From Bacteroidota bacterium (GTDB taxonomy: Bacteria; Bacteroidota; Bacteroidia; JABDFU01): DNA of 35,697 bases. Positions 1 to 35,697 of this stretch are shown piece by piece (positions within the stretch are counted from its first letter, which is position 1; each line of letters begins with the position of its first letter). The notes beneath the pieces are model-generated. The model ran no database searches. It was not told where the DNA came from and saw nothing but the letters and a program-made list of their open reading frames with translations. Both the position numbers and the translations under genes were made by a program. The stretch lies in the NCBI GenBank assembly GCA_016183775.1, contig JACPDY010000103.1, positions 1-35,697 of the forward strand. The letters are read 5' to 3'.

Positions 1-1
1 C

Positions 2-985
2 GAATGGGCGCCGATGCTCTTTGCCATTGCCCTGATAGCAGCCGGGCAAAGCTCTACCATCACAGGCACTTTAGCCGGCCAGGTAGTCATGGAAGGTTAT
101 CTTAACCTCCGAATACAGCCCTGGATAAGACGTCTCATGACCCGACTGATAGCAATTATCCCTGCATTCCTGACCATCTATATAGCCGGGGAATCTGCAA
201 CCGGAAAACTTCTGGTATTCAGTCAGGTTATTTTAAGCCTCCAGCTTGGCTTTGCCATCATTCCACTCATACACTTTGTAAGCGATAAGAACAGGATGGG
301 CACATTTGCCATTGGCCGACTAACAAAGATTGCGGCATGGCTTTGTGTTATAGTGATCGTTGGCCTGAATATCAATCTTGTAATTCAATCGATTGTTGAA
401 TGGCTGATTACTTCAGAGAACCCGACTGTAATTGCTTTTACCATAATACCCCTCAGCATTTTCGCATGCTGCCTCTTGTTTTATATCACATTTAAACCAT
501 TCCTTAACAACATCCGGTTTTCTTCATATAAACCACACAGCGCATTTCATTCATTGAAACTTGAACCGGGAAAAAATTATGCAAACATTGCGATCGCGGT
601 GGATTTTTCGGATATGGACTCTAAGACCATCAGTCACGCGCTGTTACAAGGCGGGACAAAAGCCAGGTACCTGCTTATTCATATTGTTGAAACACCGGGG
701 GCCATTATTCACGGAAAAAACACCCGGGATTACGAATCGCTGGCCGACAGAAAAGGGCTGGATGAATATGCCGCACAATTAAGAGCACTTAGCTATAAGG
801 TTGATGTTACACTCGGCTATGGCAATCCAAAAAAGGTAATACCCGAAATAGTTAATAAAAGCGGGACTGAATTACTTGTTATGGGAGCTCATGGACACAG
901 GGGACTGAAGGATCTCTTCCTGGGCACCACGGTTGATGCAGTGCGGCATGGAATAAAAATTCCACTGCTGGTTGCGCGGGCTTAA
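2..985 (+). CDS. Nramp-family divalent metal transporter fused to a C-terminal UspA domain (5' end outside window)
   Basis: The frame is open to the left edge, so the N-terminal part is missing. The first ~165 visible residues are hydrophobic and carry the Nramp signature GQSSTITGTLAGQ followed by VMEGYL, then further membrane segments, which indicates proton-coupled Mn/Fe uptake of the MntH type. From about residue 190 the protein becomes a soluble UspA domain (NIAIAVDFSD start). Near its end is G-A-H-G, nine residues, then G-T, which fits the G-2x-G-9x-G-[S/T] ATP-binding motif of nucleotide-binding Usp proteins. The domain is therefore on the cytoplasmic tail and may sense ATP or stress; that role is inference. 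The first in-frame ATG in the window (14) is internal. The stop codon overlaps the stop of the convergent tamB-like gene in the tetranucleotide TTAA. Confidence 0.9.
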   Translation, partial: EWAPMLFAIALIAAGQSSTITGTLAGQVVMEGYLNLRIQPWIRRLMTRLIAIIPAFLTIYIAGESATGKLLVFSQVILSLQLGFAIIPLIHFVSDKNRMGTFAIGRLTKIAAWLCVIVIVGLNINLVIQSIVEWLITSENPTVIAFTIIPLSIFACCLLFYITFKPFLNNIRFSSYKPHSAFHSLKLEPGKNYANIAIAVDFSDMDSKTISHALLQGGTKARYLLIHIVETPGAIIHGKNTRDYESLADRKGLDEYAAQLRALSYKVDVTLGYGNPKKVIPEIVNKSGTELLVMGAHGHRGLKDLFLGTTVDAVRHGIKIPLLVARA

Positions 986-3900
986 TTTGCCGGCTGTTCT
1001 TTTTTCTTTTTCTGAAAACGAAACAGGTAGTACTTATACAGATCTCCGATCGTATTGAACTCTTCTCTGTAAAATACACCAACTCCCTGCGTATAGGGAG
1101 AACTAAGGTTAATGATCGCATTGTCGTTCGTACGGTTAAACGCTTTTACGCGTATTTTCCCATCATCTGTAAGTTTATATTCCATGTTTACATCACCCAC
1201 AAGTGTATTGGTGCTCTGCGCAACTCTTGAGGAAACACCAAAATTGCCATCAATACTCAAACGGTTATTAAATAACTGGGTAGAAAGTGCCAATTGTAAT
1301 TCTTCATTACTCACCTTATCACCCGCTCTGTATTTAACACCAAGATCAAAATCTTTACTGATTTTTGAAAGCATATTACTCAGCTGGTTCGACAACAGCT
1401 CACTTGAAGCCGCTTTTCCGGCATTCCCTGTTTCACCGGTACCAACGAGAGTTTGCGGAGTAACAAAGCTGCCAAGTACCATCAATGAGAATACCTGGCG
1501 GTTCATTTCAAGGTCATTATTCACCATATTGCGCACATCTCGGCGCGTACCCTCATTCACAGTCGGCAAGTCAATATCAAAAGCGATATCCGGAGTCATA
1601 AGTTTATTTGACAATATCATTTTACAATCAACAGGGTATCTGCGTTTATATGTACCGGTAGAATCCCCGGGGAAAAGAGGGCTGAGAGAGGTCCTTAATT
1701 TGTACACCGCGTTAAGGTTCATTTCGGCATCGTAAGGGCTGCCGCTCCATTTAACTGTCCCCCCCTGCTCTATATCGAAACGTTTGTTGATGATATTTTG
1801 AAGTGTGAATAAATAATCTCCATTCTCCACAGTATAATTACCATACATATTGAACTTACCCAGCGTATTGATCTCAAGCTTTAATGTGCCGTTCCCGCGC
1901 GCTTTAATAACGTCTCCGATCTTTTGATCGAATATCAGTTCTATCTCCGCATCCGGGGTTACATCCAGGTCGAAATCGAGCTGTAACCCGCTAAGATCCA
2001 CTTTGTACTTATCTTTCTTAACTCCACTTGTATCGTGATTCACAAATGTTATAAAATTACTTTGCGAAACTTCGGTAGTACCTGACAATGGAATAAACAA
2101 TTTAGTTTTCCCGCTTTTCTTCGCAATATTGACCTTGTCAGTTTTTACATTCGCCGTGATTAATATCATGTTATTGATATAACCGAATATATTAATATAG
2201 GGTCCTGTAACGTAGGCCTGTCCGTAATACAGCGGGTTCTGATCTTCAGTCGTATTCAATACCATAAATTTTATCGGAGTAATGTCAAAGTCAAGCTGGA
2301 AATTTTTGAAATTATCATGGTAAACTTTTCCATTCACAATAGCGGTACCTGACCCCGATCTTCTATCCTTTTCAGAAAGTGTGTTACCCTTTTTATTCTG
2401 TTCATAGATCTGATCGTATAACACCATGTTCTCAACCCCAAATGAATTCTTATCTATGATCACATCATGTTTGAAGCTATACCATGTTCCCAGGTAATTA
2501 ACACTTACCCTTTGCGCATCTATTGTAAGCTTACCGCTTAATTCGGGATTACTTAATGGCCCTTTTAGAAGCATATTCCCTGAAAATTGCCCGACAACAT
2601 CTTTACAATAATCTTTGATAAAAGGCTTTACGAGATCCAGACTGAGAGTATTCAGCGTTAAATTCATATCAATACTGTTGTTCCTGTTAGGATAATAAAA
2701 TCCTGAAAAGATAATATCGGGAAGAATATCCTTACTGAACAATCCGTTCAACGCCAGCGCGTCCTTCTCACTGTTCCAGATGGTTTTTACATACCCATTC
2801 CCGATATCTTCATTATTTATTTTCAAGCCTGTAAAATTTGTATTGCTGATGACCATCGGTGTGGAATAAATGCCGGCAACACGTGTTTGTCCGTCAACAA
2901 TACCTTTCAGCTTAATGCCGGAACTAACCATGAACCTGTTCAGGTTGGCAAGGTTAAATTGTGTGAACCTGACAAGCATGCTATCCGAAGAAAATCTCGA
3001 AGAGTTGCCGCTTATATGTATGTACTGACGATTATTAGAGATTTCCATGTTATGGACATAAATACAGGATGTATCAATGATTACCTGGTTGTTTGAATTA
3101 ATGGCCCATATTGAATCAGTTATGACTATTTCTGAAGGAAGAAAACTGAACTTTATCTCAGGAGCTGAAGTGAATACCGCTTTTGCTTTTATATCGGCCC
3201 GGTATTCGGGAGTTGAGTGATTATTCCATTTAATATTGAAAAAGGAAGAATCATTTTGAGTGCCGGTAGTTACATCAAAGTTTTTCAGCAAAAGACTGTC
3301 TGTAATAGCTACCTGTGATGAGGTTATGTCCAGGTTCAGTTTTTTATTCTCCAAACGGGCCTTTAATTCAACACTATCCAGTTTGTTGCCAAATACTTTT
3401 AACCGGGGGGAGGATATATCCAATACCAGCTGCTGGATTGTTGAATTATAGGTTCCGTCAATTGTTGTTCCTTCGGCGATCCCTAATTTTGGTAAAAATA
3501 ATTTTGTAAAATCATCAGGGTGTTTGAATCTGGCTTTTAATTCAAACTGCTGGTCTTGCGGGGCCTTTATCTGTCTGGAACTGAAGTAAGCCGGCAAAAC
3601 AAAACTGAGCATGTTTTCGAATGAAGTACCCAGCTCCTGGAATATGTATTTCCCTTTAACATCAACATCAATAAAATCAGAGCTTACACGAAGCTGTTTG
3701 CTGCGGGCATCATCTGTGGCAGTCAGTTTAAATTCATTAAAAACAAAGTGCTCCTTACCAATGCTAACGGATGTATTATGTGCTTCCGCAACCCCGGTTA
3801 AATTATCAATAGAGTTACCCTTCATTTGAAAATGAAGAACAGAGGAAACTACTACCGAAGTATCACGTTTAAGAACATGAAGAGCGGTAAGGTTGGCCTG

Positions 3901-5454
3901 CGTAATGTCGGCATTAAAATTCAATTGCGGCAGCTTTTGAGTGAAATCAACATTTCCTTCAAATTTAAATTTCAGATTGTCATCATTTAAAGTCAACGTT
4001 CCATCAAATATTTTTCTTGATAACCTCGCCTCAACCTTCGCATCCTTATAACTATAACCCATTGCATCAAAACGTATGATTGTCCCATTCAATTTAGCGT
4101 CAGCATTATCACTCTGCACTCCACTTCCATCAATATGAGCATCAAGTGCGATATTTCGGATCTTATCTGTCAGCAACAGTTTACCTATGTTAAAGCCTGA
4201 TGATCTTAACTTACCTTTATAAAACAGTTTCTTGATATCAAGATCCTCCTTCATGGACATATCACAGGAAACGTTCCCCAATGCAGACGAAAAGGTTCCG
4301 AAAGCGACAAAGTCATTTAAGAAGCCATTGAAACTTCCATGAAATGAAATGAGACCCAGTGACTTCATGTTATCAGGAACCTTCAGTGTTTTACCTTCAG
4401 CAAAAGGCGGAACCGGCATTTGCTCCAGATCGCCTTTGTTTGTTGTAAGCTTATTCACTTTAATATTCAATATCATCTCATCAACATTTGGTATACCTGT
4501 TAATTCAATGTTGCCATCGAAATGAGTTGCAGTTCCGTAATGTATCGTCAAATTCTTACCCTTCAGGGCATCAACCTTCCCATTAATATTCCCTGATATA
4601 AATACCGTTTGATGAATATCTTTTAAAACCGGCGCGAAATATCCAATATCGGATACCTCTACCCAGGTGCTGTCAAAATGACTTTTCATTTTAACCTTTG
4701 TTATAAAGTCAGGGAAATCGGCGTACTTGTCGTACTTCATTTGAAAATCGCTTTTGATACTGCTTCCGGGAGTAATAATCCTCAGATCATTTAATATAAT
4801 TCCTTTAGGTGAAATGCTCGTATTTGCGGATAAGCTGCTTAAAACAAATCCGCATTTTTCGTACGCGGATAATTTTTCTATATCAAAATAAATAGTATCC
4901 TTTTCAAAATGAATATTTCTGATATTGCCATTTACTTTCCTGCATAAAATATCAGAATAGTTCATTCCCTCTGTGCTGACTGTATCGGCTTCATTCTTAT
5001 AAGCGAAGAACAAATCTTTAAGAATAATATCTCTGCATTTCACCTGCCAAATTGTCGGATCTTTAGAAGTAGTATCGTTACCTGAAAAGGCATCGATCAG
5101 GAACTGAAAGTTAAAATCCTTCTCACCGGAATATTGGATCAATTTAACCTTAGGATTTACTAACTCCAATCCGGATACAGCCAACTCGCGCTTTTCAAAA
5201 CTTAAATTGGTGACATCCAGCTTCAGCTCATTAAAGAAAAGCAGGGTATCCTTATGCACATCCTGGATATAAACATCCCGAAGGACAAGCTTTTTGAAGA
5301 ATTCAATATCCACTTCACCGATCCTGACCTCTGTATGGAGTTGGTTTGAATAATATGAAGCCAACCTGTGCGCAATTTTAGTTTGAACGGCAGAAGAACG
5401 GAGGAGCAACACGCTTCCGGCTACTAACAAAACAATCGTCAATAGCACATACAA
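982..5454 (-). CDS. TamB-like translocation/assembly module protein (DUF490)
   Basis: A 1490-residue protein with one N-terminal hydrophobic anchor (YVLLTIVLLVAGSVLLLR) followed by a long, beta-rich periplasmic body with no cysteine-rich or catalytic motifs. The last ~450 residues have the TamB C-terminal pattern: a string of repeated beta strands, TGPYINIFGYI, IEQGGTVKWSGSPYDAEMNL, and a terminal FYREEF segment. TamB-family proteins are thought to bridge inner and outer membranes for lipid transport or outer-membrane protein assembly. The start is unusual. In the minus-strand frame a TAA lies 15 codons before position 5454 and there is no ATG before the anchor. The first plausible start is TTG at 5452-5454; an upstream ATT or ATA would be the alternative. 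It is divergent from tsaD. Confidence 0.88.
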   Translation of the reverse strand: MYVLLTIVLLVAGSVLLLRSSAVQTKIAHRLASYYSNQLHTEVRIGEVDIEFFKKLVLRDVYIQDVHKDTLLFFNELKLDVTNLSFEKRELAVSGLELVNPKVKLIQYSGEKDFNFQFLIDAFSGNDTTSKDPTIWQVKCRDIILKDLFFAYKNEADTVSTEGMNYSDILCRKVNGNIRNIHFEKDTIYFDIEKLSAYEKCGFVLSSLSANTSISPKGIILNDLRIITPGSSIKSDFQMKYDKYADFPDFITKVKMKSHFDSTWVEVSDIGYFAPVLKDIHQTVFISGNINGKVDALKGKNLTIHYGTATHFDGNIELTGIPNVDEMILNIKVNKLTTNKGDLEQMPVPPFAEGKTLKVPDNMKSLGLISFHGSFNGFLNDFVAFGTFSSALGNVSCDMSMKEDLDIKKLFYKGKLRSSGFNIGKLLLTDKIRNIALDAHIDGSGVQSDNADAKLNGTIIRFDAMGYSYKDAKVEARLSRKIFDGTLTLNDDNLKFKFEGNVDFTQKLPQLNFNADITQANLTALHVLKRDTSVVVSSVLHFQMKGNSIDNLTGVAEAHNTSVSIGKEHFVFNEFKLTATDDARSKQLRVSSDFIDVDVKGKYIFQELGTSFENMLSFVLPAYFSSRQIKAPQDQQFELKARFKHPDDFTKLFLPKLGIAEGTTIDGTYNSTIQQLVLDISSPRLKVFGNKLDSVELKARLENKKLNLDITSSQVAITDSLLLKNFDVTTGTQNDSSFFNIKWNNHSTPEYRADIKAKAVFTSAPEIKFSFLPSEIVITDSIWAINSNNQVIIDTSCIYVHNMEISNNRQYIHISGNSSRFSSDSMLVRFTQFNLANLNRFMVSSGIKLKGIVDGQTRVAGIYSTPMVISNTNFTGLKINNEDIGNGYVKTIWNSEKDALALNGLFSKDILPDIIFSGFYYPNRNNSIDMNLTLNTLSLDLVKPFIKDYCKDVVGQFSGNMLLKGPLSNPELSGKLTIDAQRVSVNYLGTWYSFKHDVIIDKNSFGVENMVLYDQIYEQNKKGNTLSEKDRRSGSGTAIVNGKVYHDNFKNFQLDFDITPIKFMVLNTTEDQNPLYYGQAYVTGPYINIFGYINNMILITANVKTDKVNIAKKSGKTKLFIPLSGTTEVSQSNFITFVNHDTSGVKKDKYKVDLSGLQLDFDLDVTPDAEIELIFDQKIGDVIKARGNGTLKLEINTLGKFNMYGNYTVENGDYLFTLQNIINKRFDIEQGGTVKWSGSPYDAEMNLNAVYKLRTSLSPLFPGDSTGTYKRRYPVDCKMILSNKLMTPDIAFDIDLPTVNEGTRRDVRNMVNNDLEMNRQVFSLMVLGSFVTPQTLVGTGETGNAGKAASSELLSNQLSNMLSKISKDFDLGVKYRAGDKVSNEELQLALSTQLFNNRLSIDGNFGVSSRVAQSTNTLVGDVNMEYKLTDDGKIRVKAFNRTNDNAIINLSSPYTQGVGVFYREEFNTIGDLYKYYLFRFQKKKKEQPAN

Positions 5455-5504
5455 TGATATTTTAACAGCTTTTTTAATAACTTTATTACCAGTTTGTTAC
5501 CTGA

Positions 5505-5533
5505 TTGACAAATTTAAACAAACGATACCTTTA
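5505..5533 (+). promoter_or_regulatory. Possible tsaD promoter
   Basis: TTGACA at 5505-5510 is followed, 18 bp after its TTG, by TACCTTTA at 5526-5533, one base off TAnnTTTG. The GTG start of tsaD is 38 bp downstream. It overlaps the divergent tamB-like promoter. Confidence 0.35.
5509..5516 (-). promoter_or_regulatory. Possible -7 element of the tamB-like gene
   Basis: The minus strand reads TAAATTTG, an exact match to the Bacteroidota -7 consensus TAnnTTTG, about 55 bp before the proposed TTG start. No TTTG at -33 spacing was seen, so this is a weak call. Confidence 0.35.
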
Positions 5534-5570
5534 AACCTTATCGATCTTAAATTGATTCTAACAAGCGACG

Positions 5571-6602
5571 GTGAGTAACAATACAAATAAAATAATCATT
5601 TTAGGGATCGAATCATCCTGTGATGATACAGCTGCAGCTGTAATTCAGGATGGCAAACTTCTTGCCAATATTGTTGCGGGGCAAGGAATACATCAGCAAT
5701 ATGGCGGCATTGTGCCCGAACTGGCCTCAAGAGCCCACCAGCAAAATATAGTCCCTTTGGTTGATTCAGCCCTTAAAAAAGCTGATATTACCAAAGAACA
5801 ATTAAGCGCTGTCGCTTTTACCCGCGGCCCCGGATTGATCGGTTCGCTGCTGGTCGGCACTTCGTTTGCTAAAGGATTCGCAATGGCGCTCAACATTCCA
5901 CTCATCGAAGTACACCATATGCAGGCTCATGTTTTGGCTCATTTTATTACCGATAATTCTGACAAGCCACATCCGGAGTTCCCCTTTCTGTGTTTAACAG
6001 TTTCCGGCGGACACACTCAAATTGTGTTGGTGAAAGATCACCTCGGAATGAAAATTATTGGCGAAACCATTGATGATGCAGCCGGTGAGGCTTTTGACAA
6101 GAGCGCGAAGATAATGGGACTTCCCTATCCCGGCGGTCCTTTTATTGATCAACTTGCGGAGAAAGGCAACCCTGACAAATTTAAATTTCCTCATCCGCAA
6201 ATTCCTGAACTTAATTTTAGTTTCAGCGGATTAAAGACCTCTTTCCTGTATTTTATCAATGAACAGGTTAAACGCGAAAATGACTTTATTGAAAAGAACA
6301 AAGCCGATCTCTGTGCTTCCATTCAGAAAACGATAATAGATATATTGCTCGCGAAATTGAAGCTGGCCGCAAAACAACACAACATATCCCGGATCGCTGT
6401 TGCCGGTGGAGTTTCGGCCAATAAAGGATTACGTAAGGCCCTGGAAGAAGAGGCCCGGAAAAGCAATTGGTCGCTATTTATTCCCCCATTTGAATACTGC
6501 ACGGATAATGCAGCCATGATAGCCATTACAGGATATTACAAATTTTTGATAAAAGATTTTTGCGATCAGAACACAACCGCAACCGCCAGGTATCCTATGT
6601 AA
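5571..6602 (+). CDS. tsaD: tRNA N6-adenosine threonylcarbamoyltransferase TsaD
   Basis: TsaD transfers the threonylcarbamoyl group from TC-AMP to A37 of ANN-decoding tRNAs, acting with TsaB and TsaE in the cytoplasm. The 343-residue length is normal. Visible family features are LGIESSCDDTA near the N-terminus, TRGPGLIGSLLVG (residues 84-96), the metal-binding pair His116 and His120 in HHMQAH, the SGGHTQIVLV strand, DDAAGEAFDK, and CTDNAAMIA near the C-terminus with the third metal ligand Asp. The start is GTG at 5571; no in-frame ATG lies near it and the sequence begins MSNNTNKIIILG directly. The gene converges on the choice-of-anchor B gene with a gap of 10 bp. Confidence 0.97.
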   Translation: MSNNTNKIIILGIESSCDDTAAAVIQDGKLLANIVAGQGIHQQYGGIVPELASRAHQQNIVPLVDSALKKADITKEQLSAVAFTRGPGLIGSLLVGTSFAKGFAMALNIPLIEVHHMQAHVLAHFITDNSDKPHPEFPFLCLTVSGGHTQIVLVKDHLGMKIIGETIDDAAGEAFDKSAKIMGLPYPGGPFIDQLAEKGNPDKFKFPHPQIPELNFSFSGLKTSFLYFINEQVKRENDFIEKNKADLCASIQKTIIDILLAKLKLAAKQHNISRIAVAGGVSANKGLRKALEEEARKSNWSLFIPPFEYCTDNAAMIAITGYYKFLIKDFCDQNTTATARYPM

Positions 6603-6612
6603 GTCCGCAGAG

Positions 6613-8193
6613 CTATTGCAGCTTCAACAATTTAACCGCATGGCTTTTTGTATTTCCGTTCGTTATCTGAGCAAAATAAATACCCCGCTCATGTATACCT
6701 TCAATTGAAATAACGCCTGTCTTGCTTTTAATGGCCTGTTGAATAAGCAAACGGCCTGTAATATCTGTTACAATCAAGTGGCCATCAGAGGATAGTTCGT
6801 CAATGAAAGAATAACAAATCGAAAATTTATCACTGAAAGGATTAGGATATACATTAAATTTCAGCGCATCATTCTGATCATCAATGGAATTTGAAACTGG
6901 TTTTAGTTTAACATTGAGGGTGGTGACATTACCTGCAGACAGGTTAATTCCGCCAATGGTTCGTGTAATATATCCCGATTTTGAAACCTGTACCGTATAT
7001 GTTCCCGGAACAACTGTACCAATCGCATAATCACCGGTTAACTTTGTACTGTCAACTATACTTGTGGTTAGTATATCGACATTTGCAGTATTGATCGGCA
7101 AGGCCGTTACCGAATCTGTTACATTACCCTCAAGATAACAGGCGCGCTTGTATGTTGGGGATAAAACAAACAACCCTTCGTTAATATTACTTACCACAAT
7201 TGTTCCTGAAGGAAGATAAGGATAAACGCCCCATGCACCCGTATATCCATTGCCTGAGTTGGCCGTATCAGTGTCAAAATCAGCAACCTGAACGAGATTA
7301 GTTGGCCGGTGTCCATCGAAGATCACAACACCGTCTTTATAATACGAACAAACCACCCAATCACTTTTAACATGACAGTTATGCACCACCGATCCTGATC
7401 CCGGATTAGATTGAACCATATCAAGCAGCGTTATATTAGCGGAATTGCTTACATCATAAGCATCAAGGAAAGAACCGGAGGTTTCATCTGTTGTAAAAAG
7501 TGTTTTACTGTCATCAGAAAGCCAGGTGTTATGGGTGGCCTGTTTTGAAGTGGTTTGAGTTTGGATTAATGTTGGTGTTGATTTATTCGAGACATCAATA
7601 ATTGAAAAATAGCCTGTATAAATATGTGACCCATATAATACATTGTTCCTGACATAACCGTCATGAATATAACTCATATTGAAAAGCCCTGCTGCAACAG
7701 GGTTCCAGGGATCAGCGAGATCGCAAATTAAAGCTCCTTTGTATGTTCCGCCGTACAGGTATGCAAATCCATTATCGATATGAAGCGAATGAGCCCTGAC
7801 AAGGGTATCGCCCATATATTTCACTTCCCAATATTTGCTGGGAAGATTCGTACCCGGAAGTTTTCTGAGATCAATAATCTGGAGGCCCCCTCCACCTTCA
7901 GATACCACATAAGCATATTTACCCCAGGTTTTAACTTCCTTCCATAAGTTATCCGGGCCGGGGATCTGGACCACTTCAAAGGGACTGTCAGGATTTGTAA
8001 CATTTACTATTGAAAGACCCTTTGAGGCACCTACCAACGCATACTCGTTTCCAAGACTATCCACATAACCCCATATATTGGCACAGGTTTGACCAGGATA
8101 TGGTAAGTTAGACCGGAAATTTATATTTACCTGTGCACTCAGAAGCGTATATCCAACACATAAGCAAAACCACACATATTTAAATTGTTTCAT
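6613..8193 (-). CDS. Choice-of-anchor B family protein with T9SS type A sorting domain
   Basis: A 526-residue secreted protein. It opens with a signal peptide (KYVWFCLCVGYTLLSAQ). Residues ~25-345 contain LVIVD-type blade repeats (LSIVNVTNPDSP, LQIIDLRKLPG, FSIIDVSNKSTP, DAYDVSNSANI) typical of choice-of-anchor B proteins, suggesting a beta-propeller. A carboxypeptidase-regulatory-like domain follows (LEGNVTDSVTALPINTANV to VSKSGYITRTIGG). The end is a T9SS sorting domain: FNVYPNPFSDKF, ITGRLL, GIYFAQI and a basic HAVKLLKLQ tail. It is probably exported by the type IX system and anchored to, or released from, the surface. The ligand or enzymatic role is unknown. No operon partner: it is convergent with tsaD, and the next gene on the strand starts 800 bp upstream. 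Confidence 0.88.
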   Translation of the reverse strand: MKQFKYVWFCLCVGYTLLSAQVNINFRSNLPYPGQTCANIWGYVDSLGNEYALVGASKGLSIVNVTNPDSPFEVVQIPGPDNLWKEVKTWGKYAYVVSEGGGGLQIIDLRKLPGTNLPSKYWEVKYMGDTLVRAHSLHIDNGFAYLYGGTYKGALICDLADPWNPVAAGLFNMSYIHDGYVRNNVLYGSHIYTGYFSIIDVSNKSTPTLIQTQTTSKQATHNTWLSDDSKTLFTTDETSGSFLDAYDVSNSANITLLDMVQSNPGSGSVVHNCHVKSDWVVCSYYKDGVVIFDGHRPTNLVQVADFDTDTANSGNGYTGAWGVYPYLPSGTIVVSNINEGLFVLSPTYKRACYLEGNVTDSVTALPINTANVDILTTSIVDSTKLTGDYAIGTVVPGTYTVQVSKSGYITRTIGGINLSAGNVTTLNVKLKPVSNSIDDQNDALKFNVYPNPFSDKFSICYSFIDELSSDGHLIVTDITGRLLIQQAIKSKTGVISIEGIHERGIYFAQITNGNTKSHAVKLLKLQ

Positions 8194-8288
8194 AACCCAC
8201 TATTGCGTTTATAATATTAATTTAAGTTACTAAGAAATAGTACAGAAAGCAATATCACGAACAAAATAAGGTACGAAAATTAGGGGGA

Positions 8289-8993
8289 TCAAATCCAGCC
8301 ATTAAGTTTATAGTAGCCAAGTGCTACAAACTCGCGTAAACAGGTAATTTCCAATTTAAGGTAATTCCAGAAATTATAGCGCAAGGCAAGGTTAGAGGAA
8401 ACATTAGGTGAATATTTTTTGCCTCCGACTTTTTTATGATCATAGGTAAGATCAACAAACATCGCATTTTCAAAGGCAGGTTCTCCTCCCACATGCTTAA
8501 ACCCTGCTTTCCAGAAGACTTTCATGGTGCGCATCATGTTTTCGGGAGAAGTGACAAGTACAATGTTTTGATCAGGCATTTCAGGAAAATCCTGAGCGAT
8601 CATAATGGCCTGTTCACGTGTATTTGTTCCTCTTTTTTCAATTTCTATACGTGATGAATCAATTCCCTTTTGGATCATTTCCTCCCGGATAAGTGCTATA
8701 ACGTCCTCATCAATCGGATGAGCGACCAGCACTTTTGCTTTAGGATATTTTTTTGCCAATGCGGAAGTATAGTAAATACGGATAAGGTTGGATTCACTGG
8801 GCATGCCGCTGCCGCCAAGAAAAACTATATGATCCGGTTTGAAATAATATTCACTCGCATTTTTTCCCAGCCACCAGTGGATGTCAAATGGAACGCGGGT
8901 GAAGGAGAACACGATGAGTATAAATGAAAAAATGCCAAAGCCAATAAATATTTTTGAGAATACTTTTTTTATTGTTGGCCAGGATTGGGTCAT
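8289..8993 (-). CDS. YdcF/SanA-like DUF218 domain protein
   Basis: From ATG at 8991-8993 the protein has 234 residues: a short cytoplasmic N-terminus, one membrane segment (IFIGFGIFSFILIVFSF), then a DUF218 domain. Diagnostic parts are HIVFLGGSGMPSESNLIR (nucleotide-like loop and Ser/Arg), AKKYPKAKVLVAHP, GIDSSRIEIEKRGTNTREQA and NIVLVTSPENMMRTMKVFWKAGF. The family includes ElyC and SanA, which affect envelope carrier lipid and barrier function; the biochemical activity is not settled. The frame extends upstream to a TTG at 9041, but the added 16 residues are not membrane-like and the ATG gives a more normal N-terminus, so I prefer 8993. The gene lies downstream of parC on the same strand, separated by ~126 bp. 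Confidence 0.85.
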   Translation of the reverse strand: MTQSWPTIKKVFSKIFIGFGIFSFILIVFSFTRVPFDIHWWLGKNASEYYFKPDHIVFLGGSGMPSESNLIRIYYTSALAKKYPKAKVLVAHPIDEDVIALIREEMIQKGIDSSRIEIEKRGTNTREQAIMIAQDFPEMPDQNIVLVTSPENMMRTMKVFWKAGFKHVGGEPAFENAMFVDLTYDHKKVGGKKYSPNVSSNLALRYNFWNYLKLEITCLREFVALGYYKLNGWI

Positions 8994-9119
8994 TGAGAAT
9001 ATTTTAAACTTTGCCCTTAGAAATGTATGGCCTACAATCAAAAATGCTGATGATTCTGATTTCTTTGCCCTTCATTTTAATTGCAATAATGTCCTAACAT
9101 CAATGACCAAACTACTACC

Positions 9120-11762
9120 TTATATATCCAACTTTGTCTGCTTAGGAGGCTTCCCACCCTTTCCTTTTTTCTTTACAGTTTTAGAAGGTAATTCAGCAAC
9201 TTTTTTAGGCTCAGCTTTTACAGGAGGTGCGGCAGCAACTTTAGCCGGTTCTTCAACAGGTGGCGGTGCAAGAGGTTTCTCTTTTAACTCCAGCAAGTTA
9301 ACTTCCTTCACTTTATGGTCAGTAAGTTTATTTCCTTTTGCTTTGAGACCTTTTATTTCAATGAACTCAATGAGGTTTATTTTCTTATTTTTTATTTCCT
9401 TTTTGGAGAAGATGATATCGACTACTGGTGCAGCCTGTGTAGTTGCGACTTCGAGCACTGAACCTTCGGCCTCGCTGATAAACAAAACTTTTTTATCAGT
9501 AGGTTCAACAACAAAACGTTTTACATAATACTGTTTATCCTTTCCATCATAATAAATAGCAGATACCGGTTTTGCCGGATCAAATTTTTCGATCAAAATA
9601 ATATCTTCATCAAAGTGAGTCGACAGATCGAATGAATACAGTTTATAATGCCCGCTTTGGGTAATACCTAAAATTTTATCCTCACCCGAAAACTCGCCGA
9701 GATAAGTGCCATACTCGGTATTATTAATGCGGTGAACAGTATCGTCAAACCATATTCTCTCTGTATGCGCTATCCCCGCCCCTTTCGATTTCTGAACGAT
9801 CTTTTTCACAGGATATTTGGTAACCACATTACCCATTGTTCCCCTCGCTTTTATCGCGAGGTCGGCGAAGTTTACATCAAACTCCAGTTTCCTCAAACCA
9901 GGCAATGGTTTCAGATGAACGGTAACAACCTCCGACTCACCATTAGGGTTTGCCGTAAAATACAACACTTGTGACTCGGGGGTTTCCCTGGTCAGATCGT
10001 ATTCCTTATCACGCGTTACACCTGTTACAGGAAAACGCTTCATCATAGCAGCACCCTTTTTACCATCACGGTATATCATGTTGTAAATGGTGCGTTCGTC
10101 ATTCTTTTTGAACACATTTACATATATAATATCCTTACCCATAAAGGCCTTGTCGGCAACTTTTACCACTTTCATTTTGCCTTCCCTCTCCGAACATTCG
10201 CAAACAAATTCATCCTTCTTAAGTCCATAGCCTATAAAGCCTTCTTCCCTGTTCACATACAGCTTTTGATTGGCAACAACTACATGGCGAACCTCGATAT
10301 TCTCGAATGAGCGTATCTCGGTTTTGCGCTCACGGCCTGCACCATATTTCTTCTTCAGGTTCATAAAATATTCAACCGCGAATTCAGTAAGGTTTGCCAA
10401 GTGGTGTTTTACCTCATCGATCCTTTTCTCGAGGTCTTTCATCACATCATCCGCTTTAATACTGTCAAAACGGGTGATACGGATCATCGGGATCCTGGTC
10501 AAACGCTCAAGGTCCTCATCATTGATCGCACGGTTCAGCTTGCGCTTATGGGGCTTAAAAGATTCGTATAAATATTTGTATAAATTCTCTTTATCGTTGT
10601 ACTTTTTGAAATCGATATACATCTCTTCCTTGATGAATATTTTTTCCAGTGAAGAAAAATGCCATTGTTCTTTAAGCTCTTCAAGTTCAATTTCCAGCTC
10701 CCGCTTTAACAGCTCCAGCGTTTGATGTGTGGAAATTTTCAGCATTTCGTTCACCCCGACAAAGCGCGGCTTGTCGTTCTCAATTATACAGGCATTTGGT
10801 GATATGGATATCTCACAATCCGTAAAGGCGTACAACGCGTCGATTGTCTTATCCGGCGACACATCAGGTGCCAGATGTATCAACACCTCAACATTCTCTG
10901 ATGTATTGTCTTCAACCCTTTTTATTTTTATTTTTCCTTTGTCGTTAGCAGAAAGAATCGAATCGATCAGAGACTGCGTTGTTGTCCCAAAAGGTAGTTC
11001 CGAAACAATAAGCGTCTTTTTATTCAGCTGCGATATTTTGGCACGAACACGTACCCTTGCCCCACGCAAACCCTCGCTGTAATTACTAAAATCAGCGGAA
11101 CCGCCTGTAGGAAAATCAGGCATGATATCTGTTTTTCGGCCGCGTAAGACCTTTATCGATGCATCGATAAGTTCATTAAAATTATGTGGCAAAATTTTGC
11201 AGGCGAGACCAACCGCAATACCTTCAACACCTTGCGCCAACAGCAAAGGAAATTTCATCGGTAATGTTTCCGGCTCTTTATTCCGACCGTCATAACTGGC
11301 TAACCAAGTAGTCGTTTTGGGATTGAAGGCCACTTCCAGCGCGAACTTCGACAAACGTGCTTCAATATAACGGGGAGCTGCAGCAAAGTCACCTGTCAAT
11401 ATATTTCCCCAGTTACCTTGTGTATCAATAAGCAGATCTTTCTGTCCTAACTGCACCATCGCATCACCAATTGAGGCGTCACCATGCGGATGGTATTTCA
11501 TAGTGTTACCTATAACATTCGCCACTTTATTGTAACGCCCGTCTTCCATTTCCCACATGGAGTGCATGATACGACGCTGCACGGGTTTTAAGCCATCTTC
11601 AATAGCAGGAACAGCCCGTTCAAGAATTACATATGATGCATAATCCAGAAACCAATTCTGGTACATGCCAGAAACAAGGATTACATTATGATCGTTGCCA
11701 CCGGCGTTATTAGTGTTTTCGGGTGTACTTGCTGAATTGTCTGAATCTTTGATCTTGGCCAT
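9120..11762 (-). CDS. parC: DNA topoisomerase IV subunit A
   Basis: The 880-residue DNA-cleaving subunit of topoisomerase IV, which decatenates and relaxes DNA with ParE. Evidence: the winged-helix region ILERAVPAIEDGLKPVQRRI, the QRDR HPHGDASIGDAM (residues 91-102), and the catalytic Arg131-Tyr132 in AAPRYIEARL. A beta-pinwheel C-terminal region follows (from ~residue 500), then a Pro/Ala/Lys-rich tail that is probably disordered. The position matching E. coli GyrA Ser83 is Ala96, while the Asp87 equivalent (Asp100) is kept. No GyrA box is visible, and with the adjacent parE this favours ParC. It is third in a same-strand series parE, repeat array, IS200-like gene, parC; the gap to the transposase stop is 43 bp. 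Confidence 0.94.
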   Translation of the reverse strand: MAKIKDSDNSASTPENTNNAGGNDHNVILVSGMYQNWFLDYASYVILERAVPAIEDGLKPVQRRIMHSMWEMEDGRYNKVANVIGNTMKYHPHGDASIGDAMVQLGQKDLLIDTQGNWGNILTGDFAAAPRYIEARLSKFALEVAFNPKTTTWLASYDGRNKEPETLPMKFPLLLAQGVEGIAVGLACKILPHNFNELIDASIKVLRGRKTDIMPDFPTGGSADFSNYSEGLRGARVRVRAKISQLNKKTLIVSELPFGTTTQSLIDSILSANDKGKIKIKRVEDNTSENVEVLIHLAPDVSPDKTIDALYAFTDCEISISPNACIIENDKPRFVGVNEMLKISTHQTLELLKRELEIELEELKEQWHFSSLEKIFIKEEMYIDFKKYNDKENLYKYLYESFKPHKRKLNRAINDEDLERLTRIPMIRITRFDSIKADDVMKDLEKRIDEVKHHLANLTEFAVEYFMNLKKKYGAGRERKTEIRSFENIEVRHVVVANQKLYVNREEGFIGYGLKKDEFVCECSEREGKMKVVKVADKAFMGKDIIYVNVFKKNDERTIYNMIYRDGKKGAAMMKRFPVTGVTRDKEYDLTRETPESQVLYFTANPNGESEVVTVHLKPLPGLRKLEFDVNFADLAIKARGTMGNVVTKYPVKKIVQKSKGAGIAHTERIWFDDTVHRINNTEYGTYLGEFSGEDKILGITQSGHYKLYSFDLSTHFDEDIILIEKFDPAKPVSAIYYDGKDKQYYVKRFVVEPTDKKVLFISEAEGSVLEVATTQAAPVVDIIFSKKEIKNKKINLIEFIEIKGLKAKGNKLTDHKVKEVNLLELKEKPLAPPPVEEPAKVAAAPPVKAEPKKVAELPSKTVKKKGKGGKPPKQTKLDI

Positions 11763-11805
11763 AAAAGTTATTCTATTTCAAGGTTCTGAAACCTAATATT
11801 AGTAT

Positions 11806-12291
11806 TTATAATTCAACGACATTAGAGTTATAATCCAACCAATCAAACAGGTATTCGTCTTTATATTTAATTTCATTTTTATTTAATAAATCAAGGTATT
11901 CATCTCTGAAACTTTTTTGGGCATGATGCACTTCCTGATTTCTAATATATTCAACTACATCCGGCAATTGTGATTTCGAATATGAAAATGCTCCAAATCC
12001 CTCCTGCCACTGAAATTTACCCGTTAACTGTGAATTTGTATTAATAAATTTTGTTGAATGCTCTTTTATTTCACGCACAAGAGATGATATTGCTATGCCA
12101 GGGCTGATACTAACTAAAATATGTAGGTGATCAGGCATTCCATTTATTATATATAATTTCTGTTTTTGATTTTGAACAATTCCTGAAATGTATTTGTACA
12201 ATGTCACCTTTATACTTTCTGTTATAAGACTGTGTTTACCCTTAACAGCAAAAACAAGCTGGATATATATTTGAGAATAGGTATCGGCCAT
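11806..12291 (-). CDS. IS200/REP-associated-type HUH (Y1) transposase
   Basis: A 161-residue single-domain Y1 transposase. It has the HUH motif as H55-L-H57 in GMPDHLHILVSI and the catalytic Tyr115 in VVEYIRNQEVHH, with Gln119 at the position that helps bind metal. These enzymes nick single-stranded DNA at hairpins through a 5' phosphotyrosine. The intact frame and motifs suggest an active enzyme. Its start lies 47 bp from a tandem array of imperfect palindromes (12339-12786), the arrangement of REP-associated transposases (RAYT/TnpA_REP), which act on REP hairpins and are usually single-copy rather than mobile as an IS. No accessory tnpB and no clear IS end on the parC side were seen. It sits between parE and parC on the same strand and may be co-transcribed with them. 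Confidence 0.88.
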   Translation of the reverse strand: MADTYSQIYIQLVFAVKGKHSLITESIKVTLYKYISGIVQNQKQKLYIINGMPDHLHILVSISPGIAISSLVREIKEHSTKFINTNSQLTGKFQWQEGFGAFSYSKSQLPDVVEYIRNQEVHHAQKSFRDEYLDLLNKNEIKYKDEYLFDWLDYNSNVVEL

Positions 12292-12338
12292 GGCCTATGT
12301 GATTTATCCTGATATTAAATTTTATTTAATCAATTATG

Positions 12339-12786
12339 TTTGGCTCCTCCGGAGCCAAAATTTAAAATCCATTTTATTTCTATTAATATTTCGCTCCCCT
12401 GGAGCGGCGCTTTACTTTTCATACAACTCCCCCTTCCCTTGAGCGATCTTTAACCTTACCATTATGAGGCCCTGGAAAAGCCAAAATTTAAAATCCATTT
12501 TAGTTCTATTAATAATTTCACTCCTCTGGAGCGATGCTTTTATTTTTCATGAAACTCTCCATTCCCTTGAACAATCCTTAACCTTACCATTATGGGGCCC
12601 CTGAAGAGCCAAAATTCAAAATCCATTTTACTTCCATTAATATTTCACTCCTCTGGAGCGACGCTTTACTTTCCATGTAACTCCCATTCCCTTGAGCGAT
12701 CTTTAACCTTGCAATTATGGGGCTCCGGAGGAGCCAAACATTAATAGAAATAAATCACCATTCTCTATCCCGCTCCTGAGGAGTGG
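12339..12786. repeat. REP/BIME-like tandem array of palindromes, period about 126 bp
   Basis: Three full direct repeats and a fourth partial copy start at 12342, 12468, 12596 and 12721 (periods 126, 128, 125). Each full unit has two hairpins. Palindrome A is GGCTCC-N3-GGAGCC: perfect at 12339-12359 with 9-bp arms including flanking TTT/AAA, decayed at 12468-12482 and 12596-12610, and GGCTCCGGAGGAGCC at 12721-12735. Palindrome B is CGCTCC-N3-GGAGCG: perfect at 12392-12406, with one arm mismatch in units 2 and 3. Each palindrome A is preceded by ATTATG (12333, 12461, 12589, 12714). After the fourth A the spacer is inverted (ATTAATAGAAATAAAT is the reverse complement of the unit-1 spacer) and ends in a B-type hairpin at 12770-12786. 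No open frame crosses the region. Confidence 0.9.
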
Positions 12787-12792
12787 AACATT

Positions 12793-14658
12793 TTATTCTG
12801 CTTTTGATACCTCTTCACCTTCCACTAGATCCTTTTCAATCTTCAAATTATTAATAATAAAATCCTGACGCTCCTGCGTATTTTTACCCATGTAATAACT
12901 TAAAATATCTGTAATAGATTTGCCGCCACCAATGATGACCGGTTCAATACGCATATCTTTCCCAATAAAATTCTTGAACTCATCAGGCGATATCTCTCCC
13001 AAACCTTTGAATCGAGTTATCTCCGGCTTACCTCCGAGTTTGATCATTGCTTCCCTCCTCGCCTCTTCCGAATAACAATATATGGTTTCCTTTTTGTTAC
13101 GTACACGGAAAAGAGGTGTTTGAAGAATATATACGTGTCCGTTCTTAACAAGATCAGGAAAAAACTGAAGGAAGAAGGTAAGCAACAGTAAACGAATGTG
13201 CATACCATCCACATCAGCATCGGTAGCGACTACCACCTGGTTATAACGCAACTCATCCAGGTTATCTTCTATATTCAACGCTGCCTGCAGAAGATTAAAT
13301 TCTTCATTTTCGTATACTACTTTTTTAGTTAGTCCAAACGCATTAAGCGGTTTTCCTTTAAGACTGAAGACTGCTTGTGTATTTACATCACGTACTTTGG
13401 TAATGGAGCCGCTGGCAGAATCTCCCTCACAAATAAATAAAGTTGTTTCAAGCCTGCGATCGTCATTTGTGTTATAATGACTCCGGCAATCTCGTAGCTT
13501 ACGGTTATGTAAACTTGCTTTTTTGGCCCGTTCACGTGCCAATTTTTGTATACCCGAAAGTTCTTTGCGTTCCTTTTCCGATTGCTGGATCTTCTTAAGT
13601 AATTCTTCAGCAGTAGCCGGATTTTTATGTAAATAATTATCGAGAGCTTCTTTAACAAAGTCACCAATAAAAGTCTTCATACTTTTCCCGCCCGGAGCAA
13701 TTTCCTGGGAACCCAGTTTTGTTTTGGTTTGCGATTCAAACACGGGTTCTTGTACCTTAACACTAATGGCAGCCACAATAGAAGTACGTATATCAACAAA
13801 TTCAAATTCCTTTTTATAAAACTCACGTATAGTTTTAACTACGGCTTCACGGAACGCAGCCTGGTGTGTGCCGCCCTGTGTTGTATGTTGTCCGTTAACA
13901 AACGAATAATACTCCTCACCATACTGTGCTTCGGCATGCGTCATGGCAATTTCAATATCATCACCTTTCAGGTGAATGATGGGATAAAGTATCGGTCCGG
14001 TAAGATTACGCTCCAATAAATCCTTCAATCCATTTTGCGAAACAAATTCCTGACCATTATAGTTAAGCTTTAACCCCGTATTGAGATACGCGTAATTCCA
14101 GCACATACGCTCAATGTACTCATGTATAAAATGGTATTTGCCGAATAATTTTTCGTCGGGTGTGAATGTTACAATTGTGCCGGATTGCAAGTCACACTCT
14201 TTTAATTTAGCGTCTTTGGTAATTACCCCGCGTTCAAACTCCGCCACTTTCGTTTTGCCTTCACGTATTGATTGAATAGTAAAATGCGAAGCCAATGCAT
14301 TCACGGCTTTGGTACCCACACCATTCAGGCCGACTGACTTTTTAAATGCTTCCGAATCGTATTTTGCACCGGTATTGATCTTGGAAACACAATCAATCAC
14401 CTTACCTAATGGAATACCACGGCCATAATCGCGTACCGTAACCGATTTATCACGAATGGTGATATCAATATTTTTACCATATCCCATTACGTGTTCATCA
14501 ATACAGTTGTCAATGGTTTCTTTTATTAAAATGTAAATACCATCATCCTGAGATGAACCATCACCCAATTTACCGATATACATACCTGGACGTAAACGGA
14601 TGTGTTCTTTCCAGTCGAGGGATTTTATACTGTCTTCGTTATATTTTGGTTCTGCCAT
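12793..14658 (-). CDS. parE: DNA topoisomerase IV subunit B
   Basis: The 621-residue ATPase subunit of topoisomerase IV. The GHKL ATPase motifs are present: [15 protein letters not shown] with Glu47 and Asn51, DYGRGIPL, and [14 protein letters not shown] for the ATP lid. The transducer domain follows ([10 protein letters not shown] with the switch lysines). The TOPRIM domain has [23 protein letters not shown] for Mg2+ binding, and FKGLGEI near the C-terminus. The length, about 620 residues without the GyrB insert, fits ParE. It starts at ATG 14656-14658, 15 bp after the toxin gene stop, so it may be co-transcribed with the toxin-antitoxin pair. Downstream it is separated from parC by the repeat array and transposase. 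Confidence 0.95.
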
Positions 14659-14673
14659 TTTGGGAATTAAAAA

Positions 14674-15090
14674 TTAGTTAATGGTTTTTAAATAATCTAT
14701 TACAGTCATTGCGGGAATTGATGATCGCCCAAACCCTTTCCGATCACGCGTAACAATAGCCTTTATGTTTTTAATTTTTAAAGCACATTCGTGTTGCAAT
14801 GCGTCTTCAAAATCATCCAACTTAGAATCTACTGCATTGATAACAGACTTTGCGTCAAGATCAACTATAGTAATATATTTAATAAAACTCCTCAGCGACT
14901 TGATCAACTCCGCATGTCCGATCTTTTTCCGTAGAATGTAATAAATATTATCGAAGCTTGCTGCAGATACATACAACTCCACTCTTTTTTCATTGGCCAA
15001 CAAAAAAAGGTCTTCGGCCGAATCAGCAAAAGGAATACGATTCCCCAAATAATCAATTACAACATTTGTATCAACAAAAATTTTATCCAA
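14674..15090 (-). CDS. PIN-domain ribonuclease toxin (VapC-like)
   Basis: A 138-residue PIN domain. The acidic residues expected at the Mg2+ site are visible: Asp7 in FVDTNVVIDYL, Asp96 in DDFEDALQ, and Asp116 in AIVTRDRKGF. PIN toxins cleave specific RNAs, often tRNAs or rRNA; the target cannot be read from the sequence. The start is TTG at 15088-15090. In this frame a TGA lies three codons upstream and there is no ATG before the conserved start of the domain. The TTG lies one base after the antitoxin stop, so translation is probably coupled to the antitoxin. The stop is 15 bp before parE. Confidence 0.88.
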   Translation of the reverse strand: MDKIFVDTNVVIDYLGNRIPFADSAEDLFLLANEKRVELYVSAASFDNIYYILRKKIGHAELIKSLRSFIKYITIVDLDAKSVINAVDSKLDDFEDALQHECALKIKNIKAIVTRDRKGFGRSSIPAMTVIDYLKTIN

Positions 15091-15091
15091 T

Positions 15092-15367
15092 CTATTTCAG
15101 TTTATTGTATTTCTCCCACATTGCTTTTTGAAGTTCCTTTTTATAATCAAAATCATCCGGCAATTGTACTATTCCTCTTAACTTTTGTAACTCCGACTTA
15201 TACTTCACCTTGGGTTCCGCCACAGTTGAGGTGTCCTCATCTCTTGCAATGAGCAATTTCAAATAATTCTCAACCAATTGAGAAATACTGGTATCTGTCT
15301 TCTTTGCATATTTCCGTGCCTTTTCAATCACTGATTTACTGAGGCTCAATGTTAGCTTCGTGTTCAT
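15092..15367 (-). CDS. DUF6364-type ribbon-helix-helix antitoxin
   Basis: A 91-residue protein opening with a beta strand and two helices (TKLTLSLSKSVIEKARKYAK, then TSISQLVENYLKLL), the pattern of a ribbon-helix-helix DNA-binding domain. The charged C-terminal tail (LRGIVQLPDDFDYKKELQKA) is suited to wrapping the toxin. It is the first gene of the pair and overlaps the toxin region tightly. Antitoxins of this type neutralise the PIN protein and repress their own promoter. An ACGTAT/ATACGT inverted repeat just upstream (15369-15400) is a candidate operator. Assignment to DUF6364 is from sequence resemblance remembered for that family, not from a search. Confidence 0.82.
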   Translation of the reverse strand: MNTKLTLSLSKSVIEKARKYAKKTDTSISQLVENYLKLLIARDEDTSTVAEPKVKYKSELQKLRGIVQLPDDFDYKKELQKAMWEKYNKLK

Positions 15368-15368
15368 C

Positions 15369-15400
15369 GTACGTATGATTTACTTTATAAATATACGTAT
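15369..15400 (-). promoter_or_regulatory. Candidate operator of the antitoxin gene
   Basis: ACGTAT at 15371-15376 and ATACGT at 15393-15398 form an inverted repeat with 22 bp between centres, two helical turns. Each half is itself nearly palindromic (GTACGTAT and ATACGTAT). It lies directly upstream of the antitoxin ATG at 15365-15367. Binding by the RHH antitoxin is inferred. Confidence 0.45.
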
Positions 15401-15470
15401 AAATTACTATCTACTAAAATCAATTTTCTCCCGATTCGATAAATTCGTATCTATTCGTTATTCGTAGATA

Positions 15471-16571
15471 TTACACATTAAACTTAAAATGCATCACATC
15501 CCCATCCCCTACCACATACTCTTTACCTTCCTGTGAAAGCTTACCTATATCACGACAAGCTGCTTCTGATTTATAGGTTATAAAATCATTGTATTTGATT
15601 ACTTCCGCTTTAATAAAACCTTTTTCAAAATCGGTGTGAATAACACCTGCGGCTTGTGGAGCTGTCATTCCTTTGTGTATTGTCCATGCACGCACTTCTT
15701 TTACACCGGCGGTAAAATACGTTTGAAGGTTAAGTAATCGGTAAGCAGCTTTGATCAATACATTTACTCCTGGCTCGGTCAGACCAATGTCTTTCAAAAA
15801 AGCCTGTTTATCATCATAACTATCCAAACCGGCTATCTCCGCTTCCATTGCCGCTGTAATAACTATCACTTCGGCATTCTCATCCTTCACTAATTCTTTT
15901 ATCTGCTCCACATATTTATTGCCTTTCGTAACAGATGCTTCATCAACATTGCAAACATAAAGTACAGGCTTGGCAGTCAGCAAATGAATGTCTGCAATAT
16001 ATTGCTTGTCTTCTTCTTTAACAGGTGCCGAGCGCGCAGATTTTCCATCCGATAAATGGGCTTTATAAATCACCAATGTATCAAAACACTTTTTCGCATC
16101 TTTATCAACTCCTGCTTTGGCCAGTTTCTCTACGGTACGAATTTTCTTTTCAACACTTTCAAGGTCTTTCAACTGAAGTTCCGTATCAATAACATCTTTA
16201 TCTCTTACCGGGTTCACAGAGCCATCCACGTGCACTACATTGGGATCATCAAAGCAACGTAACACATGAATTATAGCGTCGCACTCACGTATATTTCCAA
16301 GGAACTGGTTACCCAGGCCTTCCCCTTTGCTCGCACCTTTTACAAGTCCAGCAATATCAACGATCTCAATTGTTGTAGGGACAATACGTTCAGGCTTTAC
16401 AAACTCCGAAAGTTTTGTTAAGCGCTCATCAGGAACAGTTATAACACCCAAATTCGGTTCGATCGTGCAAAACGGAAAATTCGCAGCCTGCGCTTTGGCA
16501 TTCGATAAACAATTAAACAAGGTCGATTTTCCGACATTTGGCAAACCAACAATTCCACACTTCAATGCCAT
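15471..16571 (-). CDS. ychF: Redox-regulated ATPase YchF (OLA1 family)
   Basis: A 366-residue Obg-related P-loop NTPase. It has G1 GLPNVGKST (residues 8-16), G3 DIAGLVKGASKGEGLGNQFL, and the altered G4 segment CNVDEAS in place of the GTP-selective NKxD, which is why YchF/OLA1 hydrolyses ATP. The C-terminal TGS domain ends in DVMHFKFNV. YchF binds ribosomes and influences translation and oxidative-stress responses. The start at ATG 16569-16571 is supported by the conserved MALKCGIVGLPN. A good promoter lies 32-61 bp upstream. It is divergent from the transketolase gene. Confidence 0.97.
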   Translation of the reverse strand: MALKCGIVGLPNVGKSTLFNCLSNAKAQAANFPFCTIEPNLGVITVPDERLTKLSEFVKPERIVPTTIEIVDIAGLVKGASKGEGLGNQFLGNIRECDAIIHVLRCFDDPNVVHVDGSVNPVRDKDVIDTELQLKDLESVEKKIRTVEKLAKAGVDKDAKKCFDTLVIYKAHLSDGKSARSAPVKEEDKQYIADIHLLTAKPVLYVCNVDEASVTKGNKYVEQIKELVKDENAEVIVITAAMEAEIAGLDSYDDKQAFLKDIGLTEPGVNVLIKAAYRLLNLQTYFTAGVKEVRAWTIHKGMTAPQAAGVIHTDFEKGFIKAEVIKYNDFITYKSEAACRDIGKLSQEGKEYVVGDGDVMHFKFNV

Positions 16572-16602
16572 AGTTTTTGTAGATTATTTTAAAAATTGCA
16601 GG

Positions 16603-16632
16603 CAAAGATACCATAATACATATTTACCAAAA
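16603..16632 (-). promoter_or_regulatory. ychF promoter (Bacteroidota type)
   Basis: On the minus strand, TTTTG (16628-16632) is followed after 17 bp by TATCTTTG (16603-16610), matching both the -33 TTTG and the -7 TAnnTTTG elements. The ychF ATG is about 30 bp downstream. This is the clearest promoter in the window. Confidence 0.75.
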
Positions 16633-16714
16633 CCCTTTTAAATGCTTATCGATAGCGAATTTTCAACATTTTATAAATGTTATTAACATTACTCAGCCCC
16701 GCCTTAAAAACGAT

Positions 16715-16722
16715 TACTTTTG
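16715..16722 (+). promoter_or_regulatory. -7 element of the transketolase N-terminal gene
   Basis: TACTTTTG exactly matches TAnnTTTG and lies 20 bp before the ATG at 16743, leaving a leader of about 14 nt. No clear TTTG was seen at -33. Confidence 0.55.
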
Positions 16723-16742
16723 GTTTTTATCATAAATAAAAA

Positions 16743-17630
16743 ATGGAAATAGCCGAGAAAAACTCAAAAATAACCCTATCCAATATGCCATCTGTTCCCG
16801 AATTAGAAAAGACCTGTTCACAGGTCAGAAGAGATATTGTACGCATGGTTCATGCTGTAAATTCAGGTCACCCCGGCGCTTCATTAGGCTGCACTGAATT
16901 TTTTGTGAGCCTTTATTTCAGTATCATGAAGCATAATCCAGAGAAATTCAACATGGATGGCATTGGAGAAGACCTTTTTTTTCTTTCCAATGGTCACATC
17001 TCACCTGTATGGTACAGTGTTTTGGCCCGTTCCGGATATTTTAATGTAACGGAACTTGCTACGTTTCGCAAGCTGAATAGCCGTTTGCAAGGCCACCCTG
17101 CAACGCATGAAGGTCTCCCGGGGATACGTGTTGCATCGGGTTCACTCGGACAAGGTTTATCAGTTGCCATTGGGGCTGCATTGGCAAAAAAATTAAACAA
17201 GGATACTAACCTGGTATACACTTTGCATGGTGATGGTGAACTGCAGGAAGGACAGATATGGGAAGCCGTAATGTTCGCAGCTGCGAATAAGGTTGATAAC
17301 CTGATCTCAACAGTTGACTGGAATGGAAGGCAGATTGATGGCGATGTTGACCATGTTCTGCCTTTGGGCGACTTAAAAGCAAAATGGCAGGCTTTTGGAT
17401 GGGATGTATTGGAAATGAATGGCAATAAGGTACAAGAAGTGCTTAACACAATAAAAGTTGCTCAACAACATACCGGAAAAGGTAAACCTGTCGTTATACT
17501 AATGAAGACGGAGATGGGACAAGGCGTTGATTATATGGTTGGAAGTCATAAATGGCACGGGGTTGCTCCTAATGATGAACAATTGGCCAAAGCGTTGGCG
17601 CAGCTTCCCGAAACATTAGGAGATTATTGA
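16743..17630 (+). CDS. Transketolase, N-terminal subunit
   Basis: The 295-residue thiamine-diphosphate-binding half of transketolase, which moves two-carbon units between sugar phosphates in the pentose phosphate pathway. Key parts are NSGHPGASLGCTEFF (residues 40-54), SNGHISPVWYSVLARSG, GSLGQGLSVAIGAAL, and the ThDP/Mg2+ motif GDGELQEGQIWEA with VDWNGRQIDG. GSHKWHGVAPNDEQ closes the domain. The catalytic C-terminal half is encoded separately at 19106-20062. Such split transketolases are normal in many bacteria, but the halves are usually adjacent; here a VWA-domain gene and hairpin repeats lie between them. The gene has its own promoter. Confidence 0.95.
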   Translation: MEIAEKNSKITLSNMPSVPELEKTCSQVRRDIVRMVHAVNSGHPGASLGCTEFFVSLYFSIMKHNPEKFNMDGIGEDLFFLSNGHISPVWYSVLARSGYFNVTELATFRKLNSRLQGHPATHEGLPGIRVASGSLGQGLSVAIGAALAKKLNKDTNLVYTLHGDGELQEGQIWEAVMFAAANKVDNLISTVDWNGRQIDGDVDHVLPLGDLKAKWQAFGWDVLEMNGNKVQEVLNTIKVAQQHTGKGKPVVILMKTEMGQGVDYMVGSHKWHGVAPNDEQLAKALAQLPETLGDY

Positions 17631-17642
17631 AAGGTTAAAAAT

Positions 17643-17681
17643 GTTTCAGGTTTCAAGTTAACTGAACCTGAAACCTGAAAC
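17643..17681. repeat. Long hairpin, GTTTCAGG family copy 1
   Basis: The 17-base left arm 17643-17659 (GTTTCAGGTTTCAAGTT) pairs with 17665-17681 with one mismatch across a 5-base loop; a further GAAACCT copy follows. It lies between the transketolase N-terminal gene and the VWA gene. There is no T-run, so it is not a standard terminator. It resembles the hairpin at 20065-20119. Confidence 0.8.
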
Positions 17682-17707
17682 CTGAAACCTTATAGAAGAA
17701 ATTAAAT

Positions 17708-18598
17708 TTGAAAACGAGAATAGTCAATCTACTTGGTATTTTTATTATTTTCAGCTCTTCCTTTCATGTAAATGCTCAGAATAAGAAAAAGCAAAGTATA
17801 ACCACACCCGCCGAAAAACCAACTACACGTATACTTTTTGTTTTCGATGCTTCCTATAGCATGTTTGGTCAATGGCAAAGCGGGATGAAGATGGATATTG
17901 CCAAACGAATGCTTGGTGAATTTGTGGACAGCTTAAAATCGTATGATCACCTGGAGATAGCGTTCAGAGCATACGGACATCAACACAGCCTCCGTCCCCA
18001 GCGCGACTGCAAGGACACAAAACTTGAAGTTCCTTTTAGCAGTGACCTGCGAGGTAACATTACTGCCATCAAACGAAAGTTGAGTGATATTGTACCAAGG
18101 GGAACAACGCCTATCGCCTACACACTTGAACAATGCGGCGATGACTTTCCATCGGCAGGCAGCCCTAATGTCAGGAACATTATTATTTTAATTACCGATG
18201 GAATAGAAGAATGCGATGGCGATCCCTGTGCGGTTTCACTTATGCTGCAGAAAAAGGGAATCATTCTGAAACCATTTGTAATAGGTGTTGGCCTGGATGA
18301 AAATTTTAAAAATGCGTTTGGCTGTATTGGTAAATTTTACGATGCGTCCAACGAAGAGAGTTTTAAAAATATCCTGAACATAGTTATTTCGCAGGCACTC
18401 AACAATACCACCGCTCAGGTGAACCTGCTCGATCAGATAGGTAAGCCAAGCGAAACTGATGTAAACATGACCTTTTATGATGAGCATTCCGGTGTAATAA
18501 GATACAATTATATACATACCATAAATAACAAAGGTGTTCCCGATACATTGATTATTGATCCCAAAGGCCTTGAAGTGCATTGTGCGCAAACGCGGTGA
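17708..18598 (+). CDS. Secreted von Willebrand A domain protein, N-terminal part (frameshifted)
   Basis: A signal peptide (IVNLLGIFIIFSSSFHVNAQ) is followed by a VWA domain with an apparently intact MIDAS: FDASYSM (DxSxS), the Thr in PRGTTPIAYTLEQ, and the Asp in LITDGIEECDGD. Four cysteines (C in RDCKD, EQCGD, EECDGDPC) suggest disulfides in the periplasm or outside. A beta domain begins at VNLLDQIGKPSETDV. The frame ends at TGA 18596-18598 inside this domain, and the expected continuation (18600-18986) is in the +1 frame, so the intact protein would be about 425 residues. The start is TTG at 17708: an in-frame TAG lies seven codons upstream and there is no ATG before the signal peptide. It interrupts the split transketolase pair. 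Confidence 0.8.
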   Translation: MKTRIVNLLGIFIIFSSSFHVNAQNKKKQSITTPAEKPTTRILFVFDASYSMFGQWQSGMKMDIAKRMLGEFVDSLKSYDHLEIAFRAYGHQHSLRPQRDCKDTKLEVPFSSDLRGNITAIKRKLSDIVPRGTTPIAYTLEQCGDDFPSAGSPNVRNIIILITDGIEECDGDPCAVSLMLQKKGIILKPFVIGVGLDENFKNAFGCIGKFYDASNEESFKNILNIVISQALNNTTAQVNLLDQIGKPSETDVNMTFYDEHSGVIRYNYIHTINNKGVPDTLIIDPKGLEVHCAQTR

Positions 18599-18599
18599 A

Positions 18600-18986
18600 A
18601 TGAAAACCCTGAATGTGCAGGATTTTACCCAAACCGAACGATATCTTGTGGGAAAATACGATCTTGAGATCCTTACACTACCACGGATTACACTTGATGA
18701 TGTTGATATATCGCAAAGTAAAACCACTACCATTGAAATACCACAGGCTGGAATGGCAGTAATTACAAAACCCAGCGAAGGTCCCGGCAGTTTGTACCTC
18801 GAAGAAAAAAACAAGTTGACCTGGGTTTGTAATATGATGAATAGCGGATTGCAGGAGAATATTGTGCTGCAACCGGGCAACTACAGGGCCGAATGGCGCT
18901 CAAAAAATTCAAAGGAATCTATTTATACGGTTGAGCGCAGGTTTAAAGTTGAATCGGGCGCGACTGTGACCGTTAAATTGTATTAA
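18600..18986 (+). pseudogene. C-terminal remainder of the VWA protein, in the +1 frame
   Basis: This 128-codon segment from ATG 18600 has no signal peptide. It reads as the missing end of the preceding protein: KYDLEILTLPRITLDDVDIS, TTTIEIPQAGMAVI, and a beta-rich tail ending RRFKVESGATVTVKLY, as in other Bacteroidota VWA proteins with carbohydrate-like C-terminal strands. The frame is open from 18555, overlapping the upstream ORF by 44 bases, so one base added or lost between 18555 and 18598 would join them. It could be a real mutation, an assembly error or a programmed event; an independent gene is possible because ATG 18600 follows the TGA by one base, but I think this less likely. Confidence 0.6.
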
Positions 18987-19021
18987 ACATAGAACGCTGA
19001 TAGTTATGATTTTTATGATCT

Positions 19022-19068
19022 ACGCAGATTTAATCATAACAAATCATAATGATCATAATAATCTGCGT
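19022..19068. repeat. Inverted repeat ACGCAGATT / AATCTGCGT
   Basis: Perfect 9-bp arms at 19022-19030 and 19060-19068 enclose an AT-rich centre with several ATCATAA/TTATGAT-like words. A T-rich stretch (TTTATTAATTTTTT) follows, so the element may end the VWA transcript. It lies 38 bp before the second transketolase gene. Confidence 0.6.
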
Positions 19069-19105
19069 TTTATTAATTTTTTAAATAAATGCAAATAAAC
19101 TCGCT

Positions 19106-20062
19106 ATGAAAAAATACAACCCAACTGAAAAGAAAGACACCCGTTCCGGCTTTGGAGCAGGATTGCATGAACTTGGAAAAAAGAATCCGAACGTTGTTGC
19201 GCTTTGTGCCGACCTTACGGGCTCTTTAAAAATGGATGCCTTCCTGAAAGACTTTCCAGAACGATTTGTGCAAGTTGGTATTGCAGAGGCCAACATGATG
19301 GGAATTGCTGCCGGTCTTACTATTGGCGGTAAAATTCCTTTTACCGGAACGTTTGCCAACTTTTCCACAGGCCGGGTGTATGACCAGATACGTCAATCCA
19401 TTGCTTACTCCGGTAAAAATGTAAAAATATGCGCTTCTCATGCCGGACTTACTCTTGGCGAAGATGGCGCCACACACCAGATTTTGGAAGATATTGGCAT
19501 GATGAAAATGCTTCCAGGTATGGTTGTGATAAACCCCTGTGATTATAATCAAACCAAAGCGGCCACTATTGCTATTGCCGACCATGAAGGCCCGGTTTAC
19601 CTTCGTTTTGGCCGTCCTTCTGTACCCATTTTCACCCCTGCCGATCAAAAATTCGAGATTGGCAAAGCGATAATGTTAAATGAAGGCGCTGATGTAAGCA
19701 TCTTTGCCACAGGACACTTGGTATGGAAAGCTATACAAGCCTGTGAACAACTGGAAACAAAAGGGATAAGTGCTGAAATAATAAATATACATACCATTAA
19801 ACCTTTAGACGAAAAAGCAGTCTTACAAAGTGTACGCAAAACAAAATGTGTGGTTACGTGTGAAGAACACCAGGAAAATGGAGGTTTAGGTGATAGTATC
19901 GCACAGGTACTGGCTAAACATGCTCCAACTCCTATTGAGCTTGTTGCGGTTAAAGACAGCTTTGGCGAAAGCGGAACACCCGATGAACTGATGGTCAAAT
20001 ATGGACTTGACACGGTTAATATTGTTGAGGCGGCGTTGAAGGTTATTGGAAGAAAGGGTTAA
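19106..20062 (+). CDS. Transketolase, C-terminal subunit
   Basis: The 318-residue pyrimidine-binding and C-terminal half of transketolase, forming the active site with the product of 16743-17630. Visible features: [26 protein letters not shown], the conserved Glu of [18 protein letters not shown] that activates Th[31 protein letters not shown], and the Rossmann-like C-terminal domain with [19 protein letters not shown]. Start ATG 19106 fits the conserved N-terminus. The VWA gene and an inverted repeat lie upstream, so expression may depend on read-through or on a promoter I could not identify. A 21-bp-arm hairpin starts two bases after its stop. Confidence 0.95.
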
Positions 20063-20064
20063 GA

Positions 20065-20119
20065 GGTTTCTGGTTTCAAGTTTCAAGTTGTTATAACCTG
20101 AAACTTGAAACCAGAAACC
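20065..20119. repeat. Long perfect hairpin, GTTTCAGG family copy 2
   Basis: A perfect 21-bp stem: 20065-20085 pairs with 20099-20119 across a 13-base loop, built of GGTTTC, TGGTTTC and AAGTTTC words. It follows the transketolase C-terminal stop directly. No T-run follows. It shares the words GGTTTCAAGTT with the hairpin at 17643-17681. A TCGGCAGGCAGA repeat follows at 20143. Confidence 0.85.
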
Positions 20120-20142
20120 AGCTCGCGGGCCGACCTACTCCT

Positions 20143-20154
20143 TCGGCAGGCAGA
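20143..20154. repeat. TCGGCAGGCAGA repeat, copy 1
   Basis: A 12-base word found identically at 28104-28115. Here it forms the right side of a small GCCGA/TCGGC hairpin (20129-20147) between the long hairpin and the sigma factor gene. Confidence 0.6.
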
Positions 20155-20170
20155 CTTGAAACCAAAATTA

Positions 20171-20716
20171 ATGCAAGATTATTCAGATAAAGAATTATTA
20201 GATCAATTCCGTAACGAGGCAACCCGAAACTATGCCTTTAACCTGCTTGTACGCAAATACCAGAAGAAATTATACTGGCATATCCGCAGGATTGTGATCG
20301 ACCACGATGATGCAAACGATGTTATTCAAAACACCTTTATTAAAGTCTGGAAAGCACTTGATAATTTTAAAGAAGACTCTCAACTATATACGTGGCTTTA
20401 TCGAATCGCTACCAATGAATCCCTTACGTTTTTGAAGCAAAAAAAGGCATTCGTGTCCTTTGATGATGTTTCTCATGGACTTTCCAACTCGTTGCAGGAA
20501 GATAGTTTTTTTAAAGGAGATGAGATTCAAAAGCGCCTTCAGCTAGCTATACTAACACTTCCGGAGAAACAACGTATTGTATTCAATATGAAGTACTTTG
20601 ACGAAATTAAATATGAAGAAATGGCATTGGTACTGGATACCTCTGTCGGAGCGCTTAAGGCATCATATCATCATGCGGTTAAAAAGATAGAAGAATGCAT
20701 CAAAAAAGGTGTATAA
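20171..20716 (+). CDS. ECF-type RNA polymerase sigma factor
   Basis: A 181-residue group 4 sigma factor. Region 2 spans about residues 20-90: FNLLVRKYQKKLYWHIRRI, DDANDVIQNTFIKVWKALDNF, then LYTWLYRIATNESLTFLKQ. Region 4 is at the C-terminus: LTLPEKQRIVFNMKYFDEIKYEEMALVL and TSVGALKASYHHAVKKIEE, a helix-turn-helix that reads the -35 element. The open frame reaches back to 20105, but those 22 codons are made from the hairpin and TCGGCAGGCAGA repeats, so I place the start at ATG 20171 (MQDYSDKELLDQF). It is followed by the 29-residue-repeat membrane protein, a Spy-like protein and a beta-barrel protein, probably its regulator and targets. Confidence 0.93.
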   Translation: MQDYSDKELLDQFRNEATRNYAFNLLVRKYQKKLYWHIRRIVIDHDDANDVIQNTFIKVWKALDNFKEDSQLYTWLYRIATNESLTFLKQKKAFVSFDDVSHGLSNSLQEDSFFKGDEIQKRLQLAILTLPEKQRIVFNMKYFDEIKYEEMALVLDTSVGALKASYHHAVKKIEECIKKGV

Positions 20717-20742
20717 AATGAGTGGATTTATTATATATGTGT

Positions 20743-20758
20743 GATTAAACCTTTAATC
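20743..20758. other. Small hairpin between sigma factor and its presumed regulator
   Basis: GATTAAA and TTTAATC pair across a 2-base loop, 27 bp after the sigma factor stop. There is no T-run. Its role is unknown; it could moderate read-through. Confidence 0.35.
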
Positions 20759-20793
20759 AATAGTTTAGTCTAAATAAATGATAAATAAGCCGA

Positions 20794-20832
20794 ATGGATC
20801 TTGTTAAGGAGGTAAGAGAAAGAACAAAATGA
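20794..20832 (+). CDS. Possible 12-codon leader ORF overlapping the next gene
   Basis: ATG 20794 opens MDLVKEVRERTK and stops at TGA 20830-20832, overlapping the next ATG (20829) as ATGA, the arrangement of coupled translation. An AAGGAGGT lies inside it (20806-20813), 15 bp before that ATG. It is too short to judge by composition, and it may instead be a chance frame. Confidence 0.3.
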   Translation: MDLVKEVRERTK

Positions 20833-21590
20833 ATACTGACAACAATATACCGGATGATTTTGAGAACCTGGAGAAGTACGCTCCTACCCTTTCGAAAGTG
20901 AGGAAGGAGAACTGCTTTGCTGTTCCTGAAGGATATTTCGATGAGTTGCCTGAAGCTATAGGAATTGAGATTATCACTTCACGGTTTAGCAAAGAAAATC
21001 CATTTACAGTGCCTGCAGATTACTTCAACGAACTTTCAATAGATATTGAAGCCTCCGTTGCCGCAACGCAATTTGCTTCAGAATATAAATTTGATATTCC
21101 CGCAAATTACTTTGATGAATTACCAATGGAAATTGAAGCAAAGATCATCGCTTCTTCGTTCCCTAAAGAAAATCCGTTTGAACTACCTGCTGATTATTTT
21201 GATCATTTACCGGCTGTAATACAAGATAAGATATCACCACAGGCTAAAAAGGTAAAAGTACTGAGCCTTGACTGGTTCACTAAGACACAATTGCTTGCCG
21301 TTGCGGCCTCTGTTGTTATTGTTTGCCTTATAGGCATTAAGTATTGGAACAAGTCAAACTTGGTTGTACCGGAGAACCCGGTTGCAGGTCTGACTAAATC
21401 CGCCGAAAAAACATTGGAGGATGGGATGGAGAATGTTGATGAGTCAACTTTAGAGGAAGCTCTTTCAGAAGAGGCGGAAAGCGGCAGCCAGCAGCTACAG
21501 ATAGCTTCGAACGATCATATTGTAGAGTACCTTGTTGATGACCATATTGATGTTAATACACTGATGAATGAACTTAATGAGGCCGAATAA
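20829..21590 (+). CDS. Single-pass membrane protein with four 29-residue repeats, probable anti-sigma-type regulator
   Basis: A 253-residue protein not matched to a named family. Residues 27-142 are four tandem repeats starting at 27, 56, 85 and 114, exactly 29 residues apart. Each reads about E-N-x-F-x-V/I/L-P-x-x-Y-F-D-E-L-P followed by an Ile/Glu-rich helix. A transmembrane segment (about 154-172, LLAVAASVVIVCLIGIKYW) separates this N-terminal part, predicted cytoplasmic, from an acidic outer tail (EEALSEEAESGS). The topology and its place directly behind an ECF sigma gene are those of anti-sigma factors, with the repeats in the position of the sigma-binding domain. No zinc-binding HxxxCxxC motif of classical ZAS anti-sigmas is present. 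Function is inference. Confidence 0.72.
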   Translation: MNTDNNIPDDFENLEKYAPTLSKVRKENCFAVPEGYFDELPEAIGIEIITSRFSKENPFTVPADYFNELSIDIEASVAATQFASEYKFDIPANYFDELPMEIEAKIIASSFPKENPFELPADYFDHLPAVIQDKISPQAKKVKVLSLDWFTKTQLLAVAASVVIVCLIGIKYWNKSNLVVPENPVAGLTKSAEKTLEDGMENVDESTLEEALSEEAESGSQQLQIASNDHIVEYLVDDHIDVNTLMNELNEAE

Positions 21591-21592
21591 TA

Positions 21593-22078
21593 ATGACAAC
21601 TATATTTACATATAACCAAACATTACGAATGACCGGACGTTTTTTGTCGCTGCTGTTATTTGTACTATTCTTTTCACTGCAGGGGTTTACGCAAGGTAAT
21701 GCAAGTAAAAAAGAAGCTCTGGAAGCTATGAAAGTGGCTTTCATTACACAAAAACTGGGCCTGACACCTGAAGAAGCGCAGGTATTCTGGCCTATTTATA
21801 ACCAATATGAAACAGAGCTTGACGCCCTGCGAAAAAGGCGGAAGGATGAAAAAGTATCCGCTATGGATGATGTATCAAAGGTCAATGACAAGGAACTTGA
21901 AAAAGTAGTTGATGGAGAAATCATTTTCAGGCAGCAGGAACTTGACATCATAAAAAAATATCACGCACAATTCAAAAAAATATTGCCCATTAAAAAAGTG
22001 GCGATGCTTTACAAAGCCCAGGAAGATTATAAGAAGGAGCTGCTCAAACAAATACAGGAAAAAGCCCGTAATAAATAA
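21593..22078 (+). CDS. Spy/CpxP-like secreted helical protein
   Basis: A 161-residue protein with an N-terminal signal sequence (FLSLLLFVLFFSLQGFTQG). The mature part is all helical and highly charged, with LGLTPEEAQVFWPIYNQYETELDALRKRR near its start, an LTxxE/Q-like turn seen in Spy/CpxP-type periplasmic proteins, then long helices ending KELLKQIQEKARNK. In Bacteroidota such proteins are often found beside ECF sigma factors. ATG 21593 lies 2 bases after the preceding stop; ATG 21629 gives a shorter, equally good signal peptide. It probably forms an operon with the sigma and repeat-protein genes. It may monitor envelope stress; this is inference. Confidence 0.72.
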   Translation: MTTIFTYNQTLRMTGRFLSLLLFVLFFSLQGFTQGNASKKEALEAMKVAFITQKLGLTPEEAQVFWPIYNQYETELDALRKRRKDEKVSAMDDVSKVNDKELEKVVDGEIIFRQQELDIIKKYHAQFKKILPIKKVAMLYKAQEDYKKELLKQIQEKARNK

Positions 22079-22099
22079 TCTTCCGAATATAGCCAGACT

Positions 22100-23278
22100 A
22101 TGCGCTTACGCAAAATTTACATATGTGTAATTTTATTTTTAATTAGCCCGGTCATAAGTTATGGCGGCCAACAACCTGCAGACAGCACTTCTGGCAGATC
22201 GAACATAAAGGAAATAAAACGTTATATCCGTCCGTGTATATACCTGAACAATTATCATACACCCGAAAAGGAATTATTAAAGCGCCAGGTCAGATCATAC
22301 ACCTTCAAGCAGTCTAATGTCGGATTTTATGCGCCGCTATATACAAACACATGGTATCGCAAGGATGGTGTGACTTTATCAACCTTACATTTGCTAACGG
22401 TTGGAAATTTTGCTATGGCCAGCCCTGGTTTTAGTGGATTTAGAAAACGGCTGGAATTTTACAAACTCAGCTTAGGTTTAAGGACCATCTATAGTACAGG
22501 AAAAAAAAGTGTATGGTTCTTCGATATGAGTCCGTTTCTTGCTGAGGATAACATTCCGAACACTATAAGTAATAATAAGGCAACCTGGCGGTATTCCTCA
22601 ACAATAATATATAACAGGACCGTAAGTAAGAACTTCAGTTACAGGATCGGATTCACTAAAACATATCTTTTTGGCGAAGGATTCAATTTACCAATCATTG
22701 GCTGTCGTTTTGGCCCGCTTGACGGCGTGCACGTTTCTTTTTTCATACCCCGGAATATTACTCTCGATTTCCCAATGGGAAAAAAATTCTGGGGAAGCAT
22801 TTTTGTTAAACCTGTTGGCGGACGATATAATTTTTTTATTCCAGACACATCATTTAACCGCATAGGATATACTGTTCAGTTCGGGCACAGGGAATTTTTA
22901 ACAGGATTTTTACTTGACTTCCGGCCTAACAGAAATATTTCCATGACTTTCAGCACAGGTCTTGCCACAAAGCGTTATGTAGCGCTGGCAGAAGATATAA
23001 ATGCGGACGGAAAAGGCTATGAACCGTTCTTTACGGCAATTGTGAAGCCTTGTTTCTTCACTTCAATCGGGGCAAGTATCCGTTTTGGACAGGCTAAGAA
23101 GGTGAACAACAATTATGAGATGTATGATGTGCTGGATATAAACAACATGTTTGATCCGGGAGATAATAATATGGGCCCCACCAATGGTAATATACCCAAT
23201 GACCCCAATAGGGTTAAAGTGAACAATATCCAGTACCAGGATATAAAAGATCTTATAGAGGAAACCGACCTGAACTAG
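22100..23278 (+). CDS. Outer-membrane beta-barrel protein (DUF6268-like)
   Basis: A 392-residue exported protein with a signal peptide (IYICVILFLISPVISYGG). The middle (residues ~85-335) alternates aromatic and polar residues in strand-length runs, e.g. FYKLSLGLRTIYST, WRYSSTIIYNRTV, FSYRIGFTKTYLF, ISMTFSTGLATKRYVAL and FFTSIGASIRFGQ, as expected for a beta barrel. The C-terminal ~60 residues are polar and Asn/Asp-rich and do not end in the usual aromatic barrel signature. The match to DUF6268 is a tentative recollection. It starts 21 bp after the Spy-like gene and probably shares its transcript. Its stop TAG overlaps the stop of the convergent phosphatase gene in CTAG (23275-23278). Confidence 0.65.
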   Translation: MRLRKIYICVILFLISPVISYGGQQPADSTSGRSNIKEIKRYIRPCIYLNNYHTPEKELLKRQVRSYTFKQSNVGFYAPLYTNTWYRKDGVTLSTLHLLTVGNFAMASPGFSGFRKRLEFYKLSLGLRTIYSTGKKSVWFFDMSPFLAEDNIPNTISNNKATWRYSSTIIYNRTVSKNFSYRIGFTKTYLFGEGFNLPIIGCRFGPLDGVHVSFFIPRNITLDFPMGKKFWGSIFVKPVGGRYNFFIPDTSFNRIGYTVQFGHREFLTGFLLDFRPNRNISMTFSTGLATKRYVALAEDINADGKGYEPFFTAIVKPCFFTSIGASIRFGQAKKVNNNYEMYDVLDINNMFDPGDNNMGPTNGNIPNDPNRVKVNNIQYQDIKDLIEETDLN

Positions 23279-25407
23279 ATCTTTATTCCAATCACTAAAA
23301 CATCATCCACCTGCTCATTCCGTTCTTTCCATTTATAAAAAACGTCTTCCAGGTTCTTTTTTTGCTGTGTTCCGTTCAAATCATTCATACCGGTTATCAT
23401 CTCCTTGAACGGCTGATAATAAAATTTCTTATTATTCGGTCCGCCTTTCTGGTCAGCATATCCATCTGTAAACAGATATACCCAATCACCTTTATTTAGC
23501 TGCACAACCTGACCCGAAAAAATATGATCGAAATAGACAGGGTCACCCATAGAAACGTTTTCAGCTTTAAGTTCAGTCAATTCCCGTTTACGAACAATGT
23601 AAACCGAATTCTGAGCGCCTGCAAAAGTTAATTGCAATGTATTCAGATCGATGCTGCAAACGGCTATATCCATACCGTCCCTGACACTGGATCTTTCAAC
23701 AGGACGCGCTAAAAAATTTTTCAACCCTTTGTTCATATTAGTTATTACCGAAACAGCATCAGGCTTTTCACCCGTACCAACCGAACGGTTTAATAAATTA
23801 TAAGCCACCATTGACATCAAGGCTCCCGGCACTCCATGTCCGGTACAATCGATGGCAGTCAGCAAAAAAATATTTTCCTGTTTTGTAAACCAATAAGTAT
23901 CACCGCTGATCACATCTTTCGGAATATATACAACAAATGAATCTGCGAGATGGCGGCAAACTGTTTCCATCGGAGGAAGAATGAGCCGCTGTATTCGTTC
24001 AGCATAGTCAATACTGTCCATAATAAGCCGGTTCTTATTGTAAATCAAGGAATTCATTTTATCCAGCTCATTATTCAATCGTTTGGTTATTCTATACCGT
24101 CCAAGCAATAAAAACGACAAGACTGTTATCAGAAGCAGTCCAAACAACACAATATTCCTTACACTCTTTTGCCTTCCTATCTCCTGCTGCTTAAGTTCGC
24201 TGTCCTTTGTAAGAAGCAGTATCTCTGCATCCTTTTTGCTTGTCTCATACCTGGCAAGCATTTCAGAGATAGCTTCCGCACTCTGAAAATTAAGAATAGT
24301 GTCTTTAATTTCACTGTATGTCTTATAATTTTCATACGCTTCATTATATCTGCCGGCCTTTTCATAGGTTTTGGCAAAACTATGGTACGCTTCACTTGTT
24401 ATATCATTATTGAGTTTTGACCCTTTAGCCAATTCAAGGGCTTTCTGCAAATACTGAAGTGAAACATTTATATTATTAAGTCCACGGTATGCATCGCCCA
24501 GGTTTATCCATATACACACATTCAGATAATTGTTCGGAGTTCTTGCAATTTCATCAGAGGCTTCCATTAAGAGGTCGATCGCATTTATATAATTTCCCTT
24601 AATATTATAGGCATCGGATGTGTTTATCAAAAGGTTGAGAAGACGAAGTTTGTCATCTATCTTTCTGACAATATAGATCCCTTTGTTAAAATAAAATAAT
24701 GCAGAATCAACATACGCTATTGGTTTTAGCTTATTGGTATAATACCTTATCATCAAACTGCCAAGGTTTGAATAAGCGTTTGCCAGGTATCTATGCTTAA
24801 ACGAAACCGAATCGGATCCGTACATGGATAGAAGAATAGCCAGGCTGGCCCGGTGAGACTGCTGGGCAAGATCAAAATTATTATTATTAATATAAAAATT
24901 TCCGATCGAAGAATATGATTCACTTATCCTAAGGCTATCCTTATTTTGTTCTGCAACGGATAAAGCCTTCAGGTAGTAGTCTAAAGCAAATTCAGTTTTC
25001 CCAATAAAATTATATGTATTTGCAATAGTTCTTAATAAGAGATATTTATGATCAATATCCCAAAATTTTTCCGCAAGGCCCAGTCCACGATACGAAATGG
25101 CAAGCGAGGAGTCAGTATTCCCAAGTATAAAATAATGATGTGCGAGAACATTGGCTGAAATTATATACTGAAGGGGGGTATTAATTCGCTTTTGAAATTC
25201 GATAGAGGCTTTGGCATAAAATGCAGCAGAATCATGATCAAAAGTTTCACGATCAAAAACTTTAGCTATATTATTCAGGAGCCTGATCTTTGTGGTATCA
25301 TCAGCATGCACCATAAGCGCTTTCAGGCTGTCAATACGTTTAACGATATTGTCCGCAGAAACTCTTAAACAAACTAATAACAAAGAAAATACAATTAACC
25401 TGCCCAT
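23275..25407 (-). CDS. TPR-domain SpoIIE-type serine/threonine phosphatase
   Basis: A 710-residue protein: signal or anchor at the N-terminus (LIVFSLLLVCLRVSA), TPR-like repeats over about residues 80-370 (e.g. FALDYYLKALSVAEQ, ISLQYLQKALELAKG-type helices), a charged coiled segment, a transmembrane helix at 418-436, a second coiled stretch, and a C-terminal PP2C/SpoIIE domain. Catalytic metal-binding motifs are visible: SGDTYWF, DCTGHGVPGALMSM, DGMDIAVCSID, and LFTDGYADQKGG. The layout suggests a periplasmic TPR sensor controlling a cytoplasmic phosphatase, probably acting on an anti-anti-sigma or similar switch; the partner is not in this window. It lies one base downstream of a shorter paralogue and was probably copied in tandem. 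Confidence 0.9.
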   Translation of the reverse strand: MGRLIVFSLLLVCLRVSADNIVKRIDSLKALMVHADDTTKIRLLNNIAKVFDRETFDHDSAAFYAKASIEFQKRINTPLQYIISANVLAHHYFILGNTDSSLAISYRGLGLAEKFWDIDHKYLLLRTIANTYNFIGKTEFALDYYLKALSVAEQNKDSLRISESYSSIGNFYINNNNFDLAQQSHRASLAILLSMYGSDSVSFKHRYLANAYSNLGSLMIRYYTNKLKPIAYVDSALFYFNKGIYIVRKIDDKLRLLNLLINTSDAYNIKGNYINAIDLLMEASDEIARTPNNYLNVCIWINLGDAYRGLNNINVSLQYLQKALELAKGSKLNNDITSEAYHSFAKTYEKAGRYNEAYENYKTYSEIKDTILNFQSAEAISEMLARYETSKKDAEILLLTKDSELKQQEIGRQKSVRNIVLFGLLLITVLSFLLLGRYRITKRLNNELDKMNSLIYNKNRLIMDSIDYAERIQRLILPPMETVCRHLADSFVVYIPKDVISGDTYWFTKQENIFLLTAIDCTGHGVPGALMSMVAYNLLNRSVGTGEKPDAVSVITNMNKGLKNFLARPVERSSVRDGMDIAVCSIDLNTLQLTFAGAQNSVYIVRKRELTELKAENVSMGDPVYFDHIFSGQVVQLNKGDWVYLFTDGYADQKGGPNNKKFYYQPFKEMITGMNDLNGTQQKKNLEDVFYKWKERNEQVDDVLVIGIKI

Positions 25408-25408
25408 A

Positions 25409-26656
25409 TTATATTATTACTCCTATTATCATAATATCATCGATCTGCTCTCCCTCACCTTTCCAGTTTATAAACTCCTGCTCCATATTTTTCTGTTGAT
25501 CCATTGCAGACAGATTACTGTTTTTAAGAAGTAATTGTTTAAATGGTTCTACGTAATACTTCCTGTTATCCTGACCACCTTTCTGGTCGACAAACCCGTC
25601 GCTGAACAAATAGACCGAATCTCCCTTTTGTAATTGAAACGCATGTGCAGTGAAATTAAAATCATAATACTCCGGAAGTCCAATGTGTACCTTATCAGCG
25701 CTTAGTTCAATGATCTTATCGCCCCGGGCTATGTATACACCATTTTGAGCACCGGCATATCTTAGTATCAATGTATCAAGATCGATCATACACATGGCTA
25801 TATCCATACCATCTTTGATCTTATTGGTTTCTCCGGAAGAAGCGGAGAATTGTCTGATACCCATACTGACTTCCTTTAATATTTCATCCGGGTATTCAAT
25901 TTTGTTTAGCCTTACACATTGATGCAACAGGTCATATATTACCATAGACATCATCGCACCCGGAACGCCGTGTCCCGTGCAATCAATGGCTGCCAGCCAT
26001 AGTTTATTATTTTTCTCCCGGAACCAATAGATATCACCACTTACAATATCCTTTGGTTTATAGATAACAAACACATCTGAAAAATATTTTTTCATATACT
26101 CCGGTGATGGCAAAATAGATTGTTGTATACGTTGTGCATAATCAATGCTATCGGTTATAAGATTGTTTTTTCGTATAACCAATTCATTCTGGGCATCGAG
26201 TTTCTTATTAAGCTTTCTGATAAGCCTGTAACGGCCCAGGAGTAAAAGTCCTAATAATAGCGCCACCCCTATTCCGATCAATACTAAGTTCAAGATTATT
26301 TTTTGTTTTGCTATCTCTTTCTCCTTAATCAACTTGTTTTTTAAAAGCAACTTTATTTCATTTCCTTTCTTTTGTGTCTCATATCTGGAATATAATTCAG
26401 TTCTTATTTTTGAATTTTCAGAATTCATTATGCTGTCTTTTGTCTCCCGGTACAATTTAACAAATCGGAGGGCTTCTTTTGTTCTACCCGAACGTTCGTA
26501 CTTTTCTATTGAATCACTGTAGTTTTTAAGCAATTGATTCTCCGCACTTAACATTTGAGGTAATGATTCCATCCTGTCGAATCCCGATTGAGCAGCAACA
26601 GGAAGATACAGTACGAATACTAAACAAAAGCTGAAGGCCCGGTTCATCTTTTTCAT
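25409..26656 (-). CDS. SpoIIE-type phosphatase, short paralogue
   Basis: From ATG 26654-26656 this is 415 residues: signal peptide (FSFCLVFVLYLPVAAQ), a region with at most one TPR-like helix pair (LKNYSDSIEKYERSGRTKEAL), a coiled segment, a transmembrane helix (IILNLVLIGIGVALLLGLLLL), then SpoIIE with SGDIYWF, DCTGHGVPGAMMSM, DGMDIAMCMID and LFSDGFVDQKGG. The membrane and catalytic parts closely resemble the downstream 710-residue protein, but most of the TPR array is missing, so it is a diverged or shortened duplicate. The frame extends upstream to 26716 inside xerD; the ATG at 26656 is chosen because it directly begins a signal peptide. It follows xerD by 7 bp. Confidence 0.88.
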   Translation of the reverse strand: MKKMNRAFSFCLVFVLYLPVAAQSGFDRMESLPQMLSAENQLLKNYSDSIEKYERSGRTKEALRFVKLYRETKDSIMNSENSKIRTELYSRYETQKKGNEIKLLLKNKLIKEKEIAKQKIILNLVLIGIGVALLLGLLLLGRYRLIRKLNKKLDAQNELVIRKNNLITDSIDYAQRIQQSILPSPEYMKKYFSDVFVIYKPKDIVSGDIYWFREKNNKLWLAAIDCTGHGVPGAMMSMVIYDLLHQCVRLNKIEYPDEILKEVSMGIRQFSASSGETNKIKDGMDIAMCMIDLDTLILRYAGAQNGVYIARGDKIIELSADKVHIGLPEYYDFNFTAHAFQLQKGDSVYLFSDGFVDQKGGQDNRKYYVEPFKQLLLKNSNLSAMDQQKNMEQEFINWKGEGEQIDDIMIIGVII

Positions 26657-26663
26657 AGGTGCA

Positions 26664-27563
26664 TTATGATCTCGGGTGGAATTGGATGATCGTGTCTCTG
26701 AGATATTGACGATCAATATGTGTGTAAATTTCTGTCGTTGTGATCGATTCGTGACCCAGCATTTCCTGAACAGCTCTCAGATCAGCACCTCCCTCGATCA
26801 GGTGAGTGGCAAACGAATGCCGGAATGTATGTGGGCTGATATGCTTTTTCAAACTTATTTTATGCGCTAGTTGTTTAATTATGGTAAACACCATTACCCT
26901 GGTAAGTTTCCCTCCTCTACGGTTCAAAAATAATATATCTTCACAACTTTTCACTGGTTTTATATGGCATCTAACCTCATTCTTATAAATCACTATCTGT
27001 TTAATTGCAACACTTCCTATGGGCACGAGGCGCTCTTTATCCCCTTTACCGATCACTTTCACGAAATTTTCGTTCAAAAACAAATTTGACACCCTGAGAT
27101 TTACAAGTTCTGATACACGAAGCCCGCAGCTGTAAAGTGTTTCCAACATGGCTTTATTTCGCGGCCCCTGCCCGCTGCTAAGATCGACCGCATCAATAAT
27201 TCCATTAATATCATCCGCTGTTAGAACATCCGGCAGCTTACGCGCCAACCCGGGGGCTTCAAGCAAGTGCGTGGGATCGGATTTAATAATGTTCTCCATC
27301 AGTAAATACCTGTAAAATGCTTTTATCCCTGAAATCATGCGGGCCTGGCTCGTTGCAGTCATGCCCAGTTCATTTACCCACTTAATGAACTTTTGCAGCA
27401 AAGTGAGGTCAACTTTATCGGGCATGAGATCAAGTGACTGCAAGGTCAGAAACTGAAACAGTTTATTCACATCATGTATATAGGCCTCAACTGAATTGGA
27501 AGAAAGTGATTTTTCCAATTTCAGATACGATCCAAATCCGTTTATATAGGCTCTCCAGTCCAC
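26664..27563 (-). CDS. xerD: Tyrosine recombinase XerD
   Basis: A 299-residue tyrosine recombinase that resolves chromosome dimers at dif with a XerC-type partner. The N-terminal SAM-like domain (FGSYLKLEKSLSSNSVEAYI) and the whole catalytic set are present: Arg149 (SCGLRVSELV), Lys173 (IGKGDKERLVP), His245 and Arg248 (PHTFRHSFATHL), His271 (LGHESI) and nucleophile Tyr280 (EIYTHI). The start is GTG 27561-27563; an in-frame TAA is immediately upstream. Nothing suggests an integrase of a mobile element: no integron or phage genes are adjacent. Single-recombinase XerH-type use is not excluded. Confidence 0.92.
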   Translation of the reverse strand: MDWRAYINGFGSYLKLEKSLSSNSVEAYIHDVNKLFQFLTLQSLDLMPDKVDLTLLQKFIKWVNELGMTATSQARMISGIKAFYRYLLMENIIKSDPTHLLEAPGLARKLPDVLTADDINGIIDAVDLSSGQGPRNKAMLETLYSCGLRVSELVNLRVSNLFLNENFVKVIGKGDKERLVPIGSVAIKQIVIYKNEVRCHIKPVKSCEDILFLNRRGGKLTRVMVFTIIKQLAHKISLKKHISPHTFRHSFATHLIEGGADLRAVQEMLGHESITTTEIYTHIDRQYLRDTIIQFHPRS

Positions 27564-27681
27564 TTATGTAATTTTATCCGAAGTTATAAATAAATATCCA
27601 CCTGTCTTCAAAAGGGATTCTCTCGCGTATACCCCCGATATAAATGAGTTTCGTATCTTAGCAAAATATTCAGTAAACAAG

Positions 27682-28098
27682 ATGAAGCTCATTATAATAA
27701 ACGGTCCTAATCTGAATTTATTAGGTGTTCGTGAAGAATCAATTTACGGGAAGGAGACTTTTGAAAGCTATTTCAGTAAACTTAAATCCAAGTATTCAAC
27801 CGTTGAATTGTTATACTACCAGAGCAATGTTGAAGGCGAACTGATAAACAAACTTCATGAAACCGGGTTTTCATTTGATGGAATACTTTTAAACGCAGGT
27901 GGTTATACACATACTTCTGTAGCGCTTGCCGATGCAATTGCTGCTATAAAAACGCCCGTCATTGAAGTTCACATTTCAAATATTTTTGCACGGGAGGAGT
28001 TCAGGCACAAATCGCTTATTGCTCCAAATTGTAAAGGAAGTATTTCCGGATTTGGCCTGGATTCATACAGGCTTGCCATAGAAAGCTTCATGAAATAA
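27682..28098 (+). CDS. aroQ: Type II 3-dehydroquinate dehydratase
   Basis: AroQ removes water from 3-dehydroquinate to give 3-dehydroshikimate in the shikimate pathway; type II enzymes are dodecamers working through an enolate. The 138-residue length is normal. Motifs: IINGPNLNLLGVREESIYG with Arg17 and catalytic Tyr22, YYQSNVEGELINKLHE, LLNAGGYTHTSVAL with the catalytic Asn, and EVHISNIFAREEFRHKS with the catalytic His. Its end overlaps the convergent glycosyltransferase gene by 11 bp (28088-28098). No strong promoter was recognised; TATCTTAG near 27653 is a weak -7 candidate. Confidence 0.96.
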   Translation: MKLIIINGPNLNLLGVREESIYGKETFESYFSKLKSKYSTVELLYYQSNVEGELINKLHETGFSFDGILLNAGGYTHTSVALADAIAAIKTPVIEVHISNIFAREEFRHKSLIAPNCKGSISGFGLDSYRLAIESFMK

Positions 28099-29122
28099 AT
28101 CCGTCGGCAGGCAGATCGCCAAAATATTTCTTTCCTCTGATGAAATAATCGACCACAATGCTGCGGTTATAAATAGCGCTTGTTGAATATACTTTCACCT
28201 CCTTTTTCAGCTGCTTACGTTTTTGTAATGTTCTTGAAAAGGTTGAATAGAAACTACCATGAGCTTTGAGGACAGCGACAAAATGATCCACATCTCCTGA
28301 TAAAAGAAATTTTAATCCGGCTATTGCATCAAGCGTCATCCGCAAAAATAATTTTATCCAGAAAAACTGGTGTGCATGATTTTTACAAAGTAAAATAAGG
28401 TTATTGCGAAAATTCAGGTATGTTTTGCGCGGGCTGTTTTTAGCTAATGTACCGGCGCCAACGTGATAGACCATTGATTGAGCACAATACATCACTTTAT
28501 GACCTGTGTTTTTCAGGCGCCAGCACAGATCGATCTCTTCCATATGCGCAAAGAAATCCTCATCCAGTCCGCCCGCTTTATGAAAAGCGCTTGCCCTTAT
28601 GAATAAACATGCACCCGTGGCCCAATGCACTTCCCTCGTATCATTATATTGGCCGTTATCATTTTCAAATGAATCAAATATACGACCTCTGCAAAACGGG
28701 TAGCCATACTTATCGATATATCCTCCTGCACCACCCGCATATTCAAACTGGTTCCTGTTATGAAAAGAAAGAAGTTTCGGCTGACAGGCAGCTATTGAAT
28801 TATCCCTGTCCATAAGCTGAATAACAGGCTCTATCCAACCCGGAGCAACTTCTACATCGGAATTCAACAGAACATAGTACTCTGCTTCTACTTTTTTCAG
28901 TGCATCATTGTAGCCTTTTGCAAATCCGCCATTCACACTGTTTTCAATGATCCTGACATGAGGAAAACGGCTCCGCAAAAAAATAACGGAATCGTCCGTC
29001 GAAGCATTATCGGCAATAATGACTTCTGCTGCCGATAGACTATTGGTTAAAACGCCCTGCAGAAATTTTTCCAAAAAGGTCCTGCCGTTCCAATTTAAAA
29101 TAACAACAGCGACTTTGGTCAT
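28088..29122 (-). CDS. Family 2 glycosyltransferase (rhamnosyltransferase-like)
   Basis: A 344-residue GT-A fold enzyme. Diagnostic segments: VAVVILNWNGRTFLEKFL (nucleotide-binding strand), VIIADNASTDDSV, NGGFAKGYNDALK, the metal-binding YVLLNSDVEV (DxD-like N-S-D), ACLFIRASAFHKAGGLDEDFFAHMEEIDLCWRL with the catalytic Asp/Glu pair. The pattern is that of WbbL-like transferases adding sugars to surface glycans; donor and acceptor are unknown. The last residues (GDLPADGFIS) are encoded by the TCGGCAGGCAGA repeat, so the natural C-terminus may have been extended by it. It follows the GWxTD gene by 9 bp and probably shares its transcript. Confidence 0.92.
   Translation of the reverse strand: MTKVAVVILNWNGRTFLEKFLQGVLTNSLSAAEVIIADNASTDDSVIFLRSRFPHVRIIENSVNGGFAKGYNDALKKVEAEYYVLLNSDVEVAPGWIEPVIQLMDRDNSIAACQPKLLSFHNRNQFEYAGGAGGYIDKYGYPFCRGRIFDSFENDNGQYNDTREVHWATGACLFIRASAFHKAGGLDEDFFAHMEEIDLCWRLKNTGHKVMYCAQSMVYHVGAGTLAKNSPRKTYLNFRNNLILLCKNHAHQFFWIKLFLRMTLDAIAGLKFLLSGDVDHFVAVLKAHGSFYSTFSRTLQKRKQLKKEVKVYSTSAIYNRSIVVDYFIRGKKYFGDLPADGFIS
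28104..28115. repeat. TCGGCAGGCAGA repeat, copy 2 (inside the glycosyltransferase C-terminus)
   Basis: Identical 12-base word to 20143-20154. Here it lies within the last codons of the glycosyltransferase, six bases beyond the convergent aroQ stop. Confidence 0.6.
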
Positions 29123-29131
29123 GGCGGAAAA

Positions 29132-30628
29132 CTATTTTGAATTTAAATAGTTTTGATTGGAACGGTTCCCATAATAATCATCCGTTGAAGGAAAATTCGG
29201 GTCACTGTTCTGCGGATCGCCTTTGTGAAGCATCGTCCGCCAATTTGGATTATTTAATTCTCCAAGTGCATCAGAATGTAATAACTTATAATTGCTGGAA
29301 ACAAAATCGGGGTTATAAAAAACAAATATCCTGCTTGTCTGTGATTTCAACTTGAAATACTGCCACATTTCATAGGGATATGCCCCTACCTCACTATCGC
29401 TCGTTATCCTGCTATCGGGAGGGCCATACTGCAGGTAAACTCGTCCCCTGTCAGTATCATACCCTTTAATATTAATGGCGCTGAAATTCGCATTCACTTT
29501 TTTCACTTCAGAAAAATATTTCTTCCATTCACTTTCGGGATAGCTTTCGTTTCTCGTTTTCCAGAAGTTCAGAAAAAACTGCTGTAACAATTCAGATTTG
29601 CTGCGTGTAATATTTTCATCAATGAATGCTTTTTCAGCATCAGTTGCTATTGGCCGTAAACTTTTAATGTTATCTATCAATGAGTCTCTGCTTGTCATGC
29701 CGGCAACAAAAGAATTTAATGTATTAACAGCAGTTAAGTCCTGCATATTGAGCCGGATATTTCTGTTTTTGCGCTGAAAGGATCTCTTTTTGCTCACAAG
29801 TACAAGATTGTTTTTATCTTTTACCTCTATACTCAAAAAGTAATTGCCTGAAGGCAGGTTATTGATATTGAATGAACCTAATAATACATTGACCTGTTCG
29901 GTTTTTTGCGTTGAAAAACTTCCAAAATCATTCATCGTCGCCATTGTTTCTGCCGACCGGATACTATAATTAACAACAATTCTTTCGTTTTCGCCCAACA
30001 CTTGTTTAGTATTATATATTTCACAATAAAAAGCAAGCCGGTTAAAATTATCAGGATAAAAATCCGATACATATGGAATCAGGTCATACCCACTTTTTGT
30101 TAAAACACTTTGAGTGGTTGATTTAGTGTACGACTCAAGTAATTCTATATCAGAAACAATAATTTTATCTGAAATGTAGTTGATATTGACCTTTTCAGTC
30201 CATTTATATGGAGGGGTGTTCCGGTTTTTATCATTAATTTCAATTTCAAAATCATATGTGCCGTTGGGAAGAGCAAAACGTTGCTGGTCAATAAAATTTT
30301 CAAAAGACGCCCCTGTTGTATCATCAATTTCTTTGCTATGGAGGTTATACTTCTGAGCGGCCTTAATGGAGTCGTTTTGTTTAAAGAGAAGACTCACCTC
30401 TACTACTCCCTGGAATTTCCCTTTACTATTTTTCTTATATATGATGGATTGACCAATAACAGTAAGGTAGGTTTCAATATAAGGTCCTGTTTGGGGAGCA
30501 GAAAACGTTGAATAACTCAGATAAGCCTTTAGGCCAGCCTGGGAAACCAATGAAGAAGCAAGTAATATTATTGCAACAATAAGTTTTAAAAATCTTTTAA
30601 AACCAACAATTGCTGTTAAACACTTCAT
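29132..30628 (-). CDS. GWxTD domain-containing secreted protein
   Basis: A 498-residue exported protein with a hydrophobic N-terminus (FLKLIVAIILLASSLVSQAG). The central part is beta-rich (residues ~35-290, e.g. VEVSLLFKQNDSIKAAQKY, LPSGNYFLSIEVKDKNN). The C-terminal ~150 residues match the GWxTD module: FFLNFWKTRNESYPESEW, a helix, then TDRGRVYLQYGPPDSR, YPYEMWQYFK and IFVFYNPDF. The family is common in Bacteroidota and a role in envelope or motility has been discussed, but none is established. The end (GDPQNSDPNFPSTDDYYG) is disordered. It is divergent from the tRNA and precedes the glycosyltransferase by 9 bp. Confidence 0.85.
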   Translation of the reverse strand: MKCLTAIVGFKRFLKLIVAIILLASSLVSQAGLKAYLSYSTFSAPQTGPYIETYLTVIGQSIIYKKNSKGKFQGVVEVSLLFKQNDSIKAAQKYNLHSKEIDDTTGASFENFIDQQRFALPNGTYDFEIEINDKNRNTPPYKWTEKVNINYISDKIIVSDIELLESYTKSTTQSVLTKSGYDLIPYVSDFYPDNFNRLAFYCEIYNTKQVLGENERIVVNYSIRSAETMATMNDFGSFSTQKTEQVNVLLGSFNINNLPSGNYFLSIEVKDKNNLVLVSKKRSFQRKNRNIRLNMQDLTAVNTLNSFVAGMTSRDSLIDNIKSLRPIATDAEKAFIDENITRSKSELLQQFFLNFWKTRNESYPESEWKKYFSEVKKVNANFSAINIKGYDTDRGRVYLQYGPPDSRITSDSEVGAYPYEMWQYFKLKSQTSRIFVFYNPDFVSSNYKLLHSDALGELNNPNWRTMLHKGDPQNSDPNFPSTDDYYGNRSNQNYLNSK

Positions 30629-30657
30629 TTTTTTACTTATTTAATAGAAAAATCTTA

Positions 30658-30665
30658 TAATTTTG
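30658..30665 (+). promoter_or_regulatory. -7 element of tRNA-Ser
   Basis: TAATTTTG exactly matches TAnnTTTG and ends 5 bp before the first base of the mature tRNA. No -33 TTTG was seen. Confidence 0.5.
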
Positions 30666-30670
30666 TCCCC

Positions 30671-30755
30671 GGAGGAATGGCAGAGCGGTTTAACGCGGCA
30701 GTCTTGAAAACTGTTGTAGGTAACACTACCGGGGGTTCGAATCCCTCTTCCTCCG
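30671..30755 (+). tRNA. tRNA-Ser(UGA)
   Basis: An 85-base class II tRNA. Acceptor arm GGAGGAA (30671-30677) pairs with TTCCTCC (30748-30754), discriminator G 30755. The anticodon stem is GCAGT/ACTGT (30698-30702 with 30710-30714) and the loop CTTGAAA gives anticodon TGA at 30705-30707. The long variable arm (TAGGTAACACTA) and the T arm (GGGTTCGAATCCC) are typical of serine tRNAs. CCA is not encoded (CTGCT follows). Confidence 0.97.
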
Positions 30756-30764
30756 CTGCTTGAA

Positions 30765-30796
30765 GGGCAAATCTCTAAATGAGATTTGCCCTTTTT
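30765..30796 (+). terminator. Rho-independent terminator of tRNA-Ser
   Basis: GGGCAAATCTC (30765-30775) pairs perfectly with GAGATTTGCCC (30781-30791) across loop TAAAT, then TTTTT (30792-30796). The T-run is on the + strand, fitting the tRNA. Confidence 0.88.
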
Positions 30797-30849
30797 CATT
30801 CCCTACAGCACATACCGTTTCTGACAAAACATCTACCAAAATACGGAAA

Positions 30850-32463
30850 TTACTCGTTCTGAATAAGTATTTTTCTGGTAATAACCCTTTGCTGATCGAT
30901 TAGTTTCAACAAATACATACCGCTGCTAAAGCCCGAAATATCAATCTTGTGCACAACCCCGGTTTTACAATTAACGGGTTCATCAAGTAATAATTGTCCT
31001 GCCAAACTTTCTATTTTTAACTGAACATTTTCCAATCGATGATCCAAAAAAGTCAGGTTCAACTCTCCTGATGAAGGATTAGGAAAAATACTTACCCCCA
31101 GGAGCCTTTCAACAGATTCATTGATACCAATTATATTCATAAAAACGGTATCGGAATTTACAACACATCCGCTTATGCTGTCATAAGCCTGTACCCAGTA
31201 ATTTCCCGTAATTGTTACTGTATCAACAAACGAAATTTTATTGGTATCAATTTTCCCATTTACGTACCATTGCAGTGGATATTTCAATGAGTCAGTAGTA
31301 AGTACATTTCCTGATCTGTTAATATTTGGTTTGATGCGATCGCTACAGGTTATTACAGTATCCGGAGCCGAGGTAAAATAACAGTTGCTTCCACTATAAG
31401 ATATAATGACCCGGTATATACCGGATTGTAATGCAATATGTTGTTTATTAACCGATCCGGATATATGATTGTTGTTATAATCCCATTGATATGTTAAGGC
31501 GGCGCTGGAAATAAGCGTATCTGCCTTTTGAGTAATAACGGGTGTTACTGAGGTTACAGATGTTTGATAATAAGTACCAATGGCAATAAGATTGCTGCAA
31601 TCATTCGGAACCTGAATACCGAAAAGAGAAGATTCCTGGCCCAAAGTATATACTGTTGATTTTTCTTTAAAATCCCAAAAATTTTGAGTTATAGAAGTAT
31701 ACGCACCACCATTCATTTTTATTTTTGTGCCGATTTCATTTTCAAGATCAGAGACCAGCATAAAAGCCTTGCCGGAAGTAACACCGGAAGGAACGGCAAT
31801 ATTATATATTGTTGAAGTTATTGTATCAAATTTTGCCATTAAATACCCGTCATTGATCTTAATATGTCCGGTATAACCGGAAGTTGTATCTGTATATATA
31901 ACCAAAAGCGTGGCCCCATTCGTATCACTTTTTGTAAAAGTAGTATCAGTCGGTAATCCTGAAATGAAATAAGTACCATTACCACTTACCAGCGACGTTA
32001 CATCAGCCCTAAATGCCGCACCATAATCACCCCAACATTTTGGCTTACCCCTTCCAATGAGAGTTCCAGCGAATGTTTTTGAAATACTGACAGGATTTTG
32101 AACAGTTACACTTAATACCGAATCCTTCCCGGAAATGTCCCACCATAAAAATGCAGAATTAATTTTCGCCGAAGAAGGAATACTACTTATAACAATAGGA
32201 GCCGGTTGATCCATGCCAATATAGGGTAATGCTACTACTGACATTCTTTTGCCAAGTAAAACACTACCTGATGTATAATTAAGCCCACAGGAGGACAAAC
32301 TAACTAAATTTTTAAGGGTGTCGACTGAAGATGGTTGAATAAATCCAGCTTGAGCTTTAACAACTTTCAATATTGGAGATTTATTATGTTCCGTTTGTGA
32401 AAATGAACAAAAAGGCACTAAAAGCAAGTAAGAAACTACTACAAACCGCCAGATTTTGACCAT
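30850..32463 (-). CDS. Secreted protein with T9SS type A sorting domain
   Basis: From ATG 32461-32463 this is 537 residues with a signal peptide (FVVVSYLLLVPFCSFSQ). The body is beta-rich with Ig-like segments (VDTVTITGNYWVQAYDSISGC and the SSAALTYQWDY module), probably several surface domains. The end is a T9SS sorting domain: VSIFPNPSSGELNLTF, IESLAGQLL, SGMYLLKLIDQQRVITRKILIQ. It is therefore exported by the type IX system. The frame is open to 32553, but the extra 30 residues are AT-rich, without homology, and precede the signal peptide, so I start at 32463. The function of the body is not recognised. The 3' end lies about 55 bp from the tRNA terminator. Confidence 0.85.
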   Translation of the reverse strand: MVKIWRFVVVSYLLLVPFCSFSQTEHNKSPILKVVKAQAGFIQPSSVDTLKNLVSLSSCGLNYTSGSVLLGKRMSVVALPYIGMDQPAPIVISSIPSSAKINSAFLWWDISGKDSVLSVTVQNPVSISKTFAGTLIGRGKPKCWGDYGAAFRADVTSLVSGNGTYFISGLPTDTTFTKSDTNGATLLVIYTDTTSGYTGHIKINDGYLMAKFDTITSTIYNIAVPSGVTSGKAFMLVSDLENEIGTKIKMNGGAYTSITQNFWDFKEKSTVYTLGQESSLFGIQVPNDCSNLIAIGTYYQTSVTSVTPVITQKADTLISSAALTYQWDYNNNHISGSVNKQHIALQSGIYRVIISYSGSNCYFTSAPDTVITCSDRIKPNINRSGNVLTTDSLKYPLQWYVNGKIDTNKISFVDTVTITGNYWVQAYDSISGCVVNSDTVFMNIIGINESVERLLGVSIFPNPSSGELNLTFLDHRLENVQLKIESLAGQLLLDEPVNCKTGVVHKIDISGFSSGMYLLKLIDQQRVITRKILIQNE

Positions 32464-32733
32464 AATAATGATTTTTAACGAAATTGTAGAAATATATGAT
32501 AATTTAAAAACTTTACAAAATAAAACGAACAATAATAAACATTTTTTTAGCACAAAAAATGTAATGGTTATTCATTTTTAAATCATATTTGCAAACATCC
32601 TATCTACCTGATTTTTAATTAATATAGGACGATATTTAAAACATGTCCTTTAAATATATAAACACATAAAAATGATCAATAAAATTACCCCTCTTTTATA
32701 TTTAACAGCTTCATTTAATTTTCTACTATCAGT

Positions 32734-32749
32734 TTGTCAAATTCGACAA
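32734..32749. promoter_or_regulatory. Operator-like inverted repeat upstream of the adhesin gene
   Basis: TTGTCAAATTCGACAA is palindromic apart from its 6th and 11th bases, with central AATT. It is 47 bp before the ATG at 32797. A regulator binding site is inferred. Confidence 0.35.
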
Positions 32750-32750
32750 G

Positions 32751-32786
32751 CCAACTTTTAATATTTCGCTTACCATCAAAAGTTGG
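32751..32786 (+). promoter_or_regulatory. Hairpin directly upstream of the adhesin start codon
   Basis: CCAACTTTT (32751-32759) pairs perfectly with AAAAGTTGG (32778-32786) around an 18-base loop. It ends 10 bp before the ATG. If transcribed it would sit in the 5' leader where it could affect translation. Confidence 0.4.
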
Positions 32787-32796
32787 ATTCGTACAC

Positions 32797-35697
32797 ATGG
32801 ACACAATAACTAAACTACTACAAAACATAAAAGTCAAGCAAGTTCTTTTTTCGCTGGCTTTCGCATTTATAGGAGTAAGTAAAGTGTTAGCCGCAGTAAC
32901 TGTTACCGTACCATCACTAACGATAAATACGTGTTCTATTTATCCTACAAGTTATAACGCACTAGGAAATATCGTAATAACAGAAAATGCGAAAGGTGAT
33001 TTCGCCGTCGGTTCACCTCTGACTCTTATACTTACCGCCCCTGCCAACTTTCAATTTCTGGCAGATTCAGGAAGCACCGCAATATCAGCAGGTGGCAACT
33101 TGTCGATCGATTCCACTGTTGTTACTTCAACCACAATCACCGTATATTATAATTGCGTAAACACCAACAAGTTTGATGTAATGACAATAAGTGGTATTAT
33201 GGTAAGAGGGATTACCGGTACCAGTTCCGCTAACGCAACCCGAACAGGTGGTTCGGGAACTATAAGCGGCCTTATAGCCGGAACCGCTGTTGCCTCATTA
33301 ACTTCGGCTAACGTTATTACACCTGTTGGTGGAAGTGCTGTTTCGTCAGTTACAAACCCTGTTTGTAATAACACAGCAACTACATTGTCCCTTTCTGGCA
33401 GCACTGATGCTACTTCATACCAATGGCAATCCTCAAACGATGATATAACCTTTTCGGATATTGTCGGAGCCACCTCTTCAACCTATATATATACTCCTGC
33501 CGCCACTTCCAATAAGTATTTCAGATGCATACTAACATGTACGGGCTCAGCTAATAGCGCCTCTGTTCTTGTTACAAGCCAGGCTTGCGATTGTACTCTT
33601 GGATGTACGGCAACAGCATACGATGTAAACCTTTCTGCCAGCCCGGAAAACACGTATACACTTTCTGACAAAAGAAACGGAGATTGTTGCAGCGGAACCA
33701 ACTGTATTCGTTTTAATGTTATTGTTAGCCCTTTAGCGGATGAGGTTTCATTTGATGTGCAGCGTCCATCCCCAAGTGGGTCAGCGTATTATCAGGTGGA
33801 TTGCGGACCATCAACTTCTATCGGAACCCCTCTTTGTATTAATGGTGTTACTACTTTTTGTATAACTTACTGCAAGCCGGGGGGTGATTCACCTGACTAT
33901 ATTATTTCATCAAGTCGTAAAGTCAACGGCTCTCCGGATATTACACTTCGTCCGGGATGCTCAAAGATCATGACTATCTCCGGTCTTAATGAAGCCGGGA
34001 TCACATGGAAGTCCGTTTCACCAGGCGCCATTGGTGACTACAATTCATATTTGAGTTGCATAGCCGGCTGTGATACTACAACTGTAACTGCCCCTGCCTC
34101 AGGTGCTCCCGCCTCAGTAAAATATGTCTCAAGCGGAACCGCAGCTGGCTGTACCTCTGGAACATCAACAGATACTGTTACAGTTACTTTTGTTTCTGAA
34201 TTAGCACCCTCAATTGCTCCGGCAAATCCTGCTATTTGTTTTGGTAGTTTAGGTGTTGGTTTAACTGGCAGCGCAATGGGCGGAGTACTCCCATACACGT
34301 ATTCATGGAATACGGGAGAAACAACATCTGTTATTGTTGCGGCGGCAGCAGGAACATATACATTAAGTGTATCAGACGCAACAGGATGCCCTCCCGTTAC
34401 AACAACCGTAACCGTTGTTGCACATTCCGGACCTATTACTGCAGATGCCGGCGCTGATCAAAGTGTCTGTTCTTCCAGTCCGGCTGTTACACTTGCTGGT
34501 ATTATCAGTCAGGCTACCGGAGGGACCTGGTCTGGCGGCAGTGGCACTTATGTACCCGATGCAAATACTTTAAACGCTACTTATACTCCTTCCGCAGCTG
34601 AACTTCTTGCCGGAACAGTTACTTTAACCCTTACATCAACAGGTAATGGTGGTTGTACGGGAGATGATGATGTAATGATTATTACAATCAACCAAACTCC
34701 AACTGCTAGTGCAGGTGGTGATCAAACTATTTGCTCGGACGCTAGTGCTAGTTTGGCTGGAACTATTGGTGGTGGAGCTTCAGGAGGAACATGGACAAGT
34801 AGCGGCACAGGAACTTTTGACGATGCTAATTCTTTAACAGCTGTATACTCACCAAGTGCCGCTGATATCTTAGGAGGAACAATTACTTTAACCCTTACGT
34901 CCACTGGTAACGGAGCATGTGCTGCGGCTTCCGATGCTATGGTGCTTACCATTAACCCTGTCGCTACAGCAAGTGCAGGGGCCGATGCGACCATCTGTTC
35001 CGGTTCAACCTATATCTTATCAGGTAGCCGCGGCGGAAGCGCTGCTTCTTCCACATGGACTTCTTCCGGCACGGGTACATTTGATAATGCAGCTCTTGTT
35101 GCTGCTACTTATACTCCAAGTGCTGCTGACATTACTGCAGGAACTGTTACGTTAACCATCACCACCAACGATCCGGCAGGTCCTTGCCCGGCGGCTTCCG
35201 ATGCGATGGTGCTTACCATTAACCCTGTTGCTACGGCAAGTGCAGGGGCCGATGCGACCATTTGTTCGGGTTCAACCTATGTCTTATCAGGTAGCCGCGG
35301 CGGAGGTGCAACTTCTTCTACCTGGACATCTTCCGGCACAGGTACATTTGATGATGCAAGTATTGTTGGCGCTACTTATGCCCCAAGTGCTGCCGACATT
35401 ACTGCAGGAACTGTTACGTTAACTATAACCACCAACGACCCGGTGGGTCCTTGTCCGGCGGCTTCCGATGCGATGGTGCTTACCATTAACCCTGTTGCTA
35501 CAGCAAGTGCAGGGGCAGATGCGACTATCTGTTCGGGCTCGACTTACACTCTTTCCGGTTCAAGAGGCGGATCTGCCGCCTCTTCCACATGGACTTCTTC
35601 CGGCACAGGTACATTTGATGATGCAAGTATTGTTGGTGCTACTTATACCCCAAGTGCTGCTGATATTACTGCAGGAACTGTTACGTTAACCATCACC
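32797..35697 (+). CDS. Giant repetitive secreted adhesin-like protein (3' end outside window)
   Basis: The frame starts at ATG 32797 and stays open for 967 codons to the window end. The N-terminus has a signal peptide (VLFSLAFAFIGVSKVLA). Residues ~36-165 form a Thr/Ser-rich beta region, followed by an Ig-like segment (SYQWQSSNDDITFSDI), a Cys-rich stretch (about 265-420) with many paired cysteines, and a SprB-type segment (PYTYSWNTGETTS). From residue ~549 tandem ~88-89-residue repeats begin: units with A-x-A-G-A/G-D-x-x-x-C at nt 34441, 34705, 34969, 35236 and 35503 (spacing 264, 264, 267, 267). Each repeat contains TWTSSGTGTFD, PSAADI and TVTLT. The last three are nearly identical in DNA. 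A T9SS-exported surface adhesin or gliding-type protein is likely; the expected C-terminal sorting domain is beyond the window. Confidence 0.85.
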   Translation, partial: MDTITKLLQNIKVKQVLFSLAFAFIGVSKVLAAVTVTVPSLTINTCSIYPTSYNALGNIVITENAKGDFAVGSPLTLILTAPANFQFLADSGSTAISAGGNLSIDSTVVTSTTITVYYNCVNTNKFDVMTISGIMVRGITGTSSANATRTGGSGTISGLIAGTAVASLTSANVITPVGGSAVSSVTNPVCNNTATTLSLSGSTDATSYQWQSSNDDITFSDIVGATSSTYIYTPAATSNKYFRCILTCTGSANSASVLVTSQACDCTLGCTATAYDVNLSASPENTYTLSDKRNGDCCSGTNCIRFNVIVSPLADEVSFDVQRPSPSGSAYYQVDCGPSTSIGTPLCINGVTTFCITYCKPGGDSPDYIISSSRKVNGSPDITLRPGCSKIMTISGLNEAGITWKSVSPGAIGDYNSYLSCIAGCDTTTVTAPASGAPASVKYVSSGTAAGCTSGTSTDTVTVTFVSELAPSIAPANPAICFGSLGVGLTGSAMGGVLPYTYSWNTGETTSVIVAAAAGTYTLSVSDATGCPPVTTTVTVVAHSGPITADAGADQSVCSSSPAVTLAGIISQATGGTWSGGSGTYVPDANTLNATYTPSAAELLAGTVTLTLTSTGNGGCTGDDDVMIITINQTPTASAGGDQTICSDASASLAGTIGGGASGGTWTSSGTGTFDDANSLTAVYSPSAADILGGTITLTLTSTGNGACAAASDAMVLTINPVATASAGADATICSGSTYILSGSRGGSAASSTWTSSGTGTFDNAALVAATYTPSAADITAGTVTLTITTNDPAGPCPAASDAMVLTINPVATASAGADATICSGSTYVLSGSRGGGATSSTWTSSGTGTFDDASIVGATYAPSAADITAGTVTLTITTNDPVGPCPAASDAMVLTINPVATASAGADATICSGSTYTLSGSRGGSAASSTWTSSGTGTFDDASIVGATYTPSAADITAGTVTLTIT
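34439..35697 (+). repeat. Tandem 264-267-bp coding repeats in the adhesin
   Basis: Four complete units and a fifth cut by the window edge. The first two are diverged. The units starting near 34969, 35236 and 35503 are nearly identical, including synonymous positions (e.g. the ASDAMVLTINPVATASAGAD coding stretch), showing recent duplication or gene conversion. Confidence 0.9.

Follow-up and report, generated by a model that had tools for sequence, protein, structure and literature searches.

Hairpin units with a one-sided tail accompany TnpA proteins of subclass 1.2 in Bacteroidota and probably form a REP-like family

In the survey of Quentin et al. (2018), TnpA_Y1 subclass 1.2 is listed with 'no' under REP (PMC6006769). 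The automatic REP search used there asked for GT[AG]G at a distance of 0-2 nt from the hairpin foot and for stems of 7-20 nt (PMC6006769). Earlier work treated the subclass neither as an insertion sequence nor as REP-associated, which left it without a recognised substrate. In the REP of S. maltophilia the first loop base, a G, is essential for recognition (PMC8266576). DNA mini-hairpins capped by GNA triloops are known to be unusually stable (PMC6479982, PMC7205883). Our literature search, which covered open-access main texts, found no work tying subclass 1.2, or Bacteroidota palindromes such as those described below, to a Y1 protein. Here we describe a locus from a Bacteroidota bacterium (assembly GCA_016183775.1, contig JACPDY010000103.1); the whole analysed stretch of 35,697 nucleotides is called the window.

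The tnpA gene, its hairpin array and the parE-parC site

The features of the locus are collected in Table 1. The tnpA product matched Pfam Y1_Tnp with E = 2.2e-25 and carries the motifs DHLH, WQ and YIRNQEVHH. Residues H55, H57, W95, Q96, Y115, Q119, H122 and H123 were invariant across 46 relatives. This confirms the original prediction of a Y1 transposase with an intact HUH motif (H55-L-H57) and Tyr115. The best PDB matches of the AlphaFold model (pLDDT 88.8) were the TnpA proteins of ISDra2 and IS608, and the E. coli RAYT 4er8 matched more weakly. Eighty relatives were fetched, nearly all of them from Bacteroidota. WQ was present in 80/80 and Y---Q--HH in 79/80 of them; DH[IV]H was found in 64/80, and DHLH of the window protein is a conservative change. 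Judged by these motifs, the protein is a TnpA_Y1 of subclass 1.2 (Quentin et al. 2018), a subclass that groups with IS200 and not with the RAYTs. The layout had originally been described as that of RAYT/REP systems. The protein is not a class 2 RAYT: the motif Y---NP is not present in the protein, with Y---Q--HH in its place, there is no GTAG tag, and NCBIfam REP_Tyr_transpos scored 34.5, far under its cut-off of 80. NCBIfam transpos_IS200 was above cut-off. Phages yielded only distant Y1 proteins (25-26% identity). On plasmids one close homologue was found, in Bernardetia; the hairpins beside it differ in their arms but have a tail of similar sequence.

Table 1. Positions of the tnpA locus features in the window. 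R1 is a covariance model trained without the window's genus.
Feature	Position	Strand	Basis
Insert (tnpA + array) between parE (12793-14658) and parC (9120-11762)	11763..12792		comparison with relatives
tnpA, 161-aa HUH/Y1 ssDNA nuclease-transposase, subclass 1.2 type by motifs	11806..12291	-	Pfam Y1_Tnp, motifs, AlphaFold model
BIME-like array, tandem and inverted units	12342..12786		repeat analysis
Hairpin H1 GGCTCC-N3-GGAGCC, loop GGA, tail AAACAT on - strand	12342..12356	-	R1 24.4 bits
Hairpin H2 CGCTCC-N3-GGAGCG, tail AAATATTAATAGAAA on - strand	12392..12406	-	R1 33.6 bits, second best of the genome
Degenerate hairpin GGCCCTGGAAAAGCC, unit 2	12468..12482		repeat family D2
Hairpin H3, one G.T pair on - strand	12519..12533	-	R1 21.7 bits
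Degenerate hairpin GGCCCCTGAAGAGCC, unit 3	12596..12610		repeat family D2
Hairpin H4, loop AGA on - strand	12646..12660	-	R1 26.5 bits
Hairpin H5 GGCTCC-GGA-GGAGCC, tail AAACATTAATAGAAATA	12721..12735	+	R1 36.9 bits, best match of the genome
Hairpin H6 CGCTCC-TGA-GGAGTG	12771..12785	+	motif count; R1 9.7 bits only

In the array, three repeats of about 107-128 bp stand in tandem and an inverted copy forms the end. It flanks tnpA on a single side, upstream. Of its CTCC-N3-GGAG hairpins, six are retained and two have decayed. The predicted tandem units of ~126 bp were thus recovered, but not the two hairpins in every unit, since the second is degenerate in units 2 and 3. Hairpin H1 precedes the tnpA start codon by 50 bp (corrected from 47 bp) and folds as DNA with -7.7 kcal/mol; with DNA energies, the single strands of the hairpins fold as drawn. 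With at most one mismatch, SCTCCN3GGAGS was found 7 times in the window against 1.2 expected, and 0/100 shuffles were as high. Six of the seven matches were inside the array. A search of Rfam gave no match. The view that the palindrome differs from known REP sequences, and does so in Bacteroidota, holds, CTCC-N3-GGAG being unlike the GTAG type.

As stated originally, the insert splits the parE/parC pair. One flanking gene encodes a topoisomerase IV/gyrase subunit A (NF009397 above cut-off), the other a GyrB/ParE-type subunit B with all NCBIfam matches below cut-off. The sister species carries an 82% identical TnpA at the same place, and one distant genome (locus L030) is also occupied there. 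In five relatives (G004, G005, G010, G022 and G026) parE and parC are uninterrupted, with only a short junction. The insert is a lineage-specific insertion. In L030 (4360-5720) the order is parE, small ORF, hairpins, tnpA, hairpins, parC, and the first 21 nt of parC are repeated on both sides of the insert. Because of the extra ORF and the repeated parC start, this insert looks like a separate event. Target duplication is not known for IS200/IS605 elements. In the TnpA tree, the L030 protein falls into a supported clade with the window protein.

Elsewhere in the window, two small genes beside parE (14674-15367, - strand; PIN-like 138 aa and 91 aa) resemble a VapBC-type toxin-antitoxin pair, as far as the sequence tells. 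At 33147-34994 (- strand) several open frames of unusual composition, rich in alanine and valine, are possibly antisense to a repetitive gene that leaves the window.

Hairpins beside tnpA and their one-sided signature

The flanks of the 80 tnpA genes were searched for hairpins with a stem of at least 5 bp and a 3-nt loop within 450 bp. At least one was present at 78/80 loci and at least two at 70/80. As controls, the mirror image gave 5/80 and stretches 2.5 kb away gave 7/50. The REPtron-like layout in Bacteroidota, as proposed originally, is borne out, and the palindromes go with TnpA phylum-wide. For hairpins with a stem of at least 6 bp, a GC-rich top and a 3-nt loop, the first 300 bp after the gene gave 3.0 per kb and the last 300 bp before it 1.8 per kb. 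Beyond 1.5 kb their density was 0.01-0.10 per kb, and the mirror-image control gave 1 match in the same DNA. When only intergenic DNA was counted, 2.73 per kb near tnpA stood against 0.18 per kb far from it, a difference of about 15-fold. Many tnpA copies have hairpins on both sides, often shortly upstream of the start. The arms vary from locus to locus, and the hairpin core clusters on the TnpA tree (0/200 shuffles as low). No tnpB was seen beside tnpA. These results correct the published description of subclass 1.2 as lacking REP (PMC6006769) and do not exclude membership in it. The units match neither the tag nor the stem length of the earlier automatic search, which would have missed them.

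The likelihood-oriented units (n = 154) gave as consensus a hairpin with the 3' tail NNATRTTTATAGAAA. Orientation by the tail alone yielded 168 units in 65 loci. Of these 168 units, 89 have a GNA loop on the tail strand, most commonly GTA, and only 1 has the complementary TNC; most loops were GNA or AGA. Counting one loop per locus, GNA occurred 32 times and its complement 0 times. As a strand test, G.T and A.C mismatches showed no difference (19 v 14). This test brought to light a one-sided A.G mismatch at the hairpin foot, found in 25 loci, whereas the complementary C.T occurred in 1. Such a strand asymmetry would not be predicted by a symmetric function in double-stranded DNA, and the stability of GNA triloops agrees with single strands being recognised in folded form. 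GT[AG]G at the hairpin foot was not in the unit consensus, where NNATRTTTATAGAAA adjoins the hairpin. Since these 80 loci also supplied the tail pattern, more weight falls on the independent tests, those with R1 on held-out genomes and loci.

Dispersed units and their co-occurrence with tnpA

Across the entire 4.54-Mb genome, the two highest-ranking R1 matches were window units, H5 before H2, and the model also marked tnpA flanks in many further loci from genome searches. The model was trained on perfect stems, so that base-pair covariation would be circular and was not counted as evidence. Dispersal was measured by searches of genomes. At E <= 0.1, R1 matches were detected in 22/34 genomes with a homologue compared with 1/25 without (59 genomes, p = 1.6e-6), and in 18/19 genomes with a close TnpA homologue. 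The single hit among the 25 homologue-free genomes is below the 2.5 expected by chance. Ninety-two of the 123 matches were more than 1.5 kb from any tnpA homologue, at 64 sites. With these dispersed matches only, the counts were 18/34 versus 1/25 genomes (p = 5e-5). Outside the window's own genome both tandem 50-bp arrays and single units occur. In genome G007, contigs C34, C49 and C86 carry tandem unit arrays with a 50-bp period, and no tnpA was found on these contigs. Multi-copy loci of Lacihabitans, considered as recent transposition, were assembly variants of one locus.

The window's own genome (G000) contains five tnpA copies. Between the window protein and the remaining four, identity is 34-49%, and identical copies are absent. 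The copies are few and diverged, not the many identical ones of an insertion sequence. Four of the five adjoin hairpins of their own type: CTCC-N3-GGAG in the window, GGTGC-N3-GCACC at L002, AACCCC-GAA-GGGGTT at L004 and GGCT-AGCC at L005. The L005 hairpins fit the common unit poorly. L003 shares the hairpin style of L004. Its reading frame (C128, 1501-1944) has an in-frame TAA just after YVKNQ, inside Y---Q--HH; it is a decayed copy whose hairpins remain.

The window-type palindrome, for which a genome-wide search had been proposed, is not abundant. It is not confined to the window, either: one further cluster, on contig C148 between pyrF and a second ORF, is 73-77% alike to the array over stretches of 71-88 bp. 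All other SCTCCN3GGAGS matches, except two in this cluster, were tail-less and in coding-like sequence. The cluster is absent at the orthologous site of the sister species G002, a difference that could also be a deletion in G002. The L003/L004-type unit AACCCTGAAAGGGTTGAAT gave 22 matches at about 15 sites, mostly outside ORFs, versus 0 in the control.

In this genome the dispersed units are mostly inside elements with terminal inverted repeats. One MITE-like element of about 250 bp is bounded by GAGACTGTTTAAA / TTTAAACAGTCTC and encloses several GC hairpins (contigs C3, C35, C41, C46, C62, C71, C74, C77, C104, C106 and C139; e.g. L141, L142, L150). Since several copies are at contig ends, this element is likely to interrupt the assembly and to be more numerous than counted. 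Hairpins of the AACCCTGAAAGGGTTGAAT type are carried by another dispersed element, whose ends resemble CAATGTCATTAAGTT / AACTTAATGACATTG (C16, C68, C69, C79, C85, C91, C93, C99, C107 and C149; L165-L186). Transposases other than TnpA may move such elements together with the units they hold.

Proposed mechanism, rival explanations and known systems

We consider it probable that the locus is a REPtron-like pair in which a low-copy HUH/Y1 protein from the IS200 branch (subclass 1.2) is matched with a family of REP-like units of its own. A unit is a hairpin of 5-7 bp with a C-G closing pair and the AT-rich 3' tail NNATRTTTATAGAAA; on one strand its 3-nt loop is mostly GNA or AGA. When the locus becomes single-stranded, on a lagging or displaced strand, the tail-bearing strand would fold. 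By analogy with the HUH/Y1 family, a TnpA dimer would bind the mini-hairpin and Tyr115 would cut in or beside the tail. Strand transfer, as proposed for TnpAREP, could then insert units, alone, in pairs or as whole arrays, into other single-stranded DNA. Sometimes the gene may move along with its arrays, and the hairpin arms would diverge together with each TnpA copy. The observations themselves comprise the association with tnpA, the loop and tail asymmetry, dispersal, co-occurrence, and presence or absence at orthologous sites; binding, cutting site and strand transfer, and a gain for the host if there is any, are what we infer.

Four other explanations were weighed. Dispersed hairpins could be passengers of MITEs moved by other transposases, with TnpA only recognising or trimming them. 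The two elements with terminal inverted repeats (GAGACTGTTTAAA, CAATGTCATTAAGTT) carry hairpins as this would require, but tandem arrays and single units occur in other genomes, the C148 cluster is without such ends and the phylum-wide link to tnpA would be left unexplained; we regard this as unlikely, though the least so of the four. Slightly less credit is due to the idea that the locus is, or once was, a plain IS200/IS605-type insertion sequence, of which the hairpins form the left and right ends and no more. The nearest structures, the transpos_IS200 score, the hairpins on both sides of many copies and the lineage-specific insertion agree with it. Against it stand the diverged paralogs, the collapse of the Lacihabitans copies into one locus, the multi-unit arrays, the one-sided array of the window and the distance of most R1 matches from any tnpA.

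It is very improbable that the hairpins serve to terminate transcription or to stabilise mRNA and are near tnpA incidentally. Three terminator-like sites were seen in the region against 0.7 expected, and hairpins often precede the tnpA start; however, the conserved tail NNATRTTTATAGAAA is not a T run, the density falls away from tnpA even in intergenic DNA, and dispersed units are almost confined to tnpA-bearing genomes. Least credible of all is that the array regulates the topoisomerase operon as a BIME, binding gyrase, IHF or topoisomerase IV. The original prediction had suggested that the location may matter, and both the position between parE and parC and the tnpA of L030 in the same interval agree with this. 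Occupancy is sporadic, however, and lends the idea no support: five other relatives lack the insert and only 2/80, one of them the sister species, have tnpA there (p about 0.03 for a second chance hit, by a rough count).

With the REPtron-like pair preferred, the strand-specific hairpin-plus-tail signature provides subclass 1.2 with a candidate substrate and a cutting assay. A wider reading, on which we are evenly divided, is that the step to REP/RAYT-type systems was taken two or more times. The IS200 branch would then have given rise independently to a low-copy nuclease with phylum-wide REP units of its own (GNA-capped mini-hairpins, ATRTTTATAG tail, no GTAG), a system that shapes intergenic DNA of Bacteroidota. 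If true, there would be a second route from transposon to REP system, common intergenic palindromes of Bacteroidota would receive a name and a mover, and one could ask how general the REP recognition features (loop, foot mismatch, tag) are.

Among known systems, subclass 1.2 shares with our proteins Y---Q--HH, WQ, mostly DH[IV]H, a length of about 153 aa, low copy number and occurrence in Bacteroidota; it differs in the REP entry 'no', whereas nearly all members here are hairpin-flanked, and in DHLH of the window protein. IS200/IS605 elements (IS608, ISDra2) have the same HUH/Y1 fold and likely the same hairpin recognition, but here no tnpB is beside the gene, identical copies are absent and many hairpin units occur in place of one per end. 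The GTAG/CGTC-tagged palindromes (Di Nocera et al. 2013, PMC3733652) are likewise short, dispersed and intergenic, with another tag and loop, and the CGTC repeats have no linked transposase (PMC3733652). Class 2 systems (TnpAREP/RAYT with REP/BIME/REPIN) resemble ours in that the gene is low-copy and lies among hairpins of its own family, and in that the units are dispersed and occur in pairs or in tandem. The S. maltophilia REP likewise has a perfect stem and a 3-nt loop, of which the first G is essential there (PMC8266576). In contrast to class 2, the units described here have an AT-rich 3' tail instead of the GTAG tag, and their TnpA is without Y---NP.
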